NCBI RefSeq assembly: GCF_003697845.1
Contig: NZ_RDQE01000005.1
Span: 192,521 to 256,520, forward strand
Source of the DNA: Halobellus captivus
GTDB taxonomy: Archaea; Halobacteriota; Halobacteria; Halobacteriales; Haloferacaceae
Direction of reading: 5' to 3'
DNA: 64,000 bases
The notes beneath the pieces were generated by a model, which searched no databases, was not told where the DNA came from, and was given only the letters and a program-made list of their open reading frames with translations. This document shows, one piece after another, positions 1-64,000 of this stretch (position 1 is the stretch's first letter; each line of letters starts with the position of its first letter). The translations under genes were made by a program, and so were the position numbers.

Positions 1-1422
1 CGCCTGGATGTTCCGCTCCTCCTCGGGCCAGTCCTCGAGCAGGTCGACACACTGCTCGATGATCTTCGCGGACTCCTCGACCTCGCGCATCCGGACGAGC
101 AGCCGGGAGTAGTTGTCACAGCCGTCCTCGGTCACGACGTCCCAGTCCAGCTCGTCGTAGTAGCCGTACGGGTCGTCCCGACGCAGGTCGTAGTCCACGC
201 CCGACCCGCGAAGTACGGGGCCGGTCGCGCCGTACTCCTTGGCGACCTCCGGCGGCAGGATACCCGTGTCGATGGTCCGCATCTGGAAGATCTCGTTTTC
301 GGTGACCAGGTCGTGGTACTCCTCGACGGAGCCGGGCAGCTGGTCGAGGAAGTCACGCGTCTTCGAGAAGAACTCCTGACGGGGCTTAGGCAGGTCCCAG
401 ACGACGCCGCCGAGCCGGAAGTAGTTGAACATCAGCCGCTGGCCCGTCAGGTCCTCCAGCAGGTCCTGAACGCGCTCGCGGTCGTTGATCGCGTACATGA
501 ACGTCGCGGTGAAGTCGCCGTTCACGTCGAGCGCGAACGTCGCCAGCGCGAGCATGTGCGCCGCGATGCGACACATCTCCGCGCCCATCGTTCGGATGAC
601 CTGCGCGTACTCGGGGACCTCGATGTCGGCGAGGTCCTCCGCCGCACGCGCGTACGCCCACTCGTTGAGCAGGCCCGCCGAGATGTAGTCCCAGCGGTCG
701 GGGTAGGGCATGATCTGGTGGCGGTAGGTGCCCGACTGGGCCATCTGCTCCTCACAGCGGTGGAGGTAACCGATGTCCGGCTCCACGTCGATCACCTGTT
801 CGCCGTCGAGGATCGTCTTCAGGTGGAGGACGCCGTGGGTCGCCGGGTGGTGCGGTCCGATGTTGAGGAACATCGTGTCCGACTCGGCGTCACGATGGTG
901 GTCCTCGAGCGGGTTCGCGTGCTCCGGCAGCGTGGCGATCTGCGGGCGGTCCCTGTCGTAGTCCATCGACAGCGGGTGGCCCTGCCACGTTTCGGGTAGG
1001 AGGATCCGCCGGAGGTCGGGGTGGTCGTCGTACTCGATCCCGATCAGGTCGTACGCCTCCCGCTCGTGCCAGTCCGCCGTCCGAAAGACGGCCTCGCCCG
1101 ACTCCGAGACCGGACGGTCCTTGTCCGCGGGGACGACGACGCTGACCTCCCGGGTCGGGTCGTCGAACTTCTTCAGGTGGTAGATCGACTCGTATCGGTT
1201 CTCGTACTCCTGAGCGGTGACGAGCGAGAGGTGGTCGTAGCCCGCCTCGGATTTCAGGGTCGAGAGCGTCTCCTGGACCGCGTCCGGCCGGATCACGAAC
1301 CCGGGCGCGTTCAGGTGGTCGTCGCGGTCGATGACGAGGTCGCCGAGCAGCGCCTCCAACTCGTCGGGGGTGCGCTCGGGGACGCCGTCCGTCTCTGTGG
1401 TGTCTGGTGCTTCGAGGCTCAT
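1..1422 (-). CDS. nuoCD: NADH-quinone oxidoreductase subunit CD fusion, 3' part outside window
   Basis: Complex I peripheral-arm protein with subunits C and D fused in one chain. It carries electrons toward quinone on the cytoplasmic face of the membrane. Seen: the start ATG overlaps the nuoB stop by 4 nt. The first ~170 residues are NuoC-like (ending in the HEREAYDLIGIEYDDHPDLR region). After a short linker the NuoD/49-kDa part begins with NIGPHHPATHGVLHL and continues with the GYLHRCEE region. All 474 visible codons are open and the gene leaves the window before its stop. It is the third gene of nuoA-nuoB-nuoCD. In haloarchaea this complex probably accepts electrons from a donor other than NADH (known for related archaeal complexes; not visible here). 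Confidence 0.95.
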   Translation of the reverse strand, partial: MSLEAPDTTETDGVPERTPDELEALLGDLVIDRDDHLNAPGFVIRPDAVQETLSTLKSEAGYDHLSLVTAQEYENRYESIYHLKKFDDPTREVSVVVPADKDRPVSESGEAVFRTADWHEREAYDLIGIEYDDHPDLRRILLPETWQGHPLSMDYDRDRPQIATLPEHANPLEDHHRDAESDTMFLNIGPHHPATHGVLHLKTILDGEQVIDVEPDIGYLHRCEEQMAQSGTYRHQIMPYPDRWDYISAGLLNEWAYARAAEDLADIEVPEYAQVIRTMGAEMCRIAAHMLALATFALDVNGDFTATFMYAINDRERVQDLLEDLTGQRLMFNYFRLGGVVWDLPKPRQEFFSKTRDFLDQLPGSVEEYHDLVTENEIFQMRTIDTGILPPEVAKEYGATGPVLRGSGVDYDLRRDDPYGYYDELDWDVVTEDGCDNYSRLLVRMREVEESAKIIEQCVDLLEDWPEEERNIQA

Positions 1423-2117
1423 GGTGAATCGGCGAAGTTGTACCGCATGACGAGTTCGTCCTCGTCGATCTGGTCGGCGAGTTTTTCGACGAGCTCGTCC
1501 TTCTCGAGGTCGGAGAACTCCTCGAGCTCGTACGGCTTCACCGTCACGGGGGCGGCCTCGCCGTTCGCGATTCGCTCCTGGAGCTTGACGACCCCGTAGA
1601 CGAGGGCCTCCGGACGCGGCGGGCAGCCGGGGACGTGGATGTCGATGGGAATGACCTCCTCCGCGCCCTTGATCACGTTGTACCCCTCCTGGAACGGCCC
1701 GCCGGAGATGGTACACGATCCCATCCCGACGACGAACTTCGGCTCCGGCATCTGGTCGTAGACGCGTTTCATCCGCGGGGCGAACTTCGAGACGATGGTC
1801 CCGGGGACGATCATCACGTCCGCCTGCCGCGGCGACGCACGGGGGACCCCGCTGCCGAAGCGGTCGAGGTCGTGTTTCACCGCGTACGTGTGCATCATCT
1901 CGATGCTACAGCAGGCGATCCCGAACTGCAGCATGAACATCGAGGAGCCGCGACACCAGTTCAGGAACTTGTCGAACTTGGTGAGGATGAACGGGGAGGA
2001 ACCGAACGCCTCCCGGAGCCGGGAGTTGAACCGGTCTCCCTGGCCCTCCATGCGGCTGTCGCGGGTCTCGGTTACCACGCGCGATTCGTCGGTAATGAAC
2101 GGTTGGTCGCTGCTCAT
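1419..2117 (-). CDS. nuoB: NADH-quinone oxidoreductase subunit B
   Basis: Complex I subunit that holds the terminal 4Fe-4S cluster N2 next to the quinone site. Seen: 232 residues. The cluster cysteines lie in GIACCSIEMM (adjacent pair), GSCTISGG and PGCPPRPEAL. The N-terminal extension is acidic and the C-terminal tail is rich in Glu/Asp, as usual in haloarchaea. The start overlaps the nuoA stop by 4 nt (ATGA) and its own stop overlaps the nuoCD start in the same way, so the three genes are translationally coupled. No anomalies seen. Confidence 0.96.
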   Translation of the reverse strand: MSSDQPFITDESRVVTETRDSRMEGQGDRFNSRLREAFGSSPFILTKFDKFLNWCRGSSMFMLQFGIACCSIEMMHTYAVKHDLDRFGSGVPRASPRQADVMIVPGTIVSKFAPRMKRVYDQMPEPKFVVGMGSCTISGGPFQEGYNVIKGAEEVIPIDIHVPGCPPRPEALVYGVVKLQERIANGEAAPVTVKPYELEEFSDLEKDELVEKLADQIDEDELVMRYNFADSP

Positions 2118-2533
2118 GTGTTGAGGTCACGCTCCGTCTTCCTGCTGGCCGCACGGGAACTCCGGGCCCACTCGACCGCCCCGGTCCGCCACGCCCAGCC
2201 GAGTCCGATCGCGAGGATCCCGACGAAGGCCAACATCGGCCACAGCAGGTCGATCATGGGGACACCCGCCTCGATCGCCGGACGGTAGATGACGGCCCAC
2301 GGGAACAGCAACACGGTCTCGATGTCGAAGACGACGAACAACAGCGCGACCATGTAATACTGGATGTTGAACCGGATCCGCGTCCCGCCCGTCGGGGTCT
2401 CGCCGGACTCGTAGGTAGTACTTTTACCGGTCTCAGGCACGCTCGGGCGAAGTAACGCCGAAACCGTCATCATCCCGATCGGGATGAGGAGGCCGACGGC
2501 CGCCAAGGCGCCGATCGCTATCCAATCACTCAT
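2114..2533 (-). CDS. nuoA: NADH-quinone oxidoreductase subunit A
   Basis: Small membrane subunit of complex I, 139 residues with three predicted membrane helices. The conserved loop contains YESGETPTGGTRIRFNIQYY, followed by the LLFVVFDIETVLLFPWA helix. The start at MSDWIAIGAL is chosen because a GGAG motif sits about 10 nt upstream and a TATA-like box lies at 2567-2576. A longer reading to 2620 would add a non-conserved, Arg-rich stretch. It is the first gene of the nuo operon. Confidence 0.93.
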   Translation of the reverse strand: MSDWIAIGALAAVGLLIPIGMMTVSALLRPSVPETGKSTTYESGETPTGGTRIRFNIQYYMVALLFVVFDIETVLLFPWAVIYRPAIEAGVPMIDLLWPMLAFVGILAIGLGWAWRTGAVEWARSSRAASRKTERDLNT

Positions 2534-2566
2534 ATAGGTCTCCGTAACGTCCTGGGGTTTGAACCG

Positions 2567-2576
2567 CCCCCTCATA
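2567..2576 (-). promoter_or_regulatory. Probable TATA box of the nuo operon
   Basis: On the minus strand GCTTATGAGG lies ~35-43 nt before the nuoA ATG, in an otherwise GC-rich gap. With the GGAG before the ATG this suggests a short leadered transcript rather than the leaderless type common in this window. Inference from spacing only. Confidence 0.4.
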
Positions 2577-2689
2577 AGCGTTGAGACTCGTGCGCGCGGG
2601 CGCTCCGAAGCCGGTATCAAGGTGCCTACCTCCGACCGCCATCCGGACGAGGGCCCTCGTCGGATTCCCGACCGCGGGCGCGGTCCGAG

Positions 2690-3934
2690 CTACGTCGACG
2701 TCGTCCGTCGGGGCAGGAACAGACAACAGCCGGCGGCGACGAGGGCGAGCCCCGACGACAGGAGGAACACCTCGTCGAAGAAGCCGGCGTCCGCGAGGGC
2801 GCCGGCGACGACCGGGCTCCCCGCGCCGATACCCATGTATCCGGTCCGGAGCACGCCGAGTCCGGACCCACGGACGGCCGGCGGGAGTGCGGACGTGAGA
2901 TATGAGAGCGTCGCCGTCGAGTAGCCGAGCAGGCCGCTGAGTCCGAGCGTCAGAACTGCCAGTCCGGGGAGCGATGCCACGGAGGGGAGAACCGCGAGCG
3001 AGACGGTCGCGACCGCCAACACGACGGGCAGCGTCCGCCGCGCGCCGTACAGGTCGTACGCGCGGCCGGTCACGGGCTTGACCGCGACGCCCATGGCGAA
3101 GAAGCCCCCGAACAGCAGCGTCGCCGTCGTCGGCGCGAGCCCCTTCACGTCGATCAGGTACGTGGGATAGAAGCCGGTGAACGCCTGCCAGGCACAGTAG
3201 GCGAGCGTCTGGATCGCCGTCACGACGATCACGGGCCGGCTTCGGAGCGCGCCGGCGACGGTTCGACCCGTCTCGACCGCGCGCCGCAGGGGTGCAGTTC
3301 CGTCCGGATCGGCGGTTCCGGATCCGCCGTTCGGCTTCGGGAGGGTCACGAACAGGGCGACCGCCGCGATCAGGAACCCCGGGATCGCGAACGCGAACCC
3401 GAACTGCCAGGCGAACGTGACGGCGAGGAAGCCGGCGAACGGCGGGAGCACGGTGTTCCCGAGGTCGCCGGCGGCCATCGTGATCCCGATCGCGGTTCCG
3501 TCGTTGTCGGGATAGACCGCCGACAGAATGGTGAACCGGGACACCCCGTACAGCGCCGTGCTCAGGCCGAAAAGCGCCGTCGCGGCGAACAACAGCTCGA
3601 CGACGCCGGCGACGACGACCAACCCCAGTACGGCCCCGGAGACGAGCGTGCTCGCCACGAGCACCGCCCGCTCGCCGAACCGGTCGGAGAGGACCCCGCC
3701 CGGAAGCTGTCCGACCGCGTACGCCAGCCACAACACGGTGAGCAGGAGCCCGGCCGTCGAGAGAGAGATCCCGTACGCGGTCCGGAGGTGCGGGATCACC
3801 GCCGGATAGACGAGCCGAACGCCGAGCGAGAGGAACCACCCGCCCGCGACGGCGATCAGGACCGGCGTCCGCGGGTCGCCACGGAGCCCGTCGACGCCCG
3901 TCACGACCCGCCGAACGATCGGTCTCACTGTCAC
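2690..3934 (-). CDS. Major facilitator superfamily transporter
   Basis: Twelve-helix secondary transporter in the cytoplasmic membrane; substrate unknown. Seen: 414 residues from the chosen start. The loop 2-3 MFS signature is GGVLSDRFGERAVL, with a matching repeat near GRAYDLYGARRTLP. A central cytoplasmic loop has a Gly/Asp-rich stretch. The reading frame opens at a GTG at 3967, but a TTTATG TATA-like box at about 3958-3963 sits 25 nt before the GTG at 3934, so the leaderless start MTVRPIVRRV is preferred. A monocistronic unit. Family members include sugar, nitrate and drug carriers; nothing here separates them. Confidence 0.85.
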   Translation of the reverse strand: MTVRPIVRRVVTGVDGLRGDPRTPVLIAVAGGWFLSLGVRLVYPAVIPHLRTAYGISLSTAGLLLTVLWLAYAVGQLPGGVLSDRFGERAVLVASTLVSGAVLGLVVVAGVVELLFAATALFGLSTALYGVSRFTILSAVYPDNDGTAIGITMAAGDLGNTVLPPFAGFLAVTFAWQFGFAFAIPGFLIAAVALFVTLPKPNGGSGTADPDGTAPLRRAVETGRTVAGALRSRPVIVVTAIQTLAYCAWQAFTGFYPTYLIDVKGLAPTTATLLFGGFFAMGVAVKPVTGRAYDLYGARRTLPVVLAVATVSLAVLPSVASLPGLAVLTLGLSGLLGYSTATLSYLTSALPPAVRGSGLGVLRTGYMGIGAGSPVVAGALADAGFFDEVFLLSSGLALVAAGCCLFLPRRTTST

Positions 3935-3970
3935 TCGGGCGTGGTTGTCGTGGCGGTCATAAACCACGTC

Positions 3971-4060
3971 GGATCCCGGGGAAGCCGGCCGGATCCCGGG
4001 GAAGTTGATCGAGTCCTGTGGAAGCCGGCCGGATCCCGAAAATCCCGGCCGGATCCGGTC
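3971..4060. repeat. Degenerate 20-bp tandem repeat
   Basis: Units start at 3971, 3991, 4011, 4031 and 4051 (the last one half-length) with an exact 20-bp period. The best unit reads GGATCCCGGGGAAGCCGGCC. Copies differ by substitutions but not in length. It fills the gap between the MFS gene promoter and the purE stop and touches the purE 3' end. Confidence 0.85.
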
Positions 4061-4061
4061 G

Positions 4062-4679
4062 TCACTCCCCGTGTTTCTCGCGGAACCCCGCGATCCCCAG
4101 GTCGTGGAGGTCGGCGGAGACGTCGGCGACGCCGCCCTTGAGGTCCTCGTGGTACGCCACCAGCCGCTCCTCGATCTCGTCGTGTTCGCGCGCCAGCACC
4201 TGTGCGGCCGACAGTCCGGCGTTGAACGACTTGCCGGCGTCGACGGCGACGATCGGCGCGCCGGTCGGCATCCCGATCACGGAGTCCACGGATTTCTCCT
4301 GGACCGGAACCCCGATCACGGGGATCGGATACGCGAGCGACGCGGTCATGTTCGGGAGGTCCGCCGACTTCCCGCCCGCGCCGGCGACGATGACGTCCAG
4401 CCCGCGGTCCGCCGCGGTCTCGCCGTACGCGTACATGAGTTCGGGGGTGCGGTGTGCGGAGACGACGTAGCTCTCGAAGGTGAACCGCGCCTCCGGCGGC
4501 TCCGCGAAGTCGGTCTGCTCGGCGAATCCGAGCTCCGAGAGCGCGTCGTAGGCGCCCTCCATCGTCGGGAGGTCCGAGTCAGAACCCATGATTATCCCCA
4601 CGTCGGGGGTCGTCTCCGGGTCGGCGTCGGCCGCCGCTTCCGTCTCGAGCCGGTCGATGAGGTCCTGGACCGTGGGCAT
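4062..4679 (-). CDS. purE: N5-carboxyaminoimidazole ribonucleotide mutase (PurE)
   Basis: Converts N5-CAIR to CAIR in purine biosynthesis. Seen: 205 residues. An N-terminal ~37-residue extension carries Asp/Glu/Ala-rich sequence. The PurE core starts at DVGIIMGSDSDLPTM, with the catalytic SAHRTPE motif and GAGGKSADLPNM downstream. The ATG at 4679 is preferred because the longer frame to 4817 is Arg-rich and non-conserved. A CTTACA box lies about 25 nt upstream. No purK is adjacent. Confidence 0.94.
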   Translation of the reverse strand: MPTVQDLIDRLETEAAADADPETTPDVGIIMGSDSDLPTMEGAYDALSELGFAEQTDFAEPPEARFTFESYVVSAHRTPELMYAYGETAADRGLDVIVAGAGGKSADLPNMTASLAYPIPVIGVPVQEKSVDSVIGMPTGAPIVAVDAGKSFNAGLSAAQVLAREHDEIEERLVAYHEDLKGGVADVSADLHDLGIAGFREKHGE

Positions 4680-4829
4680 GGATCCGGGATCGACCGGCGG
4701 GCTGTAAGTCGTTGCGGCTTCGTCCCGCGAACGGTCGAGACGTCTCCGGTCACCACGACCCGAGGCCACCGACTGCCGCGGCCCGGAGGACCGTGACCAG
4801 CGGCGACCGACGGCCACGTCCCGAGGCGA

Positions 4830-4836
4830 TGGTTTA
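4830..4836 (+). promoter_or_regulatory. TATA-like box for the HerA-type ATPase gene
   Basis: GGTTTATG centred about 30 nt before the ATG at 4863. Its position decides between the ATG at 4836 (inside the box) and the one at 4863. Confidence 0.5.
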
Positions 4837-4862
4837 TGACCCGGGCGCTACCTGTCACGGGT

Positions 4863-6944
4863 ATGACCGAGCAGGAGACGATCCACGTCGCGGACGTCAG
4901 CGAGGGGATCGGCGGCGACGCGACGGCGGAACCGGGGTCGCCGGTGGAGCTTCCGGTGGTCGACGTGCTCACCGGCCGCTCGTTTATCACCGGCAAGAGC
5001 GGGTCCGGGAAGAGCAACACCGCGAGCGTCGTGATCGAGAACCTGTTATCCAACGGTTTCCCGGTCATGATCGTCGACACGGACGGTGAATATTACGGCC
5101 TGAAGGAGGAGTACGAGATCCTCCACGCCGGCGCCGACGACGAGTGCGACATCGTCGTCTCCCCGGAACACGCCGAGAAGCTTGCGAACCTCGCGTTGGA
5201 ACAGAACGTCCCGATCATCCTCGACGTCTCCGGCTACCTCGAGGAGGACGTGGCCAACGAGCTGCTCCTGGAGGTCGTCAAGCAGCTGTTCGCCAAGGAG
5301 AAGCGCCTGAAGAAGCCCTTCCTGCTCGTCGTCGAGGAGTGTCACGAGTACATCCCGGAGGGCGGCGGGATGGACGAGACGGGCAAGATGCTGATCAAGG
5401 TGGGCAAACGCGGGCGGAAACACGGCCTCGGGATCGTCGGGATCAGCCAGCGCCCCGCCGACGTCAAGAAGGACTTCATCACCCAGTGCGACTGGCTCTG
5501 CTGGCACCGGCTCACCTGGGACAACGACACGAAGGTGGTCGGCCGGATCCTCGGATCGAAGTACGCGAGCGCCGTCGAGGACCTCGGCGACGGCGAGGCG
5601 TTCCTGATGACCGACTGGGACGAGTCGATCCGCCGGATCCAGTTCCATCGCAAGCGGACCTTCGACGCCGGTGCGACCCCCGGACTCGACGACTTCGAGC
5701 GGCCGGAGCTCAAGTCGGTCTCGAGCGACCTCGTCGGGGAGCTCCAGTCGATCTCCGACGAGAAGGCGCGCCACGAGTCCGAGCTCGCCGATCTCCGCCA
5801 GGAGCTCGAGAAGAAGGACCAGCGGATCCGTCAGCTCGAACGCGAGCTGGAGGAGGCCCGAGACCTGAGCGACATGGCCGACCAGTTCGCCCAGGCGCTC
5901 CTGGGCAAGGCGGAGGCACCCTACCGCGGGGGATCCGGACGGTCCGTCGCCGCGGAGAAGCGGGCGCAGTCCGCGCTCGGCGCGTACGACGGGGATCCGG
6001 ACGAGGCGAACGGGGGGGTCGAGATCGGGACGGACGACTCGAGCAGGGTCGGGGCGGACGACGCGGTCGAGACCGGAGGGGACGACGGGAGCGGAACCGT
6101 AAGCACTGACACGGGAGGAACGGAAGACGCGGGAGGAACGGAACTCCCGACGGCGGACGCGGACGGTGGCCCCGACGGCTCCGGCGATCCCTCCGATCGA
6201 TCGGACGACGACGGCGGCGCCGGTACGGCCGGTGGGGTCGGCGCGGACGGGCGAGGACGGAGCCGGGACGACCTCGCCGGGAACGAGCCGGCGGCCGACG
6301 TGGATCCCGTGACGCGCGCGGACGTGGCCGAGGGCGCGCTCCGGTTCGACGACGCGATCGAGCTCGGCACCCGCGAGGCGGTCATCGACGAGCTCCGCGG
6401 GCGGATCGAGTCCCTCCCGGAGCTGTCACGCGGGATGTTGCGACACTACCGACGCGAGGGGGTGAGCGATCCCGTGGCCGCCCACATCGACGCCGGCGGC
6501 GACGGCGACGCGGGCCACGCCTACAGCCGGCACCGTCCGATCCGGAAGTCCGGACTCATTCGTCACGCCGGGCGCGGCCACTACGCGTACGCCGTCCCGG
6601 ACCTGATCCGCGAGGCGTACGCCGACCGTCTCGACGAGGAGTCGGTTCGGGAGGTCGTCCGCGCGGTCGAAACCGCGTTCGTCCCGCCCGGAGAGCGGGC
6701 GTATCCGCCGGACGCGGCTCCGGGGGAGGTCGGTGATCGGGACGCCTCGTCAGGGGAGATCGGTGAATCCGTGGGGGCCGATCCGCAGAGCGGAGCTACC
6801 CGACCCGCGGAGACCGACGACCACGCGGCCGGGATCGAGGGAGTACCGTTGGACGACGGGACGGGCACGGATCGATCGGACGAGTCGGAGCTGAGCGAGG
6901 CGGCACGGCGACTCGCGGAGCGCGGACGAAACGGCGACGAGTGA
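4863..6944 (+). CDS. HerA-like / DUF87 ATPase with acidic insert
   Basis: Predicted hexameric DNA-pumping ATPase of the HerA/FtsK clade. Seen: 693 residues. Walker A is GKSGSGKS (about 44-51) and the DTDGEYYGL segment follows. Walker B is FLLVVEECHEYIP (about 153-165) and the sensor-like motif is ISQRPADVKKDF. A coiled coil rich in Glu/Arg/Leu occupies roughly 300-345. A long low-complexity Asp/Gly/Thr region follows (about 370-470), then a folded C-terminal domain with winged-helix character (RHYRREGVSDPVAAH onward). The tail is again acidic. Start chosen from the TATA spacing. No nurA nuclease or other partner is adjacent, so a role in end resection is not supported by context. Confidence 0.82.
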   Translation: MTEQETIHVADVSEGIGGDATAEPGSPVELPVVDVLTGRSFITGKSGSGKSNTASVVIENLLSNGFPVMIVDTDGEYYGLKEEYEILHAGADDECDIVVSPEHAEKLANLALEQNVPIILDVSGYLEEDVANELLLEVVKQLFAKEKRLKKPFLLVVEECHEYIPEGGGMDETGKMLIKVGKRGRKHGLGIVGISQRPADVKKDFITQCDWLCWHRLTWDNDTKVVGRILGSKYASAVEDLGDGEAFLMTDWDESIRRIQFHRKRTFDAGATPGLDDFERPELKSVSSDLVGELQSISDEKARHESELADLRQELEKKDQRIRQLERELEEARDLSDMADQFAQALLGKAEAPYRGGSGRSVAAEKRAQSALGAYDGDPDEANGGVEIGTDDSSRVGADDAVETGGDDGSGTVSTDTGGTEDAGGTELPTADADGGPDGSGDPSDRSDDDGGAGTAGGVGADGRGRSRDDLAGNEPAADVDPVTRADVAEGALRFDDAIELGTREAVIDELRGRIESLPELSRGMLRHYRREGVSDPVAAHIDAGGDGDAGHAYSRHRPIRKSGLIRHAGRGHYAYAVPDLIREAYADRLDEESVREVVRAVETAFVPPGERAYPPDAAPGEVGDRDASSGEIGESVGADPQSGATRPAETDDHAAGIEGVPLDDGTGTDRSDESELSEAARRLAERGRNGDE

Positions 6945-7049
6945 GCGGGACCGAGTGGACGGGAATCGACCGTTCGGGGGGCGAATGAAGGCGAGCGAAG
7001 CGAGCCGTCGAAACGCGTCAAACGGATCGGACCGACGAACCGGGAACCG

Positions 7050-7538
7050 CTATCGGTCGCCCGGAAGGAGACGCGCGACCGTCGAGCGGACCGCCGACCA
7101 GACGTCGTCCGACGCCTCCGTTCGTTCCTCGGAGAGCCGACGGTCCTTCTCCTCGAGAAGTCGTTCGTATCGCTCGATGACGTACCGGAGGTGTCGATCC
7201 CTGCGCTCGATCTCGGCTTCCAGACGCGCGATCTCGTCGTCGATCGACTCCGTCTCGTCCGGGGAGCGATCCGCGTCCAGGAAGCGGCCTTCATCCGGAG
7301 ACTCGTCCTCGCCGTCGGACCGGTCGGAATCTCGATCCGGGAGGCTTCCTCCCCGATTCGACGGGCCACTTCGTCGGTTCGCGGAAGGTTTCCGATCGGG
7401 CGGATCGCTTCGAGCCGCCGAGATCGGACCGACAGGGTTTCCCGACGCGTACCGCTCGCTACCGTCCGGTTCGCTTCGACCGTGGGCGCTCACGACGGAG
7501 GGGTCGGGGATCATGTGTCGAGATATCATATACCGCAT
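7050..7538 (-). CDS. Hypothetical protein with C-terminal coiled coil
   Basis: 162 residues, no family recognised. The N-terminal two thirds are low complexity (Ser, Asp, Arg, Pro). Residues ~98-135 form a heptad-type coiled coil (DDEIARLEAEIERRD, then YERLLEEKDRRL). It ends in a short hydrophobic helix, VWSAVRSTVARLLPG. The start is uncertain: an ATTTATCGG box points better to the ninth codon (ATG at 7514) than to the ATG at 7538, which would be only ~7 nt from the box. Third-position GC supports real coding on this strand. Confidence 0.55.
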   Translation of the reverse strand: MRYMISRHMIPDPSVVSAHGRSEPDGSERYASGNPVGPISAARSDPPDRKPSANRRSGPSNRGGSLPDRDSDRSDGEDESPDEGRFLDADRSPDETESIDDEIARLEAEIERRDRHLRYVIERYERLLEEKDRRLSEERTEASDDVWSAVRSTVARLLPGDR

Positions 7539-7620
7539 CGACGCCGATAAATGTCAGTCAGACGAGCGTCATGCCCCCGTCGGATGCACACCCGACCGGC
7601 GGTTCGATTCCACGGGAGAA

Positions 7621-8280
7621 CTACCGTGAGCGGTCGCGCTCCGCGTCGACCTCGGCAGTCGCGGTCTCGTCCGAGTCGGCGTCCTCGCTCGGCTCGCCGG
7701 CAGCTTCCGCGGTGCCGTCGTCGGCGTCCGCCTCCTTTCGGGCTCGGTCGGCGGCGAGTTCGCGGTCGATGTCGTCCTCGACGTACGTCATCGATTGGAC
7801 GGTGACGACGTTGCCGCCGCCGGGATCGACGACCATGACCTCCTCGCCCTCCTCGATGGTTCCCTCGATGGAGCGCGCCGAGTAGTGCGGGTTGAAGCCG
7901 CCGCCCTCGAGTTTCACCTGCCCGCCCCGCGGGGTCACGGTCTCCGAGACGGTTCCGAGTTTCCCCTTCAGGCTGTCGCTGTCGCTGGTCTGGGCCTGTC
8001 CCTTCCCGCCGTAGAGGTCGAACTCGTGGTAGCCGTAGAACGCGGCCACGCCGAACACGAGGGTGAGGATCGCCATCACGAACACCAGGCCGCCGAAGGC
8101 GACGCCGAGGGTCGCGAGCAGTAGTCCGCCAAGTCCCGCACCGATGAGCGCGATGCCGACGACGATGAAGTTCGCGCCCGGCGCGAGCGCCTCCGCCATC
8201 GCCAACAGAAGCCCCGCCGTCAACAACAGCAGCGGAAGCGTGTCCGGACCGATCAGGCCCGCCTGGAAGAGCACGTCCAT
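7621..8280 (-). CDS. NfeD-family membrane protein
   Basis: 219 residues. Three hydrophobic helices occupy about residues 5-80 (LLLLTAGLLLAMAEALAPG, then glycine-rich helices). A soluble OB-fold domain follows, recognisable from LKGKLGTVSETVTPRGGQVK and GEEVMVVDPGGGNVVTVQ. The C-terminal tail is highly acidic. NfeD proteins usually work with SPFH/stomatin partners in membrane organisation (family knowledge); no SPFH gene is seen next to it here. Confidence 0.85.
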   Translation of the reverse strand: MDVLFQAGLIGPDTLPLLLLTAGLLLAMAEALAPGANFIVVGIALIGAGLGGLLLATLGVAFGGLVFVMAILTLVFGVAAFYGYHEFDLYGGKGQAQTSDSDSLKGKLGTVSETVTPRGGQVKLEGGGFNPHYSARSIEGTIEEGEEVMVVDPGGGNVVTVQSMTYVEDDIDRELAADRARKEADADDGTAEAAGEPSEDADSDETATAEVDAERDRSR

Positions 8281-8390
8281 GCGCCGCTATACGGCTGGGA
8301 GGCGGATAAGTGGTGGTACGACGAAGTCCCGTGGGACACGGCGGAGGACCACGAAACGTCCCCGACGGCCCATCAGGAGAGCGGACGAGA

Positions 8391-8463
8391 GAACCGGAGA
8401 CGACGTTCAGAAACCGAAGACGACGTTCAGAAACCGAAGACGACGTTCAGAAACCGAAGACGA
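8391..8463. repeat. 20-bp tandem repeat overlapping a gene 3' end
   Basis: Four units start at 8391, 8411, 8431 and 8451. The consensus is AAACCGAAGACGACGTTCAG. Units two and three are identical, the first has small changes, and the fourth is half-conserved. The repeat includes the last codons and stop of the small membrane-protein gene ending at 8447, so the gene end has been duplicated downstream. Confidence 0.9.
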
Positions 8464-8677
8464 ACACGCCGACGACGAGCGCGACCCCGAGGACGACGAA
8501 CGCGGCGTGTTCGGCGTCGATGGATCCGGGCTCGATCGGCTCGCTCTCGGGGGTCGACGTGTCCTCGGTCACCCCGTCGGGACCCACGTCGTCGATGCCG
8601 AAACGCCACTCGCGACCGTCATCGCCGCCGTCGTCACGGACCTCGTTCGCCCGGCTTCGGGTGTCGTCGCCGCTCAT
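8447..8677 (-). CDS. Small C-terminally anchored membrane protein
   Basis: 76 residues. An acidic soluble part (GREWRFGIDDVG, then PESEPIEPGSIDAEHA) is followed by one membrane helix, AAFVVLGVALVVGVFVFGF, at the extreme C-terminus. It resembles short haloarchaeal conserved proteins of unknown role that end in one helix (possibly DUF7312; recalled, not checked). The stop falls inside a 20-bp tandem repeat. Gene reality is supported by the protein pattern and leaderless spacing; function unknown. Confidence 0.7.
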   Translation of the reverse strand: MSGDDTRSRANEVRDDGGDDGREWRFGIDDVGPDGVTEDTSTPESEPIEPGSIDAEHAAFVVLGVALVVGVFVFGF

Positions 8678-8760
8678 ACCCGTGGTAGACGCGTGCCCGA
8701 TAAATGGCTGGCGGGTGCGGCTCGTCGGACGCGGTTCGCCGGGCGAAGACCGATCGGACG

Positions 8761-10521
8761 CTACCGTCGTCGGGCCGGTGCGATCACGTCGCCGTCGTAC
8801 ACGACGCCGCGCTCGCCGTCGAGCGTCAGCGTGGTCCCGTCCGCCACGGAGTCGGGCAGCGTCACGCCGGAGACCATCGGCACGCCCAGTTCACGGGCGA
8901 CGACCGCGGGGTAGCCGGTCATCCCGGGACGGGCGTCGACGATCCCGGCGATCCGGTCGAGGTCGCCGGTGAACTCGCCATCGAAGTCGGACTCGAGCGC
9001 GACGATCGATCCCTCCGGAACCACGGAGAGGTCGCCGTCGGCGCTCCGATGGACCGGGGCGGCCACGCGGCCGGCGACGACCGCCTTCCCGGTGGCGACC
9101 GTCTCGGCCGCGATGTGGACCTTCAGCGTGTTCGTGGTGTTCGTCCCCTCCAGTTCCGTCAACATCCCCGAGAGGACCACGAGGGTGTCGCCGGAGGCGG
9201 CCGCACCGGTGTCGATCGCGGCGTCGACGGCGTTGTCGAGGACGGTCTCCATGTCGTGGGCGTATTCGGTGGTGACCGGCTGGACGCCCCACGACAGCGC
9301 GAGCTGGCGTCGCACGCGGTCGTCCGGCGTGGTCGCGACCACCGGAACCCCGGGGCGAAACATGGCGGTCTTCCGGGCGGTGTATCCGGACTCCGAGACC
9401 GCGACCACGGTCGACGCGCCGATGTCGCGGGCGAGGTACCGTGCCGAGCGCGCCAGCGCCTCGGTCCGGGAGCCGTCGGCGGCGGCCGGCACCCGCTGTT
9501 CGCGCGTCTCGGCGTACTCCTCGCTGGTCTCGACCTCGCGGACGATCCGGTCCATCGTCTCGACGACCCGGATCGGGTGGTCGCCGATGGCGGTCTCGCC
9601 CGAGAGCATCACCGCGTCGGTCCCGTCGAGGACCGCGTTGGCGACGTCGGAGGCCTCCGCGCGGGTGGGCCGTCGGGAGCGGATCATCGAGTCCAGCATC
9701 TCGGTCGCCGTGATCACCGGAACGCCTCGGTCGACGCAGGTACGGATGATCCGTTTCTGGATCATGGGTACGTCCTCGAGCGGACACTCGACGCCGAGAT
9801 CGCCGCGGGCGACCATCACGCCGTCGGCGGCGTCGACGATGCCCGACAGGTTCTCGACCGCTCCGGCGCGCTCGATCTTCGCGATCACCGGGACGTCGTC
9901 GCCGCCGTACTCCTCGAGACGGTCGGCGATCCGGTAGACGTCGTCGGCGTCGCGGACGAACGAGGCGGCGACGAAGTCGGCGTCCGCGCGTGCGGCGAGC
10001 CGGAGCTCCCCCTCGTCCTCCGGCGTGATGAGGTCGACGTCGATCGCGACCCCCGGGAGGTTGACCCCCTTCCGGGAGCCGAGTTCGCCCCCGGAGACCA
10101 CCCGCGCGACGACCGAACCGTCCTCGTCGACCCGCTCGACGCGGCACTCGATCCGGCCGTCGTCCAGGAGGACCGTGTCGCCGGAAGCCGCCGCGGCGAT
10201 CGAGTGGGTAAGCCCGATCCGCTCCGGCGTGGCGTCCGTCCCCTCGTGGAACGCCACCTCGGAGTCGGTCTCGATCCGGATCGGGTCGTCGATCTCGGCG
10301 GTTCGAACCTCGGGACCCTTCAGGTCGACCATCACCGCGAGCGGGTCGTCGATCTCGTCGTCGACGTCGCGGACGCGCTCGATGACGTCCTCGCGGTGGG
10401 CCGTCGTCCCGTGGCTGGCGTTGAGTCGGGCGACCGACATCCCCGCGGTCGCGAGACCGCGGATCGTGTTCCGGTCGTCCGACGCCGGCCCCAGCGTACA
10501 GACGATCTTGGCGTTTCGCAT
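8761..10521 (-). CDS. pyk: Pyruvate kinase with C-terminal swivel domain
   Basis: Makes pyruvate and ATP from phosphoenolpyruvate and ADP, the last step of glycolysis. Seen: 586 residues. It starts MRNAKIVCTLGPAS, followed by the ARLNASHGT loop, the catalytic Lys in VPVIAKIERAGAVEN, VMVARGDLGVECPLE, and the RPTRAEASDVANAVLDGTDA block. After ~480 an extra domain of the PEP-utilising/phosphohistidine swivel type follows (GMTGYPAVVARELGVPMVSG). That domain occurs in many haloarchaeal and Bacillus enzymes. The start at 10521 is preferred over 10557 because a CTTTTTCC box precedes it by ~27 nt. Confidence 0.95.
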   Translation of the reverse strand: MRNAKIVCTLGPASDDRNTIRGLATAGMSVARLNASHGTTAHREDVIERVRDVDDEIDDPLAVMVDLKGPEVRTAEIDDPIRIETDSEVAFHEGTDATPERIGLTHSIAAAASGDTVLLDDGRIECRVERVDEDGSVVARVVSGGELGSRKGVNLPGVAIDVDLITPEDEGELRLAARADADFVAASFVRDADDVYRIADRLEEYGGDDVPVIAKIERAGAVENLSGIVDAADGVMVARGDLGVECPLEDVPMIQKRIIRTCVDRGVPVITATEMLDSMIRSRRPTRAEASDVANAVLDGTDAVMLSGETAIGDHPIRVVETMDRIVREVETSEEYAETREQRVPAAADGSRTEALARSARYLARDIGASTVVAVSESGYTARKTAMFRPGVPVVATTPDDRVRRQLALSWGVQPVTTEYAHDMETVLDNAVDAAIDTGAAASGDTLVVLSGMLTELEGTNTTNTLKVHIAAETVATGKAVVAGRVAAPVHRSADGDLSVVPEGSIVALESDFDGEFTGDLDRIAGIVDARPGMTGYPAVVARELGVPMVSGVTLPDSVADGTTLTLDGERGVVYDGDVIAPARRR

Positions 10522-10823
10522 ACCCTCCGTTCGGCACAGCCTCGGAAAAAGCCACACGGTCGAGCCGCGATCCGTGCGAGACCAGATACGAGAGATAGAG
10601 CCGTCCAGAAGCCACGATACGGCCGAACGACGAGAAACGATCCGGGTCGATCACGACGGATTCGAGGCCGCACGACGGGTCCGACGCGAGCCCCGACGGG
10701 ACTGCCGGGCGAAGGGAGGACGAGAGACGACGACCGAGTCGGGCGCCGTTCGGACGGTCGTGCGACACGAAGTGTCATTTGGAACGAAATACATATGAAC
10801 TTACTAACACTGTGGATCGACGA
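10522..10823. other. Intergenic region between divergent genes
   Basis: Holds the pyk promoter (CTTTTTCC just upstream of 10521) and, on the other strand, an AT-rich box (GAAATACATATG at about 10786-10796) for the HTH gene. The ~230 nt between are GC-rich with no gene, repeat or hairpin recognised. Confidence 0.5.
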
Positions 10824-11726
10824 ATGGAAAGCCTCGCCTCGGCTCGATCCCGCGACGCGCTCGCGTTCTCCGTTCTCGACAGCGAGGTCAGGCTCGCCAT
10901 CCTCGATTCGTTGTACGATCGGACGGTCGCATCCGGACCGCTCGCGGGCAACGCCACGTACTCGACGATCAAAGCCGACGTCGGCGTCGAGGACAGCGGC
11001 CGGTTCAGCTACCACCTCGACAAGCTCACCGACCGGTTCGTCACGAAGACCGAGACCGGGTATCGGCTCGCCGAGTCCGGCCGGGAGGTGATCCGGCTCC
11101 GGCGGACCGGCGCGTTCACGGCCGACCCAAACGTCGAGGCGACGCAGGTCGACGGGGAGTGTTACCGCTGTGGAGGAGGCATTCAGGCATTCTACCGCAG
11201 AGGGTATCTCGTGACGCAGTGTCGGGAGTGTATCGGACTGATCGATCACGAGCTCGTCGCCGACGGCACGCTCGCGTCGCTCTCGTACCCGCCGTCGGGC
11301 GTGTCGGGGATCGACATCGAGACCGCCTTCGAACGCTCGCATCTCAGGTCGGTACACACCTTTCGAGCGATGGCCGACGGGTTCTGTCCGAACTGTGGAC
11401 ACGGCGTGAGGGTCACGCTTCCCCCCGGCGACGGCGAGAAACCGGGAGACGACGGATACGGGTTCAGCCACGTGAACCACGACGGGATGGTCCGGTTCGC
11501 GTGTACCCACTGCGGGCACCGACACCTGTCACACCCGCTCTACGCCACCGACGACCGCGAGCCGATGGCGGACTTCTTCGCGACGAACGGGATCGCTCCC
11601 GGGTGGGACCGCCTCGCCACGGTGATGTCGTGGCCGGTCACCGTCGGGGACGCGGAGCTCGTCTTCGAGACCCCGGACGGGATCCGCTTCCGGGTCGACG
11701 ACGAACTCGAGGTCCGGCGGGAGTAG
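10824..11726 (+). CDS. Winged-helix protein with two zinc-ribbon cysteine sets
   Basis: Probable transcription regulator, 300 residues from the ATG at 10824. The N-terminus is an ArsR-like winged helix (AFSVLDSEVRLAILDSLYD, then YSTIKADVGVEDSGRFSYHL). Two CxxC pairs follow in the middle (CYRCGGG, QCRECIG) and two more later (CPNCGHG, CTHCGHR), suggesting two zinc-binding knuckles. The C-terminal half is a mixed domain that may sense a ligand. The architecture fits a widespread haloarchaeal family of wHTH plus zinc-ribbon proteins (DUF7347/DUF7351 as recalled). An in-frame GTG at 10812 is an alternative start. Confidence 0.75.
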   Translation: MESLASARSRDALAFSVLDSEVRLAILDSLYDRTVASGPLAGNATYSTIKADVGVEDSGRFSYHLDKLTDRFVTKTETGYRLAESGREVIRLRRTGAFTADPNVEATQVDGECYRCGGGIQAFYRRGYLVTQCRECIGLIDHELVADGTLASLSYPPSGVSGIDIETAFERSHLRSVHTFRAMADGFCPNCGHGVRVTLPPGDGEKPGDDGYGFSHVNHDGMVRFACTHCGHRHLSHPLYATDDREPMADFFATNGIAPGWDRLATVMSWPVTVGDAELVFETPDGIRFRVDDELEVRRE

Positions 11727-11827
11727 TCGATCCAGAACGCCGCCCAACGGGCACGATCGACTCGAAACCTCGGGCAGCCAAGGGGACCGCCCCGACGACT
11801 TTTGCCGATCGCCGCCGAAGGCCATCC

Positions 11828-12625
11828 ATGACCGGGGGCGACGCCACGACGCCGTACACGCGCCACGCCGGATTCTACGACCGGATCGCGGCCGACGCGC
11901 CGATCGTCGCCGGGCTCCGCCGGCGGGTCGTCGACGTGCTCGATCCGGGGCGCGGCGACGTCGTCGTCGAGATGGGGTGTGGAACCGGCGCGAACCTGTC
12001 GCCCCTCCGCGATCGAGTCGGTCCGGGCGGAACCGTGATCGGACTCGACGTCTCGGCCGGGATGCTCGACCGCGCTCGTGGCCGGATCGAACGGGCGGGC
12101 TGGCGGAACGTCCACGTCGCCCGCGCGGACGCGAGGCGATCGCCGATACCGACAGGGGCCGACGTCGACGACGGGAACGAGCGATTCCGGTCGATCGAGG
12201 TCGACGCCGTGCTCGCGACGTTCCTCACCGGCATGCTCGAGGACCCCGCGGGCGCGGTCGACGGGTGGTGCGGGCTCGTCGCCGACACGCGAGGAGGACC
12301 GGACCGATCCCGCCGCCGGTCGGGTCGCGTCTGTATCGCGGGGCTCGCACGGAGCACCCGGCCGCTCGGCCGCCTCCTCAATCCGGGATTCGCCGGGATC
12401 GTCCGTGCCGCGGCTCCGTCGGGATGGGACGACGGGCTCCGCGACGGGAACGACCAGGAGGGGCGGGGCGACCGGGAGAAACGGAAGCGGCGGGCGGTCG
12501 AGGTCCTCGACGAGCGGGCGCTGGCCGCACACCGTCGGATCCACGAGCGGTGTTCGGACGCGACCACGACGCGCGAGATCGCGGGGTTCGCGCGGGTCAC
12601 CGCGGGCACGGTCGATCCGAGCTAG
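11828..12625 (+). CDS. Class I SAM-dependent methyltransferase
   Basis: 265 residues. The AdoMet-binding fold is visible: VVVEMGCGTGANLSPL (motif I), GTVIGLDVSAGMLDRAR (motif II) and DAVLATFLTGMLEDP (post-motif). An Arg/Gly-rich stretch about 155-220 (RSRRRSGRVC; NDQEGRGDREKRKRR) interrupts the usual fold and may be disordered. The last part carries hydrophobic and His residues typical of substrate lids, but no substrate can be named. It lies ~100 nt after the HTH gene on the same strand and has its own weak CTTTTG box. Confidence 0.72.
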   Translation: MTGGDATTPYTRHAGFYDRIAADAPIVAGLRRRVVDVLDPGRGDVVVEMGCGTGANLSPLRDRVGPGGTVIGLDVSAGMLDRARGRIERAGWRNVHVARADARRSPIPTGADVDDGNERFRSIEVDAVLATFLTGMLEDPAGAVDGWCGLVADTRGGPDRSRRRSGRVCIAGLARSTRPLGRLLNPGFAGIVRAAAPSGWDDGLRDGNDQEGRGDREKRKRRAVEVLDERALAAHRRIHERCSDATTTREIAGFARVTAGTVDPS

Positions 12626-12659
12626 ATCGACCGAAACGGGGGTCGAAGCCGGTCGTCGG

Positions 12660-13586
12660 TCAGTCGTCGGCAGGGGCGGGTCGCGAGGAGAGTTCGACGT
12701 CGCCGGCGTCGACGCCGAGCTCGTCGAGTGCGGCCTGTGCCGCGCGCTTGCCGGAGACGAGCATCGCGCCGAAGGTCGGCCCCATCCGCGGGAGCCCGTA
12801 GGCCGTCGCGACCGCCATGCCGCTCGCGACGAGTCCGTCGTGGACGACGCCGGTGTGTTCGACGACCGCGTCCTCGCTCTCGCCGACCCACATCGAGTCG
12901 TGGCCGGGCGAGTCGTGGCCTGGCGCGCCGTACTCGTCGTCGCCCGTCGCGTCCATCCCCCCGTCGTGTGCCCTGGCGTGTTCGATCCCGGGCGCGGAGA
13001 ACACGCCGCGCTCGTCGAGCTTGGAGATCGCGACCGCGTCGTGGCCGGTGGCGTCGATCACGACCTCGGCCTCCACCGCGATCGGGTCGACGCAGGTGAT
13101 CTCGCGCGGGAGCGCGTGGACGGGCGTCCAGTTCATCACGATCCCGCCGACGCGGTGGTCCTCGCGGACGACGAGGTCGGTGAACTCGGTCATGTTCTGG
13201 ATCTTGGCCCCCGCGTCGCAGGCCGCCTTGATCAACCCCGAACACGCCGTCGGTCCGTTGGCGACGTAGAGGTCCTCGACGCCGTCGGCGGGCTCGAAGT
13301 CGACGTCGAGGTCGGAGAGCACCTCCTGGGCGGGGTCGCGGACGGTCACCTTGTTCATGAGGAAGCCGCCGAGCCAGAAGCCGCCGCCGAGGTAGTTGTT
13401 CTTCTCGACGACCATCACCTTCACGCCGCGGTCGGCGAGTTCCTTCGCCGCCATCAGTCCGGACGGGCCGCCCCCGATCACGATGGCATCGCTTTCGGAG
13501 AACTCGAGGAACTCCTCGGACCAGTCCCGACCGATGGCGCGCGTTACGTCCGTCTCGCTCACGTCGCTGAAGCCGTCGAACTCCAT
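12660..13586 (-). CDS. thi4: Thiazole synthase Thi4, cysteine type
   Basis: Makes the thiazole moiety of thiamine from NAD and glycine. Seen: 308 residues. The dinucleotide-binding motif is [15 protein letters not shown], followed by the [15 protein letters not shown] and WLGGFLMNK regions. The GHDA segment is followed by a C-terminal [13 protein letters not shown] block. The sulfur-donor position is Cys165 (in [13 protein letters not shown]), matching the active-site cysteine reported for the Haloferax volcanii homologue, so a self-sacrificing mechanism is likely rather than the sulfide-using His type. The SPGHDS stretch shows a small internal duplication. Promoter region contains a palindrome (13599-13619). 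Confidence 0.95.
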
Positions 13587-13598
13587 GGTACGACCGAG

Positions 13599-13619
13599 TA
13601 ATACTACTAAGTTGTATTA
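13599..13619 (-). promoter_or_regulatory. Palindrome over the thi4 promoter, candidate operator
   Basis: Inverted repeat TAATAC (13599-13604) / GTATTA (13614-13619) with a 9-nt spacer. It spans about -13 to -33 from the thi4 ATG, where the TATA box of a leaderless gene should lie. A bound protein would collide with TBP/TFB. A ThiR-type regulator is encoded at 21628 (inference). Confidence 0.55.
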
Positions 13620-13659
13620 GTCGTTGTGGTCGGAACCGCTCGGGTTATCGTGAGGAGGG

Positions 13660-13750
13660 CGAACGGGAGCGGCCATCGGGAGGGGAACGAACGGGAGCGG
13701 CCATCGGGAGGGGAACGAACGGGAGCGGCCATCGAGAGGGGAACGAACGG
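13660..13750. repeat. 28-bp tandem repeat between thi4 and rpl37ae
   Basis: Units begin at 13660, 13688, 13716 and 13744 (last one partial), a 28-bp period. The core CGAACGGGAGCGGCCATCG is identical in the three full copies except for a change at the end of the third. Short flank pieces rich in GGGAGGGGAA link them. It is non-coding: 28 is not a multiple of three and the region lies between two gene starts. Confidence 0.9.
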
Positions 13751-13824
13751 AACGCGCCACGGAGACGCACGGGCGTGGCCGACTCGTAGCCTTTTTACGC
13801 ACGCTCGGGGTATTCGGGCACACT

Positions 13825-14091
13825 ATGGCTGAGGACAAGGCACGAAGCACCGGCAGCGCGGGCCGATTCGGGGCCCGGTACGGCCGCGTCGCCAGAAAGC
13901 GGGTCAAGGACATCGAAGCGGAGATGCGCAACGCGACCGTCGACGGCGACGACGTCAAGCGCGTCGGCACCGGCATCTGGGTGAACGAGGAGACCGGCGA
14001 GACGTTCACCGGCGGGGCCTACCGCCCCGAGACTCCCGGCGGTCGGACCGTCCGCCGCTCCATCCGCGCCGCGCTCGCCGACGAGGAATAA
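13825..14091 (+). CDS. rpl37ae: 50S ribosomal protein L37Ae, without zinc-finger cysteines
   Basis: Large-subunit ribosomal protein, 88 residues. The N-terminal [19 protein letters not shown] and C-terminal [20 protein letters not shown] match archaeal L37Ae. The middle should carry a C-x2-C ... C-x2-C zinc finger. Here it reads [20 protein letters not shown] then ETGETFTGG: no Cys at all, though the GTGIW anchor remains. First gene of rpl37ae-rpoP-pcc1-pfdB-DUF3194. A TATA-like CTTTTTACGC lies ~25-33 nt before the ATG. Confidence 0.93.
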
Positions 14092-14225
14092 TGAGTTACA
14101 AGTGTTCCCGCTGTAAGCGCGACGTCACGCTCGACGAGTACGGCGGCGTCCGCTGTCCCTACTGTGGCCACCGCGTCCTCCTGAAGGAGCGCGGCGGCGA
14201 CATCAAGGAAGTCGACGTCGAGTAG
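14091..14225 (+). CDS. rpoP: DNA-directed RNA polymerase subunit P (Rpo12)
   Basis: 44-residue zinc-ribbon subunit of archaeal RNA polymerase. Seen: [17 protein letters not shown] and [15 protein letters not shown] give the four Cys ligands. The start overlaps the last base of the rpl37ae stop codon (TAATG). Conserved archaeal gene order. Its intact cysteines contrast with the Cys-free L37Ae just before it. Confidence 0.96.
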
Positions 14226-14238
14226 CCGGACCCCCGCC

Positions 14239-14571
14239 GTGACCGACCGCGACGCGTCGACGACCGAACCCGCCGACGCCGCGCCGGCGGCCGACGTCGA
14301 CCGCGACCACGGGACGCTTCTCTCCTTCGAGTACCCCGACGAGCCCCGCGCGAGGACCGTCGCCGACGCGCTCGCGCCCGAGGTCGGCGAGCTCGACGAG
14401 TCGCGGTCGCGGGCGACCGTCTCCCGGGACGGGTCCGCCGTTCGCGTCCGCGTGACCGCCACGGACCTCGTCGCGTTGCGGGCGGGTATCACCAGTTGGT
14501 CGCGACTGGTCGCGGTCGCCGAACGGGTGAGCCGGGGACGATACGTCGATCGAGAGGACGACGACCGGTAG
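14239..14571 (+). CDS. pcc1: KEOPS complex subunit Pcc1
   Basis: Dimerising subunit of the KEOPS complex that makes t6A in tRNA. Seen: 110 residues from a GTG start 13 nt after rpoP. An Asp/Ala-rich N-terminus is followed by the Pcc1 core TLLSFEYPDEPRARTVADAL and RVRVTATDLVALRAGITSWS, ending RLVAVAERVSRG. Operon position next to rpoP and prefoldin supports the call. It is one small subunit; kae1-bud32 are outside the window. Confidence 0.88.
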   Translation: MTDRDASTTEPADAAPAADVDRDHGTLLSFEYPDEPRARTVADALAPEVGELDESRSRATVSRDGSAVRVRVTATDLVALRAGITSWSRLVAVAERVSRGRYVDREDDDR

Positions 14572-14700
14572 CGCGCCGATCGGGAACCCGTCGATCGATC
14601 GACTTCATCCGTTTCGGACCGTCTTCCGTCCATTTTCGGCGGTTTTCGTCCTCATCGGAGAAGTCGGGGGTTTTTCCGTCCGGACCGTCTCGGTCCACCC

Positions 14701-15096
14701 ATGCAAGGGAACATGCCGCCCGAGGCACAGGAGAAGATAGAGGAGCTTCAGGAGCTGCAGGAGACCGCACAGCAGGTCGCGGAGCAGAAGGAGCAGGCGA
14801 AGACGGCGCTCAACGAGTCGAAGACGGCGCTCGACGCCTTAGAGGACGTCGACGAGGACGCCGGCATGTACCGCGAGATCGGCGAGGTTCTCGTCGAGAC
14901 CGACTACGAGTCCGCCTACGACGACCTCGAGAACAAGGTCGACTCCCTCGAGGTCCGCGTCGAGCAGCTCGAGAAGCAGGAGGAGCGCGTCCAGGAGCAG
15001 TTCGACGACCTCCAGGGCGAGCTCCAGCAGATGCTCCAGGGCGGCGCCGGCGGCGGCCCGATGGGTCCCGGCGGCCCGGGCGCGGGCGGCGCGTAA
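14701..15096 (+). CDS. pfdB: Prefoldin subunit beta
   Basis: Chaperone subunit of the archaeal prefoldin hexamer that hands unfolded proteins to the thermosome. Seen: 131 residues. Long N- and C-terminal coiled coils ([38 protein letters not shown]) flank the short beta-hairpin segment [14 protein letters not shown]. The Gly/Pro-rich tail ([18 protein letters not shown]) is flexible. A GGTTTTTCCG box ~25-30 nt upstream suggests its own promoter despite the operon-like order. Confidence 0.95.
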
Positions 15097-15102
15097 CGAC
15101 CG

Positions 15103-15384
15103 ATGAACGAGGACGCGTCGAGCGACGGGAAAGCCGACGCCGACCCCACCGACGAGGAAGTCGTCCGGACCGCCGCCGAGGCGGCCGAGGGTGTCGTTTT
15201 CAAACGATACGACCAGTCGGCCGTGACCGACCTCGACGTCACGATCACCTTCGAGGACGGCGTCCTCGACGTGGACGTCTACCTGAACGCCCCGGACGGC
15301 CCCGACCATCCCGACCCCGAGGCGGTCGCCGAGGCGGCCACGGAGGCCGCGGGCGACGCCGTCGACGAACTGTTCGAGGAGTAG
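15103..15384 (+). CDS. DUF3194 family protein
   Basis: 93 residues; the start follows the pfdB stop by 6 nt. The acidic N-terminus (about 1-20) is followed by VVRTAAEAAEGVVFKRYDQS, VTDLDVTITFEDGVLDVDVY and a C-terminal AEAATEAAGDAVDELFEE helix. That pattern is typical of the small archaeal DUF3194 family that sits behind prefoldin beta. Function unknown; its position suggests a translation- or folding-linked role (inference). Confidence 0.85.
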   Translation: MNEDASSDGKADADPTDEEVVRTAAEAAEGVVFKRYDQSAVTDLDVTITFEDGVLDVDVYLNAPDGPDHPDPEAVAEAATEAAGDAVDELFEE

Positions 15385-15469
15385 GCGGCGGACCGATCCT
15401 CTCCGCCTACGGTTCGTTTCGTTCCGAGCGGACGCGCCGTTCAGGTCGCTCGAGGGCGCTCGGGACCGC

Positions 15470-17485
15470 TCACGTCAGGAAGAACAACAGTACGCTCACC
15501 GACATGGCGAAGAGCGTCACCGCCGCCGCCAACGCCGCCCCGAGCGAGAGCGCGGCGTTGGCCTGCGTCGCCAGCGTCTCGGTTCGGTCGTTGCCGAACA
15601 CCGTCACCGTCGTGCGTTCCGTCCCCCCGCCGACGGCGACGGGCTCGAGGTCCTCGCGCGCGTCGACCGCGAGCGACCGGACCGTCTCGCACAGCGCGTC
15701 CGCGTCGACCTCCCCGCCGACCCGGTTGTCCGCGCGGGTGCGGTTGACGACGTGGTTGTCGGTGGTCATCACCTCGACGTGGTCGACGCCGGTCGCCTCG
15801 CGGACGGCCGAGAGCACGTCCTCGCGGAGCCCGGGAACCATGTTGTTGCCGTCGATGAGGACGTAGGCGGCCTCGACGCCGGCGACGCGCGTGACCGCGA
15901 CGCGGACGCCGAGCGGGCCGATCCCCTCCTCGGGCGTCCACCCGGTCGGGTCCCACGCCACGCCGAGTTCCGTCCGGCCGCGGTCGGCCTCGGCCGTTTC
16001 CTCCCCGGCGAGCCCGGCGGCGTCGTACAGGTCGTAGGAGCGTTTCGACCCCGGCGTGACGTGTCCGAGGTCGGGACCGGCCCCCGACAGCCCGGTGTGG
16101 CAGTTGTGGCCGTCGACGAGGAGCACGTCCGCCACCCCGTCGCTTCGGAACTCCGCGCGCGCGGATTGGCCGACCGCGAAGTCGACGTCGTCGGCCGAAC
16201 CCGGCGCGAACGTGGAGACCGCGAGCGCGGCGTCGCCGAACCGCTGGGCGAGCATCGACGACTCGCCGGACTCGACCGAGAGCGGGACCGTCCCCTCCCG
16301 CCGGAACGTCGCGCCGTCGAGCGCGCGGTCGGCGGCGTCGATGACGCAGTCGACCTCCGTCTCGGAGACGAGGTTGAAGTCGTGGCCGGCGGTCGCGTGC
16401 GGCGGGAACCCGATCCCCTCTGCCGAGAGCGCGACCCGACGTGGGAGGTCACCGCCGCCGATCTCGCCTAACGGACCGGGATGGATCATCGGCAACACGA
16501 ACCGGGCCTTCTCCTCGCCGAGCCGGTCGGGATCGACCGCCCCGCCGTCGGTGGTCGCCGATTCCCGGTCAGCGCCGTCGCGGTCGTTCGGGTCGCCATC
16601 GCGATCGTTCGGATCCTCGTCGTCCGCGAGGGTCCGGAACGACAGCACCGAGACGGGGACGACCGCCTCCTGTCCGAGCCGCTCGAAGAACCGCTCCAGA
16701 TCGCGGGACTCCTCGGCGGCGTAGCCGATGAACCCGCGGATGAAGTCCAGCACCGAGACATCGAGCGCGCGCCGCCAGGGGCGCTCGACCGCGACGAGGA
16801 ACGCCCAGACGGCGACCGCGTAGAGCAGACAGAGCGCCGCCAACAACAGGAAGTGGTCGAGCGTCACCGCGTCGAATATCGGCGGGCCGTGGTCGGTTCG
16901 CGAGAGGAACACGACGTACGCCTCGTAGGCGGATCCCCCGTCGATGAGGAGGCGCGCGGTCCCGCCGTACACGAACAGCAGGACGGCGGCGACGACCGTC
17001 TGGACCGACGCGGGGACGCTGGCGACGGGCAGCGAGACCCGAGAGACCGCGAGGACGGCGAGAAGCCGGAGGGCGAAGATCGACGCGAGCGCGACGACGA
17101 GCGCGTCGAAGACGAACCGCTGGGAGAGCCCGAGGACGGCGGCGAAGACGCCGGCGACGACGAGCACGACGACGACGAACAGCTCGCACAGAAGCGCCAG
17201 AAGCGCCGACCGGTCGTTGGTGAGCCCGCCGCCGAGCGCGCGGTCGATCGTCGTCGTCGTGAGCGCGGCGACGACCGTCGGCGCCCCGAGGAAGACGATC
17301 CCCTGCCAGGCGTCCTGGCCGACGAGCAACACGGGATACCTCGACCCCATCGTCGAAGCGGAGTCGAAGACGGCGATCCCCGTGAGCCCGCCGAGGAGCA
17401 CGGCGAACGCGAGCGTCCTGGGCCAACGTGGCGCGCGGAAGATGAACTTGGAGAGCCCGGCGAGCCGCCCCTGTGTCGCGGTCAC
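15470..17485 (-). CDS. DUF2070 family membrane protein
   Basis: 671 residues. About six membrane helices lie in the first ~240 residues (TLAFAVLLGGLTGIAVF; LLALLCELFVVVVLVVAG; FLLLAALCLLYAVAVWAFLV). A large soluble domain of ~370 residues follows, with conserved-looking motifs MIHPGPLGEIGGGDLPRR, TAGHDFNLVSE, LLVDGHNCHTG and DNHVVNRTRADN. One last helix closes the protein (ALAAAVTLFAMSVSVLLFFL). The soluble core has His/Asp-rich patches suggesting a metal site, but no reaction is known. A Asp/Arg linker (DPNDRDGDPNDRDG) shows a small duplication. Confidence 0.88.
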   Translation of the reverse strand: MTATQGRLAGLSKFIFRAPRWPRTLAFAVLLGGLTGIAVFDSASTMGSRYPVLLVGQDAWQGIVFLGAPTVVAALTTTTIDRALGGGLTNDRSALLALLCELFVVVVLVVAGVFAAVLGLSQRFVFDALVVALASIFALRLLAVLAVSRVSLPVASVPASVQTVVAAVLLFVYGGTARLLIDGGSAYEAYVVFLSRTDHGPPIFDAVTLDHFLLLAALCLLYAVAVWAFLVAVERPWRRALDVSVLDFIRGFIGYAAEESRDLERFFERLGQEAVVPVSVLSFRTLADDEDPNDRDGDPNDRDGADRESATTDGGAVDPDRLGEEKARFVLPMIHPGPLGEIGGGDLPRRVALSAEGIGFPPHATAGHDFNLVSETEVDCVIDAADRALDGATFRREGTVPLSVESGESSMLAQRFGDAALAVSTFAPGSADDVDFAVGQSARAEFRSDGVADVLLVDGHNCHTGLSGAGPDLGHVTPGSKRSYDLYDAAGLAGEETAEADRGRTELGVAWDPTGWTPEEGIGPLGVRVAVTRVAGVEAAYVLIDGNNMVPGLREDVLSAVREATGVDHVEVMTTDNHVVNRTRADNRVGGEVDADALCETVRSLAVDAREDLEPVAVGGGTERTTVTVFGNDRTETLATQANAALSLGAALAAAVTLFAMSVSVLLFFLT

Positions 17486-17584
17486 GGCTGTGCGGTTCTC
17501 GCCCGCGGATGAAAATCTCTCCGGCTCGCGGGCGACCGGGGAGTCGGGTCAGCCGCCGTCCACTCCGCCGGCCCGTGGATGACG

Positions 17585-18139
17585 CTACCCCGACTCGCAG
17601 ATCGCGACGAAGTTCTCGAACACTTCCTCGCCCTCCTCGGTGTGGGCGACCTCGGGGTGCCACTGGACGCCGTACAGCCCCTCCTCGACGTTCGACATCG
17701 CCTCGATCCCGCAGACGTCGGAGGTCGCGGTGTGGGTGAACCCGTCCGGCAACTCCTTCACCTCGTCGGCGTGGGAGGCCCACACGCGGGTGTCGGGCGC
17801 GAGCGACCCGACGAGCGGGTCCTCGTCGTCGACGATCTCCACGTCGACGTCGGCGTAGCCGCCGTAGTCGCCGCCGCCGACGCGCCCGCCGCGCTCGTCG
17901 GCGATCACCTGCATCCCCAGGCAGATCCCGAAGACGGGGACCTCGAGGTCGAGGTACTCGCGCGCCCGCCCGATACGGTCCATGTCGGGGCCGCCGGAGA
18001 GGACGACCCCGTCCGCGTCGACCTCGGCGGGCGGCGTGTCGGCGTCGAGGATAGCGGTGTCGACGCCCATGTCCCGGAGCGCGCGCCGCTCCAGGTGGGT
18101 GAACTGGCCGTGGAGGTCGAGAACGACGATCCGTGTCAT
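17585..18139 (-). CDS. guaAA: GMP synthase subunit A (glutamine amidotransferase)
   Basis: Releases ammonia from glutamine for XMP amination; in archaea a separate polypeptide from the ATPase subunit. Seen: 184 residues. Class I amidotransferase triad: Cys in VFGICLGMQVIA, His in GVQWHPEV and Glu two residues later in HPEVAHTEEG. The short N-terminus MTRIVVLDLHGQFTH supports the start at 18139 rather than the longer frame. Subunit B is not in the window. Confidence 0.94.
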   Translation of the reverse strand: MTRIVVLDLHGQFTHLERRALRDMGVDTAILDADTPPAEVDADGVVLSGGPDMDRIGRAREYLDLEVPVFGICLGMQVIADERGGRVGGGDYGGYADVDVEIVDDEDPLVGSLAPDTRVWASHADEVKELPDGFTHTATSDVCGIEAMSNVEEGLYGVQWHPEVAHTEEGEEVFENFVAICESG

Positions 18140-18269
18140 GGAGTCGATCCGCGGGGGCGGCACAAAAACGGCTCGGAACCGTCGCAGGGTCGTGTCGGTT
18201 CTCGGCTACGATCCGCCGGAACGATCCATTTTCGTGGATCAACACGTCGGTAGGTCGGGAGTCGACCCG

Positions 18270-19844
18270 CTATCGCTCCAGCGGGTCGACCTTCGTGAAC
18301 TCCCGGAGGAGGACCGTCGCGTACGACCCGCTCGGGAGCGCGAACGCGAAGGTGGGGTCGCCCGCCTCGAACGTCACCTCGAGGTCGGTCCGGACCTGTA
18401 TCGCCCGGCGGGTTCCGGTCGAGTCGAACTCGCCCGGAAGCGCGAAGTCGGCGGGCTCGATCCCGGCGTCGTCGAGGACCGCCCGCTCGATCTCGCCGGG
18501 CTCGCCGTCGGCGAGTTCGGCGTCGGTGCCGACGAGCGGCGCGGTGACGAACGCCCGACCGCGCGCGCAGTGGCGTTCCATCACCGACACCCGTTCGTCG
18601 GTCACCCGCTGTTCGCGGTCGGGGTCGGGCGCGTACAGCCCGTCGGGTGCGTCGCGGTCGGCGAAACACGCCACGTCGCCCGCGACCGGGCGGTCGAAGG
18701 GGAGCCCGCGCCGCAGCCGCTCGCTCAGGATGCGGTTGAAGAGGACGGACTGGGCCGCGTTGACGAAGAGCCGCTGGAGGTTCGAGGGAACCGCCTCGAG
18801 GGCGTGCCGCCAGTCGTCGTGCTCGGGCGGCGCGGCCGGGTCGACCTCCTCCTCGGCGAGCCGCGAGAGCATCCCGCGCTCGAACCGGAGCTTCCGGGGC
18901 ATCGCCTCGAGACACGCCCGCCAGTCGCCGTCGCCGGTACCGGCGGCGACGACGCCGGGAGCGTGGCCGTGATCGGGGAGGTCCGCGTCGTCCTCGGCGG
19001 TGTCGTCGTCCACGTCGTCGCCCGTATCGCGGTCGTCCGTCGGCGGCTCGACCGCCTCGACCCCGAACGCGTCGTCGACGCGCCGCCGGCCGGCGCGCGT
19101 GTCGTCCGGCTCGGCCGGGGAGGGGTTGCCGGCGTACAGCCGGACCGCCTCCCGGAAGTCGCCGCGGACGACCGCGAGCCCGACCAGGTGCGTGACGGGG
19201 CGGACGCTGCCGAACCGCTGTTGGCCGAAGTAGTTGGGGACCGCGACGGGAGCCTCCGGGTCGTCCGGGTCTCCGCCCGCGAACGCGCGGAGGTCGCGGG
19301 CGATGGTCGCAACGCGCTCCTCGCTTTCCGCGACCGTGTCGGCGACGCGGATCTCGAAGGCGTTACCGGCGAGGTCGCCGAACGAAAGCCCGCGGCCGGC
19401 CCGACCGATCGGCTCGATCTCGACGCCGCGGATCTCGGGCAGGTCTCCGGGGTCGACGCCGCGAAGCGTGAACAGTTGGGTCGTCACGGCGCGTTTGTCC
19501 TTCGTTCCCGCCCACGAGACGCGCTCGCGGCTGATCGAGAGCGCGTCCGAGACCCGACGCGCGAAGTCGTTCGTGTCCCAGTTCCGGAGCGTGACGCGGA
19601 CGACGAGCTCGGGGTAGCCGCCGCGGTCCGAATCGAGCGGGTCCGGCTCGAACGCCTCCAGTTCGGTCACGCGGAAGTCCTCCGGTCGCTCGCGGAGCCG
19701 GCCGCCGATCCCGTCGGCGTCGCTGAGATAGCCGTCGATGCCGACAGCGCGCTCGACGGGGTGGGCCTCGCGAAGGGGTCGAGGAGAGGGGTCGTCGGGG
19801 GAGGAGTCGTCGAGGGAGGGATCGTCAGGAGAAGGGTCGACCAT
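18270..19844 (-). CDS. truD: tRNA pseudouridine synthase D
   Basis: Pseudouridylates tRNA position 13. Seen: 524 residues, with a Pro/Asp-repeat N-terminus ([18 protein letters not shown]). The TruD core then starts at [16 protein letters not shown]. The catalytic Asp is in the [14 protein letters not shown] motif. Further core motifs are [12 protein letters not shown] and [14 protein letters not shown]. An acidic insert (about 258-300, [20 protein letters not shown]) interrupts the fold and is longer than usual. It ends one base before the pth2 stop codon, so pth2-truD form an operon. Confidence 0.93.
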
Positions 19845-20183
19845 TCAGTAGAGGGGGAGGTCGCCCGTGACGCGGTCGACGAGGTCGTCGCTCGCGGGAC
19901 CGACCGCGAGCGCGGTGACCGTTCCCGGCTCCAGTTCGGTGTGTCCGGCGTCGCGGATGACCGCGTACGGGATCCCCTCCGTGTCGGCCTTGTCGGCGAG
20001 CTCGAACAGCTGGCTCTCGGAGTCGGCGCCGAGAACGACCTTCTTCTGTCCCGAGCCCTTCCACTTCTTTCGGCTTCGACGGCCCGTGTCCTCGTAGGCC
20101 GAAAGCGACGCGTGTGCGACCTGCGCGGCGAGTTTTCCCTCGCCCATCCCGAGGTCCCGGCGGGCGACGATCGCCTGTTTCAT
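19845..20183 (-). CDS. pth2: Peptidyl-tRNA hydrolase Pth2
   Basis: Frees tRNA from stalled peptidyl-tRNA. 112 residues, the usual length for archaeal Pth2. Seen: [20 protein letters not shown] then [10 protein letters not shown], the [17 protein letters not shown] segment, and the C-terminal [17 protein letters not shown]. The true start is the ATG at 20183; longer frames upstream read antisense to the AIM24 gene. The TGA stop abuts the truD start (adjacent codons). Confidence 0.94.
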
Positions 20184-20303
20184 ACCGGAAGGAGCCCGGC
20201 CGTGGGTATAGCTCTGTTCTCTCGGACGTTCGGATCGCCGGGTTTTATTTTGCCGCCCTCGCGGATCCAGACCGCGTCGTCCCCGCGGCGCTTGGTTTCC
20301 CCC

Positions 20304-20951
20304 ATGGATCTGGACGAGTTCGCGCGCACGAGCGCGCCAGACCGCGACGGCGACGAGTTTCGAAAGGAGAACAACCGGCTGCTCGGGGTCCCGCTCGACG
20401 GGACCGTGACGGTGAAGGCCGGCTCGATGGTGGCGTACACGGGCGACGTGACGTTCACCGGCAGGTCCTCCGCCGAGGGCGGCGTGAAGGGATTCCTCAA
20501 GGAGGCGGTGAGCGGCGAGGGCACGCCCGTGATGGAGGCGGAGGGGAGCGGCTACCTCTACGTCGCAGAGCAGAGCAAGAAGGTGCGGATACTCGATCTC
20601 GATCCCGGCGAGTCGATCTCCGTCAGCGGCACCGACGTGCTCGCGTTCGAGTCCTCCGTCGACTACGAGATCAACACGATAAGCAGCGTCTCGGAGGCGG
20701 CTGCGGGCGGGCTGACGAACGTCTACCTCACCGGACCGGGACAGGTGGCGATCTCCACGCACGGCGACCCCGTCGTGTTGGAGCCGCCCGTCTTCACCGA
20801 CCCGGACGCGACCGTGGCGTGGAGCAGCGGGCTCTCGCCGTCGGTGTCGATCAACAAGACGTTCGAGTTCGGCCAGACCTCCGGCGAGTCGATCCAGATG
20901 GAGTTCACCGGCGCCGAGGGGTTCGTGGTGGTTCAGCCCCACGAGGAGTGA
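20304..20951 (+). CDS. AIM24 family protein
   Basis: 215 residues, all-beta protein of the AIM24/DUF124 (TIGR00266) family. Seen: [19 protein letters not shown] near the start, the [20 protein letters not shown] block, [13 protein letters not shown], and [20 protein letters not shown]. Function in archaea is unknown; bacterial and mitochondrial relatives have been linked to membrane organisation (family knowledge). A GTTTTATTTT box ~55 nt upstream is a weak promoter candidate, so a short leader is possible. Divergent from pth2-truD. Confidence 0.87.
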
Positions 20952-21016
20952 GCGATCGGCAGCGGTCCCCGACGGCTTCCGGGAGCCTTTAGGTCGTACC
21001 CGTCCCCTCTCCCGGC

Positions 21017-21631
21017 ATGATCCTGTCGGACGCGGACATCCTCGACCGCCTCGCGGCCGGGGACCTCGCCATCGAGCCGCTCGCGGACGTCGACCAGCAG
21101 GTCCAGCCCGCGAGCGTCGACCTCCGGCTCGGCGAGCGGTTCCTGGAGTTCCAGCGCACCAACATCCCCTGTATCCACCCGACCGAGGCCGACGAAGTCG
21201 GCGAGTACGTCACGGAGACCACGGTCCCGGAGGGCGAGGAGTTCATCCTCCATCCCGGCGACTTCGTGCTCGGGACGACGACCGAGCGCGTCGAGATCCC
21301 GGACGACCTCGTCGCACACGTCGAGGGGCGGTCGTCGCTCGGCCGGCTCGCCATCGTGGTCCATGCGACCGCCGGGCTGTGCGACCCCGGATACAAGGGC
21401 CAGATCACGCTCGAGCTGTCGAACCTCGGGACCGCGCCGGTCGCGCTCTCGCCCGGGATGCGCGTCTCACAACTCACTTTCACGGAGCTCAAGTCGCCGG
21501 CCGAACGGCCGTACGGGAACGAGCGCGGCTCGAAGTACCAGGACCAGGACGGCCCGCAGGCGTCGCGGATCGGCTCGGACCCGGAGTTCGACGACGATGA
21601 CGGGGCGGAATCGGATGGTGAAGGCCAATGA
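21017..21631 (+). CDS. dcd: dCTP deaminase
   Basis: Deaminates dCTP to dUTP for thymidylate supply. Seen: 204 residues. [20 protein letters not shown] opens the fold, followed by [37 protein letters not shown], and [16 protein letters not shown] holding the catalytic Glu. The C-terminal tail after [12 protein letters not shown] is an acidic extension ([14 protein letters not shown]). Its stop overlaps the thiR start by 4 nt, an unexpected coupling of nucleotide and thiamine genes. Confidence 0.92.
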
Positions 21632-22536
21632 AGTTCATCGAGGAGGTCGTCGTCGACGAGTTCCTCCCGACGGTGCGCTCGATGCTGGCCGAGGACCTCC
21701 GCGAGCGCGGGTTCACCCAGCGTGAGGTCGCCGACGCGCTCGGCATCTCGCAGTCGGCCGTCTCGAAGTACGCCCACGGCGACGTGGCCCGCCACGAGCG
21801 GATCGTCGCCGACGAGCGCGTGCGCGACCTCGTGGATCGGGTCGGCGAGGGGCTCGCGAGCGGCGACATGAGCCCGGTCGCGTCGCTCGTCGAGATAGAG
21901 GTGCTGATCCGGCAACTCGAGGAGGGCGACCTCCTCGCGGAGCTCCACGAGGAGGCGATGCCGGAACTCGCCGCCGCCGACGTGGAGTTCTCGGTCCACG
22001 ACCCCGACAGCGGGCTCCGCGAGCGCGAGGCGGTCCTCGCGTCGGTCCGGCGGGGACTCCGGACCCTGACGAACGCCTCCGGGTTCGCCGGGCTCATCCC
22101 GAACGTCGGCGCGAACGTCGTCGAGCGTCTGGCGGACGCGGGTTCCGTCGACGACGTGGCCGCCGTCCCCGGGCGGCTCGTCGACGTGAAGGGTCGCGCG
22201 ATGGTCCCCGGCGAGCCGGAGTTCGGCGTGAGCGAGCACGTCGCGACCGTGCTGCTCGCCGCCCGCGAGGCCGGCTCGTCGGCCCGCGGGGCGGTGAACC
22301 TCCGATACGACCCCGATCTCGTCGCGGAACTCGCCGAGTCACACCCGACCGTCGAGTTCGACCCCGAGCGCCCGACGCGGGAGGCGGTCGTCGACGCGGT
22401 CGCGGCCGCGGACCTCCCGGACGGAACCGACACCCTCGTGTGCTATCAGACCGGGGCGGTCGGCGTCGAGCCGATCGTGTACGTCCTCGCGCCGACCGCG
22501 CCCGAGGCGGCGCGGGTCGTCCGGAAGCTGTTGTAA
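21628..22536 (+). CDS. thiR: ThiR-type transcription regulator (HTH plus ThiN domain)
   Basis: Probable regulator of thiamine biosynthesis genes. Seen: 302 residues. An N-terminal Cro-type HTH occupies about residues 24-52 ([20 protein letters not shown], then VSKYAHGD). A helical linker comes next, then a ThiN-like domain from about 150 ([56 protein letters not shown]). In archaea ThiN occurs as thiamine-phosphate synthase and as the sensor of HTH-ThiN regulators. This HTH fusion without ThiD fits the regulator form. The ATG overlaps the dcd stop. thi4 with a palindromic promoter lies ~8 kb away. Confidence 0.85.
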
Positions 22537-22605
22537 GCGCGGTCCCGCACCCGGAAACCAGCGGGCTTTTGACGCGTATCCACGACACGTCAGGTACACA
22601 GCCAC

Positions 22606-24735
22606 ATGAGCCACGACGACTTCCCCACGGACCACCCGGCGGTGGTGACCTGTGGACTGCCGTACGCCAACGGCGACCTCCACATCGGGCACCTCCGCAC
22701 CTACGTCGGCGGCGACGTCTACGCCCGCGCGCTCGAACGGCTCGGTCAGGAGACCGCGTTCGTCTCGGGCTCCGACATGCACGGGACGCCCGTCGCGGTC
22801 AACGCCGAGCAGGAGGGCGTCTCGCCCGAGGCGTTCGCGCTCGACTGGCACGAACGGTACGCCGAGACGTTCCCGAAGTTCAACGTCGCGTTCGACAACT
22901 ACGGCCACACCCACGACGAGACGAACACGGAGATCACCCAGCAGCTCGTCCGCGACCTCGAGGAGGCGGGTCACGTCTACGAGAAGGAGATCATGGTCGC
23001 GTACGACCCCGTCGACGACCAGTACCTCCCCGACCGCTACGTCGAGGGCACCTGCCCGTACTGCGGCGCGCACGCCCGCGGCGACGAGTGCGACGAGGGG
23101 TGCCAGCGCCATCTCGAGCCCGGCGAGGTCGAGGACCCGGTCTCGACGATCACGGGCAACCCCGCGGAGTACCGCGAGCGCACCCACGAGTTCTTCGAGG
23201 TCTCGGCGTTCTCGGAGTACCTCTCCGGCTTCCTCGACCGACTGGAGGGGACCTCGAACGCCCGGAACCAGCCCCGCGAGTGGATCGAACAGGGGCTTCA
23301 GGACTGGTGTATCACCCGCGACATGGACTGGGGGATCGACCTGCCGGGCGAGAACCCGCAGGACCTCGTCCTGTACGTCTGGGTCGACGCGCCGATCGAG
23401 TACGTCTCCTCGACGAAACAGTACTCCGAACGCGTCGGTTCGGACGTCTTCGACTGGGAGGCCGCCTGGAAGGAGGGCGCGGACGACGACCACCCCGAGG
23501 GCGGCGAGATCGTCCACGTGATCGGCCGCGACATCATCCAGCACCACACGATCTTCTGGCCCGCGATGCTGGAGGCGACGGGTCACGCCGAGCCGCGCGC
23601 GGTGATGGCGAGCGGGTTCGTCACCCTCGGCGGCAAGGGCTTCTCGACGAGCCGCGACCGCGCGGTCTGGGCCGACGAGTACTTAGAGGAGGGGTTCCAC
23701 CCCGACCCGCTGCGCTACTACCTCGCGACCAACGGCGGGTTCCAACAGGACGTCGACTTCTCGTGGGAGAAGTTCCGCGACCGCGTGAACACCGAGCTCG
23801 TGGGGACCGTCGGCAACTTCCTCTACCGCTCGCTGCTCTTCGCGCACCGCAACTACGAGGACGCGCCGATCGCGGACGCGACGAGCGACGAGGTGGCCGA
23901 CCGGATCGACGAGGCGATCGCCGACGTCGAGGCCGCCGTCAACGACTACTCCGTGCGCGCGCTCGGCGACGCCGTGACCGACCTCGCGCGCTTCGGCAAC
24001 GAGTACATCCAGCACAACGAGCCGTGGAAGCTCGTCGACGACGAGCCCGAGGAGGCCGCACGGGTCATCCACGACTGCGTCGCGATCGCCAGGGCGATCG
24101 CGGTCCTCTTCGAGCCGATCGCCCCCGAGAAGTGCGAGCGGCTCTGGGACCAGCTCGGCGAGGGAGGTTCCGTCCACGACGTGACCGTCGACGCGGCCCG
24201 CGAGGCTCCCGAGGGCGACCTCTCCGAGCCGGAGGAGCTGTTCGAGAAGGTCGAGGACGACCGCGTCGAGGAGCTGAACGCGAAGCTCGAGTCGCGCGTC
24301 GCCGAGGCGGAGGACGACGAGGGCGACGAGACGGCGGACGAAGGAGACGACGAGGACCACGAAACGGACGACACCGCGACCGAGGAACCCATGACCGACA
24401 TCGACCCCATCAGCGACGACCGCATCAGCTTCGAGGAGTTCCAGGAACTGGACGTCCGCGTCGGACGGATCGAGGAGGCCGAGGAGATCGAGGGCGCGGA
24501 CGACCTCCTGAAGCTCCGCGTCGACCTCGGCGCGGAGACCCGCACCATCGTGGCGGGGCTCAAGGGCCTTCACGCGGTCGAGGAACTCCCCGGAACGAAG
24601 GTCGTCGTGCTCGCCAACATGAAGAAGGCGGAGCTGTTCGGCGTGGAGTCGAACGGCATGGTGCTCGCCGCGGGCGAGGAGGCCGACCTCCTCACCACCC
24701 ACGAGAACGCCGAGCCCGGCACGAAGGTCCTATGA
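22606..24735 (+). CDS. metG: Methionine-tRNA ligase with C-terminal tRNA-binding domain
   Basis: Charges tRNA-Met. Seen: 709 residues. The HIGH motif is DLHIGHLR (about 25-32). A zinc-knuckle block CPYCGAHARGDECDEGC lies near 150. The KMSKS loop reads GGKGFSTSRDR (KFSTS variant). The anticodon-binding helical domain is followed by an Asp/Glu-rich linker (about 560-600). An EMAPII-like OB domain (LDVRVGRIEEAEE, VAGLKGLHAVEELPGTKVVV) closes the chain. The TGA stop at 24733-24735 directly abuts the IS1341-type element, so the C-terminus and stop may have been adjusted by that insertion. Confidence 0.96.
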   Translation: MSHDDFPTDHPAVVTCGLPYANGDLHIGHLRTYVGGDVYARALERLGQETAFVSGSDMHGTPVAVNAEQEGVSPEAFALDWHERYAETFPKFNVAFDNYGHTHDETNTEITQQLVRDLEEAGHVYEKEIMVAYDPVDDQYLPDRYVEGTCPYCGAHARGDECDEGCQRHLEPGEVEDPVSTITGNPAEYRERTHEFFEVSAFSEYLSGFLDRLEGTSNARNQPREWIEQGLQDWCITRDMDWGIDLPGENPQDLVLYVWVDAPIEYVSSTKQYSERVGSDVFDWEAAWKEGADDDHPEGGEIVHVIGRDIIQHHTIFWPAMLEATGHAEPRAVMASGFVTLGGKGFSTSRDRAVWADEYLEEGFHPDPLRYYLATNGGFQQDVDFSWEKFRDRVNTELVGTVGNFLYRSLLFAHRNYEDAPIADATSDEVADRIDEAIADVEAAVNDYSVRALGDAVTDLARFGNEYIQHNEPWKLVDDEPEEAARVIHDCVAIARAIAVLFEPIAPEKCERLWDQLGEGGSVHDVTVDAAREAPEGDLSEPEELFEKVEDDRVEELNAKLESRVAEAEDDEGDETADEGDDEDHETDDTATEEPMTDIDPISDDRISFEEFQELDVRVGRIEEAEEIEGADDLLKLRVDLGAETRTIVAGLKGLHAVEELPGTKVVVLANMKKAELFGVESNGMVLAAGEEADLLTTHENAEPGTKVL

Positions 24736-24900
24736 CATCCTCCTCGCCGTGAACAGGGAGGCGCTTCGCGCCTCTTGCAGTCGGGCATAGCCCGACGACG
24801 GCGAAGTTTCCTCGCGCTGGGGGTATCGCTTACCGACCCACGGAGGCAACTTGCGGGTTCGTATGCTCCTCGTTGGGAACTGAGCGTGGTGACTCTGACC
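24736..24900 (-). ncRNA. Candidate omega/reRNA at the tnpB 3' end
   Basis: In active elements TnpB is guided by an RNA from the end of tnpB through the right end of the element, with the guide taken from flanking DNA. Here that span holds two perfect 7-bp hairpins (24758-24774, 24780-24796). A transcript running on would carry sequence antisense to the last metG codons. Inferred from family knowledge and hairpins only; the 5' boundary is a guess. Confidence 0.35.
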
Positions 24901-26161
24901 ATTCGTGGTCGTCCCACTTGAGGCATACAGGCCGTGCCATCGACCGTGTTACCGTCGTCTGCCGTTGACGAGACACTCCGTGTCTCGTTCGCCGATCAGA
25001 ACTCGGAGAGTTCTGATGACGTCTCAAGAACGTCTCCGACGCTGTAAGATCAGCGTGTCCCTCGAATCCACACGGACACGTCAGTGTGTCACGGTGGCGT
25101 GTCGTGTCCTCCGTCGAACCGCAGTTCGGACACTCTTGACTCGTCCACGCCTCGGATCGAACCTCGACCGACATACCGTATTCCTCAGCAGTACATGCCA
25201 GTCGATTCACGAACGCTCTAAACGCCCAAAAATTGTGCGTCTTCGCGTTCGTCTCCACCGACCAGTGTGTATCGAGTACGTCAGTTAACGCCCCGATGTA
25301 CACCGTCGAAACGCCCTCAGCATACAAGCGTTCGATGAGGTCACGGGCGAGTGCATCTTGGGCGTGGTCACGTCGCTTCGTGCGTCGGTCGTACAGGCGT
25401 CGGATACGGTGACTACTGTATCGACCTTCCTCCAAGAGCGATTGGAGTCGGGCGATTTCTCGCGTGGTTTCGCGGAATCTGTCGAACAGGTCGCGTCCTT
25501 CGTACAGGTATTGCTGGCCGGTCGTTGTTGTGCAGGCAACGAGATTGTTCGCACCAATATCCAGAGCGGCTTCTTCCGAAGCCAGTGGGTGTGCCAGTCG
25601 AGAAGTGTTGATAGTAACTGGCTGAAAAGCCCTGAATTTCTGTGCTTGCTCGTCGTAGAACAACTCTAATCGGCCCTGCTTGTCGTACTCGTTCCAGTTG
25701 GGGTCGCCTCGAACTTCGAGCCGGAGGCGTTCGCGGTGTCCCAATCCGTACTCGTCTTTCAAGTCTTTGCCGACCAGAATTTCGAGGCGGGAGTATTCAC
25801 CCCACTCAACGGAGTACGACGTGTTGCGGATGTACGTGCGGAGTTCTCTCCCGTCTTCCGAGTTGCCCCAGAAGCCGGGTTTTCCGTTGGCTTCGCCTTT
25901 CTTTTTGAGGCTGAAGAACGACTTCCACGCTTCGCGGTTCTTGCGTTCGATTTGCTGAACCGTGGACGCGCCGAGAACACCGCCATAGCGACCACGATAC
26001 TCGCTGATCTCCCATACGTCTCGGTTTGGGTCAGCATAGTTCTCGCGGCGCTCGTAGTTGATTTCGTTCCAGAGAGCGGCGGAAGCGTCCAACAGGCGTC
26101 GAAGCAACTCCTCGTCATCATCGAACTGAGGAACTACCTCGAACGTGTTGGCTCGCTTCAT
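24830..26161 (-). CDS. tnpB: IS1341-type TnpB, RuvC-II acidic residue missing
   Basis: RNA-guided nuclease family protein, 443 residues. Seen: an N-terminal helical part ([20 protein letters not shown]), RuvC-I Asp201 in [15 protein letters not shown], a zinc ribbon CPNCG / CPCG (Cys344, 347, 362, 364), and RuvC-III Asp371 in [11 protein letters not shown]. At the RuvC-II strand canonical TnpB has (I/V)EDL. Here it reads [10 protein letters not shown] (Ala291), so no acidic residue is at that spot. The start is ATG at 26161; a TTG one codon earlier is ignored. A shared AT-rich promoter lies at 26186-26196. Otherwise full length and undisrupted. Confidence 0.93.
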
Positions 26162-26185
26162 CAACTGCTGTTTGTACCGTAACGC

Positions 26186-26196
26186 ACATAATTATT
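26186..26196. promoter_or_regulatory. Shared AT-rich promoter element of tnpB and the divergent small gene
   Basis: ACATAATTATT is centred ~27 nt from both the tnpB ATG (26161) and the small-gene ATG (26215). One near-symmetric box could serve both leaderless transcripts. Confidence 0.5.
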
Positions 26197-26214
26197 CCGT
26201 TCATGTGATACTGT

Positions 26215-26352
26215 ATGGTCGCAATTCGCATAGAGTTTGACGACGACGAACAGTACGAACGGCTGAAGGAACTGAAGAAGCACCGTGGATTGACGTGGAA
26301 GGGCTTACTCCTCGAAGGGGAGAAGAAAGTCAGAGAGGATACCCCGGAGTAA
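26215..26352 (+). CDS. Small ribbon-helix-helix-like protein of the IS element
   Basis: 45 residues. VAIRIEFDDDEQYERLKELK is followed by RGLTWKGLLLEGEKKVRE. A basic beta-strand followed by two helices resembles CopG/RHH or VapB-type antitoxin folds. It lies divergent from tnpB inside the element, where haloarchaeal IS1341-type elements often carry such a gene (recalled). It could repress the shared promoter; that is inference. Confidence 0.65.
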   Translation: MVAIRIEFDDDEQYERLKELKKHRGLTWKGLLLEGEKKVREDTPE

Positions 26353-26508
26353 GCGTCGAACGTGGGTTGTAACGTGGAGTGTCGGATTCACGTCCGCCCT
26401 GAAGGGCGGGACTCTCTCCTTGATTCAGGTAGGGAGCGCGGAGTCCCCCGCCGACCGAGCCGTTCCTCGAACGTTTATCCTCGAGGCGGGAGAACCGGCT
26501 CCCGTCCC

Positions 26509-26715
26509 ATGTCCCTGCTTCCCCGCTGGTTCGACGCACAGCCCTTCGAACGACAGGTCGTCCTCTTCGCGCTCGTCTTCGACCCGATCGGCTTCGCGGC
26601 CGGCTACCTGCTCGCCCCCGAGTTCGGCGTCGAACCGATCCTCGGCGGCGTCTACGGACTCGTCGCCGCGAGCCTCCCGCTGTCGCTGCTCGTGATGCGC
26701 GAGGCGAGCGCGTGA
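26509..26715 (+). CDS. Small two-helix membrane protein
   Basis: 68 residues. MSLLPRWFDAQPFERQ precedes two hydrophobic helices (VVLFALVFDPIGFAAGYLLA; ILGGVYGLVAASLPLSLLVM). The upstream CGTTTATCC box at ~26471-26479 is about 30-38 nt before the ATG, supporting this start rather than the GTG at 26362, whose frame runs through the IS end. No family recognised. Confidence 0.65.
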   Translation: MSLLPRWFDAQPFERQVVLFALVFDPIGFAAGYLLAPEFGVEPILGGVYGLVAASLPLSLLVMREASA

Positions 26716-26777
26716 CTCGCGGACGAGCACGTGATCCGCGACGGCGGGCCGACGGCCGCGCGACCGTCTCGCCGACT

Positions 26778-27197
26778 TCAGGCGTCGAGGACCTCGACCA
26801 GGTTGCCGTCGGGGTCCCTGACGAACAGGATCGTCGTCCCACTCTCGGTCGTCCTCGGCTCGCTCAGCGTCTCGACCGCCGGATCGAGGTCGTCGTGGAA
26901 CGCCTCGACGTCGCCGACGGAGAGTCCGAGGTGGGTCGCGCCCGCCCGGTCGAGCGACCGCTCCGGCATCGGTTCGCCCGCGGGGTCGTACTCGACGAGC
27001 TCCACGCGGACACCGTCGGCGTCGAGATGGGCGAACGCGGCGGACGCGCCGGCGACGTCGACCGCGTCGGCGAACGCCTCCCCGCCGACGGAGAACTCGG
27101 CGACGACGTCGAGGTCGAAGACCTCGGTGTAGAAGGCGACGGCGCGGTCGAGGTCCGAGACGGTGATCCCGACGTGGTGTGCGGTTGGATCGGACAC
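26778..27197 (-). CDS. VOC (glyoxalase/bleomycin-resistance fold) protein
   Basis: 139 residues from a GTG start. Two beta-alpha-beta-beta-beta modules are visible: AHHVGITVSDLDRAVAFYTE with FDLDVVAEFSV, and GATHLGLSVGDVEAFHDDLD with VRDPDGNLVEVLDA. Candidate metal ligands are the His in HHVG, Glu in VRVELVEYD, His in ATHLGL and Glu in NLVEVL. Substrate unknown; lactoylglutathione lyase and dioxygenases share this fold. A GTTTTC box ~28 nt before the GTG supports the start over the longer frame to 27323. Confidence 0.85.
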   Translation of the reverse strand: MSDPTAHHVGITVSDLDRAVAFYTEVFDLDVVAEFSVGGEAFADAVDVAGASAAFAHLDADGVRVELVEYDPAGEPMPERSLDRAGATHLGLSVGDVEAFHDDLDPAVETLSEPRTTESGTTILFVRDPDGNLVEVLDA

Positions 27198-27271
27198 GCC
27201 CGGAGCGTCGGCGACCGGCGAGAAAACGGTGTCGGCCCGGAACGCGCCGGCGACCCACGTGTCCGAAGGAC

Positions 27272-27454
27272 CTACCGCCACTCCTCGCGCGGCACGCAGT
27301 CCGCCGCTCGCACCGTGATCCACCGCGTCGTCCGCTCGTCGGGGTCGCGGTCGGCCTCGAAGAACGTCACCTCGGCGTCCGGGGACTCCTCACCCGCCGA
27401 TCGGCAGACGATCTCCGGCCGCTCGCCGCGAACACGCATCGGTGACGTGGACAT
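27272..27454 (-). CDS. Small haloarchaeal conserved protein (DUF7511-like)
   Basis: 60 residues from the ATG at 27454, chosen because TATTATCC sits ~25-31 nt upstream; the ATG at 27475 is only 3 nt from that box. Sequence: an acidic middle (ESPDAEVTFFEADRDPDER) and a C-terminal TTRWITVRAADCVPREEWR. The ending TRWITxRxxxxVxxEEWR resembles small haloarchaeal proteins grouped as DUF7511 (recalled, not checked). Function unknown. Confidence 0.65.
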   Translation of the reverse strand: MSTSPMRVRGERPEIVCRSAGEESPDAEVTFFEADRDPDERTTRWITVRAADCVPREEWR

Positions 27455-27579
27455 ACATGATCGTTCATGGTCCATCGGATAATACCTGTTGGTTCGTCTC
27501 CATCGGCGTCGATCGGTCGAGAAGTTCGTCGAAAGTCGCCGATTTGCTCGAGAAGTGATCGGACGTTCGATCCGTCTCC

Positions 27580-28398
27580 CTATAGGCGAACCGGAACGCC
27601 GCGTTCGTCGAGGTACTCCTTCGTCTCCTCGATGGAGTAGTCGCCGAAGTGGAAGATGGAGGCGGCGAGCCCGGCGTCCGCGTTCGCCTCGGTGAACACC
27701 TCGTACATGTCCTCGGGGCCGCCACAGCCGGAGGAGGCGATGACGGGCGTCGAGACGGCGTCACAGACGGCCTTCATCAGCGGGACGTCGTAGCCGTCCT
27801 TCGTGCCGTCCATGTCGATGGAGTTGACGAACAGCTCGCCCGCGCCCCGCCGTTCGGCCTCCTTCGCCCACGAGACCGCGTCGATCCCGGTTCCCTCGCG
27901 GCCGCCCTTCTTCGTACACTCGAACCACACCGCCTCGCCGTCGGCGTCCTCGTAGAAGTGCTCGCCCGCGTCGTCGTGGCGTCGCCGGGCGTCGATCGAG
28001 ATGACGATACACTGGCTGCCGAAGGCGGCCGCACCCTCCTCGATCAGTTCGGGTCGCTCCAACGCGCCGGTCGTGATCGACACCTTGTCCGCGCCCGCAC
28101 GGAGCGTCTCCTTGATGTCGGCCTTCGTCCGGATGCCGCCGCCGACCGTGAGCGGGATGAAACACTCGTCCGCGACCGCGTTCACCACGTCGAGCATCGT
28201 CTCGCGTCCCTCGGCGCTGGCGGTGATGTCGAGGAAGACGAACTCGTCGGCGCCCGCGGCGTTGTACTTCTTCGCCAGCTCGACGGGGTCGCCGGTGTAC
28301 TCCAGGTTCTCGAAGTTGACTCCGGTGTAGACGGCGGCGTCGCCGTCGTCGTCGAGGTCGACGTCGATACAGGGGATGATCCGCTTCGTGAGTCCCAT
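27580..28398 (-). CDS. hisF: Imidazole glycerol phosphate synthase subunit HisF
   Basis: Cyclase subunit of the histidine pathway; uses ammonia from HisH. Seen: 272 residues, a TIM barrel. It opens [20 protein letters not shown] with the first catalytic Asp; the second is in [14 protein letters not shown]. The phosphate-binding loops are [17 protein letters not shown] and [18 protein letters not shown]. The loop [16 protein letters not shown] is slightly longer than bacterial versions. No other his genes are nearby. Confidence 0.95.
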
Positions 28399-28490
28399 TC
28401 GTTACCGACCGTTGGCGACGCGGGAAGTAAAAGGCGCGGGGATGGCGATCGACCGCTCGCCGGCAACGCCTCCGCTCACGACGGCTCCGT

Positions 28491-29435
28491 TCACTCCCGC
28501 GCGTCGTATCGGGACACCGCGCGGTCCGCGCGCGTCGAGACGCCGTTCGGGTTGCGTGCGGGGCTTCGGTCGCGCGCACGAGCCACCAGTCCGTCGGAGC
28601 CGCCGGAGAGGATCCCGGCCATCACGTCGCGGCCGTTCGCGACCCATCCCGAGGGCGTGGCCTCGCCGCGGACCACGTCGCGGGCGACGGACGCCGCGTC
28701 CGTGACCGCGTGCTTGCCGGTTCGAACGAGCGCGGTGGGACGGATCCCGTAGTTCTTGACGAGGCGATAGGCGAGCGCCCGGTACTTCCATCCCCAGTCG
28801 CGGGCGGTCCGGCCGCCGTCGGCCGCGGTCGGGCTCGGCGGTTCCTCGCGGACCGCGGCCTCCGCGCGCCAGGCGACCTCGCGGTCCATCCGTGCGAGCC
28901 GGTGGGAGGCGTCCCGCGCGCCGCCGACCCGGAGGTACTCGTCGAACCCGTCGAGGTCCCGAAGCGTCTCCCGTCGGAACGCGACGTTTCCGCCGACGAA
29001 GTACGTCACCGACCGACCCGCGATCCGACGGCGCTCCGGCCCGTCCGAGCCGTCTTCTCCGGTCGAGCCGTCTTCTCCGCCCGACTCCGTTTCCGTCGGT
29101 CGTACCGGACCGGTCACCACGTCGGCGTCGGCGAGCCCCTCGCGGACGGCCTCGAGCCACGACTCGCCGATCCGCTTGTCGTAGTCGACCAGTGCGATCG
29201 CGTCGCCGCCCGCCACCTCGATGCCGGCGTTGCGGGCGACGTTGACGGTTCGATCGGAGATCTCCACGAGCACGTCGACGTCCTCGCGATCCCGCACCAT
29301 GCCGGTAGTGCCGTCCGCGGACGGACCGTTGACGACGATCACCTCCGCGTCCGGGGCGTGCGCCGCCAACGCGTCGAGACAGGCGGCTAACCGGTCCCGG
29401 CCGTTGAGCGTCGGGACGACGACCGACAGGTCCAT
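28491..29435 (-). CDS. Family 2 glycosyltransferase
   Basis: 314 residues. GT-A fold at the N-terminus: MDLSVVVPTLNGRDRLAACL, VIVVNGPSADGTTGMVRD, and the nucleotide/metal-binding region ALVDYDKRIGESWLEAV (DYD in place of DxD). An acidic insert follows (ESGGEDGSTGEDGSDGPE), then VGGNVAFRRETLRDLDGFDE. It ends with Arg-rich sequence and lacks membrane helices. Acceptor unknown; candidates are cell-surface glycan or lipid sugars. A CTTTTTAACC box ~25 nt before the ATG at 29435 supports this start rather than 29447. Confidence 0.85.
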   Translation of the reverse strand: MDLSVVVPTLNGRDRLAACLDALAAHAPDAEVIVVNGPSADGTTGMVRDREDVDVLVEISDRTVNVARNAGIEVAGGDAIALVDYDKRIGESWLEAVREGLADADVVTGPVRPTETESGGEDGSTGEDGSDGPERRRIAGRSVTYFVGGNVAFRRETLRDLDGFDEYLRVGGARDASHRLARMDREVAWRAEAAVREEPPSPTAADGGRTARDWGWKYRALAYRLVKNYGIRPTALVRTGKHAVTDAASVARDVVRGEATPSGWVANGRDVMAGILSGGSDGLVARARDRSPARNPNGVSTRADRAVSRYDARE

Positions 29436-29507
29436 ACGCGTGACCATCGGGTCGAGGGTTAAAAAGAGCTCCGTGGTTGGACGGCGGGATCGAGCGGTGA
29501 ACCCGAG

Positions 29508-29780
29508 CTAGACCGTCAGGAAGTAGACCTGCTTGCGGGCGTCCTTGAAGCTGTAGCGGGAATCGACCAGCTCCTCCTCCTCGAGACGATTGAGCGCGTA
29601 GCGGACCGTACGGTCGGGGAGCAGCGACTCCTCGGCGAGTCCGCCCTGTGAGAGGGGCGCGTCGCCCTCCAGGACCTTCGCGACGAGCTTGGCGCTCGGC
29701 GGAAGCTCGCGCAGACGGTCGCGGTATTCGGTCTCGGTGAGACGGTCCTGGTCGGCTGACCCCACGGGACTGGTACTCAT
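29508..29780 (-). CDS. Small winged-helix DNA-binding protein (MarR-like)
   Basis: 90 residues. The wHTH core is PSAKLVAKVLEGDAPLSQGG, LLPDRTVRYALNRLEEEELV and the wing SRYSFKDARKQVYFLTV. It is a widespread archaeal MarR-like family, a likely transcription regulator. The N-terminal 25 residues are polar. A CCTTTACC box lies ~30 nt upstream. It is divergent from the methyltransferase at 29940 across an AT-rich gap. Confidence 0.85.
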   Translation of the reverse strand: MSTSPVGSADQDRLTETEYRDRLRELPPSAKLVAKVLEGDAPLSQGGLAEESLLPDRTVRYALNRLEEEELVDSRYSFKDARKQVYFLTV

Positions 29781-29820
29781 ACGTCCGGAGAACTGCCCGA
29801 TCGGTGGTAAAGGTTGGCTA

Positions 29821-29872
29821 CATACAGGAGTATACGATCGTTATTATATAAGGTATTAATATCACGACGATG
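29821..29872. promoter_or_regulatory. AT-rich divergent promoter region
   Basis: A ~50-nt stretch far richer in A/T than its surroundings, with TATTATATAAGG and TATTAATATC. It lies between the winged-helix gene (minus) and the methyltransferase (plus). It does not sit at the best -27 position for either preferred start (boxes at ~29808 and ~29910 fit better), so it may be an operator or serve an unseen transcript. Confidence 0.4.
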
Positions 29873-29939
29873 CCGCTCGTTTTGCCGGGCGACGCGTATC
29901 CAGTACGGTTTTGGTCGTCCGGCGTCCACCGGAGACAAC

Positions 29940-30656
29940 GTGAAGGGTCAGGACTGGTATCAGGCCGACGAGGTCGCCGAGGAGTACGAGGACCTCCGCT
30001 TTTCCGGCGGCGGGGCCTTCATCGACCGGCGCGAGAAGGAGGCGGTGCTCTCCGCGCTCGGACCGATCGACGACGGCCACCGGGTGTTGGAGGTCGCCTG
30101 CGGCACCGGTCGGTTCACGACCATGCTCGCGGATCAGGGAGCGGAGATCGTCGGACTCGACATCTCCAGGGAGATGCTCGAGCAGGGTCGGGAGAACGCG
30201 ACCGACGCGGGGCTCTCCGACACCGTCGAGTTCCTGCGGGGTGACGCCTCGAGACTGCCGTTTCCCGACGACCACTTCGATTCGGTGGTCGCGATGCGCT
30301 TCTTCCACCTGATGGACGAGCCGCTCGAGTTCATGCGGGAGCTCCGTCGAGTGAGCAGCGATCAGGTGTTCTTCGACACGTTCAACGCCCGCAGCCTCCG
30401 GGTGTTGTACACGTGGCTGCTCCCGATGGGCTCGCGGCTCTACTCGGAGCGACAGGTCGCGGACCTGCTCGGGGAGGTCGGGATGACCCTCGCGGGCGAG
30501 GAACACGACTTCGTGTTGCCCTACGGGTTCTACCGCGGGCTCCCGAGCGTCGTCGCCAAACCGTTCCGCGTCGTCGACGAGCTGATCGGGAACACGATAC
30601 CCGGGGACTACGTCGCCTCGGTCTCCTACTGGGACGCCCGGGTCGCGGGCGAGTAG
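29940..30656 (+). CDS. Class I SAM-dependent methyltransferase
   Basis: 238 residues from a GTG start preceded by GGTTTTGG ~27 nt upstream. The AdoMet fold is clear: HRVLEVACGTGRFTTMLADQ, GAEIVGLDISREMLEQGREN, FDSVVAMRFFHLMDEPLEF. The C-terminus (YTWLLPMGSRLYSE, FVLPYGFYRGLPS) is hydrophobic. It resembles UbiE/menaquinone-type and lipid methyltransferases, but the substrate cannot be read. A longer frame to 29814 would run through the AT-rich promoter region and is rejected. Confidence 0.85.
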   Translation: MKGQDWYQADEVAEEYEDLRFSGGGAFIDRREKEAVLSALGPIDDGHRVLEVACGTGRFTTMLADQGAEIVGLDISREMLEQGRENATDAGLSDTVEFLRGDASRLPFPDDHFDSVVAMRFFHLMDEPLEFMRELRRVSSDQVFFDTFNARSLRVLYTWLLPMGSRLYSERQVADLLGEVGMTLAGEEHDFVLPYGFYRGLPSVVAKPFRVVDELIGNTIPGDYVASVSYWDARVAGE

Positions 30657-30728
30657 GCCCCAGGGATCGCGGGCGCGTAGTCCCGCGGACCGTGGACGAC
30701 CGGATCCCTCGGACCGCGGTCGGCCCGC

Positions 30729-31136
30729 CTAAACGTCCTCGTCTATCACTTCGCCGACCGCGAAGTTCGATTTCACTTCCGTCACCTCGATCTTCACGCG
30801 CTCGCCGACCTCCGTGTCGGGGACGATGATCACGTAGCCCCGCTCGACGCGGGCGATCCCGTCACCCTGCTTGCCGAGGTCCTCGATCTCGACGTACCGC
30901 ATCTCGCCGGGCTCGACCGGCGGCTGCGGGCCGTCGCCGGTCGACGTGGCCGCGTCGTCGCGTTCGGCGGCTCCGCCGTCGGTCTCGCCCCGCTCGATGA
31001 GCGCGACGCGGTAGGTCTCTCCCGGCTCCACGGACCCGGTCTCGACCTCGCGGCGCGGTACTTCCACGACGTACTCGCCGTCCTCCTCCCGGACTTCGGC
31101 GCTGAACAGACAAAGGAGCTTCTCGGAGATTTCCAT
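30729..31136 (-). CDS. TRAM domain protein
   Basis: 135 residues. The N-terminal ~50 residues (MEISEKLLCLFSAEVREEDG, YVVEVPRREVETGSVEPGET, YRVALIERG) form a small beta domain. An acidic/Thr-Ser linker follows. The C-terminal TRAM domain holds EDLGKQGDGIARVERGYVII and GERVKIEVTEVKSNFAVGEV. TRAM domains bind RNA; stand-alone archaeal forms are proposed RNA chaperones (family knowledge). No operon partner. Confidence 0.9.
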   Translation of the reverse strand: MEISEKLLCLFSAEVREEDGEYVVEVPRREVETGSVEPGETYRVALIERGETDGGAAERDDAATSTGDGPQPPVEPGEMRYVEIEDLGKQGDGIARVERGYVIIVPDTEVGERVKIEVTEVKSNFAVGEVIDEDV

Positions 31137-31301
31137 GATATACTCCGACCGGTACGTCGAGAGCGGTTACCATAGTTGTACCGCTGCCGAGCCGTGGCGC
31201 GACCCGTCCGATACGTTCCGGTCGGTCCTCCGTCCGCCCCGGTCCCGGCAACCGCGGCCAGGGGACGAACGCCTTTGTGACGCCCCGTCGAACTGCTCTC
31301 C

Positions 31302-32210
31302 ATGACCGAACCGGAGTTCCGCCACGGAGCCGTTTCACCCCCGATCGTGACGCCGTTCGACGCCGACGGCGACGTCGACGCCGACGCGCTCGCGAACCAC
31401 GCCGAGACGCTCGTCGACGCCGGGCTCGACGGAATGGTCCCCTGCGGGACGACCGGCGAGTTCGCCAGCCTCTCCGACGCGGAGTACCGAACCGTCGTCG
31501 AGACGGCGACCGAGGCCGTTGACGGCCGCGTTCCCGTGATCGCGGGCGTGGCGGACACGACCGTTCCGGGCGTGCGCGAACGCCTCTCGGTCGCCCGCGA
31601 CGTCGGGGCCGACGCGGGGCTCGTCACGCTGCCGTACTACCACACCTCGACCGCCCCCGAGGGCCAGCTGGCGTTCCTCGGGGCCGTCGCGGACGGATCG
31701 CCGCTCCCCCTCTTCCTGTACGACATCCCGTCGACGGTCGGCGAGTCGATCGACCCCGTCGTGGTCGGCGAGCTCGCGACCGAACACGACTCCGTCGTCG
31801 GCATGAAGGACACGAGCGGCGACCTCTCGTCGCTCGACGCGAAGATCCGCGCGACGCCGGATTCGTTCACCGTGCTTCAGGGGTTCGACTCCCACCTGTA
31901 TCCGAGCACGTCCCTCGGCGTCGACGGCGGGATACACGCCCTCTCGCAGGTCATCCCCGAGGTGTTCGTCGCGCTCGGCGAGGCGATCCGCGGGGGCGAC
32001 GACGACCGCGCACTGATGCTCCACCGCCGGGGGATCGTCCCGCTCTTCGACCGGTGTGCGGACCACGGTTTCGCGCCCGCGACGAAGGTCGCGGCCGCCC
32101 ACCGCGGGTTCATCCCCGACCCGGCCGTCCGTCCGCCGCTGACGCTCCCCGACGAGGCGGCACGCGAGGCGATCGCGACCGACGTCGACGCGGCGCTCGA
32201 CGCCGTCTAA
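31302..32210 (+). CDS. Dihydrodipicolinate synthase (DapA) family aldolase
   Basis: 302 residues, TIM barrel of the Schiff-base aldolase family. Seen: GMVPCGTTGEFASLSDAEY (GTTGE substrate loop), the catalytic Tyr in LFLYDIPSTVGES and the Schiff-base Lys in VVGMKDTSGDLSS. C-terminal helices are normal. True DapA has an (N/D)xP around the Tyr as here, but KDG aldolases and N-acetylneuraminate lyases share these marks. No lysine genes are adjacent, so the substrate is left open. A small CTTTGTG box lies ~25 nt upstream. Confidence 0.83.
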   Translation: MTEPEFRHGAVSPPIVTPFDADGDVDADALANHAETLVDAGLDGMVPCGTTGEFASLSDAEYRTVVETATEAVDGRVPVIAGVADTTVPGVRERLSVARDVGADAGLVTLPYYHTSTAPEGQLAFLGAVADGSPLPLFLYDIPSTVGESIDPVVVGELATEHDSVVGMKDTSGDLSSLDAKIRATPDSFTVLQGFDSHLYPSTSLGVDGGIHALSQVIPEVFVALGEAIRGGDDDRALMLHRRGIVPLFDRCADHGFAPATKVAAAHRGFIPDPAVRPPLTLPDEAAREAIATDVDAALDAV

Positions 32211-32237
32211 AGCGGCTCGGTTCGGCTCGGCCCGAGT

Positions 32238-33035
32238 TCACTCCCCGTCGACGGGCGTCCCGTCCGCGTTCTTCGGGCCCTCGGAGTCGAAGACGACGAC
32301 GTCGCCGTCGGCCCGTTCGGCGGCGGTCGGGTCGTAGCCGTTCCGCACGGCGATCGCCTCCTCCAGTTCGCGGACCGCCCGCTCCTTGAGCGCGGCCGCC
32401 AGCTCCTCGGCGTCGGATCGCGAGATATCCCGGCCGAGCCCCTCGCACTCGTGGGCCCGGACCATTCCCTCGCCGTCGACCGCCTCGCCCATCGGCTGGC
32501 TCGTCCCGCCGAGCGCGACGCTGAACGGATAGGTCCGACAGATCAGCGGCCGCGAGTCGTGGACCGTACACGCGCCCCGCCCGTCCGTCTCCTCGTAGAA
32601 GGTGCAGTCGCCGCAGTCGTCGGTCGCGAGCGCCCACTCGAACGTCTCGCCGGCCGGCTCGCCGTCCTCGCCCGCGACGAGCCCGTACGGCATGGGACGG
32701 GCCACGTCGCGCCAGTCGTACTCCTCGCCGAAGGCGTCCTCGGCGGCGTCCTCGGCGGCGTTGGCGACCGCTCTGACCTCGTCGGGGAAGACGGTCGCGG
32801 TGTGCGGCTCGCGGTCGGGTTCGCCGTCCGTGTTCCCGTTCCTCTCGCCGACTTCCTCACCGACCCCTTCACCGGTCCCCTCCCCGGCCGGCGCGCCGCC
32901 CGGCTCGTCCGGGGCGTACCCCGTACAGCAGCCGCCACAGCGCGTACACTCGAACCCGATCGACTCGATCGCCCCGGCCAGGTCGTCGACGTCGAGCTCG
33001 CGGGCGCGGTCGAGTTCGGTTTCGAGCGGTTCCAT
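32238..33035 (-). CDS. YkgJ family cysteine-cluster protein
   Basis: 265 residues. Eight or so cysteines in the family pattern: GFECTRCGGCCTGY, DDCGDCTFYEE, GACTVHDSRPLICRTYPF and HECEGLGRDI. These likely bind zinc or an Fe-S cluster. Between the first and second groups is a Gly/Glu-rich low-complexity insert (GEGTGEGVGEEVGERNG). The C-terminal third is helical. Function unknown. The start codon at 33035 is followed by [15 protein letters not shown]. Confidence 0.87.
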   Translation of the reverse strand: MEPLETELDRARELDVDDLAGAIESIGFECTRCGGCCTGYAPDEPGGAPAGEGTGEGVGEEVGERNGNTDGEPDREPHTATVFPDEVRAVANAAEDAAEDAFGEEYDWRDVARPMPYGLVAGEDGEPAGETFEWALATDDCGDCTFYEETDGRGACTVHDSRPLICRTYPFSVALGGTSQPMGEAVDGEGMVRAHECEGLGRDISRSDAEELAAALKERAVRELEEAIAVRNGYDPTAAERADGDVVVFDSEGPKNADGTPVDGE

Positions 33036-33155
33036 GGCTCCGTTTGCGCGCCGATCGGGTTAACGACTCCCCTCTCACCATCGCGTTCGACGTTCCCCAG
33101 GACGCGCCCGTCGACGGCGAAGGAGCGAAGTGCGATCGCCTCCTACGGCTCGGTC

Positions 33156-33602
33156 GTGAGAGAGTACGAACGGAAGGGGCTCCTCGAACGCGTCGAGCGC
33201 GAGGCGGCCACGGTCGGCGCGGAGATCCCCGAGGAGATCGAGGTTCAGGACGAGCCGATCGACCTCCGGTCGTTCGTCTTCGAGATCAAGCGCCGGGAGA
33301 CGGTCCCTCCAGGGGAGCGCGACCGCGTCGAGCGCGCGAAACGGAACCTCCGCCGCGAGCGCTTGGAGCGACTCGAGCGCATCGAGGAGGACGAGGTGAG
33401 CTACGAGCGCGGCGAGGAGCTGGCGGCGTCGATCATCGGGATCGATCGTGCGCTCGAGGCGTTGGAGGGGCTGAACGCGTCGGATCCGGAGACGGAGGCG
33501 GAACGCCAGGAGGCCGCGGACCGGAAACGCTGGATGAACTTCCTGAAGAAGGCGCTCGGGCGAGAGGACGCCGGCGGCGCGGGCGGTCGGGCGCGGTTCT
33601 GA
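33156..33602 (+). CDS. DUF5788-like haloarchaeal protein
   Basis: 148 residues from the GTG at 33156 (REYERKGLLERVEREAATVG). It continues EIEVQDEPIDLRSFVFEIKR, a strongly charged helix (RVERAKRNLRRERLERLERI) and ADRKRWMNFLKKALG. Frame upstream of 33156 reads antisense to the YkgJ gene and is not protein-like. Pattern recalls the haloarchaeal DUF5788 family (not checked). No obvious TATA box at the right distance, so the start is less certain than the gene. Confidence 0.7.
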   Translation: MREYERKGLLERVEREAATVGAEIPEEIEVQDEPIDLRSFVFEIKRRETVPPGERDRVERAKRNLRRERLERLERIEEDEVSYERGEELAASIIGIDRALEALEGLNASDPETEAERQEAADRKRWMNFLKKALGREDAGGAGGRARF

Positions 33603-33611
33603 ATCGGGTGA

Positions 33612-34631
33612 TCACGGGCCGGATTCACCCGGCAGAAACCGTAGTCGGTAGTCGTAGTACCGGTCCTCGTAGCGGACCCGCCCCGAGCCTGATTCGCTCC
33701 CCCCTCCGTCTTTCCGAACGTCGCCGTCGAGGTACGGGCGCTCGTGGAACGCCCGGATCACTTCGGCGTACCCGTCCGAGTACGGGTGCGACTCCTCGTA
33801 CCCGTCGTGTCTGGCCGCTTCGATCACGTCGAGCGCGTCGGCCGAGAGGTCCTCCCCGTCGAGCCGCGCGCCGACGGTACGCGCTCGGAGGACCGCCTCC
33901 ATCCCCTCGGGCGACTCCGCGACCGGCTCCGCGACGGCGCGGTAGACGGGCTCGTGGAACCGCTCGCGGGTGACTTCGACCCGATAGACGGGGTCGCGGT
34001 ACGTGACGCGGTTCGGTCCGTCGTCGGCGAGCAGCACGCTCGCCTCGACCGCGTCCTCGTCTCGGTAGACGTAGCCGCCGCGCTCGACCAACCCGACCGG
34101 CATCCCGCCGACGTTGCCTCGCGCCCGCGCCGCGAAGTGCGCGATCTCGACTGCGCGTCGGTCGCCCTCCGGAAGCGTCTCCGCGTCGACGCTCTCGGGT
34201 TCGTCAGCTTCGGCTCCGTCGACCCCGCCCTCGTCGATCCCGAACAGCCGGAGCACCGGACGGGTCGCCGCCGCCTCGTCGACGACGACGGAACTCAACC
34301 GGTAGTACGTCCCCTCGTGGACGGCGTAGGTCGGGTCGTCCGCCGTCGAGAAGAACGGCGTCCGGTACTGCGTGGTGTGCGTCCCCCCGTTCCGGGCGGC
34401 CGTGAACGCCGCCTCGTTCCACCTCGGATCGGTCTCGGCGGGATCGACGACGGCGGCGTCCCGGAGCGTCTCTCCGACGTCGCTGAGGGTGAGCGACAGA
34501 ACCCGATCGGCGTCGCCGTCGTTCGCCGGGCTGCCGGTCACCGATCCGTCGAGACAGCCGGCGATCGCGCCCGCCGTCGCGGCGAGGCCGCCGGCGAGCA
34601 GCCGGCGTCTGGAGGGCTTCGGAGTGCGCAT
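33612..34631 (-). CDS. Tat-exported lipoprotein of unknown function
   Basis: 339 residues. The N-terminus PKPSRRRLLAGGLAATAGAI is a twin-arginine signal (RRR), followed by the lipobox AGC and a Gly/Ser linker (DGSVTGSPANDGD), so the protein is probably lipid-anchored on the outer face. The rest is a soluble, acidic domain with YRTPFFSTADDPTYAVHEG and DAVEASVLLADDG; no enzyme motif recognised. The start at 34631 is supported by TATTTATG ~30 nt upstream. The 3' end nearly abuts the convergent gene ending at 33602. Confidence 0.8.
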   Translation of the reverse strand: MRTPKPSRRRLLAGGLAATAGAIAGCLDGSVTGSPANDGDADRVLSLTLSDVGETLRDAAVVDPAETDPRWNEAAFTAARNGGTHTTQYRTPFFSTADDPTYAVHEGTYYRLSSVVVDEAAATRPVLRLFGIDEGGVDGAEADEPESVDAETLPEGDRRAVEIAHFAARARGNVGGMPVGLVERGGYVYRDEDAVEASVLLADDGPNRVTYRDPVYRVEVTRERFHEPVYRAVAEPVAESPEGMEAVLRARTVGARLDGEDLSADALDVIEAARHDGYEESHPYSDGYAEVIRAFHERPYLDGDVRKDGGGSESGSGRVRYEDRYYDYRLRFLPGESGP

Positions 34632-34748
34632 ACCCGTCGTACGTCCGGGCGTCATAAATACGCCGGCGTTGCACAAAGAGCCGCTGTCGCCTCCGGGTCC
34701 GACGTGGCCGGCGTCGGCTCGGACGCCGCCGTCCGGATCCCGTCCCGA

Positions 34749-35219
34749 TCAGTTCCCGGTGAAGTCGATCCGCGAGTCGCCGGCGTCGGCGTCGCGGCGG
34801 CTCGGGCCCCGCCGGACGAACTCGTAGGCGTCGTCCGCGAGGTACACCGCGCCGTCGGCGACCGTCACGTCGACGTCCTCGAGGACCGCGCCCTCACAGG
34901 GTCCGAAGTTACAGTAGCCGCTCTCACCTTCGAAGGTCGCGCCGTGTTTCTGACAGAACACCTCGCCGTTCCGGACGAACGCGCCCTCGTCCTTGTCGAG
35001 ACGCACGTCGGTCCAGTGTTGACAGTAGTTGCGGAACGCCGAGACGCCGTCGTCGAGACGCAGGAGGATCGCCTCGGCTTCCACGCCGCCGTCGTCGTCC
35101 GCGCCCACGTCACCCTCGCCTTCCGCGACCGAGTCGGGATCGACCGGACGGAGCGTCACGAGAAGCGTGCTGTCCTCCGGCACCTCGTCGAGGGCGGCGA
35201 TCCGCCGGTCCGCGTCCAT
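34749..35219 (-). CDS. Rieske 2Fe-2S domain protein
   Basis: 156 residues, soluble, no signal peptide. Cluster ligands: FRNYCQHWTD (C-x-H) and GEVFCQKHGATF (C-x2-H), with 16-18 residues in between. A further CNFGPCEGA resembles the conserved loop of ferredoxin-type Rieske proteins. N- and C-terminal stretches are acidic. Likely an electron-transfer protein or component of an unknown oxygenase; no oxygenase neighbours. The gene follows the lipoprotein gene on the same strand by ~115 nt. Confidence 0.9.
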   Translation of the reverse strand: MDADRRIAALDEVPEDSTLLVTLRPVDPDSVAEGEGDVGADDDGGVEAEAILLRLDDGVSAFRNYCQHWTDVRLDKDEGAFVRNGEVFCQKHGATFEGESGYCNFGPCEGAVLEDVDVTVADGAVYLADDAYEFVRRGPSRRDADAGDSRIDFTGN

Positions 35220-35300
35220 ACGAACCGGTGGCCCGCGTCGGGTTTGAACGTTGCGCGTCGGCCGGAGGCCGTTTGTGCCGTCGCGCGCGGTGTGCCCCGT

Positions 35301-35900
35301 TCAGATCCCCAGCCACTCGTCGTTTCGGACCTCGTACCCGTTCGCCCGGCAGAACTTCGCCGCCCGCCGTCGGACGTCCCGCGACCCCGGGATCGTCTCC
35401 CTGTCATCGATCCGTTCGACGATCCAGTCGGCCATGACCCGGATGCCCTCGTCGTCGTCGTCCGCGTCGATCGCCGCGAGTTCCCGGAACGTCCGCTCGT
35501 AGGCGTCGCGCTGTGACCGGCTCATCTCCGCGTTCGGGAGCCCGTCGCCCGCCTCCACGACCCGTTTCATCGCCATGGCGACGGTGGGTCGTCGGATCCG
35601 CACCCCGATCTCGTCGGGCGAGTCGAACGTCTCCCCGTCCGCGTCCGGGACGAGGTCCGCGATCGCGTAGGTCCCCACGGTCGACTCGATCTCGCGGTCG
35701 CCGACCGCCGAGACGATCTCCACCCCCGTCGCCGGGAACGCCAGCGGTTCGAGTTCCGTCTCGAAGTAGGCGAGCTCGGAGGCGTCGACCGGCGGTTCGG
35801 CCTCGTCTCCGCGTTCCAACTCCGCAGCGATCTCGCGCTCGCGCTGGCGTCTCTCCTCGTCGTGAGCCTGTTTGTCGCGACCGCTCTTGTCGTCTGCCAT
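35301..35900 (-). CDS. Haloarchaeal conserved protein (DUF5789-like)
   Basis: 199 residues. A charged N-terminal helix (DKQAHDEERRQREREIAAEL) leads into a compact beta domain (LEPLAFPATGVEIVSAVGDR; STVGTYAIADLVPDADGETF), a helical middle, and a C-terminal part with FCRANGYEVRNDEWLGI. The first part resembles the haloarchaeal DUF5789 family (recalled). No catalytic motif visible. It is soluble and presumably cytoplasmic. Confidence 0.72.
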   Translation of the reverse strand: MADDKSGRDKQAHDEERRQREREIAAELERGDEAEPPVDASELAYFETELEPLAFPATGVEIVSAVGDREIESTVGTYAIADLVPDADGETFDSPDEIGVRIRRPTVAMAMKRVVEAGDGLPNAEMSRSQRDAYERTFRELAAIDADDDDEGIRVMADWIVERIDDRETIPGSRDVRRRAAKFCRANGYEVRNDEWLGI

Positions 35901-35981
35901 CCCCTAATTAGGTCCTCTAGTCGGATAGTCCTGTGGTTCAACGAACACTTCTCGCCATCGCCGTCGGATCCCGAGCGGTTC

Positions 35982-36950
35982 CTACGACTCCCGGCCGCCA
36001 CCGTAACACGCCCCCTCCACCCGGCGGTCGAACAGCCGCGAGAGAAGGGTCGTGAGCGCCCCGGAGACGCCCCCACCGTCGCCGTCGACGGCGATCCCGT
36101 CGACCGTCCGAACCGGACGGACCTCCCACGTCGCGTTCGCGAGGAAGACCTCGTCGGCCTCGCGCACCTCGCTGGGGGTGTAGCTCCCCTCCTCGACCGG
36201 GATCCCCTCCTCCTCGGCGACGTCGACGATCTCGGATCGAGTGACGCGAGGGACGATCGGACCGTCGAGCGAGGGCGTCTTGAGCCCCTCCCCGTCGGCG
36301 AAAAAGAGGGTCGAGTCCGCACCGCCGGCGACGTGGCCGTCCGCATCGATGAGCAGCGCCTCGTCCGCGCCCGTCACGCGGAGTTCGAGTCGCGCGAGGG
36401 TCTCGTTCACCCGGGCGTGGGTCGTCGCGTCGGCCGGCACCGCCCGGTTCGACGTTCTCCGGGTCTTGACGGTCTGGAGCGTCGCCGGCGCGTCGTAGAC
36501 CGGATCCGACCCGACTCCGCCCCTCGGGAGCGGACGAGCCGTCACGACGACGGTCGGATCGCTCTCGATCCGGGGATCGAACCGGTCGGCGGCGTTCGCT
36601 CCGCGGCCGCGCGTGATCGAGACCTCACAGCGTGCGTCCGTCAGGTCGTTCGCCGTGAGCGTCTCATGGACGCGGTCTCTCAGCTCCGCGTCCGGGATCG
36701 CGCGGTCGATCGAGAGCGCCTCACGGCTTCGGGCCAGCCGGTCGGCGTGCCGGTCCCAGCGGAACGCGTTTCCGCCGTAGACTCGTACGGTCTCGCGGGC
36801 CGCGTCGCCGTATCGGAACCCGCGGTCCTCGACGTGGACCGTCGCGGAATCCGCGGCCACGACCTCGCCGTCGACGTGGTATCGGCGGTTCGGATCGTCC
36901 GAGCCGTCGGGACCGTCCGGATCGCCCGACCCATCCGAACCGTCGTTCAT
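35982..36950 (-). CDS. Class IV aminotransferase (PabC/IlvE-like)
   Basis: 322 residues, PLP-dependent fold type IV. Seen: a Gly/Asp/Pro N-terminal extension, then RYHVDGEVVAADSATVHVED and RGFRYGDAARETVRVYGG. The likely PLP Lys is in LQTVKTRRTSNRA. Later motifs are DEALLIDADGHVAGGADSTL (usual Glu-Gly-Ser-N region altered to GGADSTLF) and VFLANATWEVRPVRTVDG. 4-amino-4-deoxychorismate lyase is the commonest haloarchaeal assignment, but branched-chain or D-amino acid aminotransferase cannot be excluded. No pabA/pabB adjacent. Confidence 0.8.
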   Translation of the reverse strand: MNDGSDGSGDPDGPDGSDDPNRRYHVDGEVVAADSATVHVEDRGFRYGDAARETVRVYGGNAFRWDRHADRLARSREALSIDRAIPDAELRDRVHETLTANDLTDARCEVSITRGRGANAADRFDPRIESDPTVVVTARPLPRGGVGSDPVYDAPATLQTVKTRRTSNRAVPADATTHARVNETLARLELRVTGADEALLIDADGHVAGGADSTLFFADGEGLKTPSLDGPIVPRVTRSEIVDVAEEEGIPVEEGSYTPSEVREADEVFLANATWEVRPVRTVDGIAVDGDGGGVSGALTTLLSRLFDRRVEGACYGGGRES

Positions 36951-36986
36951 CGGCGTTGCCGAACCGGGCGGTCGCCGGGAGCCACC

Positions 36987-37577
36987 TCAGAACTCCTTCG
37001 CGCGGTCGACCCACTTGACGGCACGCTTCTCGCCGATGCTCGCGCCCTCGGCCACCTCCGCGGGGTCCGCGGCCGCGAGGTCCTCGACGGTCTCGATCCC
37101 GATCTTCGAGAGCCGCTCGCCGTACGCCGGGCCGATGCCCTTGATCCGGTCGACGGGCGCGCCGTCGACTTCGTCGCCGGACTCGTCGGGTTCGCCACCC
37201 GCGCCGGCTTCGTCCTCCACGGCGTCGTCGGCGTCGTCGGAATCGTCGGCGTCGTCCACCTCGGCGACGTCAGCGTCGTCCTCGGTCGGTTCCTCGTCTC
37301 CGTCGGTGGCCGCCGCCTCGTCTCCGATGGTCTCCCCTTCGGCGTTCGCCTCGCGGTCATCGGCGGCGTTCGCCTCGTTCACGCCGGCGGCCGCGGTTCC
37401 CGTACCGTCGTCCTCGGTCCCGCTCTCCGTTCCGTTCCCGGCTTCCGGCTCGCCTCGGTCGTTCGGCTCGCTTCCGTCCGTGTCCCGTTCGACGGTCACC
37501 GTCGTCTCCCCGCTCTCGCCGTCGGACGAGTCGCTCCCGAACCCGAGCTTCTCCTTGATCTTCTTCAGCAGGGCCAT
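36987..37577 (-). CDS. Acidic protein with C-terminal helix-hairpin-helix domain
   Basis: 196 residues. The N-terminal MALLKKIKEKLGFGS is an amphipathic helix of the membrane-targeting kind. Residues ~15-140 are low complexity and extremely acidic (DDADVAEVDDADDSDDADDA). The C-terminal ~50 residues form an HhH-type domain: VDRIKGIGPAYGERLSKIGI and ETVEDLAAADPAEVAEG. HhH domains bind DNA backbone. Start fixed by CTTTAAATATC ~28 nt upstream of the ATG. Function unknown. Confidence 0.78.
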   Translation of the reverse strand: MALLKKIKEKLGFGSDSSDGESGETTVTVERDTDGSEPNDRGEPEAGNGTESGTEDDGTGTAAAGVNEANAADDREANAEGETIGDEAAATDGDEEPTEDDADVAEVDDADDSDDADDAVEDEAGAGGEPDESGDEVDGAPVDRIKGIGPAYGERLSKIGIETVEDLAAADPAEVAEGASIGEKRAVKWVDRAKEF

Positions 37578-37684
37578 TGGGGTCCGGTACACGCGCCCGA
37601 TATTTAAAGGCCCGCGACGGGCCCGAACGCGGGCCCGGGTGCCGGTCTCGCCGCGATTAAGTCGTCGCGGGCACACGATCGGTC

Positions 37685-38140
37685 ATGTCGATCCTCGATG
37701 CGGTGATGTGGTCCGTACACGTCGGGTTCGCGGTGCTCTGGACGGGAAGCGTGCTGTTCGTCGCGCTCGCGGTGGTTCCGCCGGCGATCCGCGGCGACAT
37801 CGGGGGCGACGCGCTCGCCGCGGTGGTCGGTCGACTTCGGTGGATCACGCGGATCGCGGCGCTCGCGTTCCTCGCCACCGGCGGGCACATGGCCGGGACG
37901 CTGTACACCGCCGAGACGCTCACCGGAACCGGCCGGGGCCACTTCGTTCTCACGATGCTCGCGCTCTGGTTCGTCATCACGGGGCTCGTCGAGGTCGCGA
38001 GCGGGAAGCTCCTCGACGGGATCGATCCTCTCTCACGAGCGCCCGCCCGCGACGCGAAGCCCTTCTTCTACGGGGCGGCCGCGCTCTCGGTCGGGCTGAT
38101 CCTCACCGCCGGCCTGCTCGCGAACCCGGCCGGAGTATAA
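37685..38140 (+). CDS. Four-helix membrane protein (CopD-like)
   Basis: 151 residues with four membrane helices: AVMWSVHVGFAVLWTGSVLF, TRIAALAFLATGGHMAG, HFVLTMLALWFVITGLVEVA and FYGAAALSVGLILTAGLLA. Histidines in helices one, two and three (SVHVG; GGHMAG; GHFVL) are compatible with heme or copper binding as in CopD/DUF420-type proteins. It could carry an electron or metal role; the assignment is by topology and His spacing only. Confidence 0.65.
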   Translation: MSILDAVMWSVHVGFAVLWTGSVLFVALAVVPPAIRGDIGGDALAAVVGRLRWITRIAALAFLATGGHMAGTLYTAETLTGTGRGHFVLTMLALWFVITGLVEVASGKLLDGIDPLSRAPARDAKPFFYGAAALSVGLILTAGLLANPAGV

Positions 38141-38179
38141 GATCGACCGATCGGACCGTGCGGTGGCGCGCCGGTGAGC

Positions 38180-38323
38180 GGGTGCGAGAGCACCCGCGAA
38201 CCGCCCGCGAGGGAGGCGGCGACCGAAGGGAGCCGCCGAGGCTGGGGAGGCGTGAGGTGCGGGGCGGTACTGTGCGGTGCGAGGCGGTACTGTGCGGTGC
38301 GAGGCGGGACTCAAAGGACGTTC
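38180..38323. repeat. Structured dispersed repeat, copy A (truncated)
   Basis: Contains an 8-bp hairpin GCGGGTGC-GAGA-GCACCCGC (about 38178-38197), a second stem GGCGGC (38215-38220) / GCCGCC (38232-38237), and a 30-bp core (38236-38265) identical to 41547-41576. Two copies of a ~20-bp unit ending TGTGCGGTGCGAGGCGG follow, then GCGGGACTCAAAGG shared with copy B. It lies between the CopD-like gene and aroE. Confidence 0.8.
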
Positions 38324-38358
38324 CGTGTCGATGATCCCACACGGACACACCCCCGGTT

Positions 38359-39213
38359 CTATTCCAACTCCGCACGCAACGCCGCGTTCATCTCCGCGAC
38401 GGGCGCGTCCGCGCCGGTCCAGCGCTCGAACGCCTCGACGCCCTGATAGAGCAGCATCCACGCGCCCTCGATCGTCGTCGCGCCGGCGGCCGCGGCGTCC
38501 CGAAGCAGCCGTGTCTCGGTGGGCGCGTAGACCGCATCGAGCACGGCCAAGTCGCCGTGGAGCAGCTCCGCCGGCACCGGCGTCGCGTCCTCCTCCATCC
38601 CGACGCTCGTCGCGTTCACGAGCACGTCGGCGGCGGGAACCTCCTCGGCGAGGCCGTCGAGCCCGCCGCCGGTCGCGTCCGGCACGTCGGCGGCGAGTTC
38701 GACCGCTCGCTCGGTCGTGCGGTTGGCGACGTGGACGTCCGCGCCGGCGTCCGCGAGCGCGAAGGCCGCGGCCCGCCCCGCGCCGCCCGCGCCGACGACG
38801 ACCGCGTCACGCCCGTCGAGGGGCACGTCGTGGCGCGCAAACGACCGGGTCACGCCCGCGGCGTCGGTGTTGTAGCCGCGGGGCGTTCCGCTTCCGTCGC
38901 GCTCATCCCCCTCGCCGTCGCTCACGTCGCCCTCCCCGGTGTCGGGGAAGACGACCGTGTTCACCGCGCCGATCCGTTCGGCGAGCGGGTCCGCGTCGAC
39001 GGCCGCGAGCACGTCCCGCTTGAACGGGATGGTGACGTTGAGTCCCGCCACGCCCAGGGCGGCCGCGCCCTCGACCGCCCGCGCGGCGTCGTCCGGAGCC
39101 GGTTCGAAGGTGACGTAGCGCGCGTCGATGCCGAGCGCCTCGTAGCCCGCCTCGTGCATCGGCGGCGACAGCGAGTGGCCGACCGGGTTGCCGATCAGTC
39201 CGTAGACGTCCAT
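38359..39213 (-). CDS. aroE: Shikimate dehydrogenase
   Basis: Reduces 3-dehydroshikimate to shikimate with NADPH in aromatic amino acid synthesis. Seen: 284 residues. Substrate pocket: [20 protein letters not shown] (Ser-Leu-Ser) and GLNVTIPFK with the catalytic Lys. Cofactor: [19 protein letters not shown] and the VANRTTERA (NRT) motif. Later ALLYQG-type segment is [16 protein letters not shown] Ser/Gly/Asp loop ([15 protein letters not shown]) is a haloarchaeal insertion. Start at 39213 from a GTTTTTG box. Confidence 0.95.
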
Positions 39214-39249
39214 ACGCGTCCGGGCGACTCGGACGAACAAAAACCCGAC

Positions 39250-40401
39250 TCACTCGCCCTCGGCCCCACCGTCCGCGTCCACGTCGGCGTCGGCCTCGGC
39301 CTCGATGACCTCCTCCAACGTCTCGGTCCCCACGTCGCTCGCGAGCTTGACGCCGACGAGCGAGACGACGACGCCGGCGACGATGAACGCCGCCAGTCGC
39401 TGGGCGGGCGCGACGACGTAGCCGGCGACGACCGTCGGAGCGAGGAGCGTCTCCTGTTCGAGGAAGTAGCCGGCGAACCCGCGCACGACGAGCCCGACGG
39501 CGACGATCACGAAGGGAAGGTTGAGATACGGCGTCCGGATCCCCTCGTCGCGGATCAGCTCGTCGAGCAGGCGGCCGACCGCCGCGGTCACGCCCGCGAT
39601 CGCGAGCCACGGAACGGCCGCGTAGGTGAACTCCATCGCCTGCACGGTCAACAGCGCGTCCTCGAGGTCCGTGGCCGCCAGCACGCCGAAGAACCCGCCG
39701 ACCAGGGAGAGCCCGCCGGCGACGACGTACGTCACGACCGACACCTGCCCGGCGTACAGCGCCTCCCGCACCCGCTCGGGCATCCCCGCGACCAGCCGGT
39801 CGATCCCGAGCCCCTTGTACAGGAGCGCCGCGCCGAGCAGGCCGGCGACGCCGGCGACCGCGGCCCCCGCCGAGAACCGCACGAACAGGACGGGAAGCAA
39901 CAACAGCGCGATCCCGATCGGGACGAGCACGGTCGAGCGGAGCTGCTCGTCGGCGAGGAACTGCTTCAACAGGTAGTACGTCGACTCGATGTCGCGGGCC
40001 TGTCGGACCACGACGCGGTCGACGCCGTCGACGGGCATCCGCGACTCGACGATCGGGAGGACGCGCTCGTCCTCCGCGGAGTCGACCACGACGATGGCGG
40101 CGTTCGGGGCGTAGCGGTCGACGAGATCGTCGAGCTGTGCCGCGATGGACCGGTCAGCGCCGACCGGACTCTCGCTTTCCGCCGAGACGACGGCCACGAT
40201 CGCGTCCTCGCGCTCGTCGCGGAGGTCACGGGCCACCCGGAGCGCCTCGAGCAGGCAGTTGACGCTGGCGTCCTCGGGGTCGGCGAGGCCCGCGTCGGTG
40301 ACGAGCGAGCGGACCGCCTCCCAGCCGGCGACCGGCATCGGGACGTTCGTGGCCCGCCCGATCGTTCCCGAGCGGTCCACGCAGATGACCAGCGTCGTCA
40401 C
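39250..40401 (-). CDS. DUF373 family membrane protein
   Basis: 383 residues. Soluble N-terminal ~150 residues (MTTLVICVDRSGTIGRATNV, DAIVAVVSAESESPVGADRS, APNAAIVVVDSAEDERVLPI) are followed by about seven hydrophobic helices with glycines (LVPIGIALLLLPVLFVRF; TYVVAGGLSLVGGFFGVLAA). The C-terminal tail is acidic. Typical of the archaeal DUF373 family, function unknown. The start is supported by the ATG at 40401 after an ATTTTTACTCC box. Confidence 0.88.
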   Translation of the reverse strand: MTTLVICVDRSGTIGRATNVPMPVAGWEAVRSLVTDAGLADPEDASVNCLLEALRVARDLRDEREDAIVAVVSAESESPVGADRSIAAQLDDLVDRYAPNAAIVVVDSAEDERVLPIVESRMPVDGVDRVVVRQARDIESTYYLLKQFLADEQLRSTVLVPIGIALLLLPVLFVRFSAGAAVAGVAGLLGAALLYKGLGIDRLVAGMPERVREALYAGQVSVVTYVVAGGLSLVGGFFGVLAATDLEDALLTVQAMEFTYAAVPWLAIAGVTAAVGRLLDELIRDEGIRTPYLNLPFVIVAVGLVVRGFAGYFLEQETLLAPTVVAGYVVAPAQRLAAFIVAGVVVSLVGVKLASDVGTETLEEVIEAEADADVDADGGAEGE

Positions 40402-40485
40402 GGATGGTCACACACCCCGCCGGAGTAAAAAGTCTCGCCGTCAGGGGGTCCCGGGGGCGTCCACCACGGTACGGACGGGAGGGGC

Positions 40486-41421
40486 CTATCGGAACTCGAC
40501 CTCGAGGTCGCGGCCGTCGCCGGCGAAGACGCTGGCGACGCCGTTGCCGGCGGCGAACGCGACGCGCTCCGCGCCGATACCGAGCCGCTCCACGAGCCCG
40601 CGATCGGGCGTGAACTCCTTGACGCCGACGTCGTCGTCGAGCTCCTCGGCGATCCGTTCCTCCACGTCGTCCTCGACGCCGAGCTCGTCGACGAGCCCGA
40701 GGTCCAGGGCGTCGGGACCGAGGTAGACGCGCGCTTCCGTCTCGCGGATCGCCTCGGGGTCCATCCCCCGACCCTCGCTCACGGTCTCGACGAACTGCTC
40801 GTAGTAGCCGTCGATGAGCGACTGGAGGTACTCGCGCTCGTCCGCTTCGATCTCCCGCAACGGCACGCCGGCGTCCTTGTACTCGCCGGCGGTGAACTGC
40901 TCGTAGGAGATCCCGAGCTTGTCGGCCAGCCCGGCCGCGTTCGGCCGCGAGCCGATCACGCCGATCGACCCCACGAGGCTCCCGTCGCGGGCCCACAGCT
41001 CGTCACAGCCGCTGGCGATCCAGTAGCCCCCGGAGGCGCACAGGTCCGTCGCGTACGCGACCGTCGGCCCGTCGAAGTCGGCGACCGCCCGCCGGATGTC
41101 GTCGCTGGGGACGACCTCCCCGCCGGGCGTGTTGAGCTCGACGAGGAGCGCCTCGACGTCCTCGTCGTCGTCCGCCGCCTCGACCTGCTCGACGACCTCG
41201 TCGGCGGTCGTCCCCCCCGGCCCGGAGAGGGGCGAGGGACGGCCCTTGTCCCGCTTTATGGGCCCCGAAATCGACACCTTCGCCACGTTGTACTCCTCGG
41301 TATCTCCGAACCGACCGCGAGTGAGCCGACCCAGGAGTCGCCCGCCGGCGACGGTCGCCGCCGCGCCCAGCGCGGCGGCCACGAGGAGGCCCGATCCGGT
41401 CGAACGTGCGTCGTCGTCCAT
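40486..41421 (-). CDS. sppA: Signal peptide peptidase SppA-like S49 protease
   Basis: 311 residues. One N-terminal membrane helix (SGLLVAAALGAAATVAGGRL), then an S49 serine-protease domain facing outward. Seen: VEALLVELNTPGGEVVPSDD, the nucleophile Ser in DLCASGGYWIASGCD, SLVGSIGVIGSRPNAAGL, and the general-base Lys in TAGEYKDAGVPLRE. Single catalytic domain, shorter than E. coli SppA, like archaeal and Bacillus forms. It would clear cleaved signal peptides or misfolded membrane proteins. Confidence 0.92.
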   Translation of the reverse strand: MDDDARSTGSGLLVAAALGAAATVAGGRLLGRLTRGRFGDTEEYNVAKVSISGPIKRDKGRPSPLSGPGGTTADEVVEQVEAADDDEDVEALLVELNTPGGEVVPSDDIRRAVADFDGPTVAYATDLCASGGYWIASGCDELWARDGSLVGSIGVIGSRPNAAGLADKLGISYEQFTAGEYKDAGVPLREIEADEREYLQSLIDGYYEQFVETVSEGRGMDPEAIRETEARVYLGPDALDLGLVDELGVEDDVEERIAEELDDDVGVKEFTPDRGLVERLGIGAERVAFAAGNGVASVFAGDGRDLEVEFR

Positions 41422-41883
41422 GGCGTCGATTGGTGGCGACGCGGTTTATGAGCGTCGGCGCGTGCCCGCGAGTGCCCGAAGGGCGCGAGCGGACCGCGCG
41501 AGGGAGGGGGAGACGACCCGCCGGAACTGCCGGCGGGTCGTCGAGCCCGAGGCTGGGGAGGCGTGAGGTGCGGGGCTGTGCGGTGCGGGCGGGACTCAAA
41601 GGGGCAGCCGCGAGGGCGACGGCGGCCGACGCAAGGACCGCAGGAAGTGAGCAAAGCGAACGATCGAGGACCGCAGCGAGGCCCCCGAGTCCTCGCGGCT
41701 GGGGCTTTGACAGTGTTCTCCGCGAGTACGTTTCCAGTCTCCGATGACCGAGCGGCTGCGGCCTTGGTGGTGGGCGTATTCGTGCGATCGTCGAGGGCGA
41801 CGCCCCAACCATCCCGAATGAATCTCACGTCTCCGACGTACGGCGACCGAAACGACCATTCGACGCCCGCGCCACCCTCGCGT
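41422..41883. other. Long intergenic region dominated by a structured repeat
   Basis: 462 nt without a convincing gene. It holds the SppA promoter on one strand, repeat copy B (41461-41710) and ~170 nt of unassigned DNA before the riboflavin-pathway gene, including the tail of a weak plus-strand frame. Arg/Pro-rich frames here are composition artefacts. Confidence 0.6.
41461..41710. repeat. Structured dispersed repeat, copy B (MITE-like)
   Basis: Contains a 13-bp perfect stem (41512-41524 / 41530-41542, 5-nt loop) and the 30-bp core identical to copy A (41547-41576). Inverted arms follow at 41596-41615 and 41691-41710 (17 of 20 positions pair; arm one TCAAAGGGGCAGCCGCGAGG). The paired arms flank ~75 nt. 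Two copies in this window with different surroundings suggest a mobile or amplified element. Confidence 0.8.
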
Positions 41884-42555
41884 ATGTACGTCGTCGTCAA
41901 CGCGGCCCAGAGCGTCGACGGGAAGCTCTCGACGCGCCGCCGGGAGCAGCTCCGGATCTCGGGCGAGGAGGACTTCGACCGGGTGGATCGGATCCGGGCG
42001 GCCGCCGACGCGGTGCTGGTCGGCGTCGGGACCGTCCTCGCCGACGACCCGCACCTCACGCTCGACGAGGAGGCGCGCCGCGTCGAACGGCTCCGGAACG
42101 GCCGACCGGGCGACCCCGCACGGGTCGTCGTCGACTCCACGGGACGGACGCCGACCGACGCGCGGATCCTCGACGACGCGGCGACAACCTACCTGCTCGT
42201 GTCGGCGGCGACGACGCCCGAGCGCCGAAAGGAACTGGCCGACGCCGGCGCGGAGGTGATCGTCGCCGGCGAGGAGCGCGTCGACCTCGTCGACGGCACG
42301 AGCGCGCTGGCCGGGGAGGGGATCGACCGGCTGATGGTCGAGGGCGGCGGCGAGGTGATCTACTCGTGTTTCGCGGCCGGGATAGTCGACGAGCTGCAGG
42401 TGTACGTCGGGTCGCTCGTCGTGGGCGGACGCGACGCGCCGACGCTGGCCGACGGCGAAGGGTTCGTGGAGGCGTTCCCCCGGCTCGATCTCACGGAGGT
42501 CGAGCGGCTCGACGACGGGGTCGTCCTCTCGTACGACGTCGACGGGAGAGCGTGA
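41884..42555 (+). CDS. 2,5-diamino-6-(ribosylamino)-pyrimidinone 5'-phosphate reductase
   Basis: RibD C-terminal/DHFR-like reductase of the archaeal riboflavin and F420 pathway (ArfC). Seen: 223 residues. MYVVVNAAQSVDGKLSTRRR opens the fold. The VGVGTVLADDPHLT substrate loop, ARVVVDSTGRTPTDARILDD and RLMVEGGGEVIYSCFAAGIV (NADPH-binding Gly cluster) follow. Length fits the archaeal family. The longer frame to 41563 crosses the repeat and is rejected. Confidence 0.92.
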   Translation: MYVVVNAAQSVDGKLSTRRREQLRISGEEDFDRVDRIRAAADAVLVGVGTVLADDPHLTLDEEARRVERLRNGRPGDPARVVVDSTGRTPTDARILDDAATTYLLVSAATTPERRKELADAGAEVIVAGEERVDLVDGTSALAGEGIDRLMVEGGGEVIYSCFAAGIVDELQVYVGSLVVGGRDAPTLADGEGFVEAFPRLDLTEVERLDDGVVLSYDVDGRA

Positions 42556-42704
42556 ATCGAGCGTCAACCGGCGGGGAGTCGGACGCATCGGACGACGATC
42601 GCCCCCTACCCATGCCCGTTAACCCCACCCATGGTAACGCGTGGATCCCGCGATATCGGCCGGTACACGGTCCGTGCTACCGACTTTCACACGAATTCAC
42701 CGAA

Positions 42705-42715
42705 GTATTTATATG
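42705..42715 (+). promoter_or_regulatory. Strong TATA box
   Basis: GTATTTATATG, the best TATA match in its neighbourhood. Centre near 42710 predicts transcription from about 42736, some 122 nt before the ATG at 42858. Confidence 0.6.
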
Positions 42716-42736
42716 TCACCCTACGGTACGTAGAGG

Positions 42737-42761
42737 TACCAGAACGCCTCCGGCGCTGGTA
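42737..42761 (+). ncRNA. Predicted 5'-terminal hairpin of the leader
   Basis: TACCAG / CTGGTA outer stem (6 bp), AA bulge, CGCC / GGCG inner stem (4 bp), TCC loop. It begins at the predicted transcription start, so it would cap the 5' end of the mRNA or mark a separate small RNA. Confidence 0.45.
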
Positions 42762-42857
42762 GGATCGCACGCTGAAATGAACGGGAGTTCTTATCAACGG
42801 CCCTACGCACGACGGCGAGCGGCCGCCACATCCGGAGCGGTGATGGAGAGATAAAAA

Positions 42858-43781
42858 ATGGTAACGAAAGACGAAGTCATCGAACAGTACGACATCGAGC
42901 CGATGAACGACGCGGACAACGTGGACCTTTCTGAAGACGACCTGGAGAACGGGTCCAAAGGACAGCTCATCAAACGCGCCGGTCAACTGCGGGACCGACG
43001 TAACGAGCTGAACCAGATGGCCTCCGAGCGCGCCTCCAAGCGCGACGACCTCAACGCCAAGACGCGCGAGAAGGTCGACGAGGCCCAGGAACACCGCGAG
43101 AAGCGCGACGAGCTCAACGAGCAGGTCCAGGAACACAAGGACAAGCGTAACGAGCTCAACGCGGAGGCCAACGAACTGTTCGACGAGGTCGAGGAGCTCA
43201 AAGGGGACATGGAGCTCGGCTCCGGCAAGTCCATCGAGGAGCTCAAAGAGGAGATCGAGGACCTCGAGTTCCGCCAGCAGACCGAGGTGCTCGACGCGGA
43301 GGACGAGCGCGAGCTCATCGAGAAGATCGACGACAAACGCGAGAAGCTCGCCGAGAAGAAGGAGAAGGTCGACGACACCAGCGAGCTCGACGACCTCGTC
43401 GAGGAGGCCGAGGAGGTCCGCTCGGAGGCGTCGAAACACCACCAGAAGGTGACGGAGCTCGCGGACAAGGCCCAGGAGCACCACAACGACATGATCGAGG
43501 CCTACCGCGAGGCCGACGACATCCGCGACGAGGCCGACGAGATGCACGAGCTCTTCGTCGAGGCCCAGGAGGCGGCCGACCGCCACCACGAGGACTTCGT
43601 CCGCGTCCAGAAGCGCCTGCGTGAGCTCGACAAGAAGGAGGAGGAGGAGCGCAAGGACGAGCGCGCCGAGAAGCGCGAGGAGGAGAAGGAGGAAGCCGAG
43701 GAGATCTACCAGAAGTTCAAGGAGGGCGAGACCCTCGACACCGAGGACCTGATGAAGCTCCAGAAGACGGGGCTTCTCTAG
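42858..43781 (+). CDS. Coiled-coil protein of archaeal DUF7121-like type
   Basis: 307 residues, almost all helix and coiled coil (LRDRRNELNQMASERASKRD; EIEDLEFRQQTEVLDAEDER; EKREEEKEEAEEIYQKFKEG). It ends DTEDLMKLQKTGLL. No globular domain, membrane segment or zinc motif. Such proteins are conserved in archaea, often under unlikely names such as phosphoserine phosphatase; function unknown. Expression control looks unusual: strong TATA, a ~120-nt structured leader and a GGAG before the ATG. A GGTTTTTGCGGTTTTCG run at ~43803-43819 may terminate it. Confidence 0.85.
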   Translation: MVTKDEVIEQYDIEPMNDADNVDLSEDDLENGSKGQLIKRAGQLRDRRNELNQMASERASKRDDLNAKTREKVDEAQEHREKRDELNEQVQEHKDKRNELNAEANELFDEVEELKGDMELGSGKSIEELKEEIEDLEFRQQTEVLDAEDERELIEKIDDKREKLAEKKEKVDDTSELDDLVEEAEEVRSEASKHHQKVTELADKAQEHHNDMIEAYREADDIRDEADEMHELFVEAQEAADRHHEDFVRVQKRLRELDKKEEEERKDERAEKREEEKEEAEEIYQKFKEGETLDTEDLMKLQKTGLL

Positions 43782-43802
43782 AGACGACCGGTCTCTCTGA
43801 AG

Positions 43803-43819
43803 CGGTTTTTGCGGTTTTC
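43803..43819 (+). terminator. T-rich terminator candidate
   Basis: GGTTTTTGCGGTTTTCG, two short T-runs ~20-35 nt after the coiled-coil gene stop; archaeal terminators are typically T-rich without a required hairpin. Confidence 0.4.
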
Positions 43820-43857
43820 GTGTAGCGAGAACGGGGAGCGTAGCGACCGCCGGGAAC

Positions 43858-44586
43858 CTAGCTCATCAACTCGCCGCCGTTCACGTTCAGCGTCTCGCCG
43901 GTGACGAACCCCGCGTCCCGGAGGTAGGCGGCCGCCTCGGCGATGTCCGCGGGCTGGCCGTAGCGGTCGACCGGGATCGCCGCCAGCTGTTCGCGCTCCT
44001 CCTCGGGGGTCCGGTCGCCGGTCATGTCCGTCTCGACGTGGCCGGGCGCGACCGCGTTCACCCGTACGTCCGGCGCGAAGTCGCCGGCGTGGCTGCGGGT
44101 GAGGGAGAGCAGCGCCCCCTTCGAGGCGGCGTAGTGACACTCGATCGGCGCGCCCGTGTGTGCGAGGATGGAGGAGACGTTCGTCACCGACGGGTCGTCC
44201 GCGGACTCCCGGAGGAACGGGAGCGCCGCCTTCGTCACGTTGAACGCCGAGTTGACGTTCACGTCCATGACCCGGTCGAAGTCGTCGGGCGCGAGGTCCT
44301 CGGTGTACACGTGCTGGTCGATCCCGGCGTTGTTGACGACGTGGTCGACGCCGCCGAACGCGTCCGCGGCGGCCTCGACCAGCCGTGTAGCGTCCTCGGG
44401 GTCGGAGACGTCGGCGCCGACGACGACCGCCTCCCGACCCAGATCCCGGACCTCGGCCGCGACCGACTCGGCCGCGTCCTCGCTCGTGTGGTAGTTGACG
44501 GCGACGTCGTATCCGTCCTCGGCGAACCGAAGCGCTATCGCTCGACCGATCCCCCGCGACGACCCCGTCACGACTGCGGCTGGCAT
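43858..44586 (-). CDS. Short-chain dehydrogenase/reductase (FabG-like)
   Basis: 242 residues. Cofactor site VVTGSSRGIGRAIALRFAED and VNNAGIDQ. Catalytic Ser in TNVSSILAHTG and Tyr/Lys in CHYAASKGALLSLTRS. The basic residue after the second strand is Asn-Tyr-His (VAVNYHTSED), and Arg/Ser in the glycine loop favours NADP(H). Closest in style to 3-oxoacyl-ACP reductase. Haloarchaea lack a standard fatty acid synthase, so the real substrate may be acetoacetyl-CoA or a sugar/alcohol. Confidence 0.88.
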   Translation of the reverse strand: MPAAVVTGSSRGIGRAIALRFAEDGYDVAVNYHTSEDAAESVAAEVRDLGREAVVVGADVSDPEDATRLVEAAADAFGGVDHVVNNAGIDQHVYTEDLAPDDFDRVMDVNVNSAFNVTKAALPFLRESADDPSVTNVSSILAHTGAPIECHYAASKGALLSLTRSHAGDFAPDVRVNAVAPGHVETDMTGDRTPEEEREQLAAIPVDRYGQPADIAEAAAYLRDAGFVTGETLNVNGGELMS

Positions 44587-44644
44587 GTCTCCCCGGTCCG
44601 GGCCGACCGACTTCGTCCTTCCGGACCCGGCGAAGGAGGAGCGA

Positions 44645-45451
44645 TCAGGGAACCCGACCCACCGTCACCTCGAAGGAGACGAGCTCGACGCGCTCGTACT
44701 CGCGCTCGCGCATCGCCGCGACCGCCTCCCGGCCCATCTCGCGCCAGCGTCGGCGAAGGTCGTCGTACGCCGCCGGCGACAGCACGGCCCGAAGCTCCTC
44801 GCGGTGGTCGGCGAGCCCCGCGCCGGACGCCTTTCGGGCGGCCGATTCGAGGGCCGGCTCGGCGTAGGGCGGGGCCGTCCGCTTCTCGTGGAGGTACCGC
44901 CGCGTCCGGACGTCGACGAGGCCGGCGTCCGCGAACAGCGACTCGACGCGGTCGCCGAGGGCCACGTCGGTGTCCACGCCCGCGAGGTACGCCTCACGCG
45001 CCTCCCGCTCGAGGTCGGCCTCCCGCTCGACCGTCGAGGAGACGGCCACGTCGGCGTTGTTCGGCTCTACAGCCGCGACGAGGTCCGAGGAGACCCGTGC
45101 GAGCTCCCGCACTGCCCGCGCCGGCTCCCGCAGGTTGATCAGGAGCGCCTGACACGCCGCGAGATCGACGGCGTCGTCCCGGAACGGAAGCCGGGTCGCG
45201 TCGCCGGCGGCGTAGGAGGCGGCGGTCTCCTCGCGGGCGACGTCGAGCAGGTCCGTGTCCGCGTCGACGCCGATCACGGTCGCGTCCCGACCGGCCTCCT
45301 CGGCGAGCACGCGGGTGAACTCGCCCGTGCCGCAGCCGGCGTCGAGGACGCGCTCGCGGTCGGGTAGCGAGCAGTCGGCGAGCGCCTCGCGCCCGTCGGC
45401 CCACATCCCCTCGCGGGTGTGCTCGAGGTAGTCGGCGGAGAACCGTCTCAC
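44645..45451 (-). CDS. Class I SAM-dependent methyltransferase
   Basis: 268 residues. SAM motifs: RERVLDAGCGTGEFTRVLAE, ATVIGVDADTDLLDVAREET, GDATRLPFRDDAVDLAACQA, ALLINLREPARAVRELARVS. The second half is helical with many Glu/Arg/Ala. Substrate unknown; the short insert after motif VI suggests a small-molecule enzyme. It lies ~58 nt after the SDR gene on the same strand. No DNA-target-recognition motif. Confidence 0.86.
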   Translation of the reverse strand: MRRFSADYLEHTREGMWADGREALADCSLPDRERVLDAGCGTGEFTRVLAEEAGRDATVIGVDADTDLLDVAREETAASYAAGDATRLPFRDDAVDLAACQALLINLREPARAVRELARVSSDLVAAVEPNNADVAVSSTVEREADLEREAREAYLAGVDTDVALGDRVESLFADAGLVDVRTRRYLHEKRTAPPYAEPALESAARKASGAGLADHREELRAVLSPAAYDDLRRRWREMGREAVAAMREREYERVELVSFEVTVGRVP

Positions 45452-45520
45452 GTCGCCCCGTTCGCGGCGACGGGGATTAAGCGGCGGGATCGGAGACGAA
45501 GCGACGGGGGCGGAGCCGGC

Positions 45521-45967
45521 TCACCCGTCCGACCGGATCCCGACGAGATCGACGACCAGCGCCGCGGTGACGCCCGCACAGAAGCCGACGAACGCGCTCG
45601 CGACGCTGCCGATCAGAAACGAGCCCGTGAGCTCGACGACCCACGCGCCGCCGGCGACGCCCGGCGCTCCGATCGTGCTCGCGACCGCGAGGAGCGCACC
45701 GAGGAGGACGACCGGGACGACTCCGACCGCCAGACAGGCCGGTCCGCCGCAGCGGGCGTACGCGCCGACGGCGGCGATCGGCGCGGGCGCGTACACCACC
45801 AACACCGGAAGCGTCCGGGCCGAGAGGGTCGCCACCGGCCGGAGATCGACCGCACTCGCGAGGAGGGTCACCGCCGCCACCGCCCCGACGGCGACGGAGA
45901 ATCCGACCACGAGCCCGATCGCTCGCTCGCGCCGACGGCCGAACAGCAGCGCTTCCGTGGTCGTCAT
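45521..45967 (-). CDS. Four-helix membrane protein, unknown function
   Basis: 148 residues, no family recognised. Helices: IGLVVGFSVAVGAVAAVTLL, LPVLVVYAPAPIAAVGAYA, CLAVGVVPVVLLGALLAVAS and FLIGSVASAFVGFCAGVTAA. Short Arg-rich N-terminus (LLFGRRRERA) is likely cytoplasmic. Two Cys around the second/third helix junction (YARCGGPACLAV) are notable. The gene is divergent in context from nothing; upstream nfo reads the same strand ~60 nt away. Confidence 0.7.
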   Translation of the reverse strand: MTTTEALLFGRRRERAIGLVVGFSVAVGAVAAVTLLASAVDLRPVATLSARTLPVLVVYAPAPIAAVGAYARCGGPACLAVGVVPVVLLGALLAVASTIGAPGVAGGAWVVELTGSFLIGSVASAFVGFCAGVTAALVVDLVGIRSDG

Positions 45968-46027
45968 GAGTCGCGTTCACACGCCGGACGAACTTAAAAA
46001 CGCGTCAGACGGGTGTCCCTCGCGTCC

Positions 46028-46903
46028 TCACTCGTGACGAAGCTCCCGGACGCGCTCGATGTTCCACGCGAAGCTCTTGCCGTCCTCCGTCGGCGTCTCC
46101 AACACGAACGGGACCTCCGCGAGGTCGGGGTGGTTGATCACCCGCTCCATGCCCGCCTCGCCGATGAGCCCCTCGCCGACGTGGGCGTGTTCGTCCTTGT
46201 GGGTGCCGCAGGCGTGTTTCGAGTCGTTGAGGTGGATACACTGCAGGTGCTCGAGTCCCACCACGTCGTCGAACTCCGCGACGGTCTCGTCGACCGCCTC
46301 GGCCGTCGAGAGGTCGTAGCCCGCCGCGAACGCGTGGGCGGTGTCGATACAGACGTCGACGTCCGTCTCCGTCCGGTCGATGACGCCCGCGAGGTGTTCG
46401 AACTCGCCGCCGAGCTTCGTGCCCGCGCCCGCGTCGCTCTCGACGAGGATCGTCACGCCCTCGGGGACGTCGACGTCGTCGATGACGCTCGCCGCGTTGT
46501 CGAGGCCGTCCTCGACCCCCGCGCCGGTGTGGGCCCCGAGGTGGACGTTCACGTACGGGATCCCCAGCGCGTCGGCGGCGTCGACCTCCCGTTGCATCGA
46601 CTCGAGGGACTTCTGGCGGAGCCCCTCCTTGGGCGTACAGAGGTTGACGAGGTAGGAGGTGTGGATCACCCACGGACCGTCGAGGTCGCGCGCCGTGTGC
46701 TCGCGGAACTGTGCGGTCTCCTCCTCGTCGAGGTTCGGGTCCTCCCACACCTGCGGGGAGTGGGTGAAGATCTGTCCGCAGTTGCCGCCGAACTGGGTCT
46801 GTCTGAACACGGCGTTCGCGATGTTTCCGTGCGGCGGCGTCTCGGGGTCGTTCGATGCTCTCGAGGTGGAAATGGAGACGTGCGCGCCGACCTTCAGGCT
46901 CAT
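46028..46903 (-). CDS. nfo: Deoxyribonuclease IV (AP endonuclease)
   Basis: Cuts DNA at abasic sites in base excision repair. Seen: 291 residues, a TIM barrel with a three-zinc site. [16 protein letters not shown] opens it. Ligands lie in [45 protein letters not shown], and [20 protein letters not shown] then GEGLIG. Start at 46903 supported by a CTTTTC box ~28 nt upstream. The loop between DSKH and DEHAH is longer than in E. coli Nfo. Confidence 0.94.
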
Positions 46904-46962
46904 ACGGACGATACGCGGGGGGAACGAAAAGCCGCTTCGGAACGAGGTGGCCGATCGGTTCT

Positions 46963-47805
46963 CTACTCGCGGTCGCCCGGACGGGACCGAACCCAGGCGT
47001 CGTCCCGGTACTTCGTCTCGACGAGTTCCCGCGCGCGATCGAGTTCGGCGTCGGTCCACGACCCCTCTCGATCGAACGATCCGGCTCCGTTCGAACCGAT
47101 CCCCGTCTCGACCCACGTCGCGAGCGATCCCTCGACCGCCGTGACGGCGTCCGCGCGGTCCACGTCGACCAACTCGTCCATCCCCACCACCCGCTCGCGG
47201 AACGTCTCCGCGTCCACCGGCGGGTCGGCGAACGCCGCGAGGTGCGCCTCGGCGTCGACCGAGAAGGAGAGCGAGCCGTGCTGGACGACCGCGTCGCGGG
47301 TGCGGTACTGCGCGTTGCCGGCGATCTTCCGTCCCGCGACCACCACGTCGTGAGCCGGGTGTAGCTCGCGAAGGTAACACGCGGGGTGATACAGCTCCGG
47401 AACCGCCTCCTCGACGTAGTCGGCGTCGATCCCGAGCCGGGAGAACGCGTCGAGGATCGGCTCACACAGCAGGTGATACGCGTCGAGGAGCTTCCCGGGG
47501 ACGTCCTCGGCGGGCACGGCGATCGAGTACGCGACGTCGCCGTACGAGTCGTGGAGGATCCCCCCGCCGCCGGTCCGTCTACGGGTGACGTCCACGCCCG
47601 CACGCTCGCACGCGTCCCAGTCGACCGTCTCCGGCCTCTGTCCGTACCCGAGCGTGAGACAGCTCGGGCCCCAGCGGTAGGTCCGGACCGTGGCGAGTCC
47701 CTCCGCGCTCGCGGTCTCGGCCGCGACCTCGTCGAGCGCCATCTGCATCGGCCCCGATCGGTCCTCCTCGCGGATCAGTCGCCAGTCGCCCTCCGGCGCG
47801 GTCAT
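46963..47805 (-). CDS. lplA: Lipoate-protein ligase family (LplA/BPL)
   Basis: 280 residues. It attaches lipoate (or a related acyl acid) to target lysines. Seen: [20 protein letters not shown], the [20 protein letters not shown] substrate loop, and the catalytic Lys in [13 protein letters not shown], ending [20 protein letters not shown]. Haloarchaea often encode such proteins near 2-oxoacid dehydrogenase or glycine-cleavage genes; none is in view. The C-terminal ~50 residues have a charged helix ([18 protein letters not shown]) resembling LplB/accessory domains. Start at 47805 from a GCTTTCGG box; the longer frame is Arg-rich. Confidence 0.9.
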
Positions 47806-47910
47806 GCTCTCCCGTCGGCGCGGCGATCCGAAAGCGATTGCGTTCGAACGTGGATCGGGACGGATCACCCCGCCCGTCCGCCCCGACGTGTCCGGGATCA
47901 CCGACGCCCG

Positions 47911-48231
47911 CTACCCGGGCGGGTCCGCGTCGTCGCCGAAGCCGCTCCCGTACGTTTCGATCACCTCCGTGACGGTGACCTCGTAGGCGTCGTACCACTC
48001 GTTCCACCGCGCTTTCGCCCGTTCGTGGTCCGAATCGGCAGCGAACGACTCGAGCGCGATCAGCGTCTCCCAGTAGTAGACGACGAGAACCTCGTCGCCT
48101 TCCGGATCGTTCCACGTCCGCTGGCCGAGGTATCCGTCCGTTCCCTCGGCTGCCGCCCGTATCGCGTCGTTCAACTCGTGGAACTCGGCGTCGTACTCGC
48201 CCGGATCGAGACGAAACGTCACGAGGTACAT
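47911..48231 (-). CDS. Antibiotic biosynthesis monooxygenase-like (dimeric alpha-beta barrel) protein
   Basis: 106 residues from the ATG at 48231. MYLVTFRLDPGEYDAEFHEL, then TDGYLGQRTWNDPEGDEVLV and VYYWETLIALESFAADSDHE. The ferredoxin-like fold with Trp/His on the second half is typical of ABM/heme-degrading small proteins. A CTTATTCC box ~27 nt before the ATG supports the start rather than the longer frame to 48426. Function unknown. Confidence 0.82.
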   Translation of the reverse strand: MYLVTFRLDPGEYDAEFHELNDAIRAAAEGTDGYLGQRTWNDPEGDEVLVVYYWETLIALESFAADSDHERAKARWNEWYDAYEVTVTEVIETYGSGFGDDADPPG

Positions 48232-48320
48232 CGAACGTCGTTCGGTCGTCCGTAGGAATAAGACTGCGGAGGAGACGGCCTCGAAGGCGCCGACTCCGTG
48301 AACCCAGAAAGCGATCGTGG

Positions 48321-48345
48321 TTTTATATCGCCATATTTGATTTAT
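48321..48345 (+). repeat. Inverted repeat flanking rio2, left copy
   Basis: TTTTATATCGC then CATATTTGATTTAT. It matches the minus strand of 49312-49336 at 21 of 25 positions (TTTTATATCGC identical). AT-rich island between the ABM-like gene and rio2. Confidence 0.6.
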
Positions 48346-48400
48346 ATCATCCATCCGACGAACGCGGGCCGTTTTTACGAATCCCCGGAGTAGGACCCGT

Positions 48401-49312
48401 ATGGTACGCAACGTCGCCGGCGACATGGCGGAGCTCGACCCCGAGGACTTCTACCTCCTCTCGGGCGTCGAGCAGGGGATGCGCTTCTCCGAGTGGGTGC
48501 GCCGCGACAAACTGCCCGAGTACGCCGACCTGACGGCCGAGGAGATAGAGTACCGGATCGACCGATGTCTCGACCGCGAACTGATAGAACGGAAGACGAT
48601 CCAGTACGAGGGGTACCAGCTCACCTTCGAGGGGTACGACGCGCTCGCGCTGCGGACGTTCTCCGAGCGCGGAACGATAGACGGCGTCGGCTCCCCGCTC
48701 GGGCTCGGCAAGGAGGGCGACGTCTACGAGGTCCAGTCGTTCAAGCCGCTCGCGTTGAAGTACCATCGGGAGGGGTACACCAACTTCCGGGCGGTCAACC
48801 GCGAGCGCGAGTACACCGCCGACCGCGACCACGTCTCCTGGATGTACACCGCGCGCAAGGCGGCCGAACGCGAGTACGAGGCGATGGAGTCGCTGTATCC
48901 GGACGTGTCGGTTCCCCGTCCGGTCGACCACAACCGCCACGCCATCGTGATGGACAAGTTCGCGGGCGTCGAACTCGCCCGTGCCAAGCTCGAGCCCGAA
49001 CAGGCCGCCGGCGTCCTCGACCTGATCTACCGCGAGCTGGTGACCGTCCACGAACTCGGCTGGGTCCACGCCGACATGTCCGAACACAACGTCGCGGTCG
49101 CCGAGGACGGGATCACGGTGTTCGACTGGCCACAGGCGGTCCCGACGGACCACGAGAACGCCCGGGAGTTCCTCGAACGCGACGTTGCCAACCTGTTGAG
49201 ATACTTCGGCCGAAAGTACCCTCACGAGATCGACCGCGAGGCCGATACCGCCGCGATCGCCGCCGCGATCGCCGACGGTTCCTTCGAGACGGTTCGGGCG
49301 TTCGGCGAATAA
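48401..49312 (+). CDS. rio2: RIO2 family serine/threonine kinase
   Basis: Atypical kinase/ATPase required for small-ribosomal-subunit maturation. Seen: 303 residues. An N-terminal winged helix (EYRIDRCLDRELIERKTIQY; YQLTFEGYDALALRTFSER) precedes the kinase. Kinase motifs: GLGKEGDVYEV (P-loop), LALKYH (ATP Lys), HADMSEHNVAVAEDG (catalytic loop) and TVFDWPQAV (metal Asp). GTTTTTACG lies ~26 nt before the ATG. Flanked on both sides by the 25-bp inverted repeat. Confidence 0.94.
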   Translation: MVRNVAGDMAELDPEDFYLLSGVEQGMRFSEWVRRDKLPEYADLTAEEIEYRIDRCLDRELIERKTIQYEGYQLTFEGYDALALRTFSERGTIDGVGSPLGLGKEGDVYEVQSFKPLALKYHREGYTNFRAVNREREYTADRDHVSWMYTARKAAEREYEAMESLYPDVSVPRPVDHNRHAIVMDKFAGVELARAKLEPEQAAGVLDLIYRELVTVHELGWVHADMSEHNVAVAEDGITVFDWPQAVPTDHENAREFLERDVANLLRYFGRKYPHEIDREADTAAIAAAIADGSFETVRAFGE

Positions 49313-49336
49313 TAAACCAAATCACGCGATATAAAA
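49312..49336 (-). repeat. Inverted repeat flanking rio2, right copy
   Basis: Read on the minus strand: TTTTATATCGC then GTGATTTGGTTTAT. Starts at the rio2 stop codon. Confidence 0.6.
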
Positions 49337-49372
49337 TCATCTCGGCAACCTAGATCTCGAGAATGGTGACGC

Positions 49373-49785
49373 TCACTCGTCGTCTTCGACGTCGAACGGG
49401 GTATCGATTCGGTCCCGGTCGCCGCGACCGCGTCCCCGTCACTAACGATGAACGTTACCGTATCGTAGTGCTCCTGAGAGCCCCGGCACCGGGACCACGA
49501 GGACGCCGCCGCCGAAGCCGACGACTGCTCCGACTCGTTAACCCCTTGGACTCGGTAGGGCTGCCCGTCGTATTCGATGGGGCCACTCATCTCGAGATCG
49601 GGTTTCCCGGCCGTGTTACCGTCAGTGCCTCCGGTTGGGAGCCTCCTCCAGTGGTATCCCGAGTCCGCGACGATGACGAGTCGCCCGTACTCGCGAACAC
49701 CGGCGGTGAGAAGGATCCCCGTCATCGTGGCGGAGCGTTCGGGTGACCTCCCGCAGACGTGTCTTCCGACGCCGATCCTCGTCAT
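49373..49785 (-). pseudogene. Hypothetical gene, probably frameshifted near its 3' end
   Basis: One frame opens at the ATG at 49785 and stays open, with high third-position GC, to about 49400 (LTAGVREYGRLVIVADSGYH; SGPIEYDGQPYRVQGVNESE; YDTVTFIVSDGDAVAATGTE). It then would run antisense into rio2 to 49222. A one-base shift near 49405 gives a natural acidic ending IDTPFDVEDDE with a stop at 49373-49375. No family recognised. A TATA-like ATATATTC lies ~27 nt upstream inside a palindrome. It follows the RdfA-like gene on the same strand. Confidence 0.45.
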
Positions 49786-49798
49786 AATGCCCTAATTG

Positions 49799-49822
49799 AT
49801 ACTTCATGAATATATGAAGTAT
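49799..49822 (-). promoter_or_regulatory. Perfect 9-bp palindrome over a promoter, candidate operator
   Basis: ATACTTCAT (49799-49807) / ATGAAGTAT (49814-49822), 6-nt spacer GAATAT. Covers the TATA position of the minus-strand gene starting at 49785. In an AT-rich gap after the RdfA-like gene. Confidence 0.65.
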
Positions 49823-49852
49823 ACGATTTCACTCATAGTAAGTATAATTATA

Positions 49853-50470
49853 TTATTCGTACTCGGATGAAGTCGTGCATCCACACCCACCCTGCCGGAG
49901 CAACTCGCCGATCGAGTGGTTCGACCCACACTTCGAGCAGATGGCTCGAACGTCCACGAGAACGTCGTAGTCCGCGTGGTCGTGTTCGCCCGCCGAAACC
50001 AGTGACTCGATCGTCGACTCCGTAACGACGGCAACCCGTCCCTGGAGTTTCTCGATCGTTTCGGTCTTTCGTTCGACCACGTCGCCGTCCCGCTCGGGGA
50101 GGCTCGCTTCACGGTCCTTCCGCAGGTAGGTGTGTACCGCCTGGTGTGTCACGAAATCGTTCGAGAGCGTCTCCACGTCCACGCCCTCGCGTTCGAGACG
50201 ACGTCGAGCGCGCGTTCGCTCGGAGCTCGATCCCTCCCGAAGGCTCTCGTACGTTCCCGTGATATCGACCTCGTGCGGCGAGACGTCGGCCTCCCGAAGC
50301 GTTACTTCGAGGAGCCGTTCGTTGAACTCGTCGGCGAGATCTCGGAGGCTCGTTCGTTCCCCCGTCTCGCCCGTCCACGCCGCCTCGAGTTGCGCGCCCG
50401 TCCCGGACAGGTCGTACTCGTCGATGAGCCGTGCGACCTTCGTTCCGCGGCTTCGCGTCCCGTTGCTCAT
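49853..50470 (-). CDS. RdfA-like (rod-determining factor family) protein
   Basis: 205 residues. Recognised from TKVARLIDEYDLSGTGAQLE, ERTSLRDLADEFNERLLEVT, RARRRLEREGVDVETLSNDF, VTHQAVHTYLRK, and a C-terminal zinc knuckle CSKCGSNHSIGELLRQGGCG followed by C. In Haloferax a member of this family (RdfA) affects rod versus disk shape; many haloarchaea have several paralogues, often beside an SMC-like ATPase as here. This copy's role is unknown. An ACTTTGTAAC box precedes the ATG at 50470. Confidence 0.83.
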   Translation of the reverse strand: MSNGTRSRGTKVARLIDEYDLSGTGAQLEAAWTGETGERTSLRDLADEFNERLLEVTLREADVSPHEVDITGTYESLREGSSSERTRARRRLEREGVDVETLSNDFVTHQAVHTYLRKDREASLPERDGDVVERKTETIEKLQGRVAVVTESTIESLVSAGEHDHADYDVLVDVRAICSKCGSNHSIGELLRQGGCGCTTSSEYE

Positions 50471-50571
50471 ACCCCTCCTATCCGAGCAAGCGTTACAAAG
50501 TTACTGATGTCACGTCGATGTCCATCGATGCCGACCGACGAGAGATGGCACGGTCGAACGATCGCCCGACG

Positions 50572-52512
50572 CTAATCGATGCTCCTCACGTACGTGTACT
50601 CCTCCGAGAGTGCCTCGGCGTCCTCGGGCAGCAGGGCCGCGACGAGGTACTCCGCGTGGGTTCTGAAGTAGTCGACGACGCGTCCGATCCGGTCCGAATC
50701 GATCGCTTCGAGCGAATCGAGAACGACGAACGGAACGACCTCGTGGACGTCGTGGACGAGGTAGCCGGCGAGCGCGAAGACGAGTCCGGTCACCTCGCGT
50801 TCGCTCTCCGAGAGGTGGTCGATGGTGTCCTCGTACGCGGACCCGTCCGCGGCCGACCGGACGATGTGTAACTCGAACCGCGTCCTCGTCACCTTCCGGC
50901 GTCCCTCGCGCACCTCCTCCCGACGGCGTTCGATCCAGATCCGATCGAGGTTGTCGTACTCCAGGATGTCCAGGACGGTCTCCATGTGCTCGTTGAACGC
51001 GGTCACCGCGTCCTTCTCGATGCGCTCGACGCGGGTTCGGAGGTCCGCGAGCCGTTCGGTGAGCTCCTCGCGTTCGGCCTCGAGTTCTTCGCGGCCCTCG
51101 AGCGCTTCCTCGCGCTCGGCGACCTCCTCGTCGATCGTCTCGAGGTCCCCTTCGATCCGTTCCACCCGCAACTCGAGTTCGTTGGACTCCCGGTGGAGTT
51201 CGAGCACTTCGTCGTGGTCCTGTACCTCGATCGTCTCGGTCTCGGCTTCGAGGTCCGCTATCTCGTCACGTTTCGTCTCGATCCGGCCCTCGAGATCCGA
51301 GATGCGTTCGGTCGTCGTCTCGATCTCCGCCTCGACGTCGGCGAGTCGGTTCTCCGCCCGTTCGGCTTTCCGTCGCTCGGTACGGAGTTCGGACCGTCGC
51401 TCGGTGAGCTCGGCGATGTCGGATTCGATACCGCTGCGCTCCTCGAGTTTCTCCGCGCGGAGGTCACGCAGCTGTTCGACGGTCCCCTCGATCTGTTCGG
51501 TCGCGACGGTCGACCCACAGGTCCAACAGGTCGTCTGGTCGCTTCCGGTCAGCGCGTCGGTCGGGTCCGTCTCCTCCCCGGTGTCGTCCCGATCGAGATC
51601 AAGCTCCTCCTCCTCGAGCATCTCCTCGTTGAAGCTCACGACGCTCGCGAGCTGGTTGATCGTCCCGTCGAGCGCGCGCTTGCGCTCTCGAAGCTCCTGA
51701 ACTCGCCCCGCGAGTCGGTCCGGGTCCTCCTCGGGCGGCTCCGCGTCGGCGAGCCGCTCCTCGAGTTCGTCGTACTCCGACTCGAGTTCGGAGAGCGTCG
51801 ACCGCTCGGTTTCGAGGTCGAACTCGAGGTCGTCCAGTTCCGACCGGGCGTCCCGGACGCGTTGGAACGCCTCCTCGAGCTCCCGTTTTTGCGAACGACT
51901 CCGTTCGACGTCCGTCTCGAGGTCCTCGAGTTCGGACTGAACGGTCGCCAACTCCTCGCGAGCCTCCTCGAGTTCCGCACGTTTTTCACGGCGTTTCTCC
52001 TCGAGTTCGGGCAGTTCGTCCTCGAGCCGTTCGAGCCGTTCGATCTCGTCGTCGAGCTCCTCGCGCTCCCGTTTACACGACTCGATCTCGGCTTCGATGC
52101 GGTCCGTATCGATGGGCCGCATGATGATCTCGCGGAGGTCGTCGCCGCGGGCGACGGTGCGTCGCGCCTCGTTGTTCTCGAGCAGGAAGGCGAACAGGTC
52201 GGCGAGTTCGGGGTCATCGAGGTACGGGTCGCCGTCGAACGCGACCGTGTCCCCGTGTCGGGTCAGCGTCCGCGTGTAGGTCTCCCCGTCGATCTCGAGG
52301 GTGACCGACCCTTCCTCGGCGTCGCCCTTGAGCGAGGCCCTCTCGCTGCCGAGTCCCGCCATGAGCGCCGCCAGAAACGACGTCCGATTCGTCGCGTTTC
52401 GTCCGGTCAGTACCGAGACGCCGGGCGGAAGGGTCACCTCGGCCTCGTCGATCCCGCCGATCTTTCGAACGTCGATCCGCACCCGTGATTCAGAGAGTTG
52501 CTCCGCCGACAT
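50572..52512 (-). CDS. Archaea-specific SMC/Rad50-related ATPase with zinc hook
   Basis: 646 residues from the ATG at 52512. ABC head: the P-loop region reads SVLTGRNATNRTSFLAALMA (no canonical GK[ST]). The ABC signature-like HLSESEREVTGLVFALAGY and Walker B VPFVVLDSLEAID are near the C-terminus. Between them are two long coiled-coil arms (IEAEIESCKREREELDDEIE; EIADLEAETETIEVQDHDEV) joined by a CxxC hook (TTCWTCGSTVA). Overall like Rad50/SMC but about two thirds the length. Paired with the RdfA-like gene just downstream. A TATATTTAATG box ~30 nt upstream sets the start. Confidence 0.88.
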   Translation of the reverse strand: MSAEQLSESRVRIDVRKIGGIDEAEVTLPPGVSVLTGRNATNRTSFLAALMAGLGSERASLKGDAEEGSVTLEIDGETYTRTLTRHGDTVAFDGDPYLDDPELADLFAFLLENNEARRTVARGDDLREIIMRPIDTDRIEAEIESCKREREELDDEIERLERLEDELPELEEKRREKRAELEEAREELATVQSELEDLETDVERSRSQKRELEEAFQRVRDARSELDDLEFDLETERSTLSELESEYDELEERLADAEPPEEDPDRLAGRVQELRERKRALDGTINQLASVVSFNEEMLEEEELDLDRDDTGEETDPTDALTGSDQTTCWTCGSTVATEQIEGTVEQLRDLRAEKLEERSGIESDIAELTERRSELRTERRKAERAENRLADVEAEIETTTERISDLEGRIETKRDEIADLEAETETIEVQDHDEVLELHRESNELELRVERIEGDLETIDEEVAEREEALEGREELEAEREELTERLADLRTRVERIEKDAVTAFNEHMETVLDILEYDNLDRIWIERRREEVREGRRKVTRTRFELHIVRSAADGSAYEDTIDHLSESEREVTGLVFALAGYLVHDVHEVVPFVVLDSLEAIDSDRIGRVVDYFRTHAEYLVAALLPEDAEALSEEYTYVRSID

Positions 52513-52971
52513 ACCTCCCCCCAGGAGACGCTGGTCATTAAATATACGCATGACGGTCGTCGGTCGAGGGAGATCTCCGTCAGCCATGTCGATCCTCCGA
52601 TCCGTTCGAACGCTTCGAATCACCTGTCCAAACGTCCCGGATTCCCCTTCGAATGAAGTGACAATATTCAAATATTACTAGAACATGACTGGTATTTTAT
52701 TTATTAAGTATAAATTTACATATATTTCGATTCGGCGAACTCGTCACCGTTCTTTGGCCGACAGTATCTCCATCGTCGTTATACTCCGAGACGGAATCTC
52801 CGGTCATCGGCGCGAAGACGTTCGTCAGAGCACTGTTAATACTGGGACGATCTGTACACCCGGCTATGTCGGTTGAATACCCCTCATGTTACAATCCCTA
52901 TACTCTCCAGCATGACTTCGTCGACGCGGTCGCGTCGTAACGCCTACCACCCGCGACCGCGAGGGTCCGGT
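52513..52971. other. AT-rich intergenic region upstream of the SMC-like gene
   Basis: 459 nt. The ~52660-52735 part is strikingly AT-rich (TATTTTATTTATTAAG; AAATTTACATATATTTCG). A shorter AT-rich patch lies on the other side of the cassette (49790-49870). The short plus-strand frame 52685-52876 is not protein-like. No tRNA, integrase or direct repeat was seen. Confidence 0.6.
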
Positions 52972-53463
52972 ATGAACGCACGCGACCTGATGGTCGAGAA
53001 CGTGAAGACGGTCCCCGCGGACGCCGACGTGAGCGACGTCTTCCACAAGTTCGCCCGCAACTCCTTCTCGGGGTTCCCGGTCGTCGACGACGAGGATCGG
53101 GTCGTCGGCGTGGTCACGGAGTCGGACCTCGTCGACCTGTTCGAGCCGGAGGAGGAGACGCTGTGGATCCCGATCGGGCTCCCCCCGTTCGTCGACACGC
53201 TCACGTATCAGGTGAAACCGCCCTGGGGCGACCTCGATCTGGGGATCGACCTCGTGCGCAACGCCGACCGACCCATCACCGAGGTGATGACCGCCGACCC
53301 GGCGACGGTCGCTCCCGACGCCGACGTCGACAAAGTGCTCGAGCTGCTCTCCGGAGACGATCCGGACATCAACCGCCTACCCGTCGTCCACGACGACGGC
53401 ACCCTCGTCGGGCTCATCGCCCGGCAGGACGTGATCCGCGCGTTCCGGGACCGGCGGATCTGA
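52972..53463 (+). CDS. Tandem CBS-domain protein
   Basis: 163 residues, two CBS motifs: MNARDLMVENVKTVPADADV through VDDEDRVVGVVTESDLVDLF, and MTADPATVAPDADVDKVLEL through VVHDDGTLVGLIARQDVIRA. The linker contains IGLPPFVDTLTYQVKPPWGD, which is longer than usual. Soluble; CBS pairs bind adenosyl ligands and regulate partner enzymes. Nothing adjacent suggests a partner. Start at 52972 from the natural MNARDL opening. Confidence 0.9.
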   Translation: MNARDLMVENVKTVPADADVSDVFHKFARNSFSGFPVVDDEDRVVGVVTESDLVDLFEPEEETLWIPIGLPPFVDTLTYQVKPPWGDLDLGIDLVRNADRPITEVMTADPATVAPDADVDKVLELLSGDDPDINRLPVVHDDGTLVGLIARQDVIRAFRDRRI

Positions 53464-53492
53464 ACCGGACGACCGGTCTCACCGGCCGGTCG

Positions 53493-54581
53493 TCACTCGG
53501 TCTCCAAACGGGTGAACTCCGCCTCCACGTCCTCGACGAACGCCCCTCGACCGCCCACCGAGACCGCCCCGTCCTCCGTCTCGACGGTGAGCGAGTTCTC
53601 GACGGGGAACTCGTTGTTCGTCGGCTCGACCATCGCCTGTTTGACCGAGCGGACGCGACCGGTCACCTCCACCGGTTCGGCCTCCTCGTCTATCCGTCTC
53701 CCGGCGACCGTCGCTCGGATCGTCCGCCCGGCCCGAAGGTGAAGCGTGGCCTGGAACACGACCTGTCTGAAGTCGTCGTACTCGACCGGGAGCGGAGCCG
53801 GCTCCGCACGCGCCACCTCGTCGGTGGCGGGCCAGTAGTTGCCCATGAACGCGCCGACGATGACGGGCGCGAGCTGCGCCTGCGCGAAGACGATCGCCTG
53901 CCGGTCGGAGTCCGACCGGCGCAACAGCTCCGGCGGCGCGACGAGCCCCCGCGCCGAGTCGACGGTGAGCATCGTCGGCATCGCCTCGCCCCAGGTCCGG
54001 ACGACGCTCGCGATCGTCTCGAGGTCCATCCGATCGGCCCCCTCGGTGTCCCCGAGCGCGTCGCGGACCCCGTCGACGTCCTCGACGTCCGTGACGACGA
54101 GCAGCACGAGGACGTCGCGATCGAGCGCGGCCGCCAGCGCGTCCCGGACCGTGGCGAGGTGCTTCGCGGGGATCGAGAGCGTCAGCTCCGCGTCGGCCCC
54201 CTCGAGAAGCGATCGGATCCGCTTGATCACGGTGACGCGGGATTTGACCACCTCGAACTGCTCCGCCTCCCGTTCCGCCCGCGAGTAGCGCTCCTCGAGT
54301 CCGGGGCGGATCGCGTCCGCGTCGGACCGGAGCCGCTCTATCACCTCCTCTGGGGGGTTCGCGCGGACCGTCGTCGGCACGGCGTGGTCGTGGACCTCGA
54401 CGAACCCGCGGTCCGCGAGCGACTCGCTCGCGCTGTACACGTAGCGTTTCGAGACGCCCGCGGCGTCGGCGACGGTGCTGGCCTTGGCCTCGCCGTACTC
54501 GAGGAGGGTGAGGTAGGTGTCGATCTCCTTTTCCGAGAGTCCGAACCGACCGAGGAGGTCCGTCAGCGTCCGGTCGTCCAT
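53493..54581 (-). CDS. TrmB family sugar-responsive transcription regulator
   Basis: 362 residues. The TrmB wHTH is at the N-terminus (TLTDLLGRFGLSEKEIDTYL; AAGVSKRYVYSASESLADRG), followed by a coiled coil and a regulatory domain (DAELTLSIPAKHLATVRDAL; AVSVGGRGAFVEDVEAEFTR). In haloarchaea TrmB proteins control glycolysis and sugar-use genes. Being next to GH13 and GH15 genes suggests control of glucan use here (inference). Start at 54581 preceded by GGTATAAGTG ~28 nt upstream. Confidence 0.88.
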   Translation of the reverse strand: MDDRTLTDLLGRFGLSEKEIDTYLTLLEYGEAKASTVADAAGVSKRYVYSASESLADRGFVEVHDHAVPTTVRANPPEEVIERLRSDADAIRPGLEERYSRAEREAEQFEVVKSRVTVIKRIRSLLEGADAELTLSIPAKHLATVRDALAAALDRDVLVLLVVTDVEDVDGVRDALGDTEGADRMDLETIASVVRTWGEAMPTMLTVDSARGLVAPPELLRRSDSDRQAIVFAQAQLAPVIVGAFMGNYWPATDEVARAEPAPLPVEYDDFRQVVFQATLHLRAGRTIRATVAGRRIDEEAEPVEVTGRVRSVKQAMVEPTNNEFPVENSLTVETEDGAVSVGGRGAFVEDVEAEFTRLETE

Positions 54582-54708
54582 ACTCGAACGGGGAGGACGC
54601 GGCACTTATACCGGTCGGTGGTGCTCCGCGGCGGCCGTCCGGGTCGTCACGACCGCCCCGGTCGTCGTCGGGAACGATCGAGTCGACCGAATCGACCGAC
54701 CCGCCGTT

Positions 54709-56865
54709 TCACGCGAGGACCGCGACGCTCTCGACGACGGCCTCCCCGTCGACCGGGTCGGCGGCGAACAGGTCCCGGTCGATCCGGTCCGGTACCTCGA
54801 CGGTCGCCGGCGCCTCCGCGAAGTTCACGACGACGAGCAGGCGGTCGTGTCCCGTGGTCGTTCCGGCGGCGCTCTCGGTCCCGATCGTCCGTTCGTACGC
54901 AGTCACGCGGTCGGGGTCGCCGGCGACGACCTCGATCGCCCCGGATCCGGTCGCGAAGTCGACGTTCGGGGCACGGAGGGCCGGTTCGGCGTCCCGGAGT
55001 GCCGAGAGACGCCGGTGGAACTCGGTGAGCGCGTTGTCGCCGTCGTGCCAGCGGAACGGGCCGCGAGTCGTCTCGTTGCCCCGCTCCTGTCCCGCGTACA
55101 CCATCGGCGCGCCGGGGAGCGTGAACGTCACCGCGGCGGCCGCGCGCAGCGCGGCCCGGCCGTGCGTCGCCAGGTATCGGTCCTCGTCGTGGTTCTCGAC
55201 GTAGCGTAACTGGGCGCTCGGATCGTCGAACCCGAGCCACGTCGTGCGCTCGAGCGCGTCCGCGACCGCGTCGGCCGGCGCCCGTCCGGACCCGATCGCG
55301 TTCAACGTCCCGTACAGCGAGGTGTCGTAGTGGAGGTCGAACTCCCCCTCGCCGTAGAAGGGATCGTGGGGAAGCGTCTCGTCGAGAAGCAGGAAGTCGT
55401 CGGGGACGCGGTCGGCGACCTCCTTCCAGAACCCGTGCGGGACGCCCCAGGCCACGTCCGCGCGAAAGCCGTCGACGACGCTCGCCCACTCGTCGACGAC
55501 CGACAGCATCCACGCCCGGACGGCGGGGTCGTCGTAGTTCAGGTTCGGGATCCGCCCCCAGTCGAAGTGGTACTCCGGGACCGCGCCCGCGGGGAGTTCG
55601 GCCCAGTCGATCCCCGTCACGTCGACCGCGGCGTCGGCTCGCCGGTAGCGGTCGGCGTATTCGGGCACGCCGGCCGAGTGGAGCTGGAACGCCGGGTGGT
55701 CCCGGGAGGTGTGGTTGATCACGAGGTCGAAGACGACCCGGATCCCGGCGTCATGGCAGGCGTCGACCAGCGACTCGAACGCCGACCGCGACCCGAGGTC
55801 GTCGGCCGTCTCGAAGTAGTCGGTGACGTGGTAGCCGTGCTCGGTCGGCGAGGCGAGCACGGGGGTCAACCAGAGCGCGTCGACGGCGAGGCTCTCGAGG
55901 TACGGGATCCGCCGTTCGATCTCCCGAAACGTCGTCGGGAGCGTGTCGCCGGCAAACGACCGGACGTACACCTCGTACACCGTCGGCGACTCCGCCCACG
56001 TCGGCCGGGCGTGCGGGTCCGTCGCCGCAAGCGATCCGTCCCCGTCCGGGTCGACCCGGACCGTCGCCATCGCCCCACGCCGCTCCGCGTGCGGAACGGC
56101 GTGGATCCGGATCCCGCCGTCGACCCCGTCCAGGTCCCGGAGCGGGACGGCGAGCGTGTGCCCGTCCGAGCGAGCCTCGATCCGATCGACGGTCTCGGGG
56201 TCGGCGTCCCGGTCGTCGACGAGGAACGCCACGTCGACGTCGGCGGGGTCCCTCTCCGAGTCCGGCGGGACGCCGACGTCGGCGGTCACGCGGAGGATCG
56301 ACGGCGCGTCACCGTTCCCGACCTCCACCGACCAGTCGAGCGAGAGCCGGGGACGACCCGGTCCCTCGACCTCGTGGACGACGTGGCGTTCGGTACTCCG
56401 GTCGTCGTTGGCGACGAAGCCGACGCCGTGACGACCCGGCGGGAGGCGGCTCCGGTAGACCCACTCGTCACCCTCGCGCGTCGGCCGGTCGCGCGCGAGC
56501 AGCCGGTCGTTGTGCCGCCACAGAAGCGAGACGCGCTCGACCGCGTCGTCCGCGACCGGGAGGTCGCTCGCGGGCACCCGGATCTCGGTCTCCCGTCGCT
56601 CGTCCGGAAACGCCCGCACGCGCTGGCGGTGTGACCCGTCAGGAGCGTCGAGCCGGAGGACGTAGGTCCCCGGCGCGTCCGGACGGAGGTGAACGACCGG
56701 GTCGTCCGGCCGGCTCGTCGCGCCGGGCTCGAGGACGTCGCCGTCGCCGTCGACGGGCGCGTCCAGCACCGTCCACTCGTAGCGCCCCGACGGGTCCGGG
56801 TCGCGGGGCGCCAACTCGACCGACCGCCCGACGCTCGTCGCTCGCGGCGGTCCGGGCTCGTGCAT
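54709..56865 (-). CDS. Glycoside hydrolase family 13 (alpha-amylase-like)
   Basis: 718 residues. An N-terminal ~280-residue beta-rich part (starch-binding/E-set style) precedes the catalytic barrel: TVYEVYVRSFAGDTLPTTFR, RVVFDLVINHTSRDHPAF, GFRADVAWGV with nucleophile Asp, DFLLLDETLPHD with acid/base Glu, LRYVENHDEDRYLA with the third Asp. No signal peptide seen, so probably cytoplasmic: it would act on imported maltodextrins (maltogenic/neopullulanase-type). The ATG at 56865 leaves a long leader from the AT-rich gap, so the start is less sure than the gene. Confidence 0.92.
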   Translation of the reverse strand: MHEPGPPRATSVGRSVELAPRDPDPSGRYEWTVLDAPVDGDGDVLEPGATSRPDDPVVHLRPDAPGTYVLRLDAPDGSHRQRVRAFPDERRETEIRVPASDLPVADDAVERVSLLWRHNDRLLARDRPTREGDEWVYRSRLPPGRHGVGFVANDDRSTERHVVHEVEGPGRPRLSLDWSVEVGNGDAPSILRVTADVGVPPDSERDPADVDVAFLVDDRDADPETVDRIEARSDGHTLAVPLRDLDGVDGGIRIHAVPHAERRGAMATVRVDPDGDGSLAATDPHARPTWAESPTVYEVYVRSFAGDTLPTTFREIERRIPYLESLAVDALWLTPVLASPTEHGYHVTDYFETADDLGSRSAFESLVDACHDAGIRVVFDLVINHTSRDHPAFQLHSAGVPEYADRYRRADAAVDVTGIDWAELPAGAVPEYHFDWGRIPNLNYDDPAVRAWMLSVVDEWASVVDGFRADVAWGVPHGFWKEVADRVPDDFLLLDETLPHDPFYGEGEFDLHYDTSLYGTLNAIGSGRAPADAVADALERTTWLGFDDPSAQLRYVENHDEDRYLATHGRAALRAAAAVTFTLPGAPMVYAGQERGNETTRGPFRWHDGDNALTEFHRRLSALRDAEPALRAPNVDFATGSGAIEVVAGDPDRVTAYERTIGTESAAGTTTGHDRLLVVVNFAEAPATVEVPDRIDRDLFAADPVDGEAVVESVAVLA

Positions 56866-56968
56866 ACCCCCATCCGGAACCGGACCCGCATGAGCGTTTC
56901 CACCATGAAAAATCGTGAATAAATAGTTCACCAAAGATTCATTCTTGACGGGCACGTCCTCGCGACCA

Positions 56969-59107
56969 ATGCAACTACGCGACGCGCTCGACGACTACAA
57001 GCGAAACGCGGGCCACGACCGGCTCTTCGCGGGCGAACGACGCACCGTGGCGGGCCGGTTCACGGGCGGCGACGGGCGGCTCCTCCACGTCGCCCCCGAC
57101 GGCGGGCTCCGGGACTTCGGATACCCGCTCACCGGCACCAGCGGGCTCTCCCGCTCGCGGTTCGGGCTGGCCGTCGACGGCGACGTGACCTGGTTCGACC
57201 CGTCCCGCTCCCGGCAGCGCTACGTCGACGACACGCCGCTCGTCGAGACGGTCCACGAGACCGACCGGGCGACCGTGCGGCGGTACGACCTCGCGATCGG
57301 CGACGCCCACCTCACGCGCGCGACCGTCGAGCCCGACCCGGACGCCGACCGCGACGCGGACGACTTCGCGCTCGTCGCGTACGCGGCCTTCGCGCCCGAC
57401 GGGCGCGACGAACGCGTCGGACAGCTCCGCTACGACGACGCGGTCGAGGTGTACCACGCCGACGAACACGACTACCTCGCGAGCGCGACCGGCCTCAGCG
57501 ACCTGCGCGGACAGCTCCCGCCCACGTTCCCCGAGGTACTCGACGACGCGCCGATGGACCTCCCGCGCGACCGCGACGCCGCCCGCTACGACGAGGAGCG
57601 GCTCTCCGGCGAGGTCGTCGTCGAGGCTCCCTTCGAGGACGCCGCGACGACGCTCGGAACCCTGCTTTCGGACCGCTCGGAGACGACCCGCGAGGCGGCC
57701 CGGAGCCGTCTCTCGGAGCTGTTCGCGGAACTCGACTCCGCGTCGGCGCTGGCGGACGCCGCCGCCGGGACGACCCCGACGGTTCCCGCGTCGGTTCCCG
57801 AGCGGGAGTCGGTCGTCGCGGACCTGCGGGTGCTGTCGTTGCTGTCGGCCGAGACGGGCCTGCGGATCGCTGGGCCGGACTTCGATCCGCACTACCAGCA
57901 CTCGGGCGGCTACGGCTACACCTGGTTCCGCGACGACGCCGAGATATCGACGTTCCTCCTCGAGTCGGACGACCGGCTCGAGCTCGGACTCGACGACTGG
58001 CACGCCCGGTCCGCACGGATGTACGTCGACACCCAGCGCCCCGACGGCTCCTGGCCACATCGGGTCTGGCCGCGGAACGGCGCGCTCGCGCCCGGCTGGG
58101 CGAACGCGCGCATCGAGGACGGCCCCGACGTGGACTACCAGGCCGACCAGACCGGCAGCGTGATCGCGTTCCTCGCCCGGGCGCGAGGACGCGGCGTCGA
58201 CGTAGACGGGCTCGATCCGGTCCTCGTCGACGCGCTCGCGAGCCTCGATTCGACCCTCGCCGAGGACGGCCGCCCCGTCGTCTGTCAGAACGCCTGGGAG
58301 GACTCCGTCGGCCGGTTCACGCACACCGCCGCGACGTTCCTCGAGGCGTACAGCGCGCTCGCGCGTCACGGCGCGGGGCTCGCCGGCGACGGAAACGACG
58401 GCCCCGAGGACGACGAGTTCGACGACGCGCCCGCCGACCACGCCCGGGACCGAGCCCGGGAGGTGTACGAGGCGCTCGACGACCTCTGGGTTCCGGACCG
58501 GGGCTGTTACGCGCTCCGCGAGACGGACCACGGCGACGTCGACGACCGGCTCGACTCGGCGACGCTCGAGCTCGCGAGCGCGCACCGCGCGTACGACTCG
58601 CTCGGGGACGCTCCCTCGACCGAAGCCGATTCGAGCGAAGCCGACTCGACCGCGGGCGGCGCGGTCGACGACGAGCGGCTCGATCGCCTGGTCTCACACG
58701 TCGAGTGCGTCGTCGACGGGCTGGCTCGGGAGACGGACGCGATCGCGGGGCTGTTCCGCTACGAGGGCGACGGCTGGCGGCGCGCCGACCAGCCGGGCGA
58801 GAAGGTGTGGACGGTCTCGACCGCGTGGGGCGCGCACGCCTGCGCGGAGACGGCCGCCCTGCTCTCCGACCACGACGACCCGCGGGCGGAGCGGTTCGCC
58901 GAGCGCGCCCGCGAGCTGCTCGGGCTCGTCTCGCCGGCCGGAGCGCTTTGTGAGCCGACCGGATACCTCCCGGAGCAGTTCTTCGACGACGGAACCCCCG
59001 ACAGCGCCACGCCGCTGGGGTGGCCCCACGCGATCCGGCTGGCGACGATCGGATCGCTCGACGCGCACGGCCTGTTGACGGCCGAACCCGTGCCCGCCGA
59101 CGACTGA
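56969..59107 (+). CDS. Glycoside hydrolase family 15 (glucoamylase/trehalase-like)
   Basis: 712 residues. N-terminal beta-sandwich domain (about 1-270), then an (alpha/alpha)6 barrel. Seen: GYGYTWFRDDAEISTFLLES, VDYQADQTGSVIAFLAR, CQNAWEDSVGRFTHTAATFL (WED with the acid Glu), and GYLPEQFFDDGTPDSATPLG (LPEQ with the base Glu). No signal peptide. A Ser/Asp-rich loop (TEADSSEADSTAGGAVDDER) is haloarchaeal. Divergent from GH13 across ~100 nt; together with TrmB this is a small glucan-use cluster. The start at 56969 is preferred over 56945. Confidence 0.93.
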   Translation: MQLRDALDDYKRNAGHDRLFAGERRTVAGRFTGGDGRLLHVAPDGGLRDFGYPLTGTSGLSRSRFGLAVDGDVTWFDPSRSRQRYVDDTPLVETVHETDRATVRRYDLAIGDAHLTRATVEPDPDADRDADDFALVAYAAFAPDGRDERVGQLRYDDAVEVYHADEHDYLASATGLSDLRGQLPPTFPEVLDDAPMDLPRDRDAARYDEERLSGEVVVEAPFEDAATTLGTLLSDRSETTREAARSRLSELFAELDSASALADAAAGTTPTVPASVPERESVVADLRVLSLLSAETGLRIAGPDFDPHYQHSGGYGYTWFRDDAEISTFLLESDDRLELGLDDWHARSARMYVDTQRPDGSWPHRVWPRNGALAPGWANARIEDGPDVDYQADQTGSVIAFLARARGRGVDVDGLDPVLVDALASLDSTLAEDGRPVVCQNAWEDSVGRFTHTAATFLEAYSALARHGAGLAGDGNDGPEDDEFDDAPADHARDRAREVYEALDDLWVPDRGCYALRETDHGDVDDRLDSATLELASAHRAYDSLGDAPSTEADSSEADSTAGGAVDDERLDRLVSHVECVVDGLARETDAIAGLFRYEGDGWRRADQPGEKVWTVSTAWGAHACAETAALLSDHDDPRAERFAERARELLGLVSPAGALCEPTGYLPEQFFDDGTPDSATPLGWPHAIRLATIGSLDAHGLLTAEPVPADD

Positions 59108-59116
59108 GGAGCCGAC

Positions 59117-60271
59117 TCAGTACTCGGCCAGTCCCGCCTCGATCCGGTCGAACCCCTCCTCGATCCGCTCGGTGGAGTTGGCGAACGAGAGCCGGAGGCG
59201 GCCGGGCGTCGAGTCGCCGAATCCGTCGCCGGGCGCGAGCACGACGCCGTGTTCTTTTAACAAGTGTTTGGCGACGTCGATCGCGGGCTCGTCGAGGCCG
59301 GGGTCGAGGTAGGCGTAGAACGCGCCCTCCGGCCGGGGACACGAGAGGCCGTCGATCCCCGCGACGCGGTCGACCACGAGGTCCCGACGCTCCCGGAAGG
59401 CGTCGTACATCTCCTCGTAGGGTTCCTGCGGGCCGGTGAGCGCGGCGATCGCCGCGTGCTGGGCGACGCTCGACGCGCAGGCGGTCGTCGACTCGTGGAC
59501 CCGCACCACGTCGTCGATGACGTGGTCGTCGCCGGCGAGCCAGCCGAGCCGCCAGCCGGTCATGGCGTACCGCTTCGAGCAGGAGCCGACCGTCAACACG
59601 TGGTCCGGGTGGCCCGTGTAGGCGGCGATCCCCTCGGCGGGGCCGTCGTAGGTGAGCCCGAGGTACACCTCGTCGGCGATCACGTAGGCGTCGTGGTCGG
59701 CGGCGGCCTCGACGACCGCCCGGCACTCCTCGGGGTCGAAGACGCGGCCGGTCGGGTTCGAGGGCGTCGTGAGCACGACCGCGGCGGTGTCGTCGCTCAT
59801 CGCGTCGACCACGCGGTCGGCGTCGAGGTCGAACCCCGTCTCCGCCGGCATGGACACCTCCCGGAAGGTCCCGTCCGCGAGCCGCGCCTGCGTCGCGTAG
59901 TTGGGCCAGGTCGGGCCGGGGACGAGCAGCTCCTCGCCCGGCGAGACGGTGGCGAGCGTGGCCAGGTGGAGCGCCTCCATCCCGCCGACGGTGACGACGA
60001 TCTCGTCCGGGTCGTGTTCGACGCCGTAGTCGCGCGCGAGCGTGTCGCTGATCGCGCGGCGGCACTCCCGTATCCCGGCGTTTGAGGTGTAGTGGGTCGC
60101 GCCGCCGCGGGCGGCCTCGGCGGCCGCGTCGATCACGTGTTCGGGCGTGTCGAAGTCGGGCTCGCCGACCTCGAGCCGGACGAGGTCGCCGCCCTGTTCC
60201 TGTGCGAGGTCGTACATCACGCGGATGCTCGATCGGTCCGCGTCCCGGACGCGGTCGGTCGGCGTGGGCAT
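59117..60271 (-). CDS. Pyridoxal-phosphate aminotransferase, class I/II
   Basis: 384 residues. Fold type I: VRLEVGEPDFDTPEHVIDAA, VVVLTTPSNPTGRVFDPEEC, YVIADEVYLGLTYDG, the PLP Lys in VGSCSKRYAMTGWRLGW, and the Arg in TPGRLRLSFANST. Typical of archaeal aspartate/aromatic aminotransferases. Its 3' end follows the convergent GH15 stop by 9 nt. The start is the ATG at 60271 (MPTPTDRVRDADRSSIRVMY). Confidence 0.9.
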   Translation of the reverse strand: MPTPTDRVRDADRSSIRVMYDLAQEQGGDLVRLEVGEPDFDTPEHVIDAAAEAARGGATHYTSNAGIRECRRAISDTLARDYGVEHDPDEIVVTVGGMEALHLATLATVSPGEELLVPGPTWPNYATQARLADGTFREVSMPAETGFDLDADRVVDAMSDDTAAVVLTTPSNPTGRVFDPEECRAVVEAAADHDAYVIADEVYLGLTYDGPAEGIAAYTGHPDHVLTVGSCSKRYAMTGWRLGWLAGDDHVIDDVVRVHESTTACASSVAQHAAIAALTGPQEPYEEMYDAFRERRDLVVDRVAGIDGLSCPRPEGAFYAYLDPGLDEPAIDVAKHLLKEHGVVLAPGDGFGDSTPGRLRLSFANSTERIEEGFDRIEAGLAEY

Positions 60272-60376
60272 ACCGTCCCCACGGCGATCGGTCCCAAAAG
60301 GAGTTGGGTCGCGGAAATCGCGGAATACACGGGTCTCGTGGAGATCGCGGGGTGTGTGGAGACGCGGGGTCGACGC

Positions 60377-61114
60377 TCAAACCATGTCGCCACGGACCGA
60401 CGAGCCGTCTTGGTCGGCGCGTTCGGTCGCGAGCGCGTCCGCGACCGCCCCGGCGACGTCGTCGTCGACGCCGAGCGACGAGAGCGCGGCGGGCAGCGTC
60501 GGCATCGCGAACGCCCCGTCTCGAAGCCGCTCGAACGCCTCCTCGTCCCGGCGGCCGCCGGCCCACAGACAGACGCCGCGGGGGTCGAGGACCTCCCCGT
60601 AGGCCTCGCGGGCGAGTGCACCCTTCAGCCGCTGGGTCACGTTGTCGCCGAAGCTCGCGTTACACACCTCGAGGTGGATCGGGGCGTCACGGGCGTCGGT
60701 TCCGGTGGTGTCGTTGTCGGCGGCAGCGTTGTCGGCGGCAGCGTTGTCGGCGGGAGTGTCGGGTCGATCGGACGCGGCGGGAACCGCGAGCAGCTCCGCG
60801 GCGAGGCACTTCTCGGGGGCGGCGTACCCGTTGTCGCTGGCGCGCACGCGGTCGGGGTTCGCCTCCGCCCACGACGCGCGGACCGTCGTTCCGATCCCCT
60901 TGACGCCGTACTCCGCCTCGAAGGCCGCCGCCGCGTCCGCGTCGCTGTCCATGAGGACGTCCTTCGTGAGGTAGACGTCGAGCCGGTCGATCGGGTCGAG
61001 CCCGAGCGCCACGTCGCCGAACGCCCACACCTCCCGGACGGGCACGGGCATCGGCTCGTCCTCGACGCGGTCGACGATCGCCTCCACCCGGTCGACGGCC
61101 CGCTCCAGTTCCAT
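60377..61114 (-). CDS. Haloarchaeal conserved protein of unknown function
   Basis: 245 residues, possibly DUF7095 (recalled). N-terminal VPVREVWAFGDVALGLDPID then RLDVYLTKDVLMDSD suggests an alpha/beta domain. The middle has a short tandem repeat giving DNAAADNAAADN (15-bp units at about 60716-60750). The C-terminal part has LEVCNASFGDNVTQRLKGAL and RGVCLWAGGRRDEEAFERLR. No catalytic motif identified. Between an aminotransferase and polX. Confidence 0.75.
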   Translation of the reverse strand: MELERAVDRVEAIVDRVEDEPMPVPVREVWAFGDVALGLDPIDRLDVYLTKDVLMDSDADAAAAFEAEYGVKGIGTTVRASWAEANPDRVRASDNGYAAPEKCLAAELLAVPAASDRPDTPADNAAADNAAADNDTTGTDARDAPIHLEVCNASFGDNVTQRLKGALAREAYGEVLDPRGVCLWAGGRRDEEAFERLRDGAFAMPTLPAALSSLGVDDDVAGAVADALATERADQDGSSVRGDMV

Positions 61115-61216
61115 CGTCCCGCGGTACGGGCGGCGGGCTCATACGGGTTGCGCTCGGCGTCTCCGTCGCGCCGTCGTCGGCGCGGGCGGGATCGTCACGA
61201 TCACGCCGAGAGGGAG

Positions 61217-62971
61217 CTACGCGAGGAACTCGCGGAGGTCGTCGGCCGAGTACGTGTTGAGCACGTCGGCGGCCTCGGCCCAGCCGCGGCGGGCGGTGTG
61301 AACCCCGTATCGGGCGTTGTCCAGCTCGCGAGGCGTGTGTGCGTCCGTGTTCACCGCGATCGTCGCACCCGCGTCGACGGCGGCCCGGACCGCGCTCCCG
61401 TCGGCGTCGAGACGGGCTGGGTTCGCGTTCACCTCGATCGCGACGCCCTCGCGCGCGGCCGCGGCCGAGACCGCCTCCATGTCGGGATCGAGCCCCCGTC
61501 GCTCGTTGATGAGCCGGCCGGTCGGATGGCCCAGAACGTCGACCTCCGGGTGTTCGACCGCCCGTACGAGCCGCTCGGTGGCGGCGTCGGCCTCCGCGTC
61601 GAGCGCCGAGTGCGGCGAGGCGACCACGATATCGAGGTCGGCGAGCGTCGCGTCGTCGGTGGTGATCCCCCCGTCGGTATCGATGTTCGCCTCGATCCCG
61701 TGTAGCACCTCTATCCCGGCGTCGACCGCGTCGGCCGCCTCGGCGACCGCCGCCGCCTGCTCGACGATCTCGTCCTCGTCGAGGCCGACGTTCCCGAACA
61801 CGCCCGGCCCGGCGGCATGGTCGGTGACGGCGTGGTACTCGTACCCCCGCTCGGCCGCGGCCGCGATCATCTCCGCGATCGCGAACCCGCCGTCGGACCA
61901 GTCGGTGTGGGTGTGGAGGTCCCCCCGGAGGTCCGCTCCGTCGACGAGGTCGGGGAGGTCGTCCGCGGCCGCGGCCGCGACCTCCCCGGCGTCCTCGCGG
62001 AGTTCCGGCGGGACGAACGCCATGTCGAGCGCGTCGTAGACCCCCTCCTCGGTCTCGCCCGCGACCCGGTCGCCGACGCGCCTTCCCGCGTCGGGATCCG
62101 CAACGTCGCGCACGTCGAACAGGCCGTACTCGTTGAGCTTGAGCCCGCGATCGATCGCGCGGTTGCGGACCGCGACGTTGTGCGCCTTCGACCCGGTGAA
62201 GTACTGGAGTGCCGCGCCGAACTCGACGTCGTCGACGATGCGCAGGTCGACGCGGGTCCCGTCCGCGCGGACGCTCGCCTTTCCGGTGCCGGCCTCGATC
62301 GTCGCGTCCGCGGCCGGCCAGTCGACGAACGCGTCGACGATCGGCTCGCGCTCGTCGCTCGCGACGAGGAGGTCGACGTCGCCGATGGTGTCCTTCCACC
62401 GCCGGATCGACCCGCACACCTCGACCCGGGAGACGCCGTCGACGTCCGCGAGGTACGCGAGGGCGTCGTCGGCGACCGGCCGGGCGTCGCCGAGACGAGT
62501 CCGCTTCCTGGACTCGCGTGCGAACGGGACGTTCTCGAGGATCGACTCCTCCGTCCTCGCGCCGAACCCCTTCACCTCGCGGATCTCGCCGGCCTCGGCG
62601 GCGGCCTCCATCTCGTCGAGCGTCGTGATCTCGAGCGCCTCGTAGAGGGTGCCGACGGTCTTCGGGCCGACCCCCTCGATCGCCGTCAGCGCTGCCATGT
62701 CGACGGGTAACTCCTCTCGAAGCGCCTCCAACTCCGCGATCTCGCCCGTCTCGACGTACTCGACGACCTTCGCGGCGATGGCGTCGCCGACGCGGTCGAT
62801 CTCCGCGACCGCGTCCTCGCCGTCGACCGCGAGGTCCTCGATCGGCGTCGGATGCTCGCGGACGTTCTCGGCGGCGCGGCGGTACGCCGAGGGTTTGTAC
62901 TCCACGCCCGTCGCCTCGAGTCGGTCCGCGAACTCCTCGAGGAGCGACGCGACCTCGTCGTTCCGGCTCAT
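61217..62971 (-). CDS. polX: DNA polymerase/3'-5' exonuclease PolX
   Basis: 584 residues, gap-filling repair polymerase. Order: helix-hairpin-helix domain (VGDAIAAKVVEYVETGEIAE; MAALTAIEGVGPKTVGTLYE), polymerase X palm with metal Asp pairs (CGSIRRWKDTIGDVDLLVAS; RADGTRVDLRIVD), then a C-terminal PHP phosphoesterase domain (DLRGDLHTHTDWSDGGF; YEYHAVTDHAAG; LDIVVASPHSAL; AIAVNTDAHTPRELDNARYG). All three parts look intact. Archaeal/bacterial PolX length (~570-580) is normal. Confidence 0.95.
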   Translation of the reverse strand: MSRNDEVASLLEEFADRLEATGVEYKPSAYRRAAENVREHPTPIEDLAVDGEDAVAEIDRVGDAIAAKVVEYVETGEIAELEALREELPVDMAALTAIEGVGPKTVGTLYEALEITTLDEMEAAAEAGEIREVKGFGARTEESILENVPFARESRKRTRLGDARPVADDALAYLADVDGVSRVEVCGSIRRWKDTIGDVDLLVASDEREPIVDAFVDWPAADATIEAGTGKASVRADGTRVDLRIVDDVEFGAALQYFTGSKAHNVAVRNRAIDRGLKLNEYGLFDVRDVADPDAGRRVGDRVAGETEEGVYDALDMAFVPPELREDAGEVAAAAADDLPDLVDGADLRGDLHTHTDWSDGGFAIAEMIAAAAERGYEYHAVTDHAAGPGVFGNVGLDEDEIVEQAAAVAEAADAVDAGIEVLHGIEANIDTDGGITTDDATLADLDIVVASPHSALDAEADAATERLVRAVEHPEVDVLGHPTGRLINERRGLDPDMEAVSAAAAREGVAIEVNANPARLDADGSAVRAAVDAGATIAVNTDAHTPRELDNARYGVHTARRGWAEAADVLNTYSADDLREFLA

Positions 62972-63083
62972 TCGAGCGATCGTTCGGCCGGATGGGTCTT
63001 ATACTGTCGCCCGACGATCGAGAGCCGCCGCTGGCGGGGGAGCGTGCCGAAAAATGAAGCGGAGATCGGGAACCCCGACGTCG

Positions 63084-64000
63084 TCAGTCGTCCGACGGCG
63101 AGGACTGCTGTTCGGTCCGTGCCGCCTGCGGCGTCAGGTCCTTGCGGTTGGCGTCGAACTCCGAGAGCCCGTAGACGAGCCCGTAGAGCAGGCCGACGCC
63201 GATCGGGAGCAGGACCAGCGGCGTGATCCGGGTCGCCCCCCAGACCAACAGCATCGACGAGGCGACGATGATGACGGTCACCGCGTAGTACATCTGCGTC
63301 CGCACGTGGTCGATGTGGTCCGCCCCGGTGAACGTCGACGACAGGATCGTCGTGTCCGAGATGGGCGAACAGTGGTCGCCGAAGATGGCGCCGCTGAACA
63401 CCGTCCCCACCGCGACCGGCAGGAGCGTCGGGGCGGAGCCGCCGATGCTCCACGCCAGCGGGATGGCGATCGGCGTGACGATAGCCATCGTCCCCCAGGA
63501 GGTCCCGGTGGAGAAGGCGATCACCGCCGAGGCGAACAGGATGACCACGGGCAGCAGCATCGGGGAGATGATCGACTCCGCGACGTTGGTCACGTAGATC
63601 CCCGTGCCGAGTTCGGTCGTGACGGTGCCGATGGTCCACGCCATGACGAGGATGGACGCGGCGGTTATCATCATGCTGAACCCGTCGATGACCGTCTCCA
63701 TCGCCTCCTCGAGGTCCATCAGGCCGCCGAAGAACCCGCTGATGAGGCCCATCGCGACCATCGAGAAGGAGCCCCACAACAGCGCGTCGACGAACGCGGC
63801 GTTGCCGACGATGTCGATCAGTTCCGGGTTCGCGCCGGCTCCCTGGATGCCGGTGTACGCGGAGCCGGCGAAGACGACGGTGATGAGCGTACCGACGGGG
63901 AGGAGGAAGTACCGGAGCTGCGGCGAGTCGGTCACCATGTCACCGAGGCTGTCTTCGGCGCTCTGCATCGGGACGGCGTCGTCCCGGAGCACCTTCCCGT
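63084..64000 (-). CDS. nhaC: NhaC family Na+/H+ antiporter, 5' part outside window
   Basis: About 300 C-terminal residues of a membrane antiporter; the start lies beyond 64000. Seen: FLLPVGTLITVVFAGSAYTG, ASILVMAWTIGTVTTELGTG, STGTSWGTMAIVTPIAIPLA (conserved NhaC STGTSW/GT), and VFSGAIFGDHCSPISDTTIL with the GDHCSPISDT motif. At least seven helices remain. It exports Na+ in exchange for protons and suits a salt-loving cell. Confidence 0.93.
   Translation of the reverse strand, partial: GKVLRDDAVPMQSAEDSLGDMVTDSPQLRYFLLPVGTLITVVFAGSAYTGIQGAGANPELIDIVGNAAFVDALLWGSFSMVAMGLISGFFGGLMDLEEAMETVIDGFSMMITAASILVMAWTIGTVTTELGTGIYVTNVAESIISPMLLPVVILFASAVIAFSTGTSWGTMAIVTPIAIPLAWSIGGSAPTLLPVAVGTVFSGAIFGDHCSPISDTTILSSTFTGADHIDHVRTQMYYAVTVIIVASSMLLVWGATRITPLVLLPIGVGLLYGLVYGLSEFDANRKDLTPQAARTEQQSSPSDD

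Follow-up and report, generated by a model that had tools for sequence, protein, structure and literature searches.

Among the few archaeal cell-shape switches that have been proven genetically is the RdfA–Sph pair, and we know of no mechanism for it. In Haloferax volcanii, HVO_2174 (RdfA) adjoins HVO_2175 (Sph3), and deletion of either gene leaves disk-only, non-motile cells (PMC10869688). According to the same report, direct adjacency in 24 genomes holds for 42 of the 54 RdfA genes and for 42 of the 50 SMC-like genes, and HVO_2174 is the only RdfA for which a requirement for rod formation is shown there. The four sph genes of H. volcanii have also been examined in a gene-conversion assay, in which each deletion lowers survival; the shape phenotype of Δsph2 is the opposite one, and joint deletion of sph2 and sph4 was not possible (PMC11276520). 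The Sph proteins belong with the archaea-specific SMC-related proteins (ASRPs), a name given in PMC9389158, where a zinc hook is described as common to them.

Here we describe an RdfA–ASRP pair in a 64,000-nucleotide stretch of Halobellus captivus DNA, hereafter the window. An earlier note on this DNA held that the reason why RdfA relatives travel with such an ATPase is not established. This is only half true, since the adjacency and the shape function are published in PMC10869688, and because the pairing is already described there, the central novelty of the note was already known. The points that we consider worth following are a conserved loss of two catalytic residues in the ATPase and a pair-specific co-divergence of the two proteins.

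Results

Organization of the locus

The coordinates of the locus are collected in Table 1. As the earlier note had it, RdfA lies directly 3′ of a coiled-coil ATPase of the ABC/SMC type, the two genes being separated by 101 bp with RdfA downstream. The mechanically longest ORF for the ATPase starts with a TTG at 52671, but because relatives align to it only from about residue 54, the ATG at 52512 is the likelier start. The position of the TATA-like box relative to this ATG suggests that the transcript may be leaderless, and a similar ATTTAAT is found 5′ of the ASRP gene in a related genome (G019). Two more complete ASRP–RdfA pairs are present in the same genome, one on contig C35 and one, divergently arranged, elsewhere on contig C33.

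Table 1. Features of the RdfA–ASRP locus in window coordinates.
Feature	Position	Strand	Remarks
ASRP/Sph gene	50572..52512	(-)	646 aa from likely ATG; profile match, model and relatives' alignment
RdfA gene (rod-determining factor A)	49853..50470	(-)	205 aa; PF21811, E 2.5e-67
TATA-like box TATATTTAAT	52537..52546	(-)	~28 nt 5′ of ASRP ATG; read directly from sequence
Degenerate Walker A GRNATNRTS	52378..52404	(-)	residues 37-45; Arg for P-loop Lys
Zinc hook CWTC	51517..51528	(-)	residues 329-332; invariant among 23 relatives
ABC signature LSESE	50800..50814	(-)	residues 567-571
Walker B FVVLDS	50713..50730	(-)	residues 595-600; Ser for catalytic Glu
Perfect palindrome	49800..49821	.	31 bp past RdfA stop; single copy in genome
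Frame-shifted MacB_PCD/FtsX-type ABC permease fragment	49414..49644	(-)	tblastn and Pfam
Whole insert relative to sister-species empty site	49338..52932	.	~3.6 kb; blastn breakpoints

A small third gene under the control of the palindrome had also been proposed for the region past RdfA. This candidate was rejected as debris: part of its ORF is the permease fragment (47.5% over 80 aa against a 428-aa protein that this genome also encodes, tblastn E 4.5e-12) and the rest is antisense to RIO2. The palindrome exceeds chance expectation and was not seen 3′ of RdfA in the nearest relative. Two AT-rich patches had been taken to bracket the genes. G+C is indeed lowered across the insert region (0.51-0.66, versus about 0.70 in the surroundings), but the patches do not mark the ends of the insert, the one at 52.66-52.74 kb lying upstream of the pair and the one at 49.79-49.87 kb over the 3′ end of RdfA. 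Another dip in G+C (0.55-0.57 versus about 0.70) is found at positions 25000-26500 of the window.

An RdfA-family protein and an archaea-specific SMC-related protein

The identification of the downstream product as an RdfA-family protein stands: it matches PF21811 over its full length (226.9 bits against a cut-off of 27, profile positions 1-195 of 195), and its zinc-ribbon-like C-terminal Cys quartet (C178, C181, C196 and C198, encoded at 49877-49939) is invariant in all 37 aligned sequences. The structural model (pLDDT 88.4) has a helical domain, a long helix at 131-159 and a zinc-ribbon-like C-terminal end. Structure searches returned no PDB match to the fold at E ≤ 0.001, the best Z being 4.0; short matches of only 42-43 residues were to chains containing a helix-turn-helix (sigma region 4, Noc), and Pfam helix-turn-helix matches were non-significant. 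Helices 99-119 carry FVTHQAVHTYL (FVSHQAVHTYL in relatives), which, together with these short and non-significant matches, suggests as a lead that a helix-turn-helix may lie in this segment.

The upstream protein passes the profile NF045487 (archaea-specific SMC-related protein) with 679 bits against a cut-off of 300 (E 5.4e-204), and scores far too low for any Rad50 or SMC family in the profile search. Its AlphaFold2 model (pLDDT 82.7) matches Rad50/SMC heads, the best match being Rad50 with ATPgammaS (E 4.9e-17). The first description of it as a Rad50-like ATPase was right about the long coiled coil, the CxxC hook, the ABC signature and Walker B, and not about the family, which is ASRP/Sph. 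Rad50 identity was rejected on a family score of 59 bits against a cut-off of 700 and on the absence of GK[ST] and DE. What the protein shares with Rad50/SbcC is the CxxC hook, an ABC signature and the head fold; it differs from them, beyond the two missing motifs, in reading LSESE for LSGGE, in its shorter coils and in having no Mre11 neighbor.

The altered ATPase site is shared by a clade

The protein keeps Walker A and Walker B motifs with the catalytic residues altered (GRNATNRTS and LDS). The P-loop without GK[ST], correctly singled out in the earlier note, turned out to be a trait of a whole clade and not a peculiarity of this copy. Canonical Walker residues form no part of the NF045487 cut-off. 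Among 99 aligned ASRPs, 90 are of the type that we call Sph2-4, a clade label which, like Sph1-type, is our own and follows the split reported in PMC11276520 and PMC9389158, our tree having been built without H. volcanii Sph sequences. In 89 of these 90, the P-loop Lys is replaced by Arg and the Walker B Glu by Ser ([N/H/G]R[ST] with D-S); the exception has Lys and Ala, and another such member (NK/DA, locus L266) lies outside the tally. Sph1-type ASRPs retain GKSS, with Gly or Arg in place of the Glu. The non-haloarchaeal ASRPs have GK[ST] in 6 of 6 cases and DE in 3 of 6, the others reading DN or DD. In the tree, the altered-site proteins form a single clade (support 97) with two scattered reversions to Lys, and the window ASRP is split from the Sph1-type (GKSS) clade and placed as Sph2-4-type without a choice among Sph2, Sph3 and Sph4. 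The genome's own Rad50 carries the canonical motifs (GSGKSS, LSGGE, LDEP).

The residues around the altered motifs are almost invariant and LSESE and CWTC are retained, from which it follows that the altered ATPase site is itself conserved. P-loops with a Lys-to-Arg change can retain some activity. Judging from the substituted residues, hydrolysis is probably impaired in Sph2-4-type ASRPs, the window copy included. The available part of the ASRP account (PMC9389158) reports Walker A and B as present and leaves the Lys and Glu substitutions of the Sph2-4 clade undiscussed. No statement of the double loss was found in the ASRP/Sph literature, which was available in part and did not include older Sph work (e.g. 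Herrmann and Soppa 2002), and the novelty of this conserved double loss is uncertain. We also considered whether the P-loop change is tied to pairing with RdfA, and rejected this, given that RdfA partners are likewise found for GKSS-type Sph1 proteins and for a GKTS protein of Methanohalobium.

The pair is an accessory insertion

In a close relative (G026, RIO2 96% identical), the RIO2 and CBS genes lie 56 bp apart. Homology of the window to this empty site ends at 49337 and restarts at 52933 (blastn), so about 3.6 kb has been inserted between RIO2 and CBS. The proposal of a transferred cassette is thereby upheld in the sense of transferred or accessory DNA, and the locus is not the syntenic core DNA of all relatives that would have spoken against it: it is absent from the sister site, and copies with differing flanks lie elsewhere. 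The nearest copy, in G019, is 85% (ASRP) and 82% (RdfA) identical, versus 95% for RIO2, and sits among sugar and hydrolase genes, while the G026 copy is near SufS-like and SRP54-like genes, all these neighbors being named from sequence only. About one third of the genus is without ASRP. On haloarchaeal megaplasmids, ASRP-like matches were found in 132 and RdfA matches in 121 plasmid records. Inspection of repeats at the insert borders recognized no target-site duplication, inverted ends or recombinase. Carriage by a virus or provirus was rejected, phage records and viral contigs containing no match to the pair.

The RIO2–CBS junction is itself variable (window 49338-52932, L086 and L088). It is empty in G026 and filled by the RdfA–ASRP insert in the window, and in G011 and G019 the interval holds an unrelated amino-acid permease/Usp-type gene. 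Decay of the module was observed in G015 (L207:3715-7057), where the ASRP gene of a pair is broken by a DDE transposase gene; what had looked like an in-frame insertion in this ASRP is the interrupting transposase. A lone ASRP C-terminal fragment (L208:4359-4563, G000:C8), 84% identical to the window copy at the DNA level, is a remnant of a further pair.

RdfA and ASRP co-occur and co-diverge

Across 39 genomes of the genus, both families are present in 26, RdfA only in 3, ASRP only in none and neither in 10 (Fisher p 4.5e-7), and RdfA lies less than 1 kb from ASRP for 29 of the 41 ASRPs in the survey. The pairing, which the earlier note proposed to score, is enriched far above chance. Layouts within the genus are co-directional (in both orders), convergent and divergent, and several of the other ASRPs surveyed are split from RdfA by insertions or contig ends. 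In a mirror-tree comparison of 43 pairs from 19 genomes, the correlation between the distance matrices of ASRP and RdfA is r = 0.955, versus r ≤ 0.754 in 5000 trials of swapping partners, the swaps being confined to each genome so that species history is preserved. With NR-type pairs alone, r is 0.962 and the best swap gives 0.935. Because the observed correlation lies beyond every within-genome swap, each RdfA travels with its own ASRP. Block co-transfer and physical contact explain this co-divergence equally well.

The pair also occurs outside the haloarchaea. On plasmid NC_014254 of the methanogen Methanohalobium evestigatum (L198:3476-6641), ASRP, RdfA and a winged-helix gene (HTH_45) stand in a row, and RefSeq already labels the first two. 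The pair is adjacent and co-directional, ASRP then RdfA; its ASRP, unlike that of the window, has GKTS and DE and branches outside the haloarchaeal clade (a placement subject to a long-branch caveat), and its RdfA is very divergent (E 1.3e-8). Since this pair has the canonical GK and DE, pairing is independent of the degenerate site. Other non-haloarchaeal ASRPs, on the M. evestigatum chromosome (L199) and in genomes G084 (L200), G042 (L201) and G098 (L202), recur in a gene cluster together with a small AAA ATPase (PF00004) and unknown proteins. In L199, L201 and L202 the AAA ATPase carries a motif like RGADIAKEWHYSIN. This cluster contrasts with PMC9389158, which reports no flanking consensus for ASRPs.

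Discussion

With moderate confidence, we favor the view that the locus is a cognate two-gene RdfA–Sph (ASRP) module, inserted as accessory DNA where the core genes RIO2 and CBS meet, whose Sph, probably impaired in hydrolysis, would act on cell shape and the nucleoid. Sph would dimerize via the zinc hook, and its heads may retain nucleotide binding and closure, with hydrolysis poor or nil, so that the protein would serve as a long-lived clamp or scaffold and not as a cycling motor. RdfA, a helical protein with a possible HTH-like segment, a long helix and a zinc-ribbon-like end, would be the dedicated adaptor that tethers or loads Sph. The output would be a shift in nucleoid state and in cell shape, in the direction of rods should the pair behave as Sph3–RdfA does. 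With both residues that drive hydrolysis lost, Sph is more readily seen as a static clamp or scaffold than as a loop-extruding motor. More tentatively, and with rather less conviction, we propose for the Sph2-4 clade as a whole that it might be a lineage of the SMC superfamily fixed in a hydrolysis-dead state, its members being ATP-locked or ATP-independent clamps or scaffolds, each loaded or tethered by its cognate RdfA, with several insulated pairs per cell.

The gene-conversion defects of all four sph deletions and the failure to delete sph2 and sph4 together (PMC11276520), as well as the Rad50/SMC-like zinc hook and head, would also fit a DNA-maintenance device acting in repair, gene conversion or equalization of genome copies, with the shape change downstream. 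We think this unlikely as the primary role: the catalytic residues are lost, the genes adjoining the window pair include no nuclease partner, and the absence of ASRP from one third of the genus means that it is no general housekeeping repair factor. Still less probable is a plasmid or island maintenance or partition device that spreads by stabilizing its carrier. The abundance of the pair on megaplasmids, its non-syntenic chromosomal positions and the several parallel pairs per cell are consistent with such a device, as is, weakly, the possible DNA binding of RdfA; against it stand the published deletion phenotypes, which concern shape and motility, the lack of any evident ParA-like gene or centromere-like repeats next to the pair, and the core genes that flank the window copy. 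A defense-like role of the Lamassu/Wadjet type, also raised in the earlier note, found no support and is highly improbable, as the LmuB/JetC matches of ASRP (LmuB E 9e-17) are weak and, like its structural matches to these two proteins, fall largely on the coiled coil, RdfA is without a PADLOC match, the neighbors examined are ordinary metabolic and core genes without the nuclease or effector of those systems, and the pair is not on viral contigs or phages.

We return to the reading of a shape and nucleoid module, and to its place among the described systems. The module is accessory, moves horizontally and keeps specific partners. Like the ASRPs described in PMC9389158 (Sph, coalescin ClsN), the window protein has a zinc hook, a coiled coil and a split head. 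The RdfA–Sph3 pair of H. volcanii consists of the same two families in adjacency; in contrast to it, the window pair has no adjoining DdfA gene and is an accessory insertion at a different locus. The linkage itself is already known, and the window pair adds an accessory member to a known module.
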